Translations under genes and position numbers: made by a program
The notes under the pieces: model-generated
Told to the model about the DNA's origin: nothing
The model's input: the letters and a program-made list of their open reading frames with translations, nothing else
Database searches by the model: none
Shown here: piece after piece, positions 1 to 50,818 of the stretch
How positions within the stretch are numbered: position 1 is the first letter of the stretch
Layout: each line of letters starts with the position of its first letter
NCBI GenBank assembly: GCA_017942035.1
Contig: JAGAVG010000049.1
Location: forward strand, 1 to 50,818
Direction: 5' to 3'
DNA: 50,818 nucleotides
Origin: a bacterium
Lineage (GTDB): Bacteria; Cyanobacteriota; Vampirovibrionia; Gastranaerophilales; Gastranaerophilaceae

Positions 1-240
1 CTCTCCCCTTGTGGGAGAGCGAAATTGCGTACGGACGGAGCAAAGCGAGTCCGGATAGCGGAACAGCGAGGGCGGATAAGTCCGCAAGGACTAAAAGCCC
101 GAGACTGTGGAGCTTGGAGCAATTTCAAGACAGGGCAGGGTGAGGGGTCAAAATTGTTACATAAAACCCTCTCCCGAATTTGTAAGTTCGCATTCTGCTC
201 ACTAACAAATTCAACCCTCTCACAAAGAGAGAGGGTAAAA
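1..240. repeat. Dispersed palindromic repeats with nested hairpin insert
   Basis: The window opens inside the repeat whose plain form is CTCGCCCCTTGTGGGAGAGG...GGTGAGGGGT (plain copies near 3691 and 27258). Here about 110 bases with their own inverted repeats (AATTGCG...CAATTTC) interrupt it. Bases 163-240 are a second repeat (CCCTCTCCCGAATTTGTAAG...AGAGAGAGGG) that recurs inverted at 29610-29682. All of it is read in frame into the prepilin gene. Confidence 0.8.
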
Positions 241-918
241 CAGGGTTTTACTTTGGCGGAAGTTCTGATTACTCTCGGGATAATCGGTGTTGTGGCGGCG
301 ATGACGTTGCCGGCACTGGTTCAGCATTACAGAAAAGTTGAATACGCTTCAAGAGTAAAGAAATTCTACAGTTCTATGAGTCAGGCGATTTTGCTATCTG
401 AAGCCGCTAACGGCTCACCTTATGAATGGAATAAAGATCATACAATATATGATGAAAAAGGGATTTACGACTACAATGCAAATGGAGAATCTACAAGTAA
501 TTTTTTTATGAAATACTTAGCTCCATACATTAAGTATACAAAAATAGAGCAGGGTAAAAGTGAGATTGATGAAGATGGAAATCAAAAGGTATCAAGTACT
601 ACAGTATATTTTGCTGACGGATCAACTGCTTGGATATGGAATGGGTCTTGTATTGATATGGGATTTGATGTTAATGGAAAAAGTAGACCTAATCAAGGCG
701 GAAGGGATGTATTTAGATTTTTAATATGTCCTGAGGCATATGAAAGATTAGGACACTGTGGAAACACCCTAAGATATTTCTGCGACTATCGAGGTTGGCC
801 ATATACAGATACCAGAGAGACACTTTTAAACCGCTGTAAAACAAATGCAGCATGGTGTACAGGCATATTAATGCACGACGGATGGGAGTTCAAAGATGAT
901 TATCCGTACGGACTTTGA
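25..918 (+). CDS. Prepilin-type (type II/IV pseudopilin-like) protein with repeat-derived leader
   Basis: Probably an exported pilin-like subunit cleaved by a prepilin peptidase. The signature FTLAEVLITLGIIGVVAA lies near residue 75 of this frame, followed by about 20 hydrophobic residues that would form the N-terminal helix. The mature part carries the motif D-x-N-G-K-x-x-P-N (near residue 217), shared with the genes at 26321 and 47669, and ends in HDGWEFKDDYPYGL, related to the ends of the genes at 7892 and 34693. The first 70 codons are translated dispersed repeat. The true start is uncertain and may lie upstream of the window. Mature region confident; partner machinery not seen. Confidence 0.8.
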   Translation: MRTDGAKRVRIAEQRGRISPQGLKARDCGAWSNFKTGQGEGSKLLHKTLSRICKFAFCSLTNSTLSQRERVKQGFTLAEVLITLGIIGVVAAMTLPALVQHYRKVEYASRVKKFYSSMSQAILLSEAANGSPYEWNKDHTIYDEKGIYDYNANGESTSNFFMKYLAPYIKYTKIEQGKSEIDEDGNQKVSSTTVYFADGSTAWIWNGSCIDMGFDVNGKSRPNQGGRDVFRFLICPEAYERLGHCGNTLRYFCDYRGWPYTDTRETLLNRCKTNAAWCTGILMHDGWEFKDDYPYGL

Positions 919-945
919 TTTATATATTAGTTCTAACTATTAAAA

Positions 946-970
946 AGCGGTCTTTCGACCGCTATATTTT
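946..970 (+). terminator. Rho-independent terminator of the first prepilin gene
   Basis: AGCGGTC-TTTC-GACCGCT forms a perfect 7-bp stem followed by ATATTTTTA, 28 bases after the stop codon. Confidence 0.8.
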
Positions 971-994
971 TATTTAAACTTCTTATCTTTGCAC

Positions 995-1021
995 TAAAAA
1001 AGACGCCTTAAAGACGTCTTT
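995..1021 (-). terminator. Terminator of tRNA-Glu
   Basis: Read on the minus strand, AAAGACG and CGTCTTT arms are followed by a T run, immediately beyond the tRNA-Glu 3' end. Confidence 0.7.
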
Positions 1022-1025
1022 AAAA

Positions 1026-1101
1026 TGGTACCCCCAGGCGAATTCGAATCGCCGTCGCCTCCGTGAAAGGGAAGTGTCCTAGGCCTCTAGACGATGGGGG
1101 C
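1026..1101 (-). tRNA. tRNA-Glu(UUC)
   Basis: The minus strand folds as a complete cloverleaf: acceptor GCCCCCA with TGGGGGT, anticodon loop CTTTCAC (anticodon UUC), T-loop GATTCGAATTC, and an encoded CCA. The acceptor stem and overall sequence are of the cyanobacterial/chloroplast tRNA-Glu type, which is one of the main clues to the lineage. Confidence 0.96.
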
Positions 1102-1188
1102 TTAATTCTTCCGAACCAGTTATTGATCCTTCCGTGATTTCGATATTAGCAAGAACAAAATTAAATGTCAAGAGTTTTGTTTAAATAT

Positions 1189-1977
1189 TTATTCACTTTG
1201 TATACTCAAGTTCATAAATTCAATATCGTCATAGTCCAAACGAGCCATCTGGAAAAGGTTATGGCCGGTTTTTATCGTAACTTCATTCATTGAATTATTC
1301 CTTATAATATCAGAGGGAATTTTTATACGCTGATTGTCACCATTCAGATGAATTTCTGCGATTTTTCTGCCGTTAAAATAAACTTCGGGCGGCGATGCAT
1401 AAGCTGAAACGACCTGATTTTGGCCCATTTTTTTTGCCATTAATGTATCAATTCCAATTATTGACCCTATAACTAGATAATTCGCACGCGCAGAGGCTTC
1501 AGCCGCCATTTTAAATGTTTTTGAATAGAACGGACCGGCAGCCTTTGTTTTAAAATCACTTGAATTTGCAGAACTTGGCGAATATGTATTATCTCCAAGA
1601 TGGCATAATTCACATTCCAGTGTAATATCTGTTAATTTTTCTTTAACTAGCGAAAGACTAATGGCCTCGTTTGTGTCATAAGGCAGAAGTGTTGTTGAAA
1701 AAGCTCGATATCCATCCTTTTTAACGGAAACTATTGTGGGTGAATCCATCTTTGCATTCAATGAAAAATAGCCGTTTTTATCTGTATAAACCTTGTAATT
1801 TTTCTGCGGAACCAAGACTTCTGCACCTGCAATAGGCTGTCCGCTATCCTTATCTATAACTCGATTACCTGTCAAGTATTGTTCTTTTGTTATTCCGGCT
1901 TCAAATGAAAGTCCCCATGCCGGAAAACACATGCCCCATGCCAAAAATATTAAAATTATACTGATATTTCTCTTCAT
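1189..1977 (-). CDS. Secreted protein with carboxypeptidase-regulatory-like domain
   Basis: A 262-residue exported protein of unknown role. Residues 1-23 are a Sec signal peptide (basic MKRN, hydrophobic core, cleavage likely after AWG). Residues 36-110 resemble a carboxypeptidase-regulatory/CnaB-like beta-sandwich (DKDSGQPIAGAEVLVPQ...YTDKNGYFSLNA). A C-E-L-C-H sequence near residue 124 matches the c-type haem attachment pattern CxxCH, but it is a single match in an otherwise unrelated protein. The last third looks beta-rich. The start is backed by AAAGGG six bases upstream of the ATG. No operon partner; the gene stands alone between two tRNAs. Confidence 0.75.
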   Translation of the reverse strand: MKRNISIILIFLAWGMCFPAWGLSFEAGITKEQYLTGNRVIDKDSGQPIAGAEVLVPQKNYKVYTDKNGYFSLNAKMDSPTIVSVKKDGYRAFSTTLLPYDTNEAISLSLVKEKLTDITLECELCHLGDNTYSPSSANSSDFKTKAAGPFYSKTFKMAAEASARANYLVIGSIIGIDTLMAKKMGQNQVVSAYASPPEVYFNGRKIAEIHLNGDNQRIKIPSDIIRNNSMNEVTIKTGHNLFQMARLDYDDIEFMNLSIQSE

Positions 1978-2114
1978 AATTTACCCTTTCAAAACATTTT
2001 ATCCATCTTTTTTAATAATAAAAATCAAACAGCAAGCAAGATTTCAGCGTATATATAAAGTTTTTTTAAATAATATTTGAAATTTAAAATTTTTCTGTTA
2101 TTATAGAAGTGCAG

Positions 2115-2200
2115 GCCGATGTGATGAAATTGGTAGACGTGCCAGACTCAAAATCTGGTGTGGTTCACCCCACGTGCCAGTTCGACTCTGGCCATCGGCA
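2115..2200 (+). tRNA. tRNA-Leu(CAA)
   Basis: An 86-nt class II tRNA. The acceptor GCCGATG pairs with CATCGGC, the D-arm contains TGGTAGACG, the anticodon stem-loop CCAGA-CTCAAAA-TCTGG gives CAA (reads UUG), the variable arm is long (TGGTTCACCCCA), and the T-loop is TTCGACT. The CCA end is not encoded, unlike the tRNA-Glu and tRNA-Pro of this window. Confidence 0.95.
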
Positions 2201-2208
2201 AATAAGAA

Positions 2209-2236
2209 GAGCTTCCAGAGATGGAGGCTTTTTTTA
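2209..2236 (+). terminator. Terminator of tRNA-Leu
   Basis: AGCTTCC and GGAGGCT form a stem (with one G-U pair) followed by seven T residues, just downstream of the tRNA. Confidence 0.75.
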
Positions 2237-2351
2237 TAAATATGACGCCTTAAATATAATTTAACCCGGATAAAGATTTTGACATTTATCTGAAAATATT
2301 TAGTGTAATTATAAGACAATCAAATTTATTTCTAAGAAAGGGAAACAGTCA

Positions 2352-3401
2352 TTGGCAATGATACAACCTATCACTGCGCGTAATAGCAGGAATGTACGTT
2401 TTTGTGCACAAAACAAAACTGAGGAACAAAATAATAATCCTGAGCTTTCTTCCGGCACACAAAGCAAAAAAAAGTATAACGATCCATTGAATAAATGGCC
2501 GGTAAGAGGACTTGCTTATACAAACGAGTTAGGAGCTGCAATCAGTGAGATTGCGCCTAAATTAGGCTGGATTTTATGGTTTCCGGCCATGCTTTATTTT
2601 GGTGCCGATATTTACGATAAATACAAAAACGACAAAACTTCCTACAACCCTGATACAGCTCGCGGAACTTCTCAGGCAATATTTCAGCTGCTTGCCAGTG
2701 TGCTTCTTCCTACAGGGGCTGTTATTACCGGCCAGAAAATAGCATCAATTGCCGGAAGCACCGGTAAAAGCGGGCTTTCTTTCCAAACTCAGGAGGAAAT
2801 TTCTAAGTTTTCTATTGGATTTATGCAGAGAAGAAAACTTGCTAAATATCAGGATAATATTCCAAAATATAAAGATGAATTCTTTACTTCTCTTGACAAT
2901 CAAATGAGTGAAGATTTGAGGAATACCAAAACAAAAAATCCGCTCAAAATTTTTACAAATTATATTTGGAACAGAAAACACCCTGAAGCTATGGCACTTT
3001 CAACTAAAGACAAAGTTCATGCCTTTGCAACTGAAGGAATTGACCGCATGTTCAAAATCAGGGAAAGTTTGATTAAAGATGAAAAACCTGAAGAATTTTC
3101 TAATTCTATGTTCAAAAAATTCCAGAAGTACAAACTGAAGTTTGCTCAAAATCCGGAATACAAACAATATAATGTTGAATATGCCGCAAAAGAAATTTTA
3201 AAAGATTTTGAAACCGGAAAAATTATGAAGGCTAAAATGGGCAAAACAATCGGCGGCTTTATTGCTCTAGGTCTTGCTATAAAACCTATTGACATGTTTG
3301 TTGAAAATGTGATTATGAAAAAATACATTGATCCGAACCTTTATGCAATGACGAAGCATCAGATAAAGTCCTACAAAGATAGGACGATTGAAAAGGCATA
3401 G
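2352..3401 (+). CDS. Membrane protein of unknown function with N-terminal RF motif
   Basis: I do not recognise this 349-residue protein. It has a low-complexity polar N-terminus (residues 1-45) containing the sequence NVRFCAQN, weakly like the SFKGN-type motif of the genes at 28553, 48911 and 49478. Hydrophobic segments lie near residues 70-88 (LGWILWFPAMLYFGADIY), 108-128 and 300-318 (GGFIALGLAIKPIDMF); the middle is charged and Lys-rich. The start shown is TTG at 2352, placed after AAAGGGAAACAG; the ATG two codons later is an alternative. A TTGACA sequence near 2279 may be the -35 of its promoter. General layout resembles the protein at 49478. Confidence 0.75.
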   Translation: MAMIQPITARNSRNVRFCAQNKTEEQNNNPELSSGTQSKKKYNDPLNKWPVRGLAYTNELGAAISEIAPKLGWILWFPAMLYFGADIYDKYKNDKTSYNPDTARGTSQAIFQLLASVLLPTGAVITGQKIASIAGSTGKSGLSFQTQEEISKFSIGFMQRRKLAKYQDNIPKYKDEFFTSLDNQMSEDLRNTKTKNPLKIFTNYIWNRKHPEAMALSTKDKVHAFATEGIDRMFKIRESLIKDEKPEEFSNSMFKKFQKYKLKFAQNPEYKQYNVEYAAKEILKDFETGKIMKAKMGKTIGGFIALGLAIKPIDMFVENVIMKKYIDPNLYAMTKHQIKSYKDRTIEKA

Positions 3402-3412
3402 CAGAGGGTAAA

Positions 3413-3735
3413 CGTCATTGCGAGGAGCGCAAGCGACATGGTAATCTTGTTACTATAATCCCCCCTTCTCTTCCCCCCATTCTTGTTTGCGCGCGTTAAA
3501 CGGGTCTCCACGGCAAGGCTCATCCGCCTTGACCGTTGCGCCCTCTGCGCGCAAGCCGCTTTAACAAGGGGGGTATTGTCAACTTGCGTCATTGCGAGCG
3601 AACGGAGTGAGCGCGGCAATCCAGTTTTTCTGGTAGACTAAAGTCTACCCTACAATTGTTTTTCGCACTCTGGAGGGCAAGAGGTCTATTTACTCCCTCG
3701 CCCCTTGTGGGAGAGGGCTGGGGTGAGGGGTTAAC
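3413..3735. repeat. Cluster of dispersed repeats (R1, R2, R3) with nested palindrome
   Basis: This 346-base gap holds repeats only. R1 (CATTGCGAG...GGCAATCCAGTT) occurs at 3587-3629 and in a diverged form at 3413-3450. R2, the palindrome GGTAGACTAAAGTCTACC, lies at 3632-3649. R3 (CTCGCCCCTTGTGGGAGAGG...GGTGAGGGGTTAA) is at 3691-3735. Bases 3455-3580 are a CCCCCC...GGGGGG repeat interrupted by an insert with TTGCGCGC/GCGCGCAA and CAAGGC/GCCTTG arms. The order R1-R2-R3 recurs at 27190, and inverted at 25117 and 34738. Confidence 0.85.
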
Positions 3736-3747
3736 TTGCCATCCTTG

Positions 3748-4194
3748 TTAATCAACTTTTATTTTAACGACAACTTTTTTAACGACATTGCATTTTTCAT
3801 CAGGGCTAATCTGCGGGCGGTGGGCTTCATGCGGGTAAATCAGCGCAAAATTCTCACCATCCAGGTATATTGTATTATATTTTTCCGGATTTGACAGGAA
3901 CATTATGTCCCGCTTTTCATCGTAAGGGATATTTATTTTTAAATCTGAAACATCAGTAAAATCAATACGCTCATAACCTTTTAAAAGAATTTGAATATCA
4001 ATATAATCTTTATGAGCTTCCATTTTTGTATCATCAAAATTCTTCAAAGAGTACTCTTCTATGTTTGCATAAATTCCCTCTGCAATTTCAACTCTGCCGG
4101 ATGGAATTGATATATCAAGATTTTTTATAAAATCCACAGCTTCTTTTTTTATATTTGGATACTTACCAATATTACATAATTTGTCATATATCAT
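3748..4194 (-). CDS. YhcH/YjgK/YiaL (DUF386, TabA-like) family protein
   Basis: A 148-residue cupin-like protein. Family hallmarks are the E-x-H-x-x-Y-I-D-I-Q segment (MEAHKDYIDIQILLKG, near residue 79) and the metal-binding P-H-E-A-H-R-P segment (near residue 122); length matches the family. Members such as E. coli TabA and YhcH are linked to biofilm dispersal or sialic acid/sugar metabolism, but the reaction is unsettled. It lies 12 bases from the pseudopilin gene at 4206 in the same direction. A weak AGAAAG ribosome site precedes the ATG. Confidence 0.85.
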   Translation of the reverse strand: MIYDKLCNIGKYPNIKKEAVDFIKNLDISIPSGRVEIAEGIYANIEEYSLKNFDDTKMEAHKDYIDIQILLKGYERIDFTDVSDLKINIPYDEKRDIMFLSNPEKYNTIYLDGENFALIYPHEAHRPQISPDEKCNVVKKVVVKIKVD

Positions 4195-4205
4195 AATAAA
4201 TCTTT

Positions 4206-5141
4206 CTAAAATTTCAACGGGACAACAACTTTAACCTTACAATCTGCAAAATTTGTACTTGATTTTTTACAAGTATCGTCCACTGTAAAAGCGGCACAAT
4301 AAGAGCCGTTTACAAATCCTGCACGGCACGCAGCTTGTTGGAAAGTTACGCTTTTTACAAGCCATTTTTCGGCAACCTTTCCTGCCGCATCCTCATCTTC
4401 GTATTGAACGCTTGCCGCCATATCAACAATATTATTCGCTCCGCCTTCCTGACCGGCAGTTTCAGGGTATGCAGGAATTACATAACCGTTAAGAGTTATA
4501 TAAAACGGAAAAACATCTTCCCATAAAATTGTTGAATTTCTGCTTCCATCAATATCTACATATACAAGATAAGCACTTCTTGCCTGTGGAGTACGAGTAT
4601 TATCTTGTGTACCATCCATGTTATATATAACAAAATTACTCAAAAGCGAATGATCTTTAGCTTTTTTAACGTTATAAAGTTTCATTCCGTTTCTCAAAGT
4701 AAGATCCGGCATCATTAAGGATAAATCTTTTTCAGGTTGTGCGACAGCATTTTCTATATCAGCCTGACTAGAGCCGCTGCCTTCACCAGCAGAACAGCGA
4801 TTTCCGCCGATTGCAAGGTTTGCAACTGCAGCTATTCTTGTGCACAAATTGTCTGCATCACTGTTTGGCAAAGGTTTCAGACTATAATTTTCTATTACAT
4901 TACCCTCATCATCAACTTCTTCAAGTTTTGTCCCATCTGCATTTACAGTGTTAACTTCAAGATGAATCTCATTTGTCAAATCCCTTAAGGTTTTATAAGC
5001 TGAATAATATAAATATCTATTTGCAGATTCATACTGTGCCTTTATAATTTTTACAGAGACTGCGACCACCACAGTAGTAATTGCAAATACAATCATTACT
5101 TCAGCCATTGAAAAAGCGTATCTTTTTATTTTTCCAAACAT
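4206..5141 (-). CDS. Prepilin-type pseudopilin (divergent class)
   Basis: The N-terminal segment YAFSMAEVMIVFAITTVVVAVSV is a prepilin cleavage site with the conserved Glu at mature position 5, followed by a hydrophobic helix. The mature domain includes CxxIAAVANLAIGGNRC and four further cysteines near the C-terminus (C282 to C314 of the longer frame), probably disulfide bonded outside the cell. I place the start at 5141 (311 residues, leader MFGKIKRYAF) because GAGGGA lies seven bases upstream; an in-frame ATG at 5171 has no better site. Unlike the other prepilin genes here it has a short normal leader and no repeats. Confidence 0.8.
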   Translation of the reverse strand: MFGKIKRYAFSMAEVMIVFAITTVVVAVSVKIIKAQYESANRYLYYSAYKTLRDLTNEIHLEVNTVNADGTKLEEVDDEGNVIENYSLKPLPNSDADNLCTRIAAVANLAIGGNRCSAGEGSGSSQADIENAVAQPEKDLSLMMPDLTLRNGMKLYNVKKAKDHSLLSNFVIYNMDGTQDNTRTPQARSAYLVYVDIDGSRNSTILWEDVFPFYITLNGYVIPAYPETAGQEGGANNIVDMAASVQYEDEDAAGKVAEKWLVKSVTFQQAACRAGFVNGSYCAAFTVDDTCKKSSTNFADCKVKVVVPLKF

Positions 5142-5192
5142 TTCAGTTCCCTCATAATATTTATATGCCATGTTTTTCAGAAATTGAAACTT

Positions 5193-6047
5193 TTAACCGG
5201 AAAAGTTTTCCTCTAATTCTTTAAGAGCCAGCTCATAATCTTGAGAATTCGGAGCCTTACCATGCCAGCCGGCATTATTTTCCATAAAACTTACCCCTTT
5301 GCCTTTTATAGTATTTGCAATAATTGCAGTCGGCTTATCAGATTTTTTAGCTGTTTCAATTGATGTATAAATTTCATTTATGTCATGACCGTCAATCTCT
5401 ATCGTATTCCAATTAAAAGCATTGAGTTTTTCTGCCAAATTATCGAGGCCTTTAATATTTTCGGTACATCCGTCAATTTGGAGACGATTTCTGTCTATAA
5501 TCGCAACGATATTATCAAGATTATTTTGAGCGGCATTCATCAAACCCTCCCAAACACTGCCCTCTTGCATTTCACCATCTCCGAGCAAAACAAAGACATT
5601 TGACGGATTTTTATCTAATTTTAAAGCAAGAGCAATGCCGCAGGCAATGGAAAGTCCCTGTCCCAATGACCCTGTTGCAACCTCAACTCCAGGGCAATAA
5701 GGAAATGGATGGCCTTGAAGTGTTGAGCCTAACTTTCTAAATGTCATTAAATCTTTTGATTTTAGATACCCGCACTGGGCTAAAACCGAATATAACAATG
5801 GAGATATATGTCCTTTTGATAGTACAAAACGATCTCTATTTTCAAAATTCTTATCGTCTTTCCATTTTGGACAAAGTTTCATGCATTTATGGTAAAGAAC
5901 TGTCATTATATCTGCTGCAGAAAAAGATCCTCCGATATGGCCTGATTGAGCATTATAAACCATTTTCAAAATATTAATTCTTGACTCATTTGCCAGTTTT
6001 TTCAAACTTAATACTTCATTATCACTTAACATAAATTTATACTCCAA
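5193..6047 (-). CDS. Transketolase, N-terminal (thiamine-diphosphate) subunit
   Basis: At 284 residues this is the N-terminal half of transketolase. It carries the ThDP/Mg site GDGEMQEG (residues 156-163) with NNLDNIVAIIDRN about 20 residues on, and the conserved histidines H37 (GHIGG), H80 (SKGH) and H113 (QGHPFP). Split transketolases normally have the C-terminal pyrimidine-binding subunit directly downstream, but the next gene is a pseudopilin and no C-terminal subunit is in the window. The start overlaps the glycosyltransferase at 6037 by 11 bases. It could act in the pentose phosphate pathway, or as a synthase for a special sugar. Confidence 0.9.
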   Translation of the reverse strand: MEYKFMLSDNEVLSLKKLANESRINILKMVYNAQSGHIGGSFSAADIMTVLYHKCMKLCPKWKDDKNFENRDRFVLSKGHISPLLYSVLAQCGYLKSKDLMTFRKLGSTLQGHPFPYCPGVEVATGSLGQGLSIACGIALALKLDKNPSNVFVLLGDGEMQEGSVWEGLMNAAQNNLDNIVAIIDRNRLQIDGCTENIKGLDNLAEKLNAFNWNTIEIDGHDINEIYTSIETAKKSDKPTAIIANTIKGKGVSFMENNAGWHGKAPNSQDYELALKELEENFSG

Positions 6048-6753
6048 TAAATTTTTCTTTTAATACATTTAATACAAATAAAGGCAGAGTTGGAAAAATA
6101 CGCTTGAACCTTTTTGGTTCTTTTACCGTTCTATACAACCATTCTACACCCATTTTTTGATATATTTCAGGGGCTCTATCAACAACTCCGGACCAAACAT
6201 CAAAACTTCCGCCCACTCCAATAAGCAAAGCATCAGGCATAAGTTGTTTAGCTTTATTAATAAACTCCTCCTGTTTCGGAGAACCTAAAGCGACAAGAAC
6301 ATAACGGGGATTTGAATTTGCTAACTCTTTCAATATTATTTCGTCCTCTTTAAAATATCCGTTATGAGAGTATACAATATTTATACCATTTATTTCTTTT
6401 TCTAAATTTTCTCTTGCCTTTGTTATAATTTCTTCTTTAGCTCCGACAAGTGCGACAGGCTGACTGGTTTTTGAAAATTCTGCAAGAAGAGCTCTGGCAA
6501 ATTCAATTCCGGCCATGCGTTTTACCCGTTTGCCTAAAATTTTCAATCCGATCTCAACACCGATACCATCCGGAATAATTAGTTCGGCATTTTCAATGAT
6601 ACTTTTAAAATCAGGATTTTTTTTTGCGCAGGCAATCATTTCGGGATTTATTGTTACAATTTGTCCTGATATCCCTGCGGCATACTTGAGCGCCTCTTCA
6701 AAGGTAAAGGTGTCAACCGGCAGCCCCTGCAATTTTACTAAAGTTCTCTCCAT
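6037..6753 (-). CDS. WecG/TagA/CpsF family glycosyltransferase
   Basis: A 238-residue GT26-family enzyme, which adds an N-acetylmannosaminyl-type sugar to a lipid-linked precursor in surface polymer synthesis. Family motifs are INPEMIACAKKNP, PDGIGVE (near residue 63), ALGSPKQEEFI, GVGGSFDVWSG and the C-terminal GVEWLYRTVKEPKRFKR. It acts on the cytoplasmic face of the inner membrane. No Shine-Dalgarno site precedes the ATG; a -10 box lies seven bases upstream (see 6761). Confidence 0.88.
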   Translation of the reverse strand: MERTLVKLQGLPVDTFTFEEALKYAAGISGQIVTINPEMIACAKKNPDFKSIIENAELIIPDGIGVEIGLKILGKRVKRMAGIEFARALLAEFSKTSQPVALVGAKEEIITKARENLEKEINGINIVYSHNGYFKEDEIILKELANSNPRYVLVALGSPKQEEFINKAKQLMPDALLIGVGGSFDVWSGVVDRAPEIYQKMGVEWLYRTVKEPKRFKRIFPTLPLFVLNVLKEKFIGV

Positions 6754-6760
6754 AGGTATA

Positions 6761-6789
6761 ATTATACAACAAGTTTTTTTATTGGTAAA
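6761..6789 (-). promoter_or_regulatory. Promoter of the WecG/TagA gene, probably leaderless
   Basis: TTTACC (6784-6789), 17-base spacer, TATAAT (6761-6766), then only seven bases to the ATG. There is no Shine-Dalgarno sequence, so the transcript probably starts at or next to the start codon. Confidence 0.65.
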
Positions 6790-6794
6790 GTTTA

Positions 6795-7811
6795 TTAATA
6801 TATTTTTGCAAGTTTAAAAAGATAATCTTCTTTCGCGCCTAATTGCAAACCTTTCGGAATAAAGTTTTCTTTAAACTTTTCAATGGCGTATCTATCCGTC
6901 ATTCCTGAAATATAATCAGTTACTATTCTTTCAATTTTCTCTTCTGCGCAAACAGGTTTCAGCATTTCTTTATATAGATAAAATAATTCTTCAATAACCC
7001 TTCTGGCCTTTTTCTCTTCAAGTTTTGCCGGTGAATCTATATATACATTTTCAAACATCCATTCGCGGAGTTTTGTAGTATAAAACCAGCCTTCTTCACT
7101 CATTGAAATCTTCTTTTTACCTTTTGAATTATTTATTATTTCGTGTATCATCTTGTCCAGACGCTCACTTTGATTTGAAGTAAAGTATCTTATACAATCT
7201 TTCGGCAAATCACTTTCCGCAATAATACCTGCCCTGATTGAATCTTCAATATCGTGGTTTATATATGCAATTTTATCGGCAAGCTGAACAATTTCACCCT
7301 CCGGAGTTTTTGGCTTAAATCCCCAGGTATGGGTTAAAATTCCATCTACAGTTTCTTTACAAAGATTTAAATTTTCTAAAACTTCTACAACACGCACGCT
7401 TTGAACATTATGATGAAATCCGCCCTCAACAAGTTCGTTCAAAACACCTTCGCCGCAATGTCCAAACGGTGTATGGCCTAAATCATGTCCCAGAGCAATT
7501 GCCTCCACTAAATCTTCATTCATAAAAAGTGAACGAGCAATCGTGCGGCCAATTTGAGAAACCTCCAATGTATGCGTCAAACGGGTTCTGAAATGATCAT
7601 CAAAAGGAGATAAAAACACCTGTGTCTTATGTTTCAGACGCCTAAAAGCTTTTGAATGCAATATCCTGTCTCTATCACGTTGAAATGCTGTTCTCAAATC
7701 GCATTCTTTAATTTTCTGTTTACGTCCTTTACTATCACGGCTTTTGGTCGCGAACTCGCTAAGTTCGCGGTATTCTCTGTCTTCTAATTCTTCTCTGATT
7801 GTTTTTTGCAT
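6795..7811 (-). CDS. dgt: Deoxyguanosinetriphosphate triphosphohydrolase-like HD protein
   Basis: Hydrolyses dNTPs to deoxynucleosides and triphosphate. The HD-domain metal ligands are H80 (LTHTLEVSQI), H109-D110 (LGHDLGHTPFGH), and a distal D (HDIED). The N-terminal R-D-R-I-x-H-S-x-A-F-R-R-L segment is typical of the family; 338 residues fits the short bacterial type. The start is supported by AAAGG seven bases upstream. Confidence 0.92.
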   Translation of the reverse strand: MQKTIREELEDREYRELSEFATKSRDSKGRKQKIKECDLRTAFQRDRDRILHSKAFRRLKHKTQVFLSPFDDHFRTRLTHTLEVSQIGRTIARSLFMNEDLVEAIALGHDLGHTPFGHCGEGVLNELVEGGFHHNVQSVRVVEVLENLNLCKETVDGILTHTWGFKPKTPEGEIVQLADKIAYINHDIEDSIRAGIIAESDLPKDCIRYFTSNQSERLDKMIHEIINNSKGKKKISMSEEGWFYTTKLREWMFENVYIDSPAKLEEKKARRVIEELFYLYKEMLKPVCAEEKIERIVTDYISGMTDRYAIEKFKENFIPKGLQLGAKEDYLFKLAKIY

Positions 7812-7891
7812 AATTAACCTTTCGAGAAAGGATTATATCAAAGACAAAACACTCTCCAATCATATATTTGAACTAAATATTGTGAAAAAAA

Positions 7892-8662
7892 CTAGAACTT
7901 GAGCGGATAATCTTTCGGTATTTTCCAGCCGTTGAACATAATAAGAGGGGTACAGTATGAACGTGCAAATCTGGGCATTGTTTTACTGCAGCCATAATTG
8001 GTATTGTTTTTTAATGTATCAACATCACCATCCCAATCCCACATATAAGGTTCTAAACCTTTGTTATAATGGTGTTTATTCGCTTCACTCGTATCTGCCG
8101 GAGAGAAGAGAAATGGAAATGATTTAGTTCCTGAAATCGTAGGATCATATACGATGGTTCCATTTTCGCGACTAATCTTTTTAAAATCTTTTGCGTATGG
8201 ATAAAAATACCAGCCAAGGACGCTAAAATTTAACAAACTTCCATCTAAAAAATATACAGCAACCATCCCCTCTGAATTTCCACTATTAAAACTTTCAGCT
8301 TTAGCAAATTTCATATAAGGTTTTAAATATTTATTAAACCAAGCCATTGCTTGTGATTTTGAATAGTCGGGAAGTCCATCCTCACCTGTTTCAAAGCTGC
8401 GTCCTATATAATCCCAATACTTTTTATCTCCATTGACCGTCTCAGACATTTGTATAGCTTGATTGATAGTTGTATAAAACTTTGCGAGTCTTGTTTCAAC
8501 AACATGTTTCCTGTGATTCTGTATCAACACTGGCAATGTTATCGCCGCAACTACACCGATTATCCCGAGTGTGATTAAAACCTCAGCCAAGGTAAACGCG
8601 GTTCTACGGCGCCTGACAGAGTGTAATAAAAAGACCTCAGCCAAAGTGAATGCTTGTTTCAT
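7892..8662 (-). CDS. Prepilin-type protein with duplicated cleavage motif
   Basis: A 256-residue pilin-like protein. The cleavage motif occurs twice: MKQAFTLAEV at residues 1-10 and TAFTLAEVLITLG at 21-33. Only the second is followed by the hydrophobic helix. The 11 residues between (FLLHSVRRRRT) look like a repeat insertion that duplicated about 20 bases of the gene. The mature domain ends in FNGWKIPKDYPLKF, like the genes at 25 and 34693. A strong AAGGAGG precedes the ATG and sits beside a 17-bp palindrome shared with the divergent XRE gene. Confidence 0.85.
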   Translation of the reverse strand: MKQAFTLAEVFLLHSVRRRRTAFTLAEVLITLGIIGVVAAITLPVLIQNHRKHVVETRLAKFYTTINQAIQMSETVNGDKKYWDYIGRSFETGEDGLPDYSKSQAMAWFNKYLKPYMKFAKAESFNSGNSEGMVAVYFLDGSLLNFSVLGWYFYPYAKDFKKISRENGTIVYDPTISGTKSFPFLFSPADTSEANKHHYNKGLEPYMWDWDGDVDTLKNNTNYGCSKTMPRFARSYCTPLIMFNGWKIPKDYPLKF

Positions 8663-8672
8663 ATTTCCTCCT

Positions 8673-8689
8673 TGTCGCTAACAGCGACA
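8673..8689. promoter_or_regulatory. Palindromic operator candidate between prepilin and XRE genes
   Basis: TGTCGCT-AAC-AGCGACA is a perfect inverted repeat with 7-bp arms. It abuts the Shine-Dalgarno site of the prepilin gene and lies about 20 bases before the -10 box of the divergent XRE gene. This is a natural place for the XRE protein to bind; the pairing is inference. Confidence 0.55.
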
Positions 8690-8710
8690 GTTATTGATAA
8701 TAACATATCA

Positions 8711-8716
8711 TAAAAT
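8711..8716 (+). promoter_or_regulatory. -10 box of XRE gene, probably leaderless
   Basis: TAAAAT lies exactly six bases before the ATG and no Shine-Dalgarno site is present. No good -35 is visible at 17 bases. Confidence 0.45.
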
Positions 8717-8722
8717 ATATTT

Positions 8723-8980
8723 ATGCGCAATATATTTAGAGAAGAACTAGGAAAAAATATCAGGAACTTACGACATAAAAAAAATATTACACAAGAAACA
8801 TTGTCATTAGAAGCACATATTTCTCGCTCTCACATTGCAATGCTAGAAACAGGCAAACGAGATATTACCGTGAGCCTGCTCTTTCAGATATCAAGAGCAC
8901 TGAATGTAAACATGCGCGAGATTTTTTCATTTGATGATATTGAAAAATACAAATTTGATGTAGAAAAATTCTATCAATAA
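8723..8980 (+). CDS. XRE-family (Cro/C1-type) transcriptional regulator
   Basis: An 85-residue protein that is essentially one helix-turn-helix domain: LGKNIRNLRHKKNITQETLSLEAHISRSHIAMLE (residues 9-42), with the recognition helix at HISRSHIAMLETG and the typical following RDITVSLLFQISRALNV. It is a small DNA-binding repressor or activator. It is transcribed away from the prepilin gene at 7892 with a 60-base intergenic region containing a perfect palindrome, so control of that prepilin gene and of itself is likely. Confidence 0.88.
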   Translation: MRNIFREELGKNIRNLRHKKNITQETLSLEAHISRSHIAMLETGKRDITVSLLFQISRALNVNMREIFSFDDIEKYKFDVEKFYQ

Positions 8981-9001
8981 ATTTATGTAGAATTTATCTA
9001 A

Positions 9002-10363
9002 TTAATATGTGGTATAAATGCTTCTCAAAATAAATTCTTCGATTTCTTTTTTATCTGCCGAAGAGTTTTCAGGGTCTGTTATCATAATATTAAAGGCGTA
9101 GGTTTTGCCTTTTTCTGTTGTGATATATCCGGTAATTGCACTGATATCAGACAAAGTTCCCGTTTTAGCGTGAAGTTTATCTTGAAAATACAACATTCTG
9201 TTTTTTAGAGTACCTTCTCCCGGAGTTGGCAAAAGTTTAACATACTCTTCAAAATTTCCGTACTTACTCTGCTGAACTAGAAAATCAGTCATAAAATCCG
9301 AAGTTACAAGGTTATTTTTTGAAACACCGCTACCGTCGGTAATTCTAATATTACCCTTTTCCACCCCAATTTTTTCTAAATAACTATCCAGCATTTTTGA
9401 TGAGGTTTCAAAAGTCCCCGTTTGTTTCGAAAAATTAGCACCGGCAAGTTTAAAAACTGTTTCGGCCACATAATTGTTACTATTTTTTAGAACATCTTCC
9501 GTTGCATCCTTGATAGGATGAGTAATCTCAGAGACAAGATAGATTCCTTTTTGCGGAAGTTTCTGGTTTTTCAAATCCTTGTAATATTCAATTTTACTTT
9601 CTCTAATTACATCTTCCAATCTAAGCTTAAAATATCTCTGCGGATTGTTGTTAGGAATATAAAATGTCTTTCTTTTCCCGATTGTACCTTCAATTTTAAG
9701 CATATCCGGAGCAATACTGTTATTTCTGGTTATTTTTATATCGGTATCTTTTCCGGTTTTTGTAAAATTCATAAAAGTTACCGGATAAAAGTTTTCGGTA
9801 TAAATCTCAGCGGGAGCACCATTTTGAGTTGGATTAATTACGATTCCTAAAGAATTTTTATCAAGATTATATGCACTAAACTTTGGCATCAAAGGGTTCA
9901 AATCATCATCCCATTGCCAGCCTTCACCCCATTCATTTTTATCAAAAATAGATTCATCAATATAAATATTTTTTGGTTCAAGTATTTTTTTATTTTTTGC
10001 AACAGCAAACAAATCTTTCAAATCTCTGGACATCAGATACGGATCAGCCCCTAATTTCAAATACAAATCATTGTTTATACTTTTATAAAGCGAAGTTTTG
10101 AATTCATAATCACATCCGAGGTTATCTAAAGCGGCCGTGTAAGTTACAATTTTCAATGTTGATGCAGGATTTTGAGGGCGTTTAGAATTTAACTCATAAA
10201 CAGTATTACCGCTTTTAATATCTTTAACTGAAATTGAAAGGGTATTTTTATTTACGTGATATTTAGAAAGCGTTTTTGGAATGGATTCCGCATAGCAGCT
10301 AAGCGTGTTACTCAATAATATCGCAGAAGTCAATATTAACGTTTTGAATAAATTTTTATACAC
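9002..10363 (-). CDS. dacB: D-alanyl-D-alanine carboxypeptidase/endopeptidase (PBP4, peptidase S13)
   Basis: A periplasmic penicillin-binding protein that trims peptidoglycan peptides. A signal peptide occupies residues 1-25. The three active-site motifs are S68-T-L-K71 (NPASTLKIV), S-K-N near residue 345 (DGSGVSKNN), and K-T-G near 400 (LHAKTGTLSDIS). Length 453 matches DacB. The start is GTG at 10363 behind GAGGTGAAAT and overlaps the amidase gene by eight bases. Third gene of an acyltransferase-amidase-dacB operon. Confidence 0.9.
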   Translation of the reverse strand: MYKNLFKTLILTSAILLSNTLSCYAESIPKTLSKYHVNKNTLSISVKDIKSGNTVYELNSKRPQNPASTLKIVTYTAALDNLGCDYEFKTSLYKSINNDLYLKLGADPYLMSRDLKDLFAVAKNKKILEPKNIYIDESIFDKNEWGEGWQWDDDLNPLMPKFSAYNLDKNSLGIVINPTQNGAPAEIYTENFYPVTFMNFTKTGKDTDIKITRNNSIAPDMLKIEGTIGKRKTFYIPNNNPQRYFKLRLEDVIRESKIEYYKDLKNQKLPQKGIYLVSEITHPIKDATEDVLKNSNNYVAETVFKLAGANFSKQTGTFETSSKMLDSYLEKIGVEKGNIRITDGSGVSKNNLVTSDFMTDFLVQQSKYGNFEEYVKLLPTPGEGTLKNRMLYFQDKLHAKTGTLSDISAITGYITTEKGKTYAFNIMITDPENSSADKKEIEEFILRSIYTTY

Positions 10364-11180
10364 ATTTCACCTCGTAAGATTTTCTAATATCATTTAAGAC
10401 CGTACATTTATCTCTGAAATCGTACATCTCATCAAAATTTAAAACTGCCGTCATGGCGCCTTCTTTTTGATCTTTAATTTCCGATAAAGTTTCGCCTTTG
10501 TAGTCTATAATTCTGGAGTGGCCGATGTTCCAGTCGTTTTCATTTATTGGACCGGATTGAGTGAGTGCAATCATATAAGTTTGATTTTCGACTGCGCGGC
10601 ATCTTGTCATACATTCCCAAGGAATAGGCTTTTTTAACCCCCAGGCGGCACAATTTACAAGCAAATCGGCGCCGGCTTTTCTGTATGCTCTGTATATTTC
10701 CGGAAATCTTATGTCATAACAGATGGTAAGCCCAACATTTATCCCGTCTAAATTTACCATCACTGGAGAATTTCCAACCTCAACGTAATCACCTTCGTTA
10801 TCTCCGTAATATGAAAACAGATGATTTTTGGAATATTTAGCAATTAAATTTCCGTTTCTGTCAAAAACCGGACACGTATTATAATATTTGTTATCGTCTG
10901 TTTTTTCGATAACACTTCCGCCGACAACAAAAGAATTATGTTTTTTTGCAATGTTTGAAAGGGTAGCTGCAGCATGGCTGTCGTTAAAATTTTCCGCACA
11001 GGCTCTAAAATCTTCACAAGACCAACCAACAGTCCAAACCTCAGGGAAAACAATTATATCGGTATTTTCTTCAACAAAATTGTCTGTTAACGATTTAATT
11101 TTTTCACAATTGGCTTTTATGTCTGCGATTTTGGAATTCATCTGAATTCCGGCAACTTTTATTTTTTTAGATTGTCCCAT
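10356..11180 (-). CDS. Carbon-nitrogen hydrolase (nitrilase superfamily, omega-amidase-like)
   Basis: A 274-residue cytoplasmic amidase. The Glu-Lys-Cys triad is visible as FPEVWTVGW (E47), KYSKNHLFSY (Lys near 116) and TICYDIRFPEIYR (Cys near 153). Closest in flavour to omega-amidase/deaminated-glutathione amidase types, which remove small dead-end amides; the substrate cannot be read from sequence. It overlaps dacB by eight bases and the acyltransferase by 22, so it is translationally coupled. A second member of the superfamily is at 46815. Confidence 0.87.
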   Translation of the reverse strand: MGQSKKIKVAGIQMNSKIADIKANCEKIKSLTDNFVEENTDIIVFPEVWTVGWSCEDFRACAENFNDSHAAATLSNIAKKHNSFVVGGSVIEKTDDNKYYNTCPVFDRNGNLIAKYSKNHLFSYYGDNEGDYVEVGNSPVMVNLDGINVGLTICYDIRFPEIYRAYRKAGADLLVNCAAWGLKKPIPWECMTRCRAVENQTYMIALTQSGPINENDWNIGHSRIIDYKGETLSEIKDQKEGAMTAVLNFDEMYDFRDKCTVLNDIRKSYEVKCV

Positions 11181-11851
11181 AATTTTTGCTCTTTAGCTTT
11201 TTTATATTCTTCAGGAGCTCTTCTGTCCAACTCTTCAAGGGCTTCTTTTATTTTTTGTTTGTAAGGCTCGTATTCGTTATCCGGCAAGTCTTTAGGAATA
11301 TATATAGGTTCACCGTACAGATTTATAATTTTAGCATCCCAAACAGGAAGCTTCATTTTATCCCAAGAAGGTAGTGTTAAGAAACATTTTTGCGGACAAT
11401 ACCAGGTGAGCGGAATAATCGGCTTGCCTGAAAGTTTCGCAATTTTTATAACTCCGTTTTTAACCTTGTGCAAAGGTCCTGACGGACCGTCGATAGTAAG
11501 TGCGGCATCTTCCCCGTCATTCAAACGTTCAATCAATTGCATTGTAGCAGTTGCGGCACCTTTTTTCTGGCTTGACCCTCTTACAACTTTGAGCCCCATC
11601 GCTTCTGTTCCTGCGGTAATGATTTCACCGTCAAGAGACTGGCTAATCATAATACTTGCACGGCTTCTATCTCTAAGACCGTATATACAGCACTGGTTTG
11701 TATGCCATAGCGCATAAATACAGGAAGGAAATTTTTCCATAGAAGGTTCATTAATACCTACAATATGCGTAAGATTTCTTTGGAAATTCATCCAGGCAAC
11801 TATTCCCTTTTTCAATATCCAGATGTTGTCTTTATTAATCAATCTAACCAT
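11159..11851 (-). CDS. DUF374 lysophospholipid acyltransferase-like protein
   Basis: A 230-residue protein of the DUF374 family, related to lipid A/lysophospholipid acyltransferases. Conserved blocks are ALWHTNQ, ISQSLDGEIITAG, GLKVVRGSSQKKGAATA and LTIDGPSGPLHKVKNGVIKIAKLSGKPIIPL in two overlapping parts. In Gram-negative bacteria such genes often sit beside lipid A genes; here it heads an operon with an amidase and dacB. No Shine-Dalgarno site precedes the ATG, but a TATATT box lies six bases upstream. Confidence 0.85.
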   Translation of the reverse strand: MVRLINKDNIWILKKGIVAWMNFQRNLTHIVGINEPSMEKFPSCIYALWHTNQCCIYGLRDRSRASIMISQSLDGEIITAGTEAMGLKVVRGSSQKKGAATATMQLIERLNDGEDAALTIDGPSGPLHKVKNGVIKIAKLSGKPIIPLTWYCPQKCFLTLPSWDKMKLPVWDAKIINLYGEPIYIPKDLPDNEYEPYKQKIKEALEELDRRAPEEYKKAKEQKLWDNLKK

Positions 11852-11857
11852 ATTGTT

Positions 11858-11886
11858 AATATATCATAGATAAATTTTTACGCAAA
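11858..11886 (-). promoter_or_regulatory. Promoter of DUF374 operon, probably leaderless
   Basis: TATATT (11858-11863) lies six bases before the ATG with no ribosome-binding site. A partial -35, TTGCGT, lies 16 bases further upstream (11880-11885). Confidence 0.45.
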
Positions 11887-11902
11887 GAGAATTTTTCAGG
11901 AT

Positions 11903-11936
11903 AAAAAAAACGCGGCAAAGATTTATCTTTGCCGCG
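11903..11936 (-). terminator. Terminator of the LysM/Lys-Ala-rich gene
   Basis: CGCGGCAAAGA-TTTAT-CTTTGCCGCG forms a near-perfect 10-bp stem; on the minus strand it is followed by eight T residues. It lies 19 bases past the stop codon of the gene at 11956. Confidence 0.88.
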
Positions 11937-11955
11937 CAAATTTTATTTTAAATTA

Positions 11956-13068
11956 TTAAGCACCTTTTTTCATATCTCTGGCCATTATATATGCATCAAC
12001 TCCAACTGATAACGCAGTTCCGACTCCCGGAATGCAAGATGCTGCTCCTGATCCGACTTCCATTGCTGCTCCTGTGTAATCACCATGGGCGGCTCTGTCA
12101 ACGGCAAATGCAATACCCGCAAGTAATCCGACGCCCGGAATTTTCTTAAGTAAAGTTTTGCCGGTTGCTTTTGCTGCGGCTTTCGCAGTTGTTTTTGCCG
12201 TAGACTTTGCAGCGGTTTTAGCAGCAGTCTTTGTTGCTGTTTTTGCCGCTTTTTTAGCACCTGCTTTTGCAACTTGACCTTTTGGTGTTTTTACAATCTT
12301 TCTTTTAAGCGGTTGGCCTGTTGTCTGATTTAATCCTGCAGCCTTTCTCTTAGCCTTCATTGCTGCGGTTGCCTTGGCGCTGTTTGCTTTAGCTTTTGCT
12401 ACTCTTTTTTCTTGTTCTGCAATCTTTGCGGCCGAAGCTTTATTAGCTTTTAAACTTTTTAATTTTGCTTCTTCTGCTTTTAAATCAGTCTTTACCTTTT
12501 TAGCTGTAACAGCGGCATTACGTGCATCTTTAATTTTTGCAGCTTTAGCATTTCTTGCATGCTGAACTTTTGCGGCATCGACTTTACCTTTTAACTTAGT
12601 TGCGGCTTTCTTAGAACCCTCAGCAACTTTAGCGGAAGCTTTTTTAGTTAAGTTCTTTACATTCTTATCTCTTATTATTGCTTCACCTATTTTCAATCCA
12701 AACTTAGTTCCGGCAGTTGCAGCGCCTCCCAATGTTGTATATTTAAGCGCCTGACCATCCTCCGTTCCATCTTCCGGAACAGCACCTGATTCTTCCGGCA
12801 CTGCGCCATCTTCAACTCCATCGTCCGGAACTTCACTGCCGTCTTCTGCATGTTCAACTTCAAGCCCTTTTACTTTTAAATCGCCAAGTTTACCATAAAA
12901 TTTTTCTTTTGAACACTTTTCAAAATCTCCATCCTCATAGCCATTTTGTTTTGCAATGCTTTTCATTTCATCAACAATTTGTTGATTAGTAACTTTTTGT
13001 TCACCTGTTTGTTTTTGCACACTTTGTTTTGCAATACCCCAAAGGGTTTGGTTTTGTTCAATCTTCAT
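11956..13068 (-). CDS. LysM-like N-terminus, Lys/Ala-rich linker and glycine-rich hydrophobic hairpin
   Basis: Unrecognised 370-residue protein with three parts. Residues 1-50 (QTLWGIAKQ...TNQQIVDEMKSIAKQNG) look like a LysM motif, here without a signal peptide. Residues 80-110 are acidic repeats (VPDDGVEDGAVPEE). Residues 130-300 are histone-H1-like, made of Lys, Ala and Thr (KKAAKTATKTAAKTAAKS). The C-terminal 65 residues (KKIPGVGLLAGIAFAVDR...SCIPGVGTALSVGVDAY) form a repeated IPGVG hydrophobic hairpin, of a kind I associate with secreted or phage-encoded proteins. A GAGGAGAT site precedes the ATG. The promoter and leader are shared with the LysM gene at 41543. Confidence 0.75.
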   Translation of the reverse strand: MKIEQNQTLWGIAKQSVQKQTGEQKVTNQQIVDEMKSIAKQNGYEDGDFEKCSKEKFYGKLGDLKVKGLEVEHAEDGSEVPDDGVEDGAVPEESGAVPEDGTEDGQALKYTTLGGAATAGTKFGLKIGEAIIRDKNVKNLTKKASAKVAEGSKKAATKLKGKVDAAKVQHARNAKAAKIKDARNAAVTAKKVKTDLKAEEAKLKSLKANKASAAKIAEQEKRVAKAKANSAKATAAMKAKRKAAGLNQTTGQPLKRKIVKTPKGQVAKAGAKKAAKTATKTAAKTAAKSTAKTTAKAAAKATGKTLLKKIPGVGLLAGIAFAVDRAAHGDYTGAAMEVGSGAASCIPGVGTALSVGVDAYIMARDMKKGA

Positions 13069-13159
13069 AATAATCTCCTCTGTTTTTTACTTCACTCGTG
13101 TTATAAGTACCTATAATTCTGTAAAGTAAAATTGGCAGAAGAAATTGCTATACCGCCCC

Positions 13160-13217
13160 CATAGCATAGCATAGCATAGCATAGAGCAATTATATCAAGG
13201 TTTTTCAGGTTTTTAAA
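13160..13217 (-). promoter_or_regulatory. Promoter with TATGC pentamer array at the transcription start
   Basis: TTTAAA (13212-13217), 17-base spacer, TATAAT (13189-13194). The predicted +1 falls at about 13182, inside five perfect tandem pentamers (CATAG on the plus strand, TATGC sense; 13160-13184). The untranslated leader is about 110 bases. The same promoter-plus-array occurs at 42674-42731. Confidence 0.75.
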
Positions 13218-13294
13218 CTTATTTTTACATAACTTAACAATTGCCCTTTTGACACGGCATTGTTAAGTTTTTGTAATATTTTAATGAATTTAAA

Positions 13295-13351
13295 ACCGAA
13301 CGAAATGAGCGTGTCAATCCAGTTTTTCCGGTAGACTAAAGTCTACCCTAC
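13295..13351. repeat. Partial R1 followed by R2 repeat
   Basis: A truncated R1 (CGAACGAAATGAGCG...CAATCCAGTT, 13295-13325) is joined to the R2 palindrome GGTAGACTAAAGTCTACC (13330-13347). The rest of the 317-base gap 13069-13385 holds the promoter described above and AT-rich sequence. Confidence 0.75.
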
Positions 13352-13385
13352 GGCTGAAAATTCAAACCCGGGCGCACTAAATCCC

Positions 13386-13997
13386 TCATTTACATAATCT
13401 AACAACAATCAAATTTCTTGTAAAATTCACTTCCAGCGGGAGTTCATACGGAATTATATCCGCCACTTTTGCGTTAAATTTTTTCAAAACTTTTGAGGCG
13501 CCGGCGATTTCTTCGTCTGTTTTTATTGATTTATATGCGATAAAATACCCCTCGTCTTTCAACATCGGAAGTCCGTATTTCAATATGGTTTCAAGCGGTG
13601 CAACAGCGCGTGAAGTTATTATATCAAAATGTTTTTTATATTTTATGAAAAGATTTTCTGCTCTGTCGCAAATCGGGTGAAAATTTTTTAACTCCAATTT
13701 TTGAGAAATCTCTGTGATTGCGTTGACTTTTTTCCTTATACTGTCAAGAGCATAAACCTCAATATCAGGATAGTTTACTGCAATCGGGAGTGACGGAAAT
13801 CCTCCGCCTGTGCCAATATCAAGAAGTTTGATTTTATTTTTACACGGGTATTTATTGAAAAAATTTTCTATCGACAGGCTGTCAAAAATATGTTTTTCCC
13901 ACAAAAATTTTTCATCGTTTTTTGATATCAAATTTATTTTTGCGTTCTGTTCTAAAAATGCTTTTATGTAATTTTCAAACTTATTTTTTTCTATCAT
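13386..13997 (-). CDS. rsmG: 16S rRNA (guanine527-N7)-methyltransferase
   Basis: Methylates G527 of 16S rRNA using S-adenosylmethionine. The 203-residue length and motifs fit RsmG/GidB: KINLISKNDEKFLWEKHIFDS near residues 20-40, the SAM loop LLDIGTGGGFPSLPIA (58-73), YALDSIRKKV, and ITSRAVAPLETIL. Its start overlaps the stop of the ATPase-TPR gene (ATGA, four bases), so the two are coupled. Confidence 0.93.
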   Translation of the reverse strand: MIEKNKFENYIKAFLEQNAKINLISKNDEKFLWEKHIFDSLSIENFFNKYPCKNKIKLLDIGTGGGFPSLPIAVNYPDIEVYALDSIRKKVNAITEISQKLELKNFHPICDRAENLFIKYKKHFDIITSRAVAPLETILKYGLPMLKDEGYFIAYKSIKTDEEIAGASKVLKKFNAKVADIIPYELPLEVNFTRNLIVVRLCK

Positions 13998-16405
13998 TTT
14001 ATTTCAGCTTTCAATTTTTCAAATTCGATTTCGCCAACACGAAGTTTTATGTCGTTAATTCGCATTTCGATTTTTGCGATATTATCCGGTTTGAAGTGCT
14101 TTACGGCAATATCAAGTGCCAGCTTGTAGCATTCGTAGGCCTGTTTAATATGTTTTTTATTTGAGAAATAATCTCCGAGAGCCAAATTTGACTGCGCAAT
14201 ATAAAAAGGTTCATTTAATTCATTTGCGGCCAAAATAGCTTTTTTATAATAGCTCACACTCTTTTCAAAATCGGATTTTCTATACAATGATGCGAGTTTT
14301 GAAGAGGAAATATAAATTCCGTTCAAATTTTTTGCACTTTCATCAATTTCAAGACTTTCGAAACAATATTTTATTGCAAGAGCAGTTTGTCCGTTTTCGT
14401 CGCAAATATTTGAAATATTTGAAAGCGCAGATGATAGATACGGGTTATTTTTAAAATTATTATCAACTTTTACACATTTTTTATAAAAATCGACAGCCTT
14501 TTTAATTTCGCCTTTTTCATCGTAAATTACGCCTAATTTATAGTAAAGTTCAGACAAGACTGCTTTTTCCGTCTGCGCATCAACAAAATAAAGTGCAATA
14601 TTGTAATATTCCAAAGGCGATTTTTTCGAACCGGAATTTTTTTCAATATCGGCAAGTTCAAGGTAGGCTTTTATTCGCAAATTATTAGAAATATCTTCTG
14701 TATTAAGGATATCTGTAAGCAGATTTTTCGCTTTATCATGCTTAAATGTTGCGTAATAAATCTCAGCCATTTCGTATTTAATTTCCGCAGCTTTCAAAAT
14801 ATCGCCGCTTGATTCGCAAAATTCCAGCGCGAGTTCAAAATACTTCAGCGCCTCAAACCATTGCGAAAGCTTTGTATAAGAACCGGCAAGCTTTTTATAT
14901 ATAGTCGGCAAAAATGAGTAAAAATCATCATCTTTTTTCATCGTCAAACATTTTTGACACAATGCGGCGGCTTTTTTATAGTTGAAATTATTTTCCTCTT
15001 TTTGGATTAAATTAACAATCTGTCGTAGCGAAAGACCTTTAATTTCATCTTCATTCAGTAAATTTTTATGGGAATTCTTAACAAAATTTTCGATTGAATC
15101 CGCGATATTATCAAGTGCCGAATAATCCCCCTGATCGAATATAAACGAAACCTGATAAACATTTTTCTTATCCTCAACCACTTCCGGCTGATTAGCTTGT
15201 GTTTTATCTTCTTTAACCGGTGTTGAAAACTTAACGCCGGCTATATTTTTTTGCTCGACCATCTTCGGCTTTTGCGGAACAAACATGTTATGATACTCAA
15301 TCTCGTTTCTCATTGTCGTTCTTGAAATCATCATATTTCGTTCTAACGGTTTCAGAGGAAGCTGGGTTTTATAAAGTTCCGAACAGGCCTTGTGAATTTT
15401 TATCAAAATATTATCGGGAATTGCATTTTGCGCAATTTCTTTGTAGCATTCCGGTAAATATATTGAATTTCCGATTTTTGCAATAAGCAGGTTTTCAATA
15501 AAGTAAATAATTTTCTCTTCATTATACAAATTCAGTGCATAAATAAGTTCCAAACTTACCGGATGCCTTATTATCGTCAAAAATCTGAAAAGATGCCCGC
15601 TTACAGGATCTACAAGAGCTAGAGCCTCTCTTAATATAAAATCTCCAAATGAGAGCATACTCCTTGTATAACCGGCTATAAAATCAATAAGCGGTATATT
15701 TTTTAGCTTCATTATTTTGATTGCTAAAGTTGTATAGAAATAATACCCCTTCGTATATCTGTAAAGTTCATCCGATATCGGCCCGATAAGTTTTATATCT
15801 TCGGATTTCAAATATTTTTCAAATAGATTTTTTTCAAGAGCAAGCACCGATATTTTTTTGTAAGCAAATTTTCCTTCAAAATCTTCAATGTTAAATTTTC
15901 GAGATATAAGAATGATTTTTACATTTTCATAATGCGAAATATGAACTAAAAAATTCAAAATTTCATCTTTTGCATCTTTTAATATATTTTGCCAGGAATT
16001 TATTCTTATAATCACCGGTTTGTCCATTGATTGAAAATACGCGGAAATTTTTTGCGTAAAATTTTCGGATTTTGTTTTAGGCTGACCTATTATCCCTTGA
16101 GAAATGAGTTTTTTAAAATCATCAAAGAATGATAATAAAACATCATCAAGTATTGTTGTTTCAAAACTGGTATAATCCAGCACAATCGTTTCCGGATTTA
16201 AATACTCGAAAACTTTGTTAACAATGGTATTTTTTCCGGTTCCGGTAAAACCAGAAACCATCAATAATTTATCTTTTGATATTAAAAAACGGTAAATTTC
16301 CTCCATCTGCTTAAAATTGTTTTCAAACAGAAATTGATTTTTACCGGCATCCTGCTTGATTTTAGCCTTTAAATCTAAATTCTTCTCTGTAAAGTCAAAA
16401 TCCAT
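13994..16405 (-). CDS. AAA/STAND-type ATPase with C-terminal TPR array
   Basis: An 803-residue protein with a Walker A loop VSGFTGTGKNTIV (residues 50-62, catalytic K58) in an N-terminal NTPase domain reaching about residue 330. After a linker (370-420) come roughly eight tetratricopeptide repeats from residue 450 onward (ALKYFELALEFCE, AVDFYKKCVKVD, AIKYCFESLEID, SVSYYKKAILAA). This is a signalling or scaffold architecture (ATPase plus TPR sensor); no effector domain is seen. Walker B is not obvious (a candidate is KPVIIRINSW). No Shine-Dalgarno site; see the promoter at 16412. Upstream partner of rsmG. Confidence 0.82.
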   Translation of the reverse strand: MDFDFTEKNLDLKAKIKQDAGKNQFLFENNFKQMEEIYRFLISKDKLLMVSGFTGTGKNTIVNKVFEYLNPETIVLDYTSFETTILDDVLLSFFDDFKKLISQGIIGQPKTKSENFTQKISAYFQSMDKPVIIRINSWQNILKDAKDEILNFLVHISHYENVKIILISRKFNIEDFEGKFAYKKISVLALEKNLFEKYLKSEDIKLIGPISDELYRYTKGYYFYTTLAIKIMKLKNIPLIDFIAGYTRSMLSFGDFILREALALVDPVSGHLFRFLTIIRHPVSLELIYALNLYNEEKIIYFIENLLIAKIGNSIYLPECYKEIAQNAIPDNILIKIHKACSELYKTQLPLKPLERNMMISRTTMRNEIEYHNMFVPQKPKMVEQKNIAGVKFSTPVKEDKTQANQPEVVEDKKNVYQVSFIFDQGDYSALDNIADSIENFVKNSHKNLLNEDEIKGLSLRQIVNLIQKEENNFNYKKAAALCQKCLTMKKDDDFYSFLPTIYKKLAGSYTKLSQWFEALKYFELALEFCESSGDILKAAEIKYEMAEIYYATFKHDKAKNLLTDILNTEDISNNLRIKAYLELADIEKNSGSKKSPLEYYNIALYFVDAQTEKAVLSELYYKLGVIYDEKGEIKKAVDFYKKCVKVDNNFKNNPYLSSALSNISNICDENGQTALAIKYCFESLEIDESAKNLNGIYISSSKLASLYRKSDFEKSVSYYKKAILAANELNEPFYIAQSNLALGDYFSNKKHIKQAYECYKLALDIAVKHFKPDNIAKIEMRINDIKLRVGEIEFEKLKAEIK

Positions 16406-16411
16406 AACTTA

Positions 16412-16440
16412 ATTTTAATTGAATTTACAAAATTTTGCAA
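16412..16440 (-). promoter_or_regulatory. Promoter of ATPase-TPR gene, leaderless geometry
   Basis: TTGCAA (16435-16440), 17-base spacer, TAAAAT (16412-16417), then six bases to the ATG at 16405. No ribosome-binding site is present. Confidence 0.65.
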
Positions 16441-16454
16441 ACTTCTTATAATAA

Positions 16455-16483
16455 TTGCACTTTATTTTTTTTGATAGTATTAT
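16455..16483 (+). promoter_or_regulatory. Promoter of the outer-envelope operon
   Basis: TTGCAC (16455-16460), 17-base spacer, TATTAT (16478-16483). It would start a transcript about 20 bases before the small ORF at 16511 and drive the M23-LptD-aldolase-LpxI-LpxB genes. Confidence 0.65.
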
Positions 16484-16510
16484 ATTGTTATCAAGAATGG
16501 GGAGAAGTTA

Positions 16511-16615
16511 ATGGAATTTTTCAGAAAAAATCAAAAACTTATTATAGGAATAATAGCCCTGACTTTTTTATGCTGGACTATTGGATTAATGTTATTGCCG
16601 ATATTATTTAGATAG
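16511..16615 (+). CDS. 34-residue single-span membrane peptide
   Basis: A small ORF not usually annotated: MEFFRKNQK, then a hydrophobic span (LIIGIIALTFLCWTIGLMLL) and a short PILFR tail. A strong GGGGAGAAG lies before the ATG. It is the first gene after a good promoter and ends six bases before the M23 peptidase start, so it is cotranscribed with the envelope operon. The N-terminus resembles the membrane anchor of SurA/PpiD-type chaperones, but there is no further domain. Function unknown; coding is supported by ribosome site and position only. Confidence 0.65.
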   Translation: MEFFRKNQKLIIGIIALTFLCWTIGLMLLPILFR

Positions 16616-16621
16616 GTGTAG

Positions 16622-17755
16622 ATGATAAATATTGGATTTATAAAAAAAACATTTATAAAAATTTTAATAACAGCGGCGTTTTTCACATCAATAGCGCCAA
16701 TAACTCAGGCTGCCTCTTTAAATCAGATTGAACATAAGAGAAAAGTTACACAGCAAAAAATCAAAACATTAAAATTGCGTGAAAATCAGGAAAAAAGCAA
16801 ACTGGTAAAAAATCAACGACAGCTTGAACATACAAGATCAAATCTTCACGCATCGCAATCCCAATATAACGCATTAGAAAGCCAGCTCAACAGCTTAGAA
16901 AATCAACTTCAAAGCGCAATTGCGGAATATAATAACTCAAATAAAGCTATGCGGGCAAGAGTAAGACACATTTATAAAGCTCAACGGCGCGGAATGTTTC
17001 AGCTTCTGTTTTCAGCGAAAGATTTGAACAGTATGCTTGATGTTGTATATTTCGAAAAAATAATCTTAAAAAGAGATTACAAAAGGATGATGGCAGTTAA
17101 GGCTAAATCAGAAAGTATTGCCTCAATAAAGACCGGCATTTACCAGAAAAAACTTGCGCTTGCAAGCACAATAAAAGATATTAATGCCCAACAGCAATCA
17201 ATCAAAGGGGCAATCGCTCAAAACCAATCAATGATAAACAAGCTGAAAAATGACAGAGCCTCTTATGAACGTTCAGAACGTGAACTTGCAAGACAATCTG
17301 CCAATATTCAGAATATGATTGCAAGAAGCCAGGGCAAAACAAAAGTCTCTTACGGTGCTTCCGGTGGATTTTTGAAACCAATCGGCGGAAGTATAACTTC
17401 TCCTTTTGGCTGGAGAGTTCATCCTATATTCAAGAGTAAGACATTTCATTCCGGAGTTGATATAGGAGGCCCAAACGGCGGAGCAATACGCGCATCAAAC
17501 GCCGGACGGGTTATTTATTCCGGCTGGTACGGCGGCTATGGCAAAGTTGTTATTATTGACCATGGAACGGTTAACGGAAATCCAACGACAACATTATACG
17601 CTCACATGTCTTCAATTCTTGTTTCAAAAGGTCAAGCTGTCTCTAAAGGTCAAACTATCGGTCGAGAAGGTTCAACAGGCTATAGCACCGGACCGCATTG
17701 TCATTTTGAGGTTAGAATAAACGGAAAACCTAACAACCCGCTAAGATTTATATAA
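16622..17755 (+). CDS. M23 (LytM) family peptidase with coiled coil, EnvC-like
   Basis: A 377-residue secreted or periplasmic murein hydrolase or hydrolase activator. Signal peptide at residues 1-30 (ending ITQAAS). Residues 32-235 are a long Gln/Lys-rich coiled coil. The C-terminal LytM domain (250-375) has a complete zinc site: H276 and D280 (FHSGVD), H359 and H361 (GPHCHFE). A complete site suggests an active endopeptidase, unlike E. coli EnvC itself, which is degenerate. It sits between the small membrane peptide and the LptD-like gene. Confidence 0.9.
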   Translation: MINIGFIKKTFIKILITAAFFTSIAPITQAASLNQIEHKRKVTQQKIKTLKLRENQEKSKLVKNQRQLEHTRSNLHASQSQYNALESQLNSLENQLQSAIAEYNNSNKAMRARVRHIYKAQRRGMFQLLFSAKDLNSMLDVVYFEKIILKRDYKRMMAVKAKSESIASIKTGIYQKKLALASTIKDINAQQQSIKGAIAQNQSMINKLKNDRASYERSERELARQSANIQNMIARSQGKTKVSYGASGGFLKPIGGSITSPFGWRVHPIFKSKTFHSGVDIGGPNGGAIRASNAGRVIYSGWYGGYGKVVIIDHGTVNGNPTTTLYAHMSSILVSKGQAVSKGQTIGREGSTGYSTGPHCHFEVRINGKPNNPLRFI

Positions 17756-17770
17756 CAGAGGAAAATTTAC

Positions 17771-20020
17771 TTGAAAAAACATATATTAATAACCGCAATA
17801 ATTCTATCAATCATGCCGTCAGTGCAAGCTCAGCGTGTCATAAAATCATATACGCCTTCTGACGAGTTAAACATTCAGGAAAAATTTTATGAATCTCCGC
17901 TTACTCAAATTCCGTCAATGGACGTAGAAGTCAATAACAATAGCGATAACAGAACTCCAAATGCTGACGGATATATTCCAAATGCTCCAAAACCACCTTA
18001 TGGCGATAAAACAATGCCGCTATTTAAACAATTCAGGATTAGGGCTACAAATTATTTCAGACAAAAAGATATTGACAGGGCTGAAAAATTAGAAAAAGAA
18101 AATAACCGCAAAAATGCAGCTTTCAAACATATTAACGTACAGGATGACAATGAAGTTACGCTATATTCAACCCCTCCGGTCGATGAAGTTAAAATAAACT
18201 CTGAAATTAATGAGCCTGAAGCAGTTACAAATACAAACCTAATAGGCGGTGTAAAAGAACAAGCAGTTGCAAAAGATGCAATTCTTGATGCTGAAAATGT
18301 TGATTTTAACAACAAAACAATGGATGTTACGGCAACCGGGAAACCTGTTTTAACCTTTCCGGGACAGAATACAACCTTAAAGGCTGACAAAATAGTTTAT
18401 AACAACGTATCAAATATCCTAAAAGCTTATGACAACGTTGAAATTATAAAAGATGGAAAAAGTATTTACGGAGATTTCATTCAGATAAATATGAATGAAG
18501 AAAATTCTTTTATTGATAATCTTACAACCACAGGCGACAGATTTGTAATACATGCGAAAAAGGCAACCTCGGATGATAAAGAAATCGTTTTAACTGACGG
18601 AAATATGGAATCATCAGAAGATTATGTTTTCAGACTAAAAACGGCTATGGTTGCAGGTTTTGATTATACTAGAATGCTGATTTCTGATGAAGATAAATCA
18701 TTTTTAACAGATGTTACCGGTCAAAAAAATAACGTTCAGGTAAAAGTTAAAGATATTACGATAGATGCAAAAAGAAACCACAACGTTATTACTGCAAATG
18801 AAATAGAAGTTTATAACGGTAAAAGACACCTTTTTGATATCAGAGGATTTCAGGCACATACAAACAAAGACAGAGATTATTTTGAAGGAAATTATCCTGA
18901 AGTCGGTTCAAGAAACCCTATGGGCTTCTGGGTTGGTCCGGGATATGTGTTGGATGTACCGAACGGCGCAACTTTGAAACTTATGCCGTTATTGAATTAT
19001 AAAAATAAAATAGGTTTCGGCGGAGCCTTAAAATACAGAAGTGCAACCAATTTAACAACATTAATGTATGGCTCATCTAAAGATATTTTTGTATTAAAAG
19101 GTAAACAGTATCTGGATGATAAATTATATTTGCAATATGGTATAAACGCATTTTTAGACGAATGGTTTTTAGGTGCAAGAATGCCTAAATATTCTATTGA
19201 GGCCGTATATACTGACGGAGCGGTTATTCCAAATACGTTTGGGAAAAACTTAAACACAACATTCAAAAACAGAGTTTCCGCAGGTTATATAGGAGATACA
19301 AAATATACCCTGAAAGACGAACATTTGCCTCAGGGTAAAGATTCTACAGTACGTTTGAGATATATGGCTGAGATTGCACAATCTTTATACAATTATACCG
19401 ATAAAGAAAACTTAAAAATGCTTGATTTAAGCTTAGTTTTACAAGGATCCGCAGCCATATACGGAACCGGAGACACACAGTTTATAGGAAGAGTCGGTCC
19501 GAGACTCCATTCACAATATAAATACTGGATGCAGGATATCGGATATTTTGCATCTGCATATCATGATGAAACTCCATTGACACGTTATGATACATACAGA
19601 TACGGCCATGCCAATGTTTATTTTAGAGAAGCAATAAGGCTTAACAAATACCTTGCACTTGCATGGACTTGTTCTGTAAATATCTTAAAAGAAGCTCCAA
19701 ACGGAAAACTTCTGCAAGAAAACGGCTTCCTTGTTTCATTAGGACCTGACGATTTTAAAGTTAATTTCGGATACGATTTTATAAGGGAAGCAACGTTTTT
19801 CAACCTGACAATGGGATTGAATACAAAAGATTCGTCATTAGAGTATAAAAAAATGGTTATAAAAAATCCGGACAGACTTTCAAGCAGTGAACCGACCCTT
19901 AAAGAAATTCCTCGTCAGAATGAATTTGTAGAGGTTGGTGAAAAATCTAACATAAAACCGGTAAAACATTACGCCGAAGTTATAGAGATTGAAGATCCGG
20001 ATAGGGAACGAATAGAATAA
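17771..20020 (+). CDS. LptD-like outer membrane protein with OstA/LptA domain
   Basis: A 749-residue exported protein, probably the outer-membrane LPS translocon component. A signal peptide (residues 1-20, ending VQA) is followed by a disordered region. An OstA-type beta-jellyroll lies at about 170-260 (AENVDFNNKTMDVTATG...TTLKADKIVYNNVSNILKAYDNVEI, in separate runs). The remainder has alternating aromatic/polar strands typical of a barrel. It is related by layout to LptD, but the C-terminal part is diverged. The start is TTG behind AGAGGA. It overlaps the aldolase gene by one base (TAATG). Confidence 0.78.
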   Translation: MKKHILITAIILSIMPSVQAQRVIKSYTPSDELNIQEKFYESPLTQIPSMDVEVNNNSDNRTPNADGYIPNAPKPPYGDKTMPLFKQFRIRATNYFRQKDIDRAEKLEKENNRKNAAFKHINVQDDNEVTLYSTPPVDEVKINSEINEPEAVTNTNLIGGVKEQAVAKDAILDAENVDFNNKTMDVTATGKPVLTFPGQNTTLKADKIVYNNVSNILKAYDNVEIIKDGKSIYGDFIQINMNEENSFIDNLTTTGDRFVIHAKKATSDDKEIVLTDGNMESSEDYVFRLKTAMVAGFDYTRMLISDEDKSFLTDVTGQKNNVQVKVKDITIDAKRNHNVITANEIEVYNGKRHLFDIRGFQAHTNKDRDYFEGNYPEVGSRNPMGFWVGPGYVLDVPNGATLKLMPLLNYKNKIGFGGALKYRSATNLTTLMYGSSKDIFVLKGKQYLDDKLYLQYGINAFLDEWFLGARMPKYSIEAVYTDGAVIPNTFGKNLNTTFKNRVSAGYIGDTKYTLKDEHLPQGKDSTVRLRYMAEIAQSLYNYTDKENLKMLDLSLVLQGSAAIYGTGDTQFIGRVGPRLHSQYKYWMQDIGYFASAYHDETPLTRYDTYRYGHANVYFREAIRLNKYLALAWTCSVNILKEAPNGKLLQENGFLVSLGPDDFKVNFGYDFIREATFFNLTMGLNTKDSSLEYKKMVIKNPDRLSSSEPTLKEIPRQNEFVEVGEKSNIKPVKHYAEVIEIEDPDRERIE

Positions 20021-20643
20021 TGAAAAATTTAAACGATTTAAAACAAGAATTGATAGAATACGGACATCTTTGCGGAATTAAGAATTTTACTCCCGGAGTT
20101 TCCGGAAATATTTCGGCAAGATTTGAGGATAAAATATTGATTACAACCTCCGGATCAGCAAACGGATATTTAAGTAACGATGATTTTGTACTTATAGATT
20201 TTTCAGGAAATGTCATTGACGGCAATAAAAAAGCCTCCAGCGAAAAGATGCTCCATGTTGAATTTTACAAAAAAAGAGAAGATGTGAATTATATTTTCCA
20301 TGTACATTCACCATATTTGAGTTCATTTGCGGCCGCAAACATTGCACTTGATGAACCGGTTATGGCTGAAAATGTTTTTTATTTCGGACAAATTCCGCTT
20401 GCACAATACGGACTTCCGTCATCACGTGATCTTGTTGAGAAAACGGCTTTGTATTTTGATAAATATAATGCTGTTTTGATGGCAAACCATGGATTCATTG
20501 TCGGAGATAAAACAGCCAAAGATGCATATTTGAAGCTTGAATTGGCAGAATCTTACGCGCAGGTCGTCATTAACACAAAGATTTTAGGCCGAACAGTTTT
20601 ATTAAACGAAAAACAGGTTGAGGAAATTAATTCATTAAAATAA
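20020..20643 (+). CDS. Class II aldolase/adducin family protein
   Basis: A 207-residue zinc enzyme of the fuculose/ribulose-phosphate aldolase and epimerase fold. Motifs are TPGVSGNISAR (residues 25-35), the catalytic SSEKMLHVEFY glutamate region (near 75), the metal ligands HVHSPY (near 93), and the third histidine in LMANHGFIVGD (near 155). The substrate is not evident. Its place between the LptD-like and lpxI genes, coupled by a one-base overlap, hints at a sugar-precursor role for surface glycans; this is inference. Confidence 0.88.
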   Translation: MKNLNDLKQELIEYGHLCGIKNFTPGVSGNISARFEDKILITTSGSANGYLSNDDFVLIDFSGNVIDGNKKASSEKMLHVEFYKKREDVNYIFHVHSPYLSSFAAANIALDEPVMAENVFYFGQIPLAQYGLPSSRDLVEKTALYFDKYNAVLMANHGFIVGDKTAKDAYLKLELAESYAQVVINTKILGRTVLLNEKQVEEINSLK

Positions 20644-20698
20644 CTTGTGATATAATAAATTTATTGAATATATGTTAATTGAAAAAGAGGAAGTAAAA

Positions 20699-21514
20699 GT
20701 GTCATTAATGTTGGAAAATAAGCAGGGATTAATAGCCGGAGATGGATGTTTACCGGTAAAAATGGCTCAATACGCGAAAGAAAACGGGTTTGAAGTTGTT
20801 TGTATTTCACTTGCTAAAGATAATGTAAAAGAGTTAAAAAAATATTGTTCAAAAGTTTATTCCTGCCATCCGGGCGAAGTAAACAGGATTGAACAGATAT
20901 TCAAAGATGAACAGATTAAACAATTAACATTTTTGGGTAAAGTTCATAAACGCGTACTTTTACAGCTGCATAAGTTTGATAAAAGAGCAATTGAGCTTCT
21001 GAAAGAATCTGCAAGACTTAATGATGATGAAGTTATGCTGTTGATTGTAAGAGAATTTGAAAAGCTTGGAGTAACAGTACTTGATCAAACAATTTTCATT
21101 AAAAATCTTATGATTCCGGCCGGAGTTCTCGGAAAAATTAAACCGACAAAAGAACAGTTGGAAGATGTGAATTACGGCTTTTGGCTGGCTAAAGAGATGG
21201 GAAAAGTTGACGTTGGTCAGTCTGTAGTTATTAAAGATAAAATGATAATGGCAGTTGAGGCTATTGAAGGCACTGATAAGTGCATAAAACGCGGCGCTAA
21301 ATTTGCAAAACGCGGAGCTGTAATTGTAAAAGTTTCCAAACCGGCTCAGGATAAACGTTTTGACATTCCGGCAATTGGCCTTAGAACATTAAAAACAATG
21401 CACAGATATAAAGCCGGATTGATTGCGGTTGAAGCTAATGAAACGATTATCGTTAATCAAGAAGAAGTTATAAAGTTTGCAAACGATAACAATATTGTAA
21501 TAATGGCAGTATAA
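20699..21514 (+). CDS. lpxI: UDP-2,3-diacylglucosamine pyrophosphatase LpxI
   Basis: Converts UDP-2,3-diacylglucosamine to lipid X in lipid A synthesis; LpxI (DUF1009) replaces LpxH in several lineages. Hallmarks are GLIAGDGCLPVKMAQYAKENG at the N-terminus, FLGKVHKRVLLQ, LNDDEVMLLIVREFE, and the C-terminal AVEAIEGTDKCIKRG. I start it at GTG 20699 (271 residues), preceded by GAGGAAG, rather than at ATG 20672, because the family begins at the GLIAG block. A TATAAT sits at 20651-20656 without a clear -35. Four bases upstream of lpxB. Confidence 0.93.
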   Translation: MSLMLENKQGLIAGDGCLPVKMAQYAKENGFEVVCISLAKDNVKELKKYCSKVYSCHPGEVNRIEQIFKDEQIKQLTFLGKVHKRVLLQLHKFDKRAIELLKESARLNDDEVMLLIVREFEKLGVTVLDQTIFIKNLMIPAGVLGKIKPTKEQLEDVNYGFWLAKEMGKVDVGQSVVIKDKMIMAVEAIEGTDKCIKRGAKFAKRGAVIVKVSKPAQDKRFDIPAIGLRTLKTMHRYKAGLIAVEANETIIVNQEEVIKFANDNNIVIMAV

Positions 21515-21518
21515 TTTT

Positions 21519-22637
21519 ATGAAGAAACTATTTATAATTACCGGCGAATATTCCGGAGATATGCACGCATCACATGTTGTTCGTGCGCTAAAAGCTCAAA
21601 ATAAAGATATTCAAATAGAAGCTGTTGGCGGAATGAATTTGAAAGCGGAAGGAGTAAAACTTTTTGCTGATCATGAAAAAATGTCTGCTGTCGGACTTTC
21701 ACCGGCGATTATTTATAATCATATAATGCTCGGGCGCAGGGTTGTAGATTATATTACGAAAGAATTCAAACCGGATGCAGTTCTGTTAATAGATTACGGA
21801 GCATTTAACCTTAAAGTTGCCGGATTTTTGAAAAAAGCCGGAATTAAAGTATTTTACTATATTCCGCCTCAGGTCTGGGCTAGCAGGAAATGGCGGATTA
21901 ACACAATAAAGAAAAATGTTGATGAAGTTTTATGTATTTTTCCTTTTGAAAAGGAAATGTATGAAAAATACGGAATTAAGTCACATTATTGCGGCCATCC
22001 GCTAGTTTCACAATTACTGCCAAAAGCTAACAGAGACGTTTTTTTTGAAAAATACGGATTGGATAAAAATAAAAAACTTGTATCTGTTTTTCCAGGCTCA
22101 AGAAAGTTTGAATTAAAATTTTTAATGAAAATTTTTATCAAAACGGCTGAATTTTTGCAGAAAAAATACCCTCAGCTCCAGTTTTGCATATCTCAAGCTC
22201 CGAATTTATCGGATGAGGTTTATCATAAATATTTGAAAGAAACAGATTTTAAAATAATAAAAGGCGACAATCAAGCACTTTTGAGTGTTTCGGATGCCCT
22301 GATTTTAGCCTCCGGAACCGTTGCTCTTGAAGCGGCACTTTATCAAACCCCGATGATTATTGCATACCGCGGGCCTCAGGTATTTTACTGGATATATTTG
22401 CTTGTAAGGTGTATCAAGCGCGTATCTTTGCCGAATATTATTACAAACAAATCTATTGTGCCGGAAATTCTTCAAAATGATGTAACAGTCGAAAATATTG
22501 CGCATAACATTGAAAAACTTTTGTTTGATACAGATTACCGCAATAATAATATCGAAGAATTAGAAGAAGTTAAACATCTATTGTCTGAACGAGTTTCCTC
22601 GAAAGAAGCGGCTGAAGAAATTTTAAAAGAAATTTAA
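21519..22637 (+). CDS. lpxB: Lipid-A-disaccharide synthase
   Basis: Joins lipid X and UDP-2,3-diacylglucosamine to the tetraacyl disaccharide. The 372-residue protein has the family start ITGEYSGDMHASHVVRALK, AVGGMNLKAEGV, YYIPPQVWASRKWRINTIKK, CIFPFEKEMYEKYG, VFPGSRKFEL and the acceptor-end ASGTVALEAALY. Acts at the inner membrane. Follows lpxI directly, forming a two-step lipid A block, so the cell is expected to make lipid A-based LPS. Confidence 0.95.
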   Translation: MKKLFIITGEYSGDMHASHVVRALKAQNKDIQIEAVGGMNLKAEGVKLFADHEKMSAVGLSPAIIYNHIMLGRRVVDYITKEFKPDAVLLIDYGAFNLKVAGFLKKAGIKVFYYIPPQVWASRKWRINTIKKNVDEVLCIFPFEKEMYEKYGIKSHYCGHPLVSQLLPKANRDVFFEKYGLDKNKKLVSVFPGSRKFELKFLMKIFIKTAEFLQKKYPQLQFCISQAPNLSDEVYHKYLKETDFKIIKGDNQALLSVSDALILASGTVALEAALYQTPMIIAYRGPQVFYWIYLLVRCIKRVSLPNIITNKSIVPEILQNDVTVENIAHNIEKLLFDTDYRNNNIEELEEVKHLLSERVSSKEAAEEILKEI

Positions 22638-22675
22638 ATTATTTAAACTATCTAATCCAATCGTCAATAAAAATA

Positions 22676-23596
22676 CTATTCTTCGTCCGGTTTTGAAATA
22701 TACCTTCCGGCTTTCAAATCATCTAAATCGTTTTGTATTCGATGTGCCTTGCGATTGAACTGGTTATACACCTGCGAGTTAATCTCGGCACCTATTAATA
22801 TCAGAATTGAAGTATAGTAAAACCACACCATCAAGACTGCAAATGCTCCGATTGTTCCATATACCATATTATAAGTTTTTAAATTGTTTACATAAACGGA
22901 AAATCCCCAGGAGCCGACAAGCCAGAAGGCACAGAAGAATAAAGTTCCCCACATTGCAGATTTTATTTTGAATTTTTCGTTACCCTTCAAATCCGGCAGG
23001 ATATAATAGCTCAAAAATGCCATAATAAACAAACCGGCAAACGCAACAGGCCATCTGAGAGTTAACAGCATAGATGCAATGTTCGCACTCATATTGAAAT
23101 GTGTCACAAATAAATTTACCAGAACCTTACCGAATACAATCAGATTTATTCCTAAAAACAGTACCAGAACATTGATTATCAACATAACAAAAGCGAGAAG
23201 CCTTGTATATATAAAGTTTCTGGTTTCATCTACTTTATATGCCCTATTCAACCCTTTCATTATAACTGCCATAATATTTGTGGAAAGAAATATAGTAACG
23301 AATATACCGATAATCGCTATCAATCTTCCTTTTGAGAATATCATAACCTCAGAAAGCACCGTCATAATTAAATCCATAGCCTGTTCGGGCATAAATGTTG
23401 CGAGAAATCTTAAAACCGGACCCATTAAGTCTTTATTTCCAAGCCAGCCGAAAAATGACATTAATAAAAGCATAAAAGGAAAAATGCCAAGTACCATCAT
23501 AAATCCCATCTCAGACGCCATTCCGTAAAAATCGTTTTTAATTACGGATATTATTAATCTTTTTATACCTCTTATGAACCCTCTAAATGTCAGCAC
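22676..23596 (-). CDS. YihY/virulence factor BrkB family membrane protein
   Basis: A 306-residue inner-membrane protein with six hydrophobic spans. Typical elements are the amphipathic start (RGIKRLIISVIKNDF), SEMGFMMVLGIFPFMLLLMS, LNRAYKVDETRNF, and AVLMVWFYYTSILILIGAEIN. The older label ribonuclease BN for this family is not supported; the role is unknown. The start is GTG and lies two bases from the nrnA stop. Confidence 0.88.
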   Translation of the reverse strand: MLTFRGFIRGIKRLIISVIKNDFYGMASEMGFMMVLGIFPFMLLLMSFFGWLGNKDLMGPVLRFLATFMPEQAMDLIMTVLSEVMIFSKGRLIAIIGIFVTIFLSTNIMAVIMKGLNRAYKVDETRNFIYTRLLAFVMLIINVLVLFLGINLIVFGKVLVNLFVTHFNMSANIASMLLTLRWPVAFAGLFIMAFLSYYILPDLKGNEKFKIKSAMWGTLFFCAFWLVGSWGFSVYVNNLKTYNMVYGTIGAFAVLMVWFYYTSILILIGAEINSQVYNQFNRKAHRIQNDLDDLKAGRYISKPDEE

Positions 23597-23598
23597 TT

Positions 23599-24564
23599 CT
23601 AAATCTCTCTTTTTAAAATCTCGTCAAGCATTCTTCGAACCGCTTCTTCAACCGGCGCTTTTATTGTACAACCTGCGGCAAACTTATGTCCGCCGCCCTG
23701 AAAAACAGAACAAATCTCCGCTACATCAACAGTTTTCGAACGCATCGAGAATTTTGTATATCCGGCCTTTGTTTCTTTAGCAACAAAAGCGACTTCAGTA
23801 GTCACGATTGCCCTTAACTTTTCGGTCAACCCCTCCATGCATTCATCATTGGCATTAAATTTTTCCATATCTTTTTTATAAACCGTTGTGTATGCAATTT
23901 TATCATTTTTCAAAAATTTTGCTTTACTAAGGCAATACCCTTGAAATTGAACCAAATTCTTACTGTTCGATTCGTAAATATTTTTATACGTATCAGTAAC
24001 CGAAACTCCGATTTTTATAAGTTCAGAAACGGCCTGCAATGTTTCCGGCTTAGTATTATCAAACCTAAATGAGCCGGTATCGGTTAAGATTGCGGTATAC
24101 AAACATCTTGCGCAATCAAGATTTATCCTCCATCCAAGGCTTTTGAAAATATCAAACAAAACTTCACCGGTAGATGAAGCCTCGCCTTTTATAACATTGA
24201 TTCCTGCATATCCTGTATTCGTTTTATGATGGTCAATATTAACCGTATTTTTAGCTTTTTCAAATAAAATTCCGGCATCACAAATCCTATCAGGTGCAGC
24301 AACATCAACATTTATAACTAAATCGTAAACTCTTGACGTATCAATATCCTCAAGCTGTTTAATTAAATTTACTCCCGGTAAAAACATAAAAATTGAAGGA
24401 ATTTTTGAAACCGCAAGCATATCAGCTTTTTTCTTGCAATTATCTAATATTGAATGATAAAGCCCCGTCATCGACCCGATAGTATCGCCGTCAGGGTTTA
24501 CATGAGAAATAATTAATATGTTTTTAGAGGATTTTATGATATCATTTAAATTAGTATAATCCAT
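23599..24564 (-). CDS. nrnA: NrnA-like DHH-DHHA1 phosphoesterase (oligoribonuclease/pAp phosphatase)
   Basis: Degrades very short RNA oligomers and adenosine 3',5'-bisphosphate. DHH motifs are SHVNPDGDTIGS (residues 19-30), INVDVAAPDR (near 93), and NIDHHKTNTG (near 118); the DHHA1 domain ends with FQGGGHKFAAGC. Length 321 matches the family. Divergent from dciA with a 37-base intergenic region. TAATAT lies six bases before the ATG, though AAGGA also abuts it, so the start signal is ambiguous. Confidence 0.92.
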   Translation of the reverse strand: MDYTNLNDIIKSSKNILIISHVNPDGDTIGSMTGLYHSILDNCKKKADMLAVSKIPSIFMFLPGVNLIKQLEDIDTSRVYDLVINVDVAAPDRICDAGILFEKAKNTVNIDHHKTNTGYAGINVIKGEASSTGEVLFDIFKSLGWRINLDCARCLYTAILTDTGSFRFDNTKPETLQAVSELIKIGVSVTDTYKNIYESNSKNLVQFQGYCLSKAKFLKNDKIAYTTVYKKDMEKFNANDECMEGLTEKLRAIVTTEVAFVAKETKAGYTKFSMRSKTVDVAEICSVFQGGGHKFAAGCTIKAPVEEAVRRMLDEILKREI

Positions 24565-24601
24565 TCCTTAATATTATCACAAAAATTCGGGTAAATAAAA
24601 A

Positions 24602-24934
24602 GTGAAAAAAATTTTATATACAGATTTCGTCGATACGGGCTCATTGATAGAAAAAATGCTCGAAAACAAAGATTTGCAAAAAGCAATAAAAAGATCAAAT
24701 CTGTATAAGTTCTGGGAAAAAGCTGTCGGGCCGAAACTTTCTGCAAACTCCAAACCTTACTCCATTACAAGCAGCGGAACGATGATAATCGCCTGCAAAA
24801 ATAATATTGCAGCTCAAGAACTTTTATTGAAAAAATTTCAAATATTAAAAAAATTAGACCCGTATCTAAAATCCTTGAAAATGAACGTTAAAGACCTGAA
24901 ATTCGACGCAAAAAAATGGTCAGAGGAAAATTAA
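24602..24934 (+). CDS. dciA: DUF721/DciA-like replicative helicase loader
   Basis: A 110-residue protein with the DUF721 pattern: FWEKAVGPKLSANSKPYSI, then GTMIIACKNNIAAQELLLKKFQILKKL. DciA proteins load the DnaB helicase in most bacteria lacking DnaC or DnaI, including cyanobacteria. The N-terminal region is short and basic. GTG start with no strong ribosome site. Confidence 0.8.
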   Translation: MKKILYTDFVDTGSLIEKMLENKDLQKAIKRSNLYKFWEKAVGPKLSANSKPYSITSSGTMIIACKNNIAAQELLLKKFQILKKLDPYLKSLKMNVKDLKFDAKKWSEEN

Positions 24935-24990
24935 ATCCTCATGCGGAACTCTATTACTATTTACTCTATTCACAAGGAGCAAGGGTATGT

Positions 24991-25205
24991 GTCATTGCGA
25001 GTCCGAACGGAGTGAGGACTTGGCAATCCAGTTAAAGTAAATAAGTTAGTAGGTAAGGAAGTGAGGAAGAATTTACATCCTGATAATAGCATGCCTTCTT
25101 GCCTCCTGACCTTCTGTTTAACCCCTCACCCAAACCCTCTCCCACAAGGGGCGAGGGAGTAAATAGTAGGGTAGACTTTAGTCTACCAGAAAACTGGATT
25201 GCCGC
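24991..25205. repeat. R1, and inverted R3-R2-R1 cluster
   Basis: The 298-base gap after dciA is repeat-filled: R1 at 24991-25034, a pyrimidine-rich segment (CCTTCTTGCCTCCTGACC) at 25092-25117 that resembles the opposite strand of the prepilin leaders, inverted R3 at 25117-25160, R2 at 25169-25187, and a truncated inverted R1 at 25192-25208. Confidence 0.85.
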
Positions 25206-25232
25206 GTCACTTGCGCTTTATCACAATAAAAA

Positions 25233-25811
25233 TTAAGAAAAATCAAATTTTTCAATTAAATTTTTCAACGTCTTTGGGCATAACCCGATAATATTTTCCA
25301 AACTTCCGCGAAACTCCTTGATATAACCTTCCGGAAGCTCTTGAATACCATACGAGCCGGCTTTATCAAACGGTTTAAACTTTTCAATATAAAAACGAAT
25401 CTGTTCGTCATCCAAATTACTAAACTCAACTTCGCTGGTTGTTGATTGAATTTCACAGTGAGAATCCTTGCAATTAATTACAGCAATAGAAGTTACAACC
25501 TTATGAGTCTTTCCGGAAAGCTTTTTCAACATAGTTAAAGCTTCCTCTTTATCAGCAGGTTTCCCTAATATTTCATCTCCCAGCACCACAACCGTATCAG
25601 CTCCAACAACAAGAACATCTTCGCCTTTTAATAGCTCAACAACGGCAAATGCCTTGTTATAAGCCAAATTTTCTATATAATCATAAGAAAAAACCGTCGT
25701 CGTATGCTTTTCCTCATACGGAGACGGCTTAACTTCAAAATAATAGTCTGTCTGTTCTTTCATAATTTTGCGTCTTCTCGGTGAATTTGACGCTAAGACA
25801 ATTTTTCCCAC
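25233..25811 (-). CDS. maf: Maf family nucleoside triphosphate pyrophosphatase
   Basis: Hydrolyses dTTP/UTP or modified nucleotides to monophosphates. Family motifs are LASNSPRRRKIM (residues 5-16), the EKHTTT segment, VVGADTVVVLGDEILGKPAD (near 69-88), and the C-terminal GSYGIQELPEGYIKEFRGS. 192 residues is standard. GTG start behind GAGGAACAAAGC. YhdE and YceF subgroups cannot be told apart safely. Confidence 0.93.
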   Translation of the reverse strand: MGKIVLASNSPRRRKIMKEQTDYYFEVKPSPYEEKHTTTVFSYDYIENLAYNKAFAVVELLKGEDVLVVGADTVVVLGDEILGKPADKEEALTMLKKLSGKTHKVVTSIAVINCKDSHCEIQSTTSEVEFSNLDDEQIRFYIEKFKPFDKAGSYGIQELPEGYIKEFRGSLENIIGLCPKTLKNLIEKFDFS

Positions 25812-25874
25812 GCTTTGTTCCTCATTTTCCTTAATAATTTAATATTACCAGAAAAACAGGAACTTAACACTTTT

Positions 25875-26117
25875 TTACTGATTTTGCGCCGGTGTCTTGG
25901 TATACCTTGCCGTTCTTGCGTTTATTGCATAACAGGCAATGCTCAATCGTTGTTTCAAAGACATCATGTTACGGTACATGCTTGCGTAATCATTCATTGC
26001 ACCCATCATTTTGTCCGGATCAACCATTGATTCCATGTTTTCATGATTGTCAACTTTTTCTTCTGCGTATTTTTTCACCAGCAGCTGGTCGATGTAATCC
26101 TCTGCTCCTATTGACAT
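25875..26117 (-). CDS. Small hypothetical protein
   Basis: An 80-residue protein I do not recognise. It is Met-rich in the middle (ENMESMVDPDKMMGAMNDYASMYRNMM, residues 27-53, quoted in part), acidic at the start and basic at the end (AINARTARYTKTPAQNQ), and predicted mostly helical. GGGAGG eight bases before the ATG makes translation likely. It lies alone between maf and a prepilin gene; the 200 bases upstream show no clear feature. Confidence 0.7.
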   Translation of the reverse strand: MSIGAEDYIDQLLVKKYAEEKVDNHENMESMVDPDKMMGAMNDYASMYRNMMSLKQRLSIACYAINARTARYTKTPAQNQ

Positions 26118-26320
26118 AAGATCCTCCCTGTAGCGTGTTATCCTATTGTTTTGAAGTTGTCCTATTGATTAATAATCAATTTGATGTATATCTATCTTAA
26201 ATATTCCTTATGTATATACTAAGTATTTCTTTCCCTAAAAATTGCCAAAAATGATTTAAATATTACGAAATATTAAGGTTATTAAATAAAGGTTGAGTAA
26301 ATACCCCAACCTTTATCTAA

Positions 26321-27349
26321 TTAATAATCCCCTATTTCATACGTTTCGGTTTTTATCAATTTATTATGAGATAAAACATAACTCAAATTCCCTCGTGTTG
26401 TATTTATTATATTTGGTTCAGGTATAAATCCAACCCCAAAACAATCTATTCCTACTTGGTTCGGGCCTTTTAAACCGTTAGTGTCGAAGTAAATAAATCC
26501 GCAATTATTGCTGCTTTTTAATTCACCTTTAAATCCGTTTGGACTTGAAGAATCGGGAATATAATTACCGTTTTCATCCTTTTCGTAAGACCAATAATCA
26601 TGTGTGCAGTTTCCATTTTGAACTTCTCTCCGAATTGAAATAAAACTTCCATCAGCAAGAACTATTCTGTTCAAATTGAAAGTTGATTCTGTTGAGGTTT
26701 TACCTTGCCCATTATTTGTTTTTTGGGCAAATTTTACCTGATAACTTCCTCCACAACGTCCTACATTATAGTTAGTGCAAACATTTACGGCGTTAACTAA
26801 TTTTGCGAATTCTTTTGTTAATTCGTTCTGGTTATTGCTTAACCAAAACGCGGAGTAATCACCGATTGTGCCATTTTCAGAATTCCAAAGATTGAGAGCG
26901 TTTAAAATTGTAGAATAATTCTTTTTAGCAGCGTTAACAAAGACCTGTTCCTTGTATTTGCTAACCAATGCCGGCAATGTCATCGCCGCAACAATCCCGA
27001 TTATCCCGAGGGTAATAAGAACTTCCGCCAAAGTAAACGCGGCTTTCTTCTCCCTCGCCCCTTGTGGAGCAAAGGGAACAGGCGCAACGCAGTGAACCTT
27101 GTGACCCTGCTTCCCGCAGCGAAGCGGAGTGGTGAGAGGGCTGGGATGAGGGGTCAAAGTCGCGTCAGTGGTGGTGGGATTTTTCTCCTTCATTGCGAGA
27201 GAACGGAGTGAGCGTGGCAATCCAGTTATTAATGGTAGACTAAAGTCTACCCTACTATTTACTCCCTCGCCCCTTGTGGGAGAGGGTTGGGGTGAGGGGT
27301 TAACTAGCTTGTCCTCCTGTCCTCTTGCCTTCTGTTCCTCATTTATCAT
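26321..27349 (-). CDS. Prepilin-type protein with long repeat-derived leader
   Basis: A 342-residue pilin-like protein whose leader before the cleavage site is over 100 residues. The start is ATG 27349 (MINEEQKARGQ) because GGAGG lies eight bases before it, as in the gene at 34693. The leader is a translation of the R3, R2 and R1 repeats plus a nested insert. The signature AAFTLAEVLITLGIIGIVAA follows. The mature domain has a D-T-N-G-x-x-G-P-N-x-x-G-x-D motif (near residue 295), probably a metal-binding or structural loop as in other pseudopilins. The 167-bp element lies 41 bases upstream. Confidence 0.82.
   Translation of the reverse strand: MINEEQKARGQEDKLVNPSPQPSPTRGEGVNSRVDFSLPLITGLPRSLRSLAMKEKNPTTTDATLTPHPSPLTTPLRCGKQGHKVHCVAPVPFAPQGAREKKAAFTLAEVLITLGIIGIVAAMTLPALVSKYKEQVFVNAAKKNYSTILNALNLWNSENGTIGDYSAFWLSNNQNELTKEFAKLVNAVNVCTNYNVGRCGGSYQVKFAQKTNNGQGKTSTESTFNLNRIVLADGSFISIRREVQNGNCTHDYWSYEKDENGNYIPDSSSPNGFKGELKSSNNCGFIYFDTNGLKGPNQVGIDCFGVGFIPEPNIINTTRGNLSYVLSHNKLIKTETYEIGDY
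27050..27302. repeat. R1-R2-R3 repeats and interrupted R3 inside a prepilin leader
   Basis: R1 (27190-27230), R2 (27235-27252) and R3 (27258-27302) lie in the coding leader. A second R3 copy at 27050-27157 is split by a 60-base insert between its CTTGTGG and GAGGGCTGGG halves; the insert has GCTTC/GAAGC-type arms. The reading frame stays open through all of it. Confidence 0.82.
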
Positions 27350-27390
27350 ACTTTTGTCCTCCATATTTTCTTAAATTATCCTTTATTCAT

Positions 27391-27557
27391 GCACCATAAT
27401 TTATATTTTGGTGCGAGTAGGTCTGAAACTCACTAAAACATACCTTCTTAAAATTCAAAAATTCCACAAAAAATGACAAACGACCACTTGAAAAGTTTCC
27501 GAAAATATTGTATAATAAGGCTATAAAAAACTCGCACCAAAATATAAAATTTGGTGC
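27391..27557. repeat. 167-bp element with palindromic ends, copy A
   Basis: Bounded by GCACCATAATTTATATTTTG-type and GCACC...GGTGC ends, each a 24-base palindrome and inverted relative to one another (MITE-like). An outward promoter on the plus strand reads TTGAAA (27488-27493), 17 bases, TATAAT (27511-27516), and the right-hand palindrome plus T-rich sequence follows within 25 bases, so the product would be a very short hairpin RNA. It lies 41 bases upstream of the prepilin start. Confidence 0.82.
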
Positions 27558-27658
27558 ATTTTTTATAAAAAAAATTAAAATTTTAATGCAAATAGACAAA
27601 TCATAGATTCACCTATTCTTACAAGTTTAGTTCGCTTGCAATAACAAAATCCGTACTC

Positions 27659-28423
27659 TTAACACTGGCTTTTAGCAGTTTTCCACAATCTGTCAAATTC
27701 ATCAAACGAGTATTCATTTAGCGGCTTTTGGGCTAATTCTTCCATTTTACGAAAACGTTTCATGAATTTTTTATTAGATTTTAAAAGCGCTTGTTCGGCG
27801 TCAATTTTATTCCAGCGGGCAAGGTTTACGACGGCAAAAAGTATATCTCCGAACTCTTCTTCCATGTGTTCTTTGTCACCTTTGGCTTTTGCCTCTTTAA
27901 ATTCGTCAAATTCAGAAAAGATACATTTATAAAGTTCTTCTTCATTTGGCCATTCAAATCCGGTTTTAACAGCTTTTTTACTAATTTTCTGGGCGCTCAT
28001 TAGAGCTGATTGCGCTTTAGAAATCCCATCCATTGCAGATTTTCGGTGTGTTTTTTCTTCTTGTTTTAAGATATCCCAGTTTTTCATAACCTCATCCGGT
28101 GAATTTACTTTTACATTTGAAAAAACATGCGGATGACGGTGAATAAGTTTATCTTTAAGTTCTTTCGCCACATCTTCGATATCAAAAACACCTTCTTCTT
28201 TTGCAATTTGAGAGTGGAGAAGCACTTGCAATAAAACGTCCCCTAATTCTTCTCTAAGGTGTGCCATATCATTGTCATCAATTGCGTCCACGGCTTCATA
28301 AGCTTCTTCAATCATATTTGGTCTGAGGCTTGAGTGGGTCTGTTCTCTATCCCAAGGACAACCGCCAGGTGCTCTCAATCTCCTGATTACTTCTATTAAT
28401 TCTTCTAAATTTTTATATTCCAT
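27659..28423 (-). CDS. mazG: Nucleoside triphosphate pyrophosphohydrolase MazG
   Basis: House-cleaning NTP pyrophosphohydrolase, 254 residues, with the two-domain MazG arrangement. Motifs are RLRAPGGCPWDREQTHSSLR (residues 14-33), EEAYEAVDAI, and the metal site EELGDVLLQVLLHS (near 58); the second domain repeats E-E-E-F-G-D-I-L-F-A-V-V-N (near 190). No Shine-Dalgarno site is visible before the ATG; an extended -10 (TGGTAAAAT) lies six bases upstream. Confidence 0.94.
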   Translation of the reverse strand: MEYKNLEELIEVIRRLRAPGGCPWDREQTHSSLRPNMIEEAYEAVDAIDDNDMAHLREELGDVLLQVLLHSQIAKEEGVFDIEDVAKELKDKLIHRHPHVFSNVKVNSPDEVMKNWDILKQEEKTHRKSAMDGISKAQSALMSAQKISKKAVKTGFEWPNEEELYKCIFSEFDEFKEAKAKGDKEHMEEEFGDILFAVVNLARWNKIDAEQALLKSNKKFMKRFRKMEELAQKPLNEYSFDEFDRLWKTAKSQC

Positions 28424-28429
28424 ATCAAA

Positions 28430-28435
28430 ATTTTA
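28430..28435 (-). promoter_or_regulatory. Extended -10 of mazG, leaderless geometry
   Basis: TGG-TAAAAT (minus strand), with TAAAAT ending six bases before the mazG ATG and no ribosome site. The -35 is poor, as is common with extended -10 promoters. Confidence 0.5.
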
Positions 28436-28552
28436 CCACGAAATCATATAAATGCATTAGAACTGACGAAATTTATACACCATTTGATTGATTATTATTT
28501 TCAGGCCTATGATATTCTTATAATGTAAATAGTTACGCGAAAGGATGATGTT

Positions 28553-29026
28553 ATGGAAATTTCAAGTGTTAGAGAGAATATCAAATCTAGACTTTTTAAT
28601 TCTACAAAATATGAAACTGTTGTTTCAAACAAGTCTAATCCGTTCAAACAAACTTCTTTTAAAGGAAATGTTTTGTCGGCCGACGTATTTGAATCAGCAA
28701 CAAAAGCTGCAAAAGAATGTGCACCTAAAAACAAATTGACAATGAGTGCGTTAGTTGGATCTATTTCGAATTTTGGTTCAAAAATTCAAGCTGGTATTGA
28801 ATCAATTGTTGCATTCGGAAACAGAATGAAAGAAGGTTTTAGTAATACTTGGAATATGTTAAATAAAGATATTTCTTTGACAGAAGTTCGTAGTGCGATT
28901 TCTACCAGATGGAATTCAATGTTTGAAACAACCAATCCGAAAGTATTGGCTAAAAACAAAACAGTAGATGAGCTTGGTACAATGTTGAATGATGCAATCG
29001 CTGATTATTCGGCAATTGCGGCATAG
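28553..29026 (+). CDS. Small protein with N-terminal SFKGN motif
   Basis: Unrecognised 157-residue protein. The N-terminus is polar with the short motif TSFKGNV near residue 39; the rest is predicted helical and lacks a signal peptide. AAAGGATGATGTT precedes the ATG, and TATAAT lies at 28519-28524. It ends 12 bases before the next gene and is cotranscribed with it up to the terminator at 29438. The shared motif with the proteins at 48911 and 49478 is described in the findings. Confidence 0.72.
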   Translation: MEISSVRENIKSRLFNSTKYETVVSNKSNPFKQTSFKGNVLSADVFESATKAAKECAPKNKLTMSALVGSISNFGSKIQAGIESIVAFGNRMKEGFSNTWNMLNKDISLTEVRSAISTRWNSMFETTNPKVLAKNKTVDELGTMLNDAIADYSAIAA

Positions 29027-29038
29027 GAGAGGTGAAAG

Positions 29039-29413
29039 ATGAGAGAAATTGAAAAAAAGACTAAAAAATTAAATAATATTATAGATGCGCTTTCATTGCA
29101 TGAAGATCCTTCTTCTATTGCAATGCTTGAAGAAATCGGAACAAATTCATCTATTGATGTTGTTCGTGAAATGACTTCTCGTGCGCTTGTAAGAAAGAAC
29201 ATGGAAGATTCACTGAAAGTTGTTATCTCTAACAAAGGAAAAGGCATCAACGATCTTTCTACTGTAGTTGCAATGAGCACAATTAACGAATTGTTATCAT
29301 TGGAAAACAAAGATATGGCAATGAAAATTTTATCTGATACAGTTGAAGGTGAAGTTGAGGATGATGTAAAAGATAACGCTCGTTCTGTAAAAGCTTTAAT
29401 GGCTTTGAGCTAG
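29039..29413 (+). CDS. Small helical hypothetical protein
   Basis: Unrecognised 124-residue acidic, all-helical protein (EIEKKTKKLNNIIDALSLHE; EEIGTNSSIDVVREMTSRAL). The spacing of helices is reminiscent of HEAT-like repeats, but no definite repeat is visible. GGAGAGGTGAAAG precedes the ATG. Second gene of the 28553 pair, followed by a terminator. Confidence 0.72.
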   Translation: MREIEKKTKKLNNIIDALSLHEDPSSIAMLEEIGTNSSIDVVREMTSRALVRKNMEDSLKVVISNKGKGINDLSTVVAMSTINELLSLENKDMAMKILSDTVEGEVEDDVKDNARSVKALMALS

Positions 29414-29437
29414 TAAATTCTTTCAAAATAAATTTGT

Positions 29438-29473
29438 AAACGGTCTGCGGTTATATGGCGGGCCGTTTTTAGT
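29438..29473 (+). terminator. Terminator of the 28553-29413 operon
   Basis: AAACGGTCTGC pairs with GCGGGCCGTTT over 11 positions (G-U pairs included), loop of nine, then a T run; 25 bases after the stop codon. Confidence 0.85.
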
Positions 29474-29488
29474 ATTTAAAATGATTTT

Positions 29489-29716
29489 ACAAAGACGCTA
29501 AGATATTTCGTCATTGCGAGCGAACGTAGTGAGCGCGGCAATCCAGTTTAATAAAAGACGCTAAGATACTTGGGCACCAAGGCTTATCGCGCATTTATTT
29601 GGATTTACTTACCCTCTCTCTTTGTGAGAGGGTTGAATTTGTTAGTGAGCAGTATGCGAACTTACAAATTCGGGAGAGGGTAAAGAGATCCTGAAACGAG
29701 TTCAGGATGACATGTT
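29489..29716. repeat. R1 between direct duplications, R3-variant and R4 repeats
   Basis: This 413-base gap is repeat-rich. R1 (29509-29549) is flanked by AAGACGCTAAGATA on both sides (from 29492 and 29556), which looks like a target duplication. CCCTCTCTCTTTGTGAGAGG to GGGAGAGGG (29610-29682) is the inverse of bases 163-240. R4 (TCCTGAAACGAGTTCAGGAT) lies at 29689-29708. No gene is seen. Confidence 0.82.
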
Positions 29717-29775
29717 CTTTATTTCCGCGCCCCCTTATTGGAGAGCAAAATTGTACATGTTAATTATTAGCAATA

Positions 29776-29806
29776 AAAAATCGGCGAGGAAATTTCCCCG
29801 CCGACT
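29776..29806 (-). terminator. Terminator of the acyl-CoA synthetase gene
   Basis: On the minus strand TCGGCGGGGAAA pairs with TTTCCTCGCCGA and is followed by six T residues, 21 bases after the stop codon of the gene at 29827. Confidence 0.88.
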
Positions 29807-29826
29807 TTCATAATTATAATTTCAAA

Positions 29827-31998
29827 CTATTTGCCGCAAGCGCATTCAGTATGAGAACATCCGCAAGAGCATCCGAAGAATTCTTTTGCTTCTTCAAGTC
29901 TTACTTTAATACGTCCGTCTACTGCGATACCTTCACCTGTTTTTTCAGAAATCAACAATGGGTTGATATCCAATTCGTCGATGAATTTGAAATCATTAAC
30001 AAGTTGAGACAATCTCAACAATGTTTCTTCAATCTGATCCATTTGAGCAGGTGTTGTACCTCTTGCACCTTCTAACAATTTGTATGCTTTAACTGATTTA
30101 ATCATTTCTTTAGCGTCGATGTCTGTTAACGGAGCAATTCTGAAGGTTACGTCTTTCATAACTTCAATAAACACACCGCCCAAACCGAACATCATCATCG
30201 GGCCGTATTGAGGATCTGTTGCGATACCGCAAACCATTTCTCTGTTACCTTTAACCATTTCTTGAATGATTACGCCTTCCAAACCGTCAATCAAGCCTTT
30301 TTCTGTTAATTTAGCGATTAAGTCTTGATATTCAGCTCTCAACTGTTCTTCTGATTGAATGTTTACTCTAACACCGCCAACATCAGTTTTGTGAGAAGTT
30401 GTTTTAGAAGTCATTTTCATAACAACCGGATATCCGATAGAATTACCTATAGAAACAACTTCTTCCTCGTTTGTTGCAAATCCTGATTTACAAACTCTGA
30501 TTCCGTAAGCGTCAAGAACATCAATACTTTCTCTTGTAGTCAACTGAGCACGTCCTTCTGAAAGTGATGTTTTGATAATAGATTCAGCTCTTTCGCGGTC
30601 AACATTGAAAGATTTGATTTCTCCAACCGGTCTTTCCATCCATTTTCTCTGCTGGTTAAGTCTGTTAAATCCGTCTGCAGCTTCTTCTGCGTACATAAAG
30701 AACGGCATGTTAACATCCATATCAGAAAGTTTTGTGAAGAATTCGTTCTTTGTCATAAATACGCCGATAACCGGTTTTTGCGGATATTGAGCTTTAATTT
30801 CCATAACGGCTTTAGCAACGTCAATATCTTTCAAACCTAAGAACGGCAAGTAAATTACCATAATCATATCAACATTTTCATCAGCGATAACTGTTTCTAA
30901 AGTTTGTTTGTAGTGTTCAATCGGAGCTGATGCAATCATATCGATAGGGTTTTTAACAGATGCGGCAGAAGGAAGGAAACTTCTCAATTTTTCTTTTGTC
31001 TCATCTGTGATTTTTGCCATCTGCATACCGTATTCACAAACTGCGTCGGTTGCCATAATTCCGGGACCGCCAGAGTTTGTAATAATAGCAACTCTGTCAC
31101 CTTTCGGGATAGGGCAGTTTGCAAAAACTTTAGCTGTTGAGAATAAGTTTTTAAGTGAATATTCTCTGATTACACCTGATTGGTTTAATAAAGCGTTAGC
31201 AGCTTTATCAGCACCTGCTAATGAGCCGGTGTGAGAAGAAGCGGCAGAAGCTCCGGCAGCTGAACGTCCGGCTTTCAATGCCAAAACAGGTTTTTTCTTA
31301 GAAATTCTTGATGCTAATTTTCTAAAGTTAGCAGGGTTTTGAATTGATTCCATATAAAGAAGAATTTGTTCAACGTCTTCATCATTTTCCCAGTATTCAA
31401 GGGCAGTTTCAGCGTTAACATCAGCCTGATTACCGATTGAAATAAACTGTGCAAAACCTAAGTTTAAGTCTTTCAAAATATTCAAAATACCGCCGCCTAA
31501 AGCACCGGATTGAGAAACAAATCCGATGTTTCCGCGTTCAGGCAAAGATTCAGCGAAACATCCGTCCATTCTAATGTCAGGGTGAGTGTTTACAACACCT
31601 AAGCAGTTAGGGCCGACGCATCTCATGCCGTATTCTCTAACTTTAGCAAGTAAAGCTTTTTCAGCTTCAGCACCTTCCTTACCTGTTTCTTTGAAGCCTG
31701 CTGTTATTATGCATAAACCTTTAATGCCCTTTTCATGGCACTGGTCAATTGTTGCTAGTACGAATTTAGCGTTTACAACGATAATAGCTAAATCAACTTC
31801 GCCCGGAATTTCGTTTACGGAAGTGTAAGCTTGTAAGCCTTCAATAATTCCGCCTTTCGGGTTTACCGGATAAATTTTTCCGTTAAACTTGTATTCCTGT
31901 AGTCTTTTCATGATGTCTGAACCGATGGTGTGTTCTTTTGTAGAAGCACCAATAACCGCAATTGATTTCGGTTTCATGATTTTGTCTAAATTACTCAT
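29827..31998 (-). CDS. Acetate-CoA ligase (ADP-forming), fused alpha/beta; cysteine-rich tail
   Basis: A 723-residue fusion that interconverts acyl-CoA plus ADP and Pi with acid plus ATP, giving substrate-level ATP in fermenters. Order: CoA-binding Rossmann domain (SIAVIGASTKEHTIGSDI, residues 12-29), succinyl-CoA-ligase-like domains with catalytic His in SSHTGSLAGAD (near 255), and an ATP-grasp domain (VVMKMTSKTTSHKTDVGGV, near 550; ELDINPLL near 690). The last 12 residues (GCSCGCSHTECACGK) are cysteine-rich, unusual for the family and possibly metal-binding. AAAGGATAAAAAC precedes the ATG. Substrate (acetate or branched acids) not decidable. Confidence 0.92.
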   Translation of the reverse strand: MSNLDKIMKPKSIAVIGASTKEHTIGSDIMKRLQEYKFNGKIYPVNPKGGIIEGLQAYTSVNEIPGEVDLAIIVVNAKFVLATIDQCHEKGIKGLCIITAGFKETGKEGAEAEKALLAKVREYGMRCVGPNCLGVVNTHPDIRMDGCFAESLPERGNIGFVSQSGALGGGILNILKDLNLGFAQFISIGNQADVNAETALEYWENDEDVEQILLYMESIQNPANFRKLASRISKKKPVLALKAGRSAAGASAASSHTGSLAGADKAANALLNQSGVIREYSLKNLFSTAKVFANCPIPKGDRVAIITNSGGPGIMATDAVCEYGMQMAKITDETKEKLRSFLPSAASVKNPIDMIASAPIEHYKQTLETVIADENVDMIMVIYLPFLGLKDIDVAKAVMEIKAQYPQKPVIGVFMTKNEFFTKLSDMDVNMPFFMYAEEAADGFNRLNQQRKWMERPVGEIKSFNVDRERAESIIKTSLSEGRAQLTTRESIDVLDAYGIRVCKSGFATNEEEVVSIGNSIGYPVVMKMTSKTTSHKTDVGGVRVNIQSEEQLRAEYQDLIAKLTEKGLIDGLEGVIIQEMVKGNREMVCGIATDPQYGPMMMFGLGGVFIEVMKDVTFRIAPLTDIDAKEMIKSVKAYKLLEGARGTTPAQMDQIEETLLRLSQLVNDFKFIDELDINPLLISEKTGEGIAVDGRIKVRLEEAKEFFGCSCGCSHTECACGK

Positions 31999-32034
31999 GT
32001 TTTTATCCTTTCCGTCAATTTTTGTGTGACTTTA

Positions 32035-32664
32035 TTAATATCCGTTTTGTATCCACTCGCGAACTCTCAGTTTTGCGCCGAGTGAATTAGCAATTCTTTC
32101 GCACTCATTAATATTAAGACGTTTGCCTTTATATCCATCAACAACACTTGCTACTACGGGGATTCCGTATGTAGAGCATTCCAGAATAAATTTTTTTGTT
32201 TCTTCGTATGCTTGAAGAAATTTTGGATTGGAAAAATAATCGTATTCATCTTTTGTCGCTCCGTTCAAGCTTACGGAAAATTCATCCACAAGCCCTTTTA
32301 ATTCCGGAACAAGGTTTCTTTTATATACAAAATTAGCGTGCCCGTTTGTGTTTACGCGGATTTTTGTCTGCGGATATTTTTCTTTAATATATTTTGCAAC
32401 CTCTTTTAAAACTTCAAATTTCAACATAGGTTCGCCGTATCCGCAAAAAATAACCTCTTTTTTGTCATTCTGAACTTGTTTCAGAATCTCCATAAACTGC
32501 TCAATAACATCCTGAGCGGTTGAATTTTCATCCTCTAGCCATAAAGTTTGTCCGCATACATCATCTTTGTCTTTTCTCAAGCAAAAAATGCAGTCATTTG
32601 TGCATTTGTTTGTTAAATTAATGTAAATTTTTCCATCCAGTAAATATGCTAAAATATTTGACAT
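32035..32664 (-). CDS. TatD-linked radical SAM protein
   Basis: A 209-residue radical SAM enzyme with the iron-sulfur site C21-x3-C25-x2-C28 (LTNKCTNDCIFCLRK), the GGE-like CGYGEP (residues 74-79), and the NTNGHAN segment. It resembles the family found with TatD nucleases, although no tatD is in the window. Residues 58-68 (MEILKQVQNDK) are encoded by an R4 dispersed repeat inserted in frame (see 32461). AGAGGCG precedes the ATG. The reaction is unknown. Confidence 0.88.
   Translation of the reverse strand: MSNILAYLLDGKIYINLTNKCTNDCIFCLRKDKDDVCGQTLWLEDENSTAQDVIEQFMEILKQVQNDKKEVIFCGYGEPMLKFEVLKEVAKYIKEKYPQTKIRVNTNGHANFVYKRNLVPELKGLVDEFSVSLNGATKDEYDYFSNPKFLQAYEETKKFILECSTYGIPVVASVVDGYKGKRLNINECERIANSLGAKLRVREWIQNGY
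32461..32492. repeat. R4 repeat inside the radical SAM gene
   Basis: TCATTCTGAACTTGTTTCAG plus flanks matches the R4 palindrome seen at 29689 and 48546. It contributes ILKQVQND in frame between the iron-sulfur site and the GGE-like motif, a surface-linker position. Confidence 0.75.
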
Positions 32665-32743
32665 AATACGCCTCTCGATATCAAAATTATTGCATGCTCA
32701 AATTATATTTACAAGTAAATTCGCCATAAATTTTAAATGTTAA

Positions 32744-34390
32744 TTAAGCATCAAGGAAAAATTTGTCCAGAAGCACCGGTATGAATTTTGCATTCAAGGC
32801 GCTAAAATCAAATACAAACTCGTTTACACCTGCATTATACAATTTTTCAACAATAGTAAAATCTTCTTTTATCCTGTCTTCAAACATGTGCATCCGGCAA
32901 AAACCATCACATGTGAAAGGAAAAACTTTATTCAGCGAAGGATCATGCAGGGCAAAATCTCCCTTGTGACACGGCGCATTGCAGGATAATCGCGAAACCA
33001 CCGCGCTATCATTATTGAGCGGACATAAACCGAGTGATGGCACCCTAATATTCCCGCCTATCGTGTATTTTCTATTCGGAATTTCGTTTCTAATTTTTTT
33101 GATTGTTTGCGCAATATTCTCAAAATCAGAAAACATGGTGAAATCGACAGTATTTAAAGGTGCAAGGTTGTGCAGACATTTTATTGATAAGCTATTCAGC
33201 AAATTTATTCCCTGCCCTATTTCTATCGGAACATCGTCCAAATCCGTATCATTAATTACGTTCCAGAAATACCCGATATTATTTATTATTAAACTGGAAG
33301 GTTTCGGATTTTTCAACAGAATATCTTTTTCATATTCGTAAACTCTGTCAAAATCCCGTTCTATCAGTATTCTCGGAGTAGAAAGCTGAAAAAGAATTCC
33401 TCTTTTTTCGCAAAATTTCTTAGCTTTGGTTATTATTTCGTTAAAACTGCTGGTTGCAAGGTCGTTTGTGGATAGAATTTCGCCGTATTCAATCGAATAA
33501 ATAGGGTTCACACCGTATTTTTTTATATATTTGTCAAGTTCTTTAATGTGACTGAGTTCCGAAAATCTAAGGTTGATACGGTATTTTTCGGCCTTATAAA
33601 AATCAATGTTGGATTTTTTACGTGAAGATACAATATTCCATTCGAAAGTTTCAATGTTTTTGCGGAATTTAAAATCCTGACCTTCCGCCGAAACAACTTC
33701 ACCCGAAAAATGATTTGTTTGATAAATACTTTTGCGCACATGTTTGAATGGAAGCTTTTGATTTTTAAACATTTTCGGACGTTTCAATATTTTTTCAACA
33801 AGTTCTATCCCTTCCAGAATCTCTTCGGAAGAAGAAAATTTACCCTTGATTATAACGCGGTCAATTGCGTTAAGCTTGGTAATATCCTCCGCACACCATG
33901 GAAGGTTGTCACTGTCAATTGCCAGCGGAAGTTTTGAATATTTTTTTATCTTCGAAATATTTTTCATGTATATTTCTTCAGTAATCACAATCCCAGAAAC
34001 TTTGTGGAAACTGTTAACAAAATCAATTCCCGATATATTGTGTATGTCAAAATAAGAATCGACCATCACTGAAAACGGCAGGTTAAATATTTTTATAGCC
34101 TCAAGAATTGCAAAACTGTTTATAAAAATTCCGTCAATGTCCGTAGTTTTGAGAAACTTCAACATTTTTTTTATTTCAGGAAGGTTTTCTTCCGTGATAT
34201 CGTGTTTTAAATTTATGTATATCTTGCTGTTAAATTTCTTTGCTGCGTCTATGAATTCCTGTACGTACTCAAAATTGCTGTTTAAAAACTTTTTATAATA
34301 AACATAATATTCCCGACAAGAAGTGTTTGAACAAAATAATTCAATATCCTCGGGCTTTTTTATCGGTGCTACTATCTTTATTGCGCTCAT
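32744..34390 (-). CDS. U32-family-like protein (TIM-barrel, cysteine cluster)
   Basis: A 548-residue protein with an N-terminal barrel-like half (KIVAPIKKPEDIELFC; INLKHDITEEN; DGIFINSF; LPLAIDSDN) like peptidase U32/YrrN/RlhA-type proteins, and a C-terminal half with LGLCPLNND, LSCNAPCHKGDF and TCDGFCRMHM, giving at least five cysteines in a possible iron-sulfur cluster. Several U32 proteins act in RNA or ubiquinone hydroxylation rather than proteolysis. The match is diverged, so the call is moderate. No Shine-Dalgarno site; TATAAT lies six bases before the ATG. Confidence 0.62.
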   Translation of the reverse strand: MSAIKIVAPIKKPEDIELFCSNTSCREYYVYYKKFLNSNFEYVQEFIDAAKKFNSKIYINLKHDITEENLPEIKKMLKFLKTTDIDGIFINSFAILEAIKIFNLPFSVMVDSYFDIHNISGIDFVNSFHKVSGIVITEEIYMKNISKIKKYSKLPLAIDSDNLPWCAEDITKLNAIDRVIIKGKFSSSEEILEGIELVEKILKRPKMFKNQKLPFKHVRKSIYQTNHFSGEVVSAEGQDFKFRKNIETFEWNIVSSRKKSNIDFYKAEKYRINLRFSELSHIKELDKYIKKYGVNPIYSIEYGEILSTNDLATSSFNEIITKAKKFCEKRGILFQLSTPRILIERDFDRVYEYEKDILLKNPKPSSLIINNIGYFWNVINDTDLDDVPIEIGQGINLLNSLSIKCLHNLAPLNTVDFTMFSDFENIAQTIKKIRNEIPNRKYTIGGNIRVPSLGLCPLNNDSAVVSRLSCNAPCHKGDFALHDPSLNKVFPFTCDGFCRMHMFEDRIKEDFTIVEKLYNAGVNEFVFDFSALNAKFIPVLLDKFFLDA

Positions 34391-34396
34391 TTCTGA

Positions 34397-34402
34397 ATTA
34401 TA
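34397..34402 (-). promoter_or_regulatory. -10 box of the U32-like gene, leaderless geometry
   Basis: TATAAT on the minus strand, six bases before the ATG at 34390; no ribosome-binding site and a weak AT-rich -35. Confidence 0.5.
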
Positions 34403-34482
34403 AAACTTTTTTACATAAAAATAAAGTATAAATTTTTATTTTAACATTTCGTAACTATTTAATATTGTAATATGCAAAACAC

Positions 34483-34649
34483 GCACCAAATTTTATATTT
34501 TGGTGCGTGTTTTTTATAGCCTTATTATACAATATTTTCCACCAATTTTCAAGTGGTGTTTTGTCGTTTTTTGATGATTTTTTGAATTTTAAGAAGGTAT
34601 GTTTTAGTGAGTTTCAGGCCAACTCGCACCAAAATATAAATTATGGTGC
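34483..34649. repeat. 167-bp element with palindromic ends, copy B
   Basis: Same length and ends as copy A, in opposite orientation. The outward promoter is on the minus strand: TTGAAA (34547-34552), 17 bases, TATAAT (34524-34529), running into the palindrome GCACCAAAATATAAAATTTG-GTGC followed by T-rich sequence. The prepilin start lies 44 bases beyond its other end. A weaker inward promoter (TTTCAG-N17-TATAAA) overlaps the gene-proximal palindrome. Confidence 0.82.
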
Positions 34650-34692
34650 ATGAATTTAAAGGATAATTTAAGAAAATACGGAGGATAAAAGT

Positions 34693-35490
34693 ATGATAAA
34701 TGAGGAACAGAAGGCAAGAGGACAGGAGGACAAGCTAGTTAACCCCTCACCCAAACCCTCTCCCACAGGGGGCGAGGGAGTAAATAGTAGGGTAGACTTT
34801 AGTCTACCATTAATAACTGGATTGCCAAGCTCACTCCGTTCGCTCGCAATGACGAAACCCGCGTTTACTTTGGCGGAAGTTCTTATTACTCTCGGGATAA
34901 TCGGTATTGTTGCAGCGATGACCATGCCGGCGCTGATTGAAAACCACAGGCGGCATGTTATTGAAAGCAGGCTAAAACAATTTTACTCAATTATTAATCA
35001 GGCAGTTAAAATGTCTGTTATCGAAAATGGTGATGTCGAAAACTGGGATATAATCCCCTCTCCGGATCAAGATGGCACAATTGAATGGATTAATAAGTAT
35101 TTATCCAAATATTTAACAATTTTAAAAATTGATAAGTGCACTTCAGGCACAAAGGATAAATTATATTATCCTAGCGGATGTATATTTTTTAACAACGGTT
35201 CCGGTGTTGCTATACATGCGCATGTTTGGTTTTTCTATCCGGATGCTAAAAAAATAGGAAAAAGCGGGATGGTTTGCGGAAAAGACTTCTTTGCGTTCTT
35301 TATGTCAAATAATAGCATTAAAACAATCCTTAGTTCGTGGGCGGATTACGAAGACTGGCAATTAGGAGGATATGCAGGAGCCTATGGCTGCAGTAGTACT
35401 AATACTCACCACTGCAGCGGATGGATGTGTACCAGAATAATTGAACGGAACGGTTGGACAATCCCCAAAAGTTATCCATATAAGTTTTAG
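34693..35490 (+). CDS. Prepilin-type protein with repeat-derived leader
   Basis: A 265-residue pilin-like protein. CGGAGGATAAAAGT before the ATG fixes the start. Leader residues 1-55 read through R3, R2 and inverted R1 in frame, ending KPAFTLAEVLITLGIIGIVAA at about residues 56-75. The mature part has conserved cysteines (CTSGTKDKLYYPSGC; CSSTNTHHCSGWMC) and the terminal motif RNGWTIPKSYPYKF shared with the genes at 25 and 7892. The leader and 5' region match those of 26321 and 47669, while the mature domains differ. Confidence 0.84.
   Translation: MINEEQKARGQEDKLVNPSPKPSPTGGEGVNSRVDFSLPLITGLPSSLRSLAMTKPAFTLAEVLITLGIIGIVAAMTMPALIENHRRHVIESRLKQFYSIINQAVKMSVIENGDVENWDIIPSPDQDGTIEWINKYLSKYLTILKIDKCTSGTKDKLYYPSGCIFFNNGSGVAIHAHVWFFYPDAKKIGKSGMVCGKDFFAFFMSNNSIKTILSSWADYEDWQLGGYAGAYGCSSTNTHHCSGWMCTRIIERNGWTIPKSYPYKF
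34738..34855. repeat. R3-R2-R1 repeats forming the prepilin leader
   Basis: R3 at 34738-34782, R2 (GTAGACTTTAGTCTAC) at 34792-34807, and inverted R1 (AACTGGATTGCC...GCAATGACG) at 34815-34855. The inverted R1 encodes ITGLPSSLRSLAMT, which occurs almost unchanged in the leaders at 26321 and 47669. Confidence 0.88.
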
Positions 35491-35649
35491 GCATAGGTTG
35501 CGACAAATGCTGCTTGTTAGAGACAATAATTTACAGCCAACTATACCCATTTAAATATTAACAAATATTAAGATTGTTTATTTAAAAAAGGCAATTTTCA
35601 AAATAAAAAATCCTTTATATAAATATACAGGAAAGAGGATTTAAATTTT

Positions 35650-35853
35650 ATGAAAGAACAAGAATTAAATACAATGATGGGTGTTGTTGCTGACCCTATA
35701 AAAAATGTTTATAGAATTGAATCTTGGAGAGATTTGGAAGAAATTCAAAGAATCATCAGAATTTTCAACATCTCTGAAGAACAGCATAACAAACACACTA
35801 TGCTTTCTATCAAAAATCTTGCAACATTGAAGCTTGTATTGAGCAATAATTAA
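35650..35853 (+). CDS. Small hypothetical protein
   Basis: Unrecognised 67-residue, mostly helical protein (DPIKNVYRIESWRDLEEIQR; LSIKNLATLKLVL). An AAAGAGGATTTAAATTTT ribosome site precedes the ATG, and a strong hairpin follows, so it looks like an independent small gene between a prepilin gene and dgkA. Confidence 0.7.
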   Translation: MKEQELNTMMGVVADPIKNVYRIESWRDLEEIQRIIRIFNISEEQHNKHTMLSIKNLATLKLVLSNN

Positions 35854-35904
35854 TATTGTAAAAATTGTTCTTAAATTTGATAAAAGGAAAAAATAAAGAA
35901 TTGA

Positions 35905-35932
35905 ACCGCTCTGAAATTAATTTCAGAGCGGT
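35905..35932. terminator. Bidirectional hairpin between small gene and dgkA
   Basis: ACCGCTCTGAAA-TTAA-TTTCAGAGCGGT is a perfect 12-bp stem between convergent genes. It lies 9 bases past dgkA and 51 bases past the small gene; T-rich tracts are modest on both sides. Confidence 0.8.
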
Positions 35933-35941
35933 ATTGTATTG

Positions 35942-36316
35942 TTAAAACATTGCAACAAGCGGCGGAACAAAAATAAAGCAGCCAATAATTACAGCCACAA
36001 ACGTTACGAACATAACTGCTCCGGCTGAAATATCCTTTGCCATCCCGACCATTCTGGAGTAACGGTTATGAAACACTGCATCCAGCGCAAATTCAATCGC
36101 TGAATTCAACATTTCTGCAGATATAACCATTGCAATCGTCAAAAGAAGAATACAGATTTTCGTAATACTTAACCCTAAAAGTATAGCGAAAACCAGAACA
36201 AACACTGCACAAATCATGTGAACCCTTATGTTCATCTCTGATTTCAGTACTAATCTTACCCCTTTTCTGGCGTTTTTGAATGTATTATTAATTCCTTGAG
36301 CCTTATATTTCGACAT
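35942..36316 (-). CDS. dgkA: Diacylglycerol/undecaprenol kinase (DgkA family)
   Basis: A 124-residue membrane kinase with three spans. The family's E-x-L-N-x-A-I-E motif (SAEMLNSAIEFALD, near residue 63) and the AKDISAGAV motif (near 90) are present. Gram-positive-type members phosphorylate undecaprenol, recycling the cell-wall carrier. It overlaps ybeY by one base and completes the pgpH-ybeY-dgkA operon, an order also seen in Firmicutes. Confidence 0.92.
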   Translation of the reverse strand: MSKYKAQGINNTFKNARKGVRLVLKSEMNIRVHMICAVFVLVFAILLGLSITKICILLLTIAMVISAEMLNSAIEFALDAVFHNRYSRMVGMAKDISAGAVMFVTFVAVIIGCFIFVPPLVAMF

Positions 36317-36834
36317 TATCCCTCCAGCTTTAGATTTTCGAGCGCCTCATTTTGAAGCCTTATAATATAATCATAATCCTCCATGCTCTGGTGGTCAAAT
36401 CCTAAAAGATGTAAAATTCCATGGCTTATCAAAAACGTTAACTCTTCATCAAACGACTTTCCTTTTTTTAGGGCTTCTTCTTCAATTTTATCAAGCGCAA
36501 AAATGACTTCTCCGAGGTTGATTTCTCCGTCAAAAACAAATTTTTCTTCATCCGGGGTATCTGCAAAAATCGCAAAGGTTATAACATCGGCGACATAATC
36601 TTTATCGCGGTATTCTCTATTAATTTCATGCGTTTTATTACCGTCACAATATAAAAAATCAAATGAAACAGTATCAAAATCAAAGCCATTCAAACAGGAT
36701 TTTTCATAAACTTCTTTTTTTGAAAGATAGAATTTGAAAATTGAGGATGCTTTATCTATGAAAAATTTTTCATCCAGCTCTTTTTTGGGGAAAATATTTT
36801 CACTGAAAATATTCACACACGGATTAATTGTCAT
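36316..36834 (-). CDS. ybeY: Endoribonuclease YbeY (rRNA maturation factor)
   Basis: Single-strand RNase involved in 16S rRNA 3'-end maturation. The zinc site H-G-I-L-H-L-L-G-F-D-H (SHGILHLLGFDHQ) is complete, with INREYRDKDYVADVITF upstream. I start it at ATG 36834 (172 residues), which follows GGAGAGAAAA and overlaps pgpH by 11 bases; the longer frame from 36891 adds 19 basic residues that fit no family member. Confidence 0.94.
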   Translation of the reverse strand: MTINPCVNIFSENIFPKKELDEKFFIDKASSIFKFYLSKKEVYEKSCLNGFDFDTVSFDFLYCDGNKTHEINREYRDKDYVADVITFAIFADTPDEEKFVFDGEINLGEVIFALDKIEEEALKKGKSFDEELTFLISHGILHLLGFDHQSMEDYDYIIRLQNEALENLKLEG

Positions 36835-39046
36835 TTTTCTCTCCGTTATCTTTGTCCTGATTATTTTTAACCGTGCCCTCTTCCAATTCATGGATTTTAT
36901 TTTCTAGCGCCTCATCTAATAGCGGGGCAGGGAAGATTTTTTCTTTTTTCAATTCTTCCATAACATTTTCCTGATACTTAATTCTTTCATGTCTCATACC
37001 TCTGAGCATTTTACTGAATGTTGAAGCAATAATTTTTATATCTTTAAGTGTCAGAGGGCTGTCAGAAAGCTGAGTATCGTTGAGTCTTTCAAGAATAATC
37101 TTATCTATAACCGCATCAATATCCTCCAAACTAGGAGCTTTCATTGAGCGCACCGCACTTTCAACGGCATCAGCAATCATCAAAATTGCAGTTTCTTTTC
37201 TGTTAGGTTTCGGGCCGGTGTATCGGAACTGTTCTTCTTTTACATTTTCGGCGCCTTCTTCTAAAATTGCCTGATTGTAGAAATAGCTTGCAAGCCCCTC
37301 ACCATGGTGTTGAAGAATAAAATCGTTTATAATCGGCGGAAGTCCGTATTCTTTAGCAAAATCCACACCGTCTTTTGTATGTGCGGTAATAATCATTTTA
37401 CTAAGACGAGGGTTAATATTGTTATTATCATGAGGGTTTCCAATTCCTATGTAAGACTGGTTTTCAACGAAAAACATCGGACGTTTTAGTTTTCCGATAT
37501 CATGGTATAACGCACCGACACGCGCAAGAACAGGATCTGCCCCGATAGCTTCGGCCGCAGCCTCACAAAGGCTTGACACCATCAAACTATGGTTATATGT
37601 ACCCTGAGCATCTTTAAACAACCTTTTTAACAATGGCTGGTTAGGATCGGCAAGTTCCGCAAGCCCGTATGGTGTAGTTATATGCGACCAATTTTCAAAT
37701 AACGGAAGAGTTCCGAGCGCAATAATTGAGCTTACAACGCCATTGAAAAACACATACAAAACATTATTAATAATAAGCATGTTGTTAACATCTATCAAAC
37801 ATTTTTCAAGCATATAAATAGAAGTTACAATAGTGAATCCTGCTATTCCTATATGAAATCCTGCTTTCAAAAGTTCTACACGTCTTGAATATTGAATATT
37901 TGTCATAGAAACTGCCGCAAATAAATTCAACAAAATAAACGCACACAAGAATTGGACATCATATTGAAATCCTATTGTCATCAAGCATAAAAGCAGCGTT
38001 GCGGCAATAAATGCCAAACGCGGACTTGCAAAAATAGAGACAATAATCAAAAATGCCGGAATCGGAAGCATATATGGAGATGTTCCAACCGGAATTACAG
38101 CGGCAATACCGGCAATTACCAGCGATAAAATCGCGATTATAGCAATATGATTTTTTTCATAAAATGTTTTCTCGAAATATCTCATATATGCCATAAACAA
38201 AAGCGCAGCAAGGCATACAACAAAATAAACAGCTAATAAACCTTGAAAATTAAGCTTATATACATTATATCCGGCTTGACGAAGTGCATCACGTTTTAAG
38301 CGGGTAACGGGTTCGCCTTTAAATAGGATTTTATCACCTTTTTGGAAAACTGATTCATAAGGTTTTACAGAATTTTGAACATTTTTTCTGGCGATTTCAG
38401 TTGCAAAATCATCAACAACCAAATTCGGTACAATTACCTGTTCCAGCATCGCTTTAATTAAAGATACCTGACGTTTTGATACATTGGAAACAAGGTGATC
38501 AACAATAATTTTATCAATATTATCTTTTTCGTAATCTTTTTCTGTAATTCCAACCCGCAAAATATTGGCCAGCGTTAAATTTGCCTTTTCAAAAACTTCT
38601 CTCAGAGTTTGTTCATCCGATTTTAGCAAAAATTCAATAATAAAAGCTTTTTTACTGTTATCTGAAAGGTCAAAAAGTATGCCCAACTCTTCTCTTTTTA
38701 CAGCCTCTGAAGCCTCTTTGCTTCTAATTCTTATAACAGACGATTGCAAAATCTGAAGATTATCTTTGATAAAATCATCCTCAGCCGGAGCCATTATAGG
38801 CTCAACCTTTTGCGCCACCTCTTTTTTGTGCTGCTCAGTTCTCATAACATCAACAACTGTCAAGGTTTTCTGAGCAACGATATCCATTTTACTCACGCCG
38901 TTTTCAACAATATTTTGAAAAAAATAGTTCTGAGACGCAATGATTGCAGTCATTATAATTGTAAAACTCAAAAACGCAAAAAGCTTTTTCGCAAGAGAAG
39001 AACTCAAAAAGCTCTTTAGTTCATTTATAAATTCAATTTTTGCCAT
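36824..39046 (-). CDS. pgpH: 7TMR-HD family phosphodiesterase (PgpH-like)
   Basis: A 740-residue membrane protein of the type that degrades cyclic di-AMP in Firmicutes. Order: N-terminal transmembrane span (residues 17-40), extracytoplasmic 7TMR-HDED domain (to about 270), about seven membrane spans (275-460), then a cytoplasmic HD domain with YNHSLMVSSLCEAAAE (near 490), ALYHDIGKLKRP (HD, near 520), TAHTKDGV and LQHHGEG. All HD ligands are present. First gene of the pgpH-ybeY-dgkA operon. Confidence 0.92.
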   Translation of the reverse strand: MAKIEFINELKSFLSSSLAKKLFAFLSFTIIMTAIIASQNYFFQNIVENGVSKMDIVAQKTLTVVDVMRTEQHKKEVAQKVEPIMAPAEDDFIKDNLQILQSSVIRIRSKEASEAVKREELGILFDLSDNSKKAFIIEFLLKSDEQTLREVFEKANLTLANILRVGITEKDYEKDNIDKIIVDHLVSNVSKRQVSLIKAMLEQVIVPNLVVDDFATEIARKNVQNSVKPYESVFQKGDKILFKGEPVTRLKRDALRQAGYNVYKLNFQGLLAVYFVVCLAALLFMAYMRYFEKTFYEKNHIAIIAILSLVIAGIAAVIPVGTSPYMLPIPAFLIIVSIFASPRLAFIAATLLLCLMTIGFQYDVQFLCAFILLNLFAAVSMTNIQYSRRVELLKAGFHIGIAGFTIVTSIYMLEKCLIDVNNMLIINNVLYVFFNGVVSSIIALGTLPLFENWSHITTPYGLAELADPNQPLLKRLFKDAQGTYNHSLMVSSLCEAAAEAIGADPVLARVGALYHDIGKLKRPMFFVENQSYIGIGNPHDNNNINPRLSKMIITAHTKDGVDFAKEYGLPPIINDFILQHHGEGLASYFYNQAILEEGAENVKEEQFRYTGPKPNRKETAILMIADAVESAVRSMKAPSLEDIDAVIDKIILERLNDTQLSDSPLTLKDIKIIASTFSKMLRGMRHERIKYQENVMEELKKEKIFPAPLLDEALENKIHELEEGTVKNNQDKDNGEKNDN

Positions 39047-39134
39047 ATATAAAATTTCCTATTATTTTTTATTTATGAATACATTTTATAACTTATAAAA
39101 TATTTTTCAATACCTGCTAAAAACCGCCGGCTGT

Positions 39135-40190
39135 CTACATTATAAACATGCAGTCGCCGTAGCTGTAAAATCTGTAACGATTTTCAATAGCTTCCTGATA
39201 AGCTTTAAAAATAAAATCTTTACCTGCTAAAGCACTCACAAGCATTAAAAGAGTCGATTTCGGAAGGTGAAAATTCGTAATAAGTCTGTCTATAACCTTG
39301 AATTCATACGGCGGATAAATAAACAACTCGGAATGGCTCTGGCATGCCTTTATTTCTCCAAACTGCTTATAAGCAGTCTCAAGCGTTCTGACAGTAGTCG
39401 TTCCGACTGCAACGATTTTGCGCCCGTCTTTTTTCGCTTTGTTAATCTTTTGTGCGGTTTCTTCAGATATTTCAAAAGTTTCAGAATCCATTTTATGCTC
39501 AAGAATATTTTCACATTTTACCGGCCTGAAAGTTCCCAAGCCGACATTCAACGTAACATAAGCGATTTCAACCCCCTTTTCGGAAAGTCGTTTGAGAATA
39601 TCTTCCGTGAAATGCAAACCCGCAGTAGGTGCGGCAACTGAGCCCTCATCTTTTGCATAAACCGTTTGATAACGTTCAAAATCAAGTTTTTTCAATTCTT
39701 CATCCGTCATTTTTCGTTCAATATATGGCGGAAGCGGAATGTTTCCATTACGGTGCAAAACCTCCAGCACATCATCACCTTCAAACAAAAGTTCCACAAC
39801 CCATTTGCCGTCCTCTTCCGTTTTTTTCAAAACTTTCACGGACAATTCATCAGAAACCTTGATTACCATATCTTCTTTAACCCTTTTGGAAGGCTTGATC
39901 AAAACTTCCCAGATATGTTTTTTAGAGGCATCAGGAGTTTTTAAAAGAAAAATTTCAATCTTTGCGCCAGTATCTTTATACCCATAAAGCCTTGCTGGAA
40001 GGACTTTTGTGTTATTCAGCACAAGGAGAGTGTTTTCATCAATCAAATCCACAATATCATAAAAATGTTTGTGAGAAATCGTATGATTTTCTCTATCCAA
40101 AACAAGCATTTTTGAATTTTCTCTTTTATCGGCCGGAGTCTGCGCAATCAAATCTTCCGGCAACTCGTAATCAAAATCTGACAATAACAT
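39135..40190 (-). CDS. queA: S-adenosylmethionine:tRNA ribosyltransferase-isomerase
   Basis: Makes epoxyqueuosine in tRNA, the penultimate step of queuosine synthesis. 351 residues with classic blocks: SDFDYELPEDLIAQTPADKR, LNNTKVLPARLYG, DEGSVAAPTAGLHFTEDIL, VGLGTFRPV, and TNFHLPKSTLLMLVSA. AAAGGAAATAAGAA precedes the ATG. Confidence 0.96.
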   Translation of the reverse strand: MLLSDFDYELPEDLIAQTPADKRENSKMLVLDRENHTISHKHFYDIVDLIDENTLLVLNNTKVLPARLYGYKDTGAKIEIFLLKTPDASKKHIWEVLIKPSKRVKEDMVIKVSDELSVKVLKKTEEDGKWVVELLFEGDDVLEVLHRNGNIPLPPYIERKMTDEELKKLDFERYQTVYAKDEGSVAAPTAGLHFTEDILKRLSEKGVEIAYVTLNVGLGTFRPVKCENILEHKMDSETFEISEETAQKINKAKKDGRKIVAVGTTTVRTLETAYKQFGEIKACQSHSELFIYPPYEFKVIDRLITNFHLPKSTLLMLVSALAGKDFIFKAYQEAIENRYRFYSYGDCMFIM

Positions 40191-40216
40191 TTCTTATTTC
40201 CTTTATATATACAAAA

Positions 40217-40247
40217 TCAGAGCCCTTTTTAAATCCTCGGGCTCTGA
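40217..40247 (-). terminator. Terminator of yidC
   Basis: On the minus strand TCAGAGCCC pairs with GGGCTCTGA and is followed by TTTTG, 12 bases after the yidC stop codon. Confidence 0.78.
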
Positions 40248-40258
40248 CATTTTTGAAA

Positions 40259-41401
40259 CTAATTTTTATTAAAGAAACCCTTCAATTTATCCACAAAAGT
40301 TTCTTTCAGCGGCACTGTACCATCATCAACAAGTTCAGCTTCCAGAACCTTTTCACCGTCACCGGCCTTTATTTTTTTCCCCTGTTCCTCAATATCCATC
40401 TGTTTGTTAATAATAACGGTCTGAATAATCTGGATGATGTTGCTGGTCACAAGATACAAAAGAACACCGGCCGGAATAGGGATAATCACGAAAGTACCGA
40501 TAATCATCAACGGCATGAACGTTCCCATTGATTTTTGCATAGCCTGCTGTGCCGGATCAAGCTCCTGATTTTTACCGGTTGCCATCATAACCTTTTGTGA
40601 TAAAAACATCGTTAATCCGAACAATACAATCAAAATTAAAATATCATAGTGGAAAGAATTTGCAACCACAATCGTTGGAACTGACGCTATCATCAAATCA
40701 TTTTGTTTCTTAAAGGTTATTTTTTCAGCTTCTTTATTTGTCAAATCAGTAACCTGAATTTCAGCTTTTTCAAGTTTTTCAAGCTGAGCAAAATTCAAAT
40801 TCAAGTTATCAATTTTAAATTTAAAGTCAATATTTTCGCCAGGTTTGAATTCACCTTGAATTTCCAAAGCTTTTGCCGGATTTGAGACCTTAACATTTTC
40901 TATCACTTCGCCATTTGGAAGATAAACTTTTGCAAACTTATTCAAAGCAAATCTATCAGTCTTAGACGCTGAAAACTGGCCGTCAAAAGATTTTGCGGCA
41001 GACGAACGCAAAGTTGTATCAAGCCTGTTAATGAACAAAAATTTTGAATTTCCTGCAATTTGAATAAACTGCGGGCTCATCAAAGCAGAGTATAACAAAA
41101 TAAATATCGGCATTTGAATTAATAAAGGCAAACAACCACCCATCGGGTTAAACTTATTTTCTTTATAAAATTCCATAAGCTTTTGCTGCTGCATCTGCGG
41201 GTTATTTTTATAACGCTCTTGAATAGCTTTTAATTTCGGCTGCAAAGTCTGCATTTTTCTCATTGAACGCTGTTGAGAAACGTTCAAATGCCACATTCCA
41301 AGCCTTACGATAATAGTCAAAACAATGATTGCAAGCCCATAATTACCAACAAAATGCGCAAGTAACTTCAAAGCTTCTATGGTTAAAGTAACAAAATCCA
41401 A
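40259..41401 (-). CDS. yidC: Membrane protein insertase YidC/Oxa1 with large internal loop
   Basis: Inserts proteins into the inner membrane. The Oxa1 core is recognisable: GNYGLAIIVLTIIVRLGMWHLN, the cytoplasmic RKMQTLQPKLKAIQERYK hairpin, FNPMGGCLPLLIQMPIFILLYSAL, and the later spans near residues 245, 300 and 315. Unlike E. coli YidC, there is no N-terminal periplasmic domain; instead about 120 residues (roughly 120-235) rich in Lys and beta strand sit between the second and third core spans. TTG start behind AGGG. Confidence 0.92.
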   Translation of the reverse strand: MDFVTLTIEALKLLAHFVGNYGLAIIVLTIIVRLGMWHLNVSQQRSMRKMQTLQPKLKAIQERYKNNPQMQQQKLMEFYKENKFNPMGGCLPLLIQMPIFILLYSALMSPQFIQIAGNSKFLFINRLDTTLRSSAAKSFDGQFSASKTDRFALNKFAKVYLPNGEVIENVKVSNPAKALEIQGEFKPGENIDFKFKIDNLNLNFAQLEKLEKAEIQVTDLTNKEAEKITFKKQNDLMIASVPTIVVANSFHYDILILIVLFGLTMFLSQKVMMATGKNQELDPAQQAMQKSMGTFMPLMIIGTFVIIPIPAGVLLYLVTSNIIQIIQTVIINKQMDIEEQGKKIKAGDGEKVLEAELVDDGTVPLKETFVDKLKGFFNKN

Positions 41402-41493
41402 TTCCCTAATCCTCTTAAACTTGTGTAAAATCTATCTTCATAAAGGGTACAATAAAAGCAAATTCAAGTCAACTTTAAAAGCACAATATTAAT

Positions 41494-41519
41494 GGGGCCG
41501 TTCCGAAAGGAACGGCCCC
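41494..41519 (-). terminator. Strong hairpin after LysM gene
   Basis: GGGGCCGTTCC-TTTC-GGAACGGCCCC (minus strand) is a perfect 11-bp GC-rich stem 23 bases beyond the stop codon of the gene at 41543. The tract after it is AT-rich but not a pure T run. Confidence 0.75.
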
Positions 41520-41542
41520 TAACTTTCTTTAATTTTAATATT

Positions 41543-42496
41543 TTAAGCTGCTAAACTAATTTTATCTCCGATTTGTAAAGGCGGTACAGAATTGTAATGT
41601 TTATCATCATAATCATATTTATTTTTGCGCATCAGCCTGTTTGTTTCTTCTAAAATCTCAGCATTTGACGGTTTGTAATTTTCATCAACGGCCTCACCTT
41701 TAGATTTCTGTTCTGCTTTGTATTTGTTAATCAAATTTTCTTTTGCAATATTCCAGAAACATTCACCTTTCTTAACTTCATGACTTACTTCTGTTTCTTC
41801 GGCCGGTGTATCAACAACCGGAACTTCCTCAGCCGGCTTTTCATCCGGAAGCTTAGGTTCTTTTTTCGGAGCCGTATCTTGCGGTGGAGTTACCTTACTT
41901 TCGTCAAAATCAGCCTCATTTGATTTGTTACCGCTGCACATTGCAACAACTCCTGCTCCGATTGCTACAACAGCCGTAGCCAAGGCAATCTTACCCTTAT
42001 TAGCTTTTAAGGCTGCACCTATTCTTGAGAAAAATCCCTTAGATTCTTTTGCTTTTTCACCGATTTTAACTTCGCCAACAATATTTTTAGCATTATTTTG
42101 ACCTTTTAGTTTATCAAAGTGAACTCTGCGTTCTTCTTTCAAGCCTTCTTCATATCTTGCAACTTGTTCTTTTAATTCTTTACCTTTCATTCCTTGTTTT
42201 TTCATAGCTTCTTCGTAAGCTTTTGTACGTTCATTGATTCCTCTTCTGCTGAAATTATTCAACCTCTGCTCGCTCTCTAATTTTGCGATTTCCGCCTTTT
42301 TGTCATCAATCAAAACCTTCAAATCCGGATTTTCACTGGTAAATTTTTTAAGATGATTAATCTTTTTGTAATACTCGCTAATTTCTTTGTCGATATCAGC
42401 ATTTCTGCCTGCAATCGTAGTAAAACGTCCTTTTTGATCCCTTAAAAGTTGTCCTCTTTGTCTGCCATCCATTGCTTCAAGTGCGTGTAGTGTCAT
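41543..42496 (-). CDS. Single-span protein with C-terminal LysM domain
   Basis: A 317-residue protein with a charged coiled-coil N-terminal region (residues 1-165), one membrane span (KIALATAVVAIGAGVVAMC, near 175-195), a Pro/Glu linker, and a LysM domain (SHEVKKGECFWNIAKENL...LQIGDKISLA) at the C-terminus. It likely anchors the cytoplasmic region to peptidoglycan. The start ATG 42496 follows AAGGAGAAAAATT; an upstream in-frame ATG at 42529 has no better site. The promoter and pentamer leader match those of the gene at 11956. Confidence 0.8.
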   Translation of the reverse strand: MTLHALEAMDGRQRGQLLRDQKGRFTTIAGRNADIDKEISEYYKKINHLKKFTSENPDLKVLIDDKKAEIAKLESEQRLNNFSRRGINERTKAYEEAMKKQGMKGKELKEQVARYEEGLKEERRVHFDKLKGQNNAKNIVGEVKIGEKAKESKGFFSRIGAALKANKGKIALATAVVAIGAGVVAMCSGNKSNEADFDESKVTPPQDTAPKKEPKLPDEKPAEEVPVVDTPAEETEVSHEVKKGECFWNIAKENLINKYKAEQKSKGEAVDENYKPSNAEILEETNRLMRKNKYDYDDKHYNSVPPLQIGDKISLAA

Positions 42497-42673
42497 AATT
42501 TTTCTCCTTTTCATTTCCCGTGTAAACATTAAGTTCTAATTTTTCACAAATTTATCCATCCGGTGTAAAACCTTGTTATCACCGATTTTAGAAGTCTTTG
42601 TGATTAAATATCCCCTATGTTTTTATAAACAATTTTAGTTTCGAAAAATTGCTAAAGGCAGACTGCACCGCAC

Positions 42674-42731
42674 CACAGCATAGCATAGCATAGCATAGAG
42701 CAAGTATATCAAGGGTTTTCGCCATTGTAAA
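42674..42731 (-). promoter_or_regulatory. Promoter with TATGC pentamer array at the transcription start
   Basis: TTTACA (42726-42731), 17-base spacer, TATACT (42703-42708). Predicted +1 near 42696 falls in four perfect pentamers (42679-42698) plus a degenerate fifth (42674-42678). The untranslated leader is about 200 bases. The flanks GAGCAA-TATATCAAGG and TAAACTTAT-TTTACAT also match the 13160 copy. Confidence 0.75.
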
Positions 42732-42789
42732 CTTATCTTTACATTTCTTAATATTCAAGCAAAATTAGTACAAAACTGCAAAAATGGGG

Positions 42790-42820
42790 TTGACAAATTT
42801 CAAAACATAGTGAATAATAT
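42790..42820 (+). promoter_or_regulatory. Promoter of the antisense RNA
   Basis: TTGACA (42790-42795) is a perfect -35. At 17 bases lies AATAAT (42813-42818) and at 19 bases TAATAT (42815-42820). Transcription should begin at about 42827. Confidence 0.68.
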
Positions 42821-42826
42821 AAACAC

Positions 42827-42904
42827 AGGGTGGCTGGTTTTCCAGACCTGCCAATAGCCCTTAGAGTTCTGAACGGTTCTTACTTAATGTGAGAGCCGTT
42901 TTTT
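42827..42904 (+). ncRNA. Candidate antisense antitoxin RNA (type I, par/Fst-like)
   Basis: Predicted transcript of about 78 nt from the promoter at 42790 to a terminator made of AACGGTTCTTAC-TTAAT-GTGAGAGCCGTT (42872-42900; 12-bp stem with G-U pairs) and a T run (42899-42904). It has no ORF with a ribosome site. It overlaps the 3' end of the 25-codon gene on the other strand, and GAGTTCTGA (42864-42872) recurs at 42989-42997 in that gene's leader, giving a second region where the two RNAs are complementary. Confidence 0.6.
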
Positions 42905-42957
42905 AATACAAATAAAATCATAAAAATTAGTAATAAACTAATATTGAATTTATCCAT
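42880..42957 (-). CDS. 25-residue hydrophobic peptide, candidate type I toxin
   Basis: The ORF encodes MDKFN, a hydrophobic span (ISLLLIFMILFVL) and a basic tail KNGSHIK. AAAGGGGG lies five bases before the ATG, a very strong ribosome site for such a short ORF. A promoter lies about 90 bases upstream (43050-43078). The stop codon falls inside the terminator stem of the convergent RNA. Size, hydrophobicity, tail and arrangement are those of Fst/Hol_Tox-like type I toxins, which insert in the membrane. No sequence homologue is claimed. Confidence 0.6.
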   Translation of the reverse strand: MDKFNISLLLIFMILFVLKNGSHIK

Positions 42958-43049
42958 ACCAGCCCCCTTTCTAGTCGGGAACCAACCCGAGTTCTGATAA
43001 TGTTGTAGTTGTTCCTGTTAGAAAAGAGCTATCTTTACCCTGCAAAACT

Positions 43050-43078
43050 ATATTACAGTAAACATCTAAAATTGTCTA
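43050..43078 (-). promoter_or_regulatory. Promoter of the candidate type I toxin mRNA
   Basis: TAGACA (43073-43078), 17-base spacer, TAATAT (43050-43055); transcript start near 43043. The roughly 85-base leader contains CTCGGG-TTGGTT-CCCGAC (42976-42990), a stem close to the ribosome site. Confidence 0.5.
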
Positions 43079-43102
43079 TTTCTGAAATACTAAATTAGTA
43101 AA

Positions 43103-43141
43103 ACTTTGTCAAACTAGACTTGACAAAGTTTATGCTATAAT
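43103..43141 (+). promoter_or_regulatory. Operator palindrome and leaderless promoter of the HigB-like toxin
   Basis: ACTTTGTCAA-ACTAGAC-TTGACAAAGT (43103-43129) is a perfect inverted repeat with 10-bp arms over the -35 region. TATAAT (43136-43141) ends six bases before the ATG at 43148, and there is no ribosome site. A repressor on the palindrome would block the promoter. Confidence 0.72.
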
Positions 43142-43147
43142 ACATAC

Positions 43148-43504
43148 ATGACAGAACGCACAACTGCATTGGAAGTACATTTTTACGCAACAAGTTCGGG
43201 TAATGAACCTGTTAGAGAATGGTTGAAGACCTTACCAAAAGAAGATATGCGTACAATCGGCTTTGATATCAAAACCGTTCAATATGGTTATCCAATCGGA
43301 ATGCCATTAACTCGTGTTCTTCATGGTACAGGTGGTTTGGAAGAAGTTCGCTGTAACATATCTAACGGTATAGCACGAGTTATTTTCTATGTCGAAGACG
43401 ATACAATGGTGCTTTTACACGCATTTATTAAGAAAACACAGGAAACCCCTAAAAAAGAATTAGATGTCGCCATTAAGCGGTATAAAGAACTAAGCAAAAG
43501 ATAA
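43148..43504 (+). CDS. RelE/HigB-like toxin (phage Gp49-like, DUF891)
   Basis: A 118-residue protein of the HigB/Gp49 type, predicted to be a ribosome-dependent mRNA endonuclease. Recognisable segments are EVHFYATSSGNEPVREWLKTLP, DIKTVQYGYPIGMPLTRVLHG-type core, LEEVRCNISNGIARVIFYV, and MVLLHAFIKKTQETPKKELDVAIKR in parts. The C-terminal F-x-K-K-T-x-x-x-P block is the family hallmark. It is convergent with, and overlaps by 15 bases, its probable antitoxin. The transcript appears leaderless. Confidence 0.87.
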   Translation: MTERTTALEVHFYATSSGNEPVREWLKTLPKEDMRTIGFDIKTVQYGYPIGMPLTRVLHGTGGLEEVRCNISNGIARVIFYVEDDTMVLLHAFIKKTQETPKKELDVAIKRYKELSKR

Positions 43505-43774
43505 AACAATCTTTTTGCCAAGATATTTAGCGACTTTTTCGATTGTATTCAAAGTTATTGATGTATTATTAGGGTCTAAAATACGACAAATAGCAGTTCT
43601 TGAAGTTTCAAGTTCTCTTGCTAAACGATTTACTGAAATCTTGTCAGCTTTCATTTTTTCTTCTAAAGCATAAGCTATAACCCGTTTTAAAACAACAGCC
43701 TCTGACTCTTGAAGAATATCTTCTTCTTCAAGAAAGCTGTCAAAATTTGAACCTATATGTTTTTTATCAATCAT
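43490..43774 (-). CDS. HigA-like XRE antitoxin
   Basis: A 94-residue helix-turn-helix protein: ALEEKMKADKISVNRLARELETSRTAICRILDPNNTSITLNTIEKVAKYLGKKI (residues about 36-89), an XRE fold with recognition segment TSRTAICRIL. Likely binds the HigB-like toxin and the operator at 43103. Normally higA follows higB on the same strand; here it is convergent with a 15-base 3' overlap. AAAGGACTAAAATA precedes the ATG. Confidence 0.85.
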   Translation of the reverse strand: MIDKKHIGSNFDSFLEEEDILQESEAVVLKRVIAYALEEKMKADKISVNRLARELETSRTAICRILDPNNTSITLNTIEKVAKYLGKKIVLSFA

Positions 43775-43802
43775 TATTTTAGTCCTTTAATTCCACATTT
43801 AC

Positions 43803-43831
43803 ATTGTACCAAAAATGGTGCAATTTTTCAA
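43803..43831 (-). promoter_or_regulatory. Promoter of the HigA-like antitoxin
   Basis: TTGAAA (43826-43831), 17-base spacer, TACAAT (43803-43808). The imperfect inverted repeat TTGCACC-ATTTTT-GGTACAA covers the spacer and -10, a possible autoregulatory site. Confidence 0.68.
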
Positions 43832-43916
43832 CCCCTTATTTAAAATTTGTTAATTTTTAATAGCGGATTTGAATTGCATTAGTCGAAAATTAGTCGCAAA
43901 ATAAAATAAAAACAAA

Positions 43917-43954
43917 AATAAAGGACTTACAGTATTTGTAAGTCCTTTATTTTT
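43917..43954. terminator. Bidirectional terminator hairpin
   Basis: AATAAAGGACTTAC pairs with GTAAGTCCTTTATT (43917-43930 and 43938-43951), with A and T runs at the ends. The preceding bases 43880-43900 contain two TTAGTCG copies; no gene is seen in 43832-43916. Confidence 0.8.
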
Positions 43955-44092
43955 AAATGGTCGGGATGATAGGCTCTCCGTTGGCGAAATGAAATTGAGC
44001 CTTACGGAAGCGAATGCAATTGCTCGTCCATTCTTTTTTTCACTTCTTTTAGAATGGCGTGGCTATTGTCACGATGTAATCGGGGCAGCCCG
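43950..44092 (-). pseudogene. tRNA-Pro-like fragment with inserted hairpins
   Basis: The plus strand TTTTTAAATGGTCGGGATGA (43950-43969) is repeated exactly at 44131-44150, where it is the 3' end of the real tRNA-Pro. The fragment keeps the tRNA 3' end (CATCCCGACCA) and a matching 5' CGGGCTG at 44086-44092, but the middle is replaced by sequences with their own hairpins. It cannot form a working tRNA. It may be an attachment-site remnant. Confidence 0.6.
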
Positions 44093-44104
44093 ACCTAATA
44101 CAAC

Positions 44105-44136
44105 AAAAAAAGACCCACCAATATGAGTCTTTTTTA
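44105..44136 (-). terminator. Terminator of tRNA-Pro
   Basis: On the minus strand AAAAAAGACTCA pairs with TGGGTCTTTTTT (one G-U), directly beyond the tRNA 3' end and ending in a T run. Confidence 0.8.
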
Positions 44137-44138
44137 AA

Positions 44139-44215
44139 TGGTCGGGATGACACGATTTGAACGTGCGACCCCCTCGTCCCAAGCGAGGTGCGCTACCAAG
44201 CTGCGCTACATCCCG
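44139..44215 (-). tRNA. tRNA-Pro(UGG)
   Basis: A 77-nt cloverleaf on the minus strand: acceptor CGGGATG with CATCCCG, D-arm GCGCAGCTTGGTAGCGC, anticodon stem-loop CCTCG-CTTGGGA-CGAGG (anticodon UGG), T-loop GTTCAAATC, and an encoded CCA. Confidence 0.96.
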
Positions 44216-44267
44216 ATATTTTTATTCAATTTTCAATTACACCATACTGAAAATTTCATTTTCAGTG

Positions 44268-44443
44268 GGTGCGCTACCCCTCTCGCAAAAACAATTCACT
44301 GGATTGTTTTTGCTCGGCAGAGTGCTACATCCCGATAAGTTTTATTTCATTTTCAACGGTTGCAGCTTGTTAGCGGCGCTACCAGCACCCTCCATCTCGA
44401 AACGATACTTAATCGTTTCTCGCGGAGTCCTTGCCACATCCCG
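44268..44443 (-). repeat. Two tRNA-Pro 5'-half copies with hairpins in the D-arm
   Basis: In both copies CGGGATGTRGC and GGTAGCGC are separated by a 45-50-base hairpin instead of the GCAGCTT of the real tRNA: one at 44268-44334 (stem GCAAAAACAAT/ATTGTTTTTGC), one at 44373-44443 (stem GAAACGAT/ATCGTTTC). The stem sequences differ but the flanks ACTC-GCGAG and CGAGA-GG are alike. The AT-rich sequence before the tRNA 5' end is duplicated with them. No gene is seen in the remainder of 44216-44521. Confidence 0.65.
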
Positions 44444-44521
44444 ACTTTGCTTTCACAGTAGCCGCACCGCTCGCGGGGGCTTCTGCGAACATTCTTAGTG
44501 TAAAACAAAAAAAATCTTACG

Positions 44522-44881
44522 TCAAGAGTTTTTTATAATAATACTAAATTCAGCTTTTGCCAGATCTATTTTTGATATTGCAAGTTCGCTATCTTCTAGC
44601 TTTTCATAGTCGTTTTGCGAAATTTGAAATTCTTTTTCAAGGATTTTCTCCGTCAGATTTAATTTTTCATCACGTGTTAAAATATAAAACTTATTAACGT
44701 TTTTCAAATACAAACCTACTGCAAACTTTTGAGACTTCTCAATCGCATTGAAAAGTTTTGTTTTTGCTTGTTGTTTAGAAAATCCGTCAAAAGTTACGTC
44801 CTCGCAATCAAAATATTTTTTAAAAGTTTCGAGTATGACGTAAGGTTCAAGCCATTTTGTTACAACTATTGAATTTAGCAT
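44522..44881 (-). CDS. Hypothetical protein coupled to the MsbA-like gene
   Basis: Unrecognised 119-residue soluble protein, Lys/Glu-rich with predicted mixed alpha/beta (KWLEPYVILETFKKYFDCED; KFYILTRDEKLNLTEKILEKE in parts). It overlaps the end of the ABC transporter gene by seven bases, so it is cotranslated with it and could be an accessory factor; nothing in the sequence shows a function. Confidence 0.7.
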   Translation of the reverse strand: MLNSIVVTKWLEPYVILETFKKYFDCEDVTFDGFSKQQAKTKLFNAIEKSQKFAVGLYLKNVNKFYILTRDEKLNLTEKILEKEFQISQNDYEKLEDSELAISKIDLAKAEFSIIIKNS

Positions 44882-46719
44882 GTTTTAACACTTCCGATTT
44901 CTTCTTGATTTTTAAACTGCATTTCATAAAGCCCTTTATAAATTCCGTTAGGGATTTGCAAAAGCTCTTCATGAGTGCCGATTTCAGCGAGTTCACCTTC
45001 ATTTACAACAACAATTCTATCGGCATTTTTGATTGTAGACAATCTGTGCGCAATCACGAATACCGTTTTGTTTCTGATAAGATTGTCCAAAGCTTTTTGA
45101 ACAATAGCTTCTGATTTGTTGTCAAGTGCAGAAGTTGCCTCGTCTAGAATTACGATAGGCGCGTCTTTAAGCATCGCCCTTGCAATCGCAACACGCTGTC
45201 TCTGCCCGCCTGATAGTGAAGTACCTCTCTCTCCAACCCAGGTATCAAGACCTTTTTCAAGCGTTGAAATGAATTCATCAAGATGCGCCATTTTTACAAC
45301 TTCATCCAATGCCGCATCAGAGGCATGCTCATTTCCCATCATAATGTTATCTCTGATAGAGCCGGAGAAGAGAAAATTATCCTGGAATACGAAAGAAATC
45401 TGGTCTCTTAAAGATTTTAGCGTAAAGTTTCTTATATCAACGCCATCAAATTCCACAGAACCTGATTTCACATCATAGAATCGCGGAATTAAGCTTACTA
45501 CCGTACTTTTGCCGCCGCCGGAATTTCCAACGAGCGCAATAGTTTCATTTTTATTAACTTTCAAATTAAAATCTTTCAATACCGGTGTATCTTTTTCGTA
45601 TTCAAAGTTTACATGCTTAAATTCAATTGAATTATCCAAACCTTTCAATTCAACGGCATCTTCGCGGTTTCTAATGTATGGTTGAAGGTCAAACAGTTCA
45701 AACACACGTCCCATCGCAACAAATGTACCCTGCAAAGATGTAAGGGTGTTTCCGAGAGTTTTGGTCGGCTTGTACAAAAGGAGAAGCGAAGTTACAAACG
45801 ACGCAAAACTTCCCGCTGACAATTCTCCGGACAAAATCAGACTATTTCCGTATTTCATAACGCATGCAATACCTATAGAGCATATAAAATACATTATAGG
45901 AGACATCCAGCCAACACGTTTTGTCAAAGACATTGCCAAATCGAACTGCTGGTGAATTTGAGATTGAAACTTTTCGTTCTGGTTTGGCTGTAAATTATAA
46001 GCCGCCATAATTTTGTTACCGGCAAAAGTTTCGTTAAAATTCGTTGTCATGTTTCCGCCGACAACCATGCCAGCATTAGAAACTGATTTAATTTTCTTTC
46101 TAATAAACACAACCGGAGTAATTGCAATGGCCATAATTGTACAACCAATCAACGCAAGCTTCCAAGAATTATACAAAAGAACCGCAACAAGACCGAAAAC
46201 CCCAAAAATTGTTGCAATAAATGATTTTAAAGTTTCAATAATGTTTTTTGACGCGGCATCAGGATCTGACAAGAATCTTGTTAGCACTAGTCCTGAGGAA
46301 TTTACATCATAAAACTGCGGATCCAGCATAGTTAACTTTTTAAACAAATCAACTTTCAAATTGTTTGAAATTTTATTACCTGTCCAATCTGTTAAATAGT
46401 TACTCAAATATTTCAAAACACCTTGAAACATAGCAAAAGCAACAATACCAAAAGGAATTATTGCAGCCAGCCATGCCTGCGTATGAACCGTAAATCCCAT
46501 AAAAGACCATGTATCTTCCGGAGAACCATTGATTACCAAGTCCAAATACGGTTTTAGAGCAAGTGCTACAACACCATCTAACAAACCTAAAGGTATCGCA
46601 ATAATTAAATTTATAACTGCACGCGGCAAAACCGGTTTTATATACGGAAAAATCCTCTTAAGCATCAAACCGTACTTAAATGCATCTTTTGAAACAGTAT
46701 CTTTTAATCTATATTCCAT
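44875..46719 (-). CDS. MsbA-like ABC exporter (fused membrane and ATPase domains)
   Basis: A 614-residue half-transporter. About six membrane spans fill residues 20-320, followed by an ATPase domain with Walker A GNSGGGKST (near 400), Q-loop FVFQDNFLF, signature LSGGQRQRVAIARAML, Walker B VILDEATSALD and H-loop AHRLSTIKNAD; all key residues are intact. The closest description is a lipid A flippase of the MsbA type, consistent with lpxI/lpxB here, although multidrug export cannot be ruled out. AGAGGAAAATTTA precedes the ATG. Confidence 0.9.
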   Translation of the reverse strand: MEYRLKDTVSKDAFKYGLMLKRIFPYIKPVLPRAVINLIIAIPLGLLDGVVALALKPYLDLVINGSPEDTWSFMGFTVHTQAWLAAIIPFGIVAFAMFQGVLKYLSNYLTDWTGNKISNNLKVDLFKKLTMLDPQFYDVNSSGLVLTRFLSDPDAASKNIIETLKSFIATIFGVFGLVAVLLYNSWKLALIGCTIMAIAITPVVFIRKKIKSVSNAGMVVGGNMTTNFNETFAGNKIMAAYNLQPNQNEKFQSQIHQQFDLAMSLTKRVGWMSPIMYFICSIGIACVMKYGNSLILSGELSAGSFASFVTSLLLLYKPTKTLGNTLTSLQGTFVAMGRVFELFDLQPYIRNREDAVELKGLDNSIEFKHVNFEYEKDTPVLKDFNLKVNKNETIALVGNSGGGKSTVVSLIPRFYDVKSGSVEFDGVDIRNFTLKSLRDQISFVFQDNFLFSGSIRDNIMMGNEHASDAALDEVVKMAHLDEFISTLEKGLDTWVGERGTSLSGGQRQRVAIARAMLKDAPIVILDEATSALDNKSEAIVQKALDNLIRNKTVFVIAHRLSTIKNADRIVVVNEGELAEIGTHEELLQIPNGIYKGLYEMQFKNQEEIGSVKTC

Positions 46720-46814
46720 TAAATTTTCCTCTTCTTCCCAAACTATATAAAAAATTATCCCATGAAAAAAGTTATTTTCACAATTTTTTAGAAAAATTTA
46801 ATATCTCATAACAA

Positions 46815-47621
46815 TTAATCTAGTTCGGCAACCGGGAAAAGTTTTCGATAATAATCAACAATTTCCAAATCGATATCAGAATATATTGCACACTCGTCAT
46901 CGTGCGCATTTTGAAGAATTTCAGCCGCCGGAGAAATTATCATGGATTCCCCTATTCCCGAAAAGCCTTTTGTTGTAGTTTTCGTCTGATTTGAAACAAT
47001 AAAATAAACCTGATTGTCATAAGCCCTTGTTCTGCACATAGCCTGCCACATATCCTTTGCAGATTTTAAAGTTTCTGGATTATTATAAATCGCATCAGGT
47101 ATAAGCCAAGCGGTTGGCAAAACAATCATATCAACATTTTCTTTTATAAGTTTGTTAAAAAACAAAGGATATCTTATATCAAAACAAATTGTCATACCAA
47201 CTCTTGCGAAATCAAAATCAACGACCGCAATTTCATTTCCTGCGGTAATTCTCTGGCCTTCCGTTCCACCCATATAGTTAAAAAGATGAACTTTATCATA
47301 AGTTTTCACAACTTCTCCAGCACGATTTATAGCAAAAGAAGTGTTATACAAACGCCCGTCTGCTTTCTGACGCACAACTGAGCCGGCAATAATATTTGTG
47401 TTATATTTTTTCGCAAGCGAAGAAATAAATTTAATAGTCTCCCCGCCATCTTCCGGCTCAAAACATTCCAAATATCCGATGCTTGTTGAAAAGAATTCAG
47501 GCATTATAACCATATCAAGCTTTTTATCGGAATTCTTTTCGATAAAATACTCAATCTTTTTTAAATTAGTTTCCCTATCAGCGTACAAAGATTTAATCTG
47601 GATGTTTAATATTCCGGCCAT
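46815..47621 (-). CDS. Carbon-nitrogen hydrolase (nitrilase superfamily)
   Basis: A 268-residue amidase with the triad E (MPEFFSTS), K (YDKVHLFNYMGG) and C (TICFDIRYPLFFNKL). It is a diverged paralogue of the gene at 10356, sharing the HLFxYxG segment. I take ATG 47621 as the start because GGAGGGCGC precedes it, rather than 47651. The substrate is unknown. It lies downstream of the prepilin gene at 47669, with an AATATTGTTT inverted repeat between them. Confidence 0.86.
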   Translation of the reverse strand: MAGILNIQIKSLYADRETNLKKIEYFIEKNSDKKLDMVIMPEFFSTSIGYLECFEPEDGGETIKFISSLAKKYNTNIIAGSVVRQKADGRLYNTSFAINRAGEVVKTYDKVHLFNYMGGTEGQRITAGNEIAVVDFDFARVGMTICFDIRYPLFFNKLIKENVDMIVLPTAWLIPDAIYNNPETLKSAKDMWQAMCRTRAYDNQVYFIVSNQTKTTTKGFSGIGESMIISPAAEILQNAHDDECAIYSDIDLEIVDYYRKLFPVAELD

Positions 47622-47668
47622 GCGCCCTCCTTTTTTATAATATTGTTTCATTATACATCAAAACAATA

Positions 47669-48667
47669 TTATCTGCTATAAACTTCTCCCAGAAAATCTT
47701 TCCAGTAATCTTTACCGGCTTCTGTCGGATGAGTATTTGTCAAAGCATAGTATGCGCAGCTTGTGTTATACGCAATATTTGAACTAGTTTTTGAGCAATA
47801 TTCCGCTCCAACATTGTTAAAGTTTGCGCAAATACCACTACTATTTGTACAAACACCAGGATTTGCGGAATGCTGCTGACCTACCGGTATCACTTTACCA
47901 TCAACAGTGAATATAAACATAAAATAATCCACACCGTAACGATTTGGTTTTTTCTTACCGTTTATATCAACACAAATAACCGGCCCGTTTTTACCTTGTG
48001 TCGGAAAATCCTCAAAAAGGTATAAAGCTCCGGACGGAGTTGATTTAAAACTTGAAGCATCACAAAAAAACGAAGAATTCGAACCATGAGTATTTACACC
48101 GCCAGAATATTTGTTCCCGTTTAAATTATGCATGTCATAGAAAGCTACGTAATTTCCCGTTCCATCATCCGTACCAAAAGCATCTGAAGTTAAACGACCG
48201 GAATCCCCATTATAGTATTTAGAAAACATCGCAGTAATACTATTATTGTATGATGCATAGCCATAATTAGCAAAATACTCAGATATTGACACCCCATTAT
48301 CAACTATAAACCTCTGCGAAATTTGATTTAATTCGGAATAAGTCTTTAAAAACGCTGTATGAAGCTGTTTATTTTGAGTCTTGGTTATCACTGCCGGCAA
48401 GGTCATCGCCGCAACAACCCCGATTATCCCGAGAGTGATTAGAACTTCGGCCAAAGTAAAGGCAACTTTCGTCATTGCGAGCGAACGAAGTGAGCGTGGC
48501 AATCCAGTTATTAATGGTAGACTAAAGTCTACCCTACTATTTACCATGTCATGCTGAACTTGTTTCAGCATCTCCTGATACTGAGACCCTGAAACGAGTT
48601 CAGGGTGACATGTTTTTTCTGATACTGGCCTGCCTTCCTGACCTCTTATCCTCTGTTCTTCTATCAT
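47669..48667 (-). CDS. Prepilin-type protein with repeat-derived leader
   Basis: A 332-residue pilin-like protein. The leader (MIEEQRIRGQEG...) contains a translated R4 (CHPELVSGSQ and MLKQVQHDM) and the R2-R1 reading SRVDFSLPLITGLPRSLRSL, then VAFTLAEVLITLGIIGVVAA at about residues 72-91. The mature domain has D-I-N-G-K-K-K-P-N-R-Y-G-V-D (near 250) and several cysteines at the end. GGAGG lies eight bases before ATG 48667. The 167-bp element lies 40 bases upstream. Confidence 0.83.
   Translation of the reverse strand: MIEEQRIRGQEGRPVSEKTCHPELVSGSQYQEMLKQVQHDMVNSRVDFSLPLITGLPRSLRSLAMTKVAFTLAEVLITLGIIGVVAAMTLPAVITKTQNKQLHTAFLKTYSELNQISQRFIVDNGVSISEYFANYGYASYNNSITAMFSKYYNGDSGRLTSDAFGTDDGTGNYVAFYDMHNLNGNKYSGGVNTHGSNSSFFCDASSFKSTPSGALYLFEDFPTQGKNGPVICVDINGKKKPNRYGVDYFMFIFTVDGKVIPVGQQHSANPGVCTNSSGICANFNNVGAEYCSKTSSNIAYNTSCAYYALTNTHPTEAGKDYWKDFLGEVYSR
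48470..48613. repeat. R1, R2 and R4 repeats in a prepilin leader
   Basis: R1 at 48472-48511, R2 at 48516-48533, and two R4 relatives (CATGCTGAACTTGTTTCAGC near 48548, CCCTGAAACGAGTTCAGGGT near 48588). All are in the coding leader upstream of the prepilin signature. Confidence 0.85.
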
Positions 48668-48707
48668 ATTGACCTCCATATTTTCTTAAACTATTCTTTA
48701 AATTCAT

Positions 48708-48874
48708 GCACCATAATTTATATTTTGATGCGAGTTGGCCTGAAACTCACTAAAAAATACCTTCTCAAAATTCAAAAATTTCACAAAAAACGACAAAAGA
48801 CCACTTGAAAATGCTCCGAAAATATTGTATAATAAGGCTATAAAAAACTCGCATCAAAATATAAAATTTGGTGC
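48708..48874. repeat. 167-bp element with palindromic ends, copy C
   Basis: Same length and orientation relative to its prepilin gene as copies A and B. Outward plus-strand promoter TTGAAA (48805-48810), 17 bases, TATAAT (48828-48833). Both terminal palindromes carry one substitution (GATGC, GCATC) compared with copy A; because the changes lie at matching positions of the two ends, the end-to-end pairing is kept. Confidence 0.8.
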
Positions 48875-48910
48875 GTTTTATTTGCTTTTACAAATCACTT
48901 CAAACCCAAA

Positions 48911-49420
48911 TTACTCTTTTAAATTAGGCATTATATTTTCAATAAAATCAACGACTTTATTTTGAATAGCAATGTTAACATCTTTTGCAACATTTCTTCT
49001 ATTCTGCGAAAACTCTTTTGAACAAGAAATATAACGCGTAAGCTTTGCCATGAATGAAAATAGCGGCAACGCTTTCTTTTCATCAAGCATTATTTCATAA
49101 TCGTTTATATCGAAAGTCGAATTTTCTACACCGGTTCCATCCGGCACTTGAAAACGTTTCATTAAAAGTTTTATTTGAGATGGATTATTATGGTCAATAC
49201 AATTAACTTGATAGCAAGGACGGCATTTTGAAAGCATCTCATTAAATGCAGTTAAGTGCTTACCATTATTGTCATCTGTCAAATCACATTTTATTAAAAC
49301 TTCGGTATAATCTGTTGGTCCGAATTTTGTATTACCGCGAGGAGTCATATAATGACCAGATTTTGAATAACATTTTCTGCCTATATATAAATTATTTATT
49401 CCTTCAAATGAAACATCCAT
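48911..49420 (-). CDS. Hypothetical protein starting with an SFEG motif
   Basis: Unrecognised 169-residue protein that begins MDVSFEGINN, matching the SFKGN-type motif of other unknown proteins here. It contains five cysteines (C17, C45, C66, C69, C74, approximately), including a CRPCYQVNC cluster, and has no signal peptide. No clear Shine-Dalgarno site. It precedes the 167-bp element and lies 57 bases beyond the membrane protein gene at 49478. Confidence 0.7.
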   Translation of the reverse strand: MDVSFEGINNLYIGRKCYSKSGHYMTPRGNTKFGPTDYTEVLIKCDLTDDNNGKHLTAFNEMLSKCRPCYQVNCIDHNNPSQIKLLMKRFQVPDGTGVENSTFDINDYEIMLDEKKALPLFSFMAKLTRYISCSKEFSQNRRNVAKDVNIAIQNKVVDFIENIMPNLKE

Positions 49421-49477
49421 AATATTTTAAAAACCCGTAAAAATATTTTTTGCTATTAAATTTTAAATTAAAATCAA

Positions 49478-50731
49478 TTATTTAGCCGCTTTTTTACCAA
49501 AATCTTCTATACTTACTAATTTTCTTGTAGCAGTATGTTCATCTATACTCTGTTTAACATCATTTTTAATCATTTTATTTATCAGATAAGGTACTCCAAA
49601 TCCCAGGCTGGCACTTAGCATCGCAAGATTTAACCAATACAAGGCAGCTCCTATAGCTTTATTCTTACCTTCCAGCTCCCTTAATGGCTTTGTTGGAGGA
49701 ATTAATTTATTTAACAACGATTTTTCAATATCCGTTTTCATTAAATTAGTTTTCAAGAATTTGTCCGAAAGCCGGCCTAAAACACTTCCGATTAAAATAT
49801 CACCGCCAAAATACCCCGCTGCGGAAACCGAATTTCTTATTGTGGTATCTTTTAATTCTGTTTTATTTCGCGAAGCAAGTATTAATCCTGAATAAAATCC
49901 TACTGCACTCATAAAAAACGGTAATCGGCTTATGAATATTCCATCAATATAATCGAACTTAGGCGAAATTTTCTTAATGTAATTATTAAATGAACTTGCA
50001 TTTTGTGAAGTTAAACCTTTTTTAAGCAATAGAGGAAATGCCGTTAATGCTGCTAACATTGTAAGCCATATAGCTTTTCTTAAAGGCTCTTTCTTCTTAA
50101 AACTTTCAGCTCGTTTCTCAACAATATTTTTATCCGCCATGTTGAATTCTGCGGAATACCCGTCCTGTTTCGTTTTCTTTTTAGTTTGCCAATTATTGAA
50201 AAAACCAATACTGCCTATTGATGCCGTCGTAAAAAACAAATCAAACGACAACACCGCATTTTTCGCATTTATTAACTTTTTCCTTAATTTCTCATAATCT
50301 CCGCCAACAGTTTTTAATATTGATGAATAATCCGTCTTTAAATCTTTTGAAAGTTTTTCTACACCCTTTCGTGTTTCTTCTGCATTAACTAAATACTTAT
50401 TTGATATACGAATAAGACTGGCATCTTTAGATTTAAACGATTTTGTTAATTTTGCAATATGTTTCATCCCTAATCTGTTTGTCAAAGGAAGAGTCACAAG
50501 CGGTGAAAGATAACCTAATGCAAAGCTGAAAGAAACTTTATTGAACTTTTCACGCCGCTCTTGCGGATTATTTGCCATAATAATCTGCGGAGTATCAAAT
50601 GCCACAATATCTAATACCGCTTTCCCTAATAAAACTCGCTCATCAAGATACGATGCTAAATTTATTGCCGGATTACCTTTAAAATGCGGTTCTTTATTTT
50701 TTAAATCATAACTTACCGGAAGCATGCTCAA
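49478..50731 (-). CDS. Multi-span membrane protein with N-terminal HFKGN motif
   Basis: Unrecognised 417-residue membrane protein. The N-terminus reads EPHFKGNPAIN (residues 14-24). Hydrophobic stretches lie near 68-85, 165-185, 225-245, 272-290, 305-325 and 365-390, giving about six spans, separated by Lys-rich loops. It has no signal peptide. AAAGGATTTTGAGC precedes the ATG. The layout is like the protein at 2352. Confidence 0.75.
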   Translation of the reverse strand: MSMLPVSYDLKNKEPHFKGNPAINLASYLDERVLLGKAVLDIVAFDTPQIIMANNPQERREKFNKVSFSFALGYLSPLVTLPLTNRLGMKHIAKLTKSFKSKDASLIRISNKYLVNAEETRKGVEKLSKDLKTDYSSILKTVGGDYEKLRKKLINAKNAVLSFDLFFTTASIGSIGFFNNWQTKKKTKQDGYSAEFNMADKNIVEKRAESFKKKEPLRKAIWLTMLAALTAFPLLLKKGLTSQNASSFNNYIKKISPKFDYIDGIFISRLPFFMSAVGFYSGLILASRNKTELKDTTIRNSVSAAGYFGGDILIGSVLGRLSDKFLKTNLMKTDIEKSLLNKLIPPTKPLRELEGKNKAIGAALYWLNLAMLSASLGFGVPYLINKMIKNDVKQSIDEHTATRKLVSIEDFGKKAAK

Positions 50732-50802
50732 AATCCTTTATTTTTTATTAATGCTTTTATAAAACATCTAAAAAAAAAGAATTTGCCATTCACAGCGCGC
50801 AA

Positions 50803-50818
50803 ACTACTACTACTACTA
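50803..50818. repeat. CTA trinucleotide repeat at window end
   Basis: Five tandem ACT/CTA units run to the last base. The true length cannot be seen; this may mark an assembly end. Confidence 0.7.

Follow-up and report, generated by a model that had tools for sequence, protein, structure and literature searches.

The conserved block of about 290 bp at positions 42790-43078 of the window (the whole stretch of DNA analysed, 50,818 nucleotides of a Gastranaerophilaceae genome) is very probably a chromosomal type I toxin-antitoxin locus that is par-like in its working. Comparison of the copies of this element at the sequence level establishes the conservation of the peptide, the covariation of the hairpins, the strand on which they are selected, and the coevolution of two direct repeats (DR1 and DR2). 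From this comparison we infer the following order of pairing and effects: a minus-strand mRNA from the TAGACA promoter would encode a membrane peptide with one span and some 26 residues, and its leader would form a long hairpin concealing the Shine-Dalgarno sequence (SD) and presenting DR1 in its loop; from the convergent plus-strand promoter would come a roughly 80-nt RNA in which DR2 lies open between two hairpins, the second of them a terminator reaching into the end of the toxin gene. This antisense RNA would use its terminator hairpin to contact the 3′ region that it shares with the mRNA, and DR2-DR1 pairing to contact the leader, holding the mRNA untranslated and/or exposing it to degradation. 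When the level of the antisense RNA drops, the leader would refold and the peptide would enter the membrane. The par-like interpretation given in the original prediction is largely supported by the sequence comparisons described below.

Layout of the locus and conservation of the peptide

The block, bounded by two convergent promoters, has a -35 box at each end. Its left end is the promoter of the antisense RNA, TTGACA-N17-AATAAT (42790-42818, plus strand), the top-scoring promoter within 4 kb (11 of 12 positions matched in a promoter scan), kept across copies as TTGACA/TTGAAA...TAATAT. The predicted antisense RNA, the putative antitoxin, extends from 42824 to about 42905 with its start near ACAGGG (about 80 nt; 78 nt had been proposed). 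It comprises a 5′ hairpin (42827-42861), a single-stranded linker carrying DR2 (GAGTTCTGA, 42864-42872), and a terminator (42871-42904) with a 13-bp stem and a T run at 42899-42904; the toxin stop codon lies inside this stem, as had been claimed, and the stem measures 13 bp rather than the 12 bp given originally. In the window this RNA folds as two hairpins (-33.6 kcal/mol, z -5.2), and the folding z of four sister copies ranges from -3.1 to -7.1. The right end of the block is the toxin mRNA promoter, TAGACA-N17-TAATAT (43078-43050, minus strand), found exactly where it had been placed. The mRNA is predicted to start near 43043 (GCAGGGUAAAG), the 5′ end of the predicted minus-strand RNA being CAGGGUAAAG. 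Further along the minus strand are DR1 (UCAGAACUC in the mRNA, 42989-42997), the SD (AAAGGGGG, 42963-42970) and the open reading frame (ORF; 42880-42957) of a 25-residue hydrophobic peptide, MDKFNISLLLIFMILFVLKNGSHIK, the predicted toxin. The ORF with its SD, the plus-strand TTGACA promoter, and both occurrences of GAGTTCTGA (42864 and 42989) agree with the original prediction. Transcription of both RNAs is predicted from these elements; as in type I systems, the putative antisense RNA has its own promoter and is complementary to the toxin mRNA, and, as in par/Fst, the convergent promoters would transcribe the direct repeats both ways. A short stretch of tandem GCATA units (agcatagcatagcatagcatag, 42677-42700) adjoins the element.

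The ORF is intact in 74 of the 76 copies first collected. In a few copies (L003, L017, L072) the ORF is broken or the repeats have diverged. The 140 distinct copies encode 95 distinct peptides of 24-31 aa, nearly all of 24-29 aa and typically of about 26. Asn5 is invariant (75/75), Leu8, Leu10 and Leu15 are nearly so, and the other changes in the span, which was judged by composition to be a single membrane span, are mostly from hydrophobic to hydrophobic residues. The pN/pS ratio is 0.41 in frame; shifting the sense frame gives 0.64 and 1.80. The sequences thus describe a small (<60 aa) hydrophobic peptide, predicted to lie in the membrane and conserved as a protein, as type I toxins are. Searches of Pfam, NCBIfam, PHROGs, PADLOC and PDB gave no credible match to it. 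The peptide is probably toxic when made freely.

Hairpins, leader and coevolving repeats

The stems covary across the family. Among 46 diverse copies, 95.0% of the hairpin cells are paired compared to 90.4% in shuffles, 16 of 33 pairs show changes on both sides, and the covariation is 0.294 compared to 0.197 in shuffles. Wobble pairs reveal the strand of selection, since what is G-U on one strand is C-A, a mismatch, on its complement: in the terminator, 115 G-U pairs fall on the plus strand versus 6 on the minus strand, and in the outer stem of the 5′ hairpin 55 versus 0 (170:6 together), whereas the leader stem beside the ribosome site has the reverse bias (1 on the plus strand versus 11 on the minus, mRNA, strand). 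Judging by these counts, selection acts on the 5′ hairpin and the terminator as parts of the antisense RNA, and on the leader stem as part of the mRNA. The terminator is therefore kept for the antisense RNA and is not a bidirectional intrinsic terminator: the T run is on the antisense side only, and a scan found no terminator in the mRNA direction there. Rfam, searched over the element, gave no match at gathering score, only chance-level matches.

In the mRNA leader, the SD is paired in 91 of 94 predicted folds, mostly with the upstream CUCUUUU through a long hairpin (42960-43031, minus strand), an SD-sequestering stem-loop of the kind found in par/Fst as far as folding predicts; DR1 is mostly unpaired in these folds, and in the window lies inside a 19-nt apical loop (42988-43006). 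The small stem at the ribosome site noticed originally (CGGGUUGGUUCCCG, 42976-42989, upstream of the SD, its mismatches fitting the mRNA strand) is present, and this larger predicted hairpin refines that claim. RNAalifold on the plain alignment did not recover the long hairpin, so it was examined by single folds and an arm-swap test: its middle arm, nnACCnACC with GGGUUGGUU, varies in concert, and the arms reach -23.2 kcal/mol with their own partner versus -21.7 ± 0.2 when permuted. Taken alone, the leader hairpin of the window is no more stable than shuffles (z -0.5); nor is the weak early 5′ hairpin AAAGA/UCUUU (43023-43036, minus strand; z -0.3), possible as an alternative fold only, which competes for the CUCUUUU of the SD-blocking hairpin. 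According to the folding models, the short stem and the weak 5′ hairpin would be alternative folds freeing the SD. The 5′ end of the mRNA is also predicted to fold back on its 3′ part (CAGGGU with ACCCUG), neither side varying enough for covariation. A switch similar to those of AapA1 (PMC6733600) is possible in such a leader. A leader predicted to be self-inhibited, with DR1 in its loop, would also suit an antisense RNA acting as an activator, whose pairing with the repeat opens the SD-blocking hairpin; however, this RNA also covers the ORF end and the 3′ part of the mRNA, an arrangement typical of repression, and it would be out of the ordinary for an RNA of this kind to be a dedicated activator, which makes activation very unlikely.

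The evidence for pairing through the repeats comes from their variation. DR1 and DR2 of most copies have a word of about 8 nt in common, and this word varies between copies. On average, own pairs share a word of 7.8 nt, versus 4.29 ± 0.12 nt for permuted ones (maximum 4.84 in 10,000 permutations). To allow for relatedness, each copy was set against the most similar copy having a different leader repeat: in this nearest-neighbour swap, 93 copies paired better with their own partner, 1 paired worse and 23 were tied. There are 47 repeat words of at least 7 nt (7-11 nt long), and copies that are 94-96% identical differ in both repeats at once (for example, at about 94% identity elsewhere, L083, GAAGCTTGAA/GAAGCTTGAA, versus L082, GAAGACTAAA/GAAGACTAAA). 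The original prediction that the repeats give the convergent RNAs a second complementary region is borne out by this covariation, which is easily explained only by intermolecular pairing. Two equal words of 7-11 bp located about 125 bp apart might instead be the operators of a DNA-binding regulator acting on both promoters, but the word varies among paralogues of the same genome, changing at both places, where a shared regulator would keep one, and both words are mostly unpaired in the predicted RNAs; we regard the operator reading as highly improbable.

For RNA-RNA pairing, the predicted DR duplex within one genome has -12.0 kcal/mol for the own pair (72 copies) versus -5.0 kcal/mol across paralogues (166 pairs). 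The repeat values are conservative, as the alignment behind them loses a few letters in some copies, including that of the window, and so lowers the own scores. Since each copy has its own word, paralogues in one genome are predicted to be mostly free of cross-reaction; the copies of the window, C49 and C47, all in one genome, have GAGTTCT in common and may cross-react.

Relation to known type I systems

The par locus is characterized by convergent promoters, a bidirectional terminator, the DRa/DRb repeats, a stem hiding the SD and a 5′ helix (PMC7472228), and every one of these features except the bidirectional terminator has a sequence counterpart here. The likeness to par of pAD1/Fst (Firmicutes) thus includes the convergent promoters, a short antisense RNA, direct repeats as the second pairing region, the SD-hiding leader stem, the 5′ hairpin and a membrane peptide; it extends to the repeats of par of pAD1, whose differences are thought to confer specificity (PMC7472228). 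The differences concern both the peptide and the RNAs. Fst/Ldr toxins carry a signature composed of a Trp between the span and the charged tail plus P/D/S/TxxxG (PMC7472228); none of the family's peptides contains Trp, the consensus span has no P/D/S/TxxxG motif, and the length is 26 aa versus 33 aa in Fst. The antisense RNA has about 80 nt versus 40 nt in par, its terminator is kept on one strand, one repeat (a word of 7-11 nt) is in the leader and the other in the antisense linker, and the copies form multi-copy chromosomal arrays in Cyanobacteriota. No credible match of the peptide to the Fst/Ldr family models or the solved Fst structure was found in Pfam, NCBIfam or PDB. Owing to the lack of the Trp signature and of a family-model match and to the one-strand terminator, the family is placed as par-like but outside Fst/Ldr; of the original par/Fst-like assignment, the layout, conserved in the copies, stands, and membership of Fst/Ldr does not.

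Among chromosomal systems, Ldr/Rdl, Ibs/Sib and Zor/Orz of enterobacteria are multi-copy or tandem loci encoding tiny membrane toxins with copy-specific antisense RNAs. The present family is like them in these respects and differs in its RNA layout and peptide signature, Pfam giving no match to any of them. AapA/IsoA of Helicobacter has a toxin mRNA with self-inhibiting, metastable folds (PMC6733600); self-inhibiting mRNA folds, including the 5′-3′ fold-back predicted here too, are common to AapA/IsoA, hok/Sok and this locus, which differs from both in the predicted pairing of the antisense RNA with a leader repeat and in its unrelated peptide. No coupled ORF of the mok type is present in the window: the sole other leader ORF (42971-43045) begins with a TTG where the transcript is predicted to start, and it lies clear of the toxin ORF. 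Within the phylum, msoT1/msoA1 of Microcystis aeruginosa, reported in 2025 as the first cyanobacterial type I system, encodes a peptide of 63 aa with two predicted membrane helices, and the available parts of the report describe no coevolving repeat; before it, those parts state, type I systems were known from Proteobacteria, Firmicutes and Tenericutes only (PMC12390103). In the literature covered (published papers available without subscription), this was the sole cyanobacterial case found, and no description of a type I system was found for Melainabacteria/Gastranaerophilales.

Type I systems are hard to detect by homology. From its sequences, the family appears to be a type I toxin-antitoxin system that has so far gone undescribed, with copies tuned against cross-reaction. 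We hold it rather probable that this is a new type I family, confined to Gastranaerophilales as far as searched, with a par-like layout independent of Fst, in which tandem and dispersed paralogues repeatedly swapped a word of 7-11 nt at two places to give about 47 largely orthogonal pairs. It would be an abundant undescribed family in uncultured gut bacteria, for which the comparative evidence is strong. Copies that are nearly identical and differ in both repeats make it testable how paralogous antisense pairs change specificity without a lethal mismatch stage, and the DR words are ready candidates for orthogonal RNA regulators.

Distribution and genomic setting of the family

A search with a covariance model built from 46 copies detected the element in 138 of the 383 genomes of the order Candidatus Gastranaerophilales; all but one of the positive genomes belong to the window's own family, the exception (G201) belonging to another family of the order, and the same search of a sample of the class added no further order. 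A DNA pattern (SD plus ORF start) scanned over GTDB r220 (84,980 species) matched 94 stretches, from genomes named Candidatus Gastranaerophilales, Melainabacteria, uncultured or unnamed bacteria, and three misleadingly named MAGs. These three, named Brachyspira (RUG745; L129), Acinetobacter (RUG672; L142) and Muribaculaceae (NALB_7821b_15; L185), are most likely misnamed or contaminated Gastranaerophilales bins: the GC of L129, L142 and L185 equals that of the remaining copies, and the NusG-L11-L1 genes beside L185 resemble the Gastranaerophilales lineage (judged by eye). The element had no match in plasmid, phage or IMG/VR collections and is therefore not evidently plasmid- or phage-borne.

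The genome of the window has four further full copies (76-78% identity), and the covariance model finds 7 copies in it; because all these, and no fewer than 140 distinct copies across the lineage, keep the promoters, repeats, stems and ORF, the features of the locus are not due to chance. Two other copies in this genome are more divergent (C82:94152-94257 and 94455-94625; L202:1653-2126), one of them encoding MENINLTLIMIFLILFIIKSSTYPKG. Since the copies are related by descent, the counts obtained by comparing them are not independent events. The number of copies per genome varies from 0 to 9 and in MAGs may be an underestimate, as the element may break assemblies: the congener G002 has partial copies at the very start of two contigs (L007:36-67, L008:36-67). 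Copies are single or tandem (L038 holds four 321-bp units). Being short, multi-copy and intergenic, the element could also be taken for a non-coding repeat of the MITE type, mobilised by a transposase in trans, with the ORF and hairpins as by-products, and both transcripts begin with CAGGGU, so that the inner block has short inverted ends. The homology between copies, however, continues beyond these ends and spans both -35 boxes, and a MITE predicts neither the protein-like evolution of the ORF, nor the strand-specific selection of the stems, nor the coevolution of repeats within copies; such an origin is scarcely credible.

The neighbours of the copies in the genome of the window include rlmN, pyruvate phosphate dikinase, ffh and a purine phosphorylase gene. 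The window copy is located within a 2.7-kb accessory segment (41417-44126) between yidC and tRNA-Pro, which is absent from the congener G001, where about 40 bp separate yidC from tRNA-Pro (L227:2030-2070). Tandem arrays and an accessory site are features of many type I systems. The main alternative is a peptide under antisense control that is not a toxin: a small regulatory or stress peptide, for instance one that modulates a membrane enzyme, with the dedicated antisense RNA to set its dose. It would account equally well for the RNA evidence and the conservation of the peptide, and the copies do sit between housekeeping genes; but the patchy presence, the variable copy number, the tandem arrays and the empty site in the congener are unlike a conserved regulator with one partner, and the size, the single span and the antisense layout follow the pattern of type I toxins (PMC7472228). 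We consider it unlikely. The toxin-antitoxin locus may serve maintenance of the accessory segment, stress response or phage defence.

Besides the type I-like locus, the accessory segment carries a 328-aa protein without Pfam match and a Gp49/HTH pair. The ORF of the Gp49/HigB-like toxin (43148-43504, plus strand, PF05973) and that of the Cro/C1-type HTH protein (43490-43774, minus strand, PF13443) converge, with a 15-bp overlap that is unusual in a type II pair. G023, a genome of another genus, has the Gp49 protein at 89% identity, and in G019 this protein is split into two overlapping matches. An inverted repeat (TTTGTCAA...TTGACAAA, 43106-43129) located just upstream of the Gp49 ORF is a possible operator.
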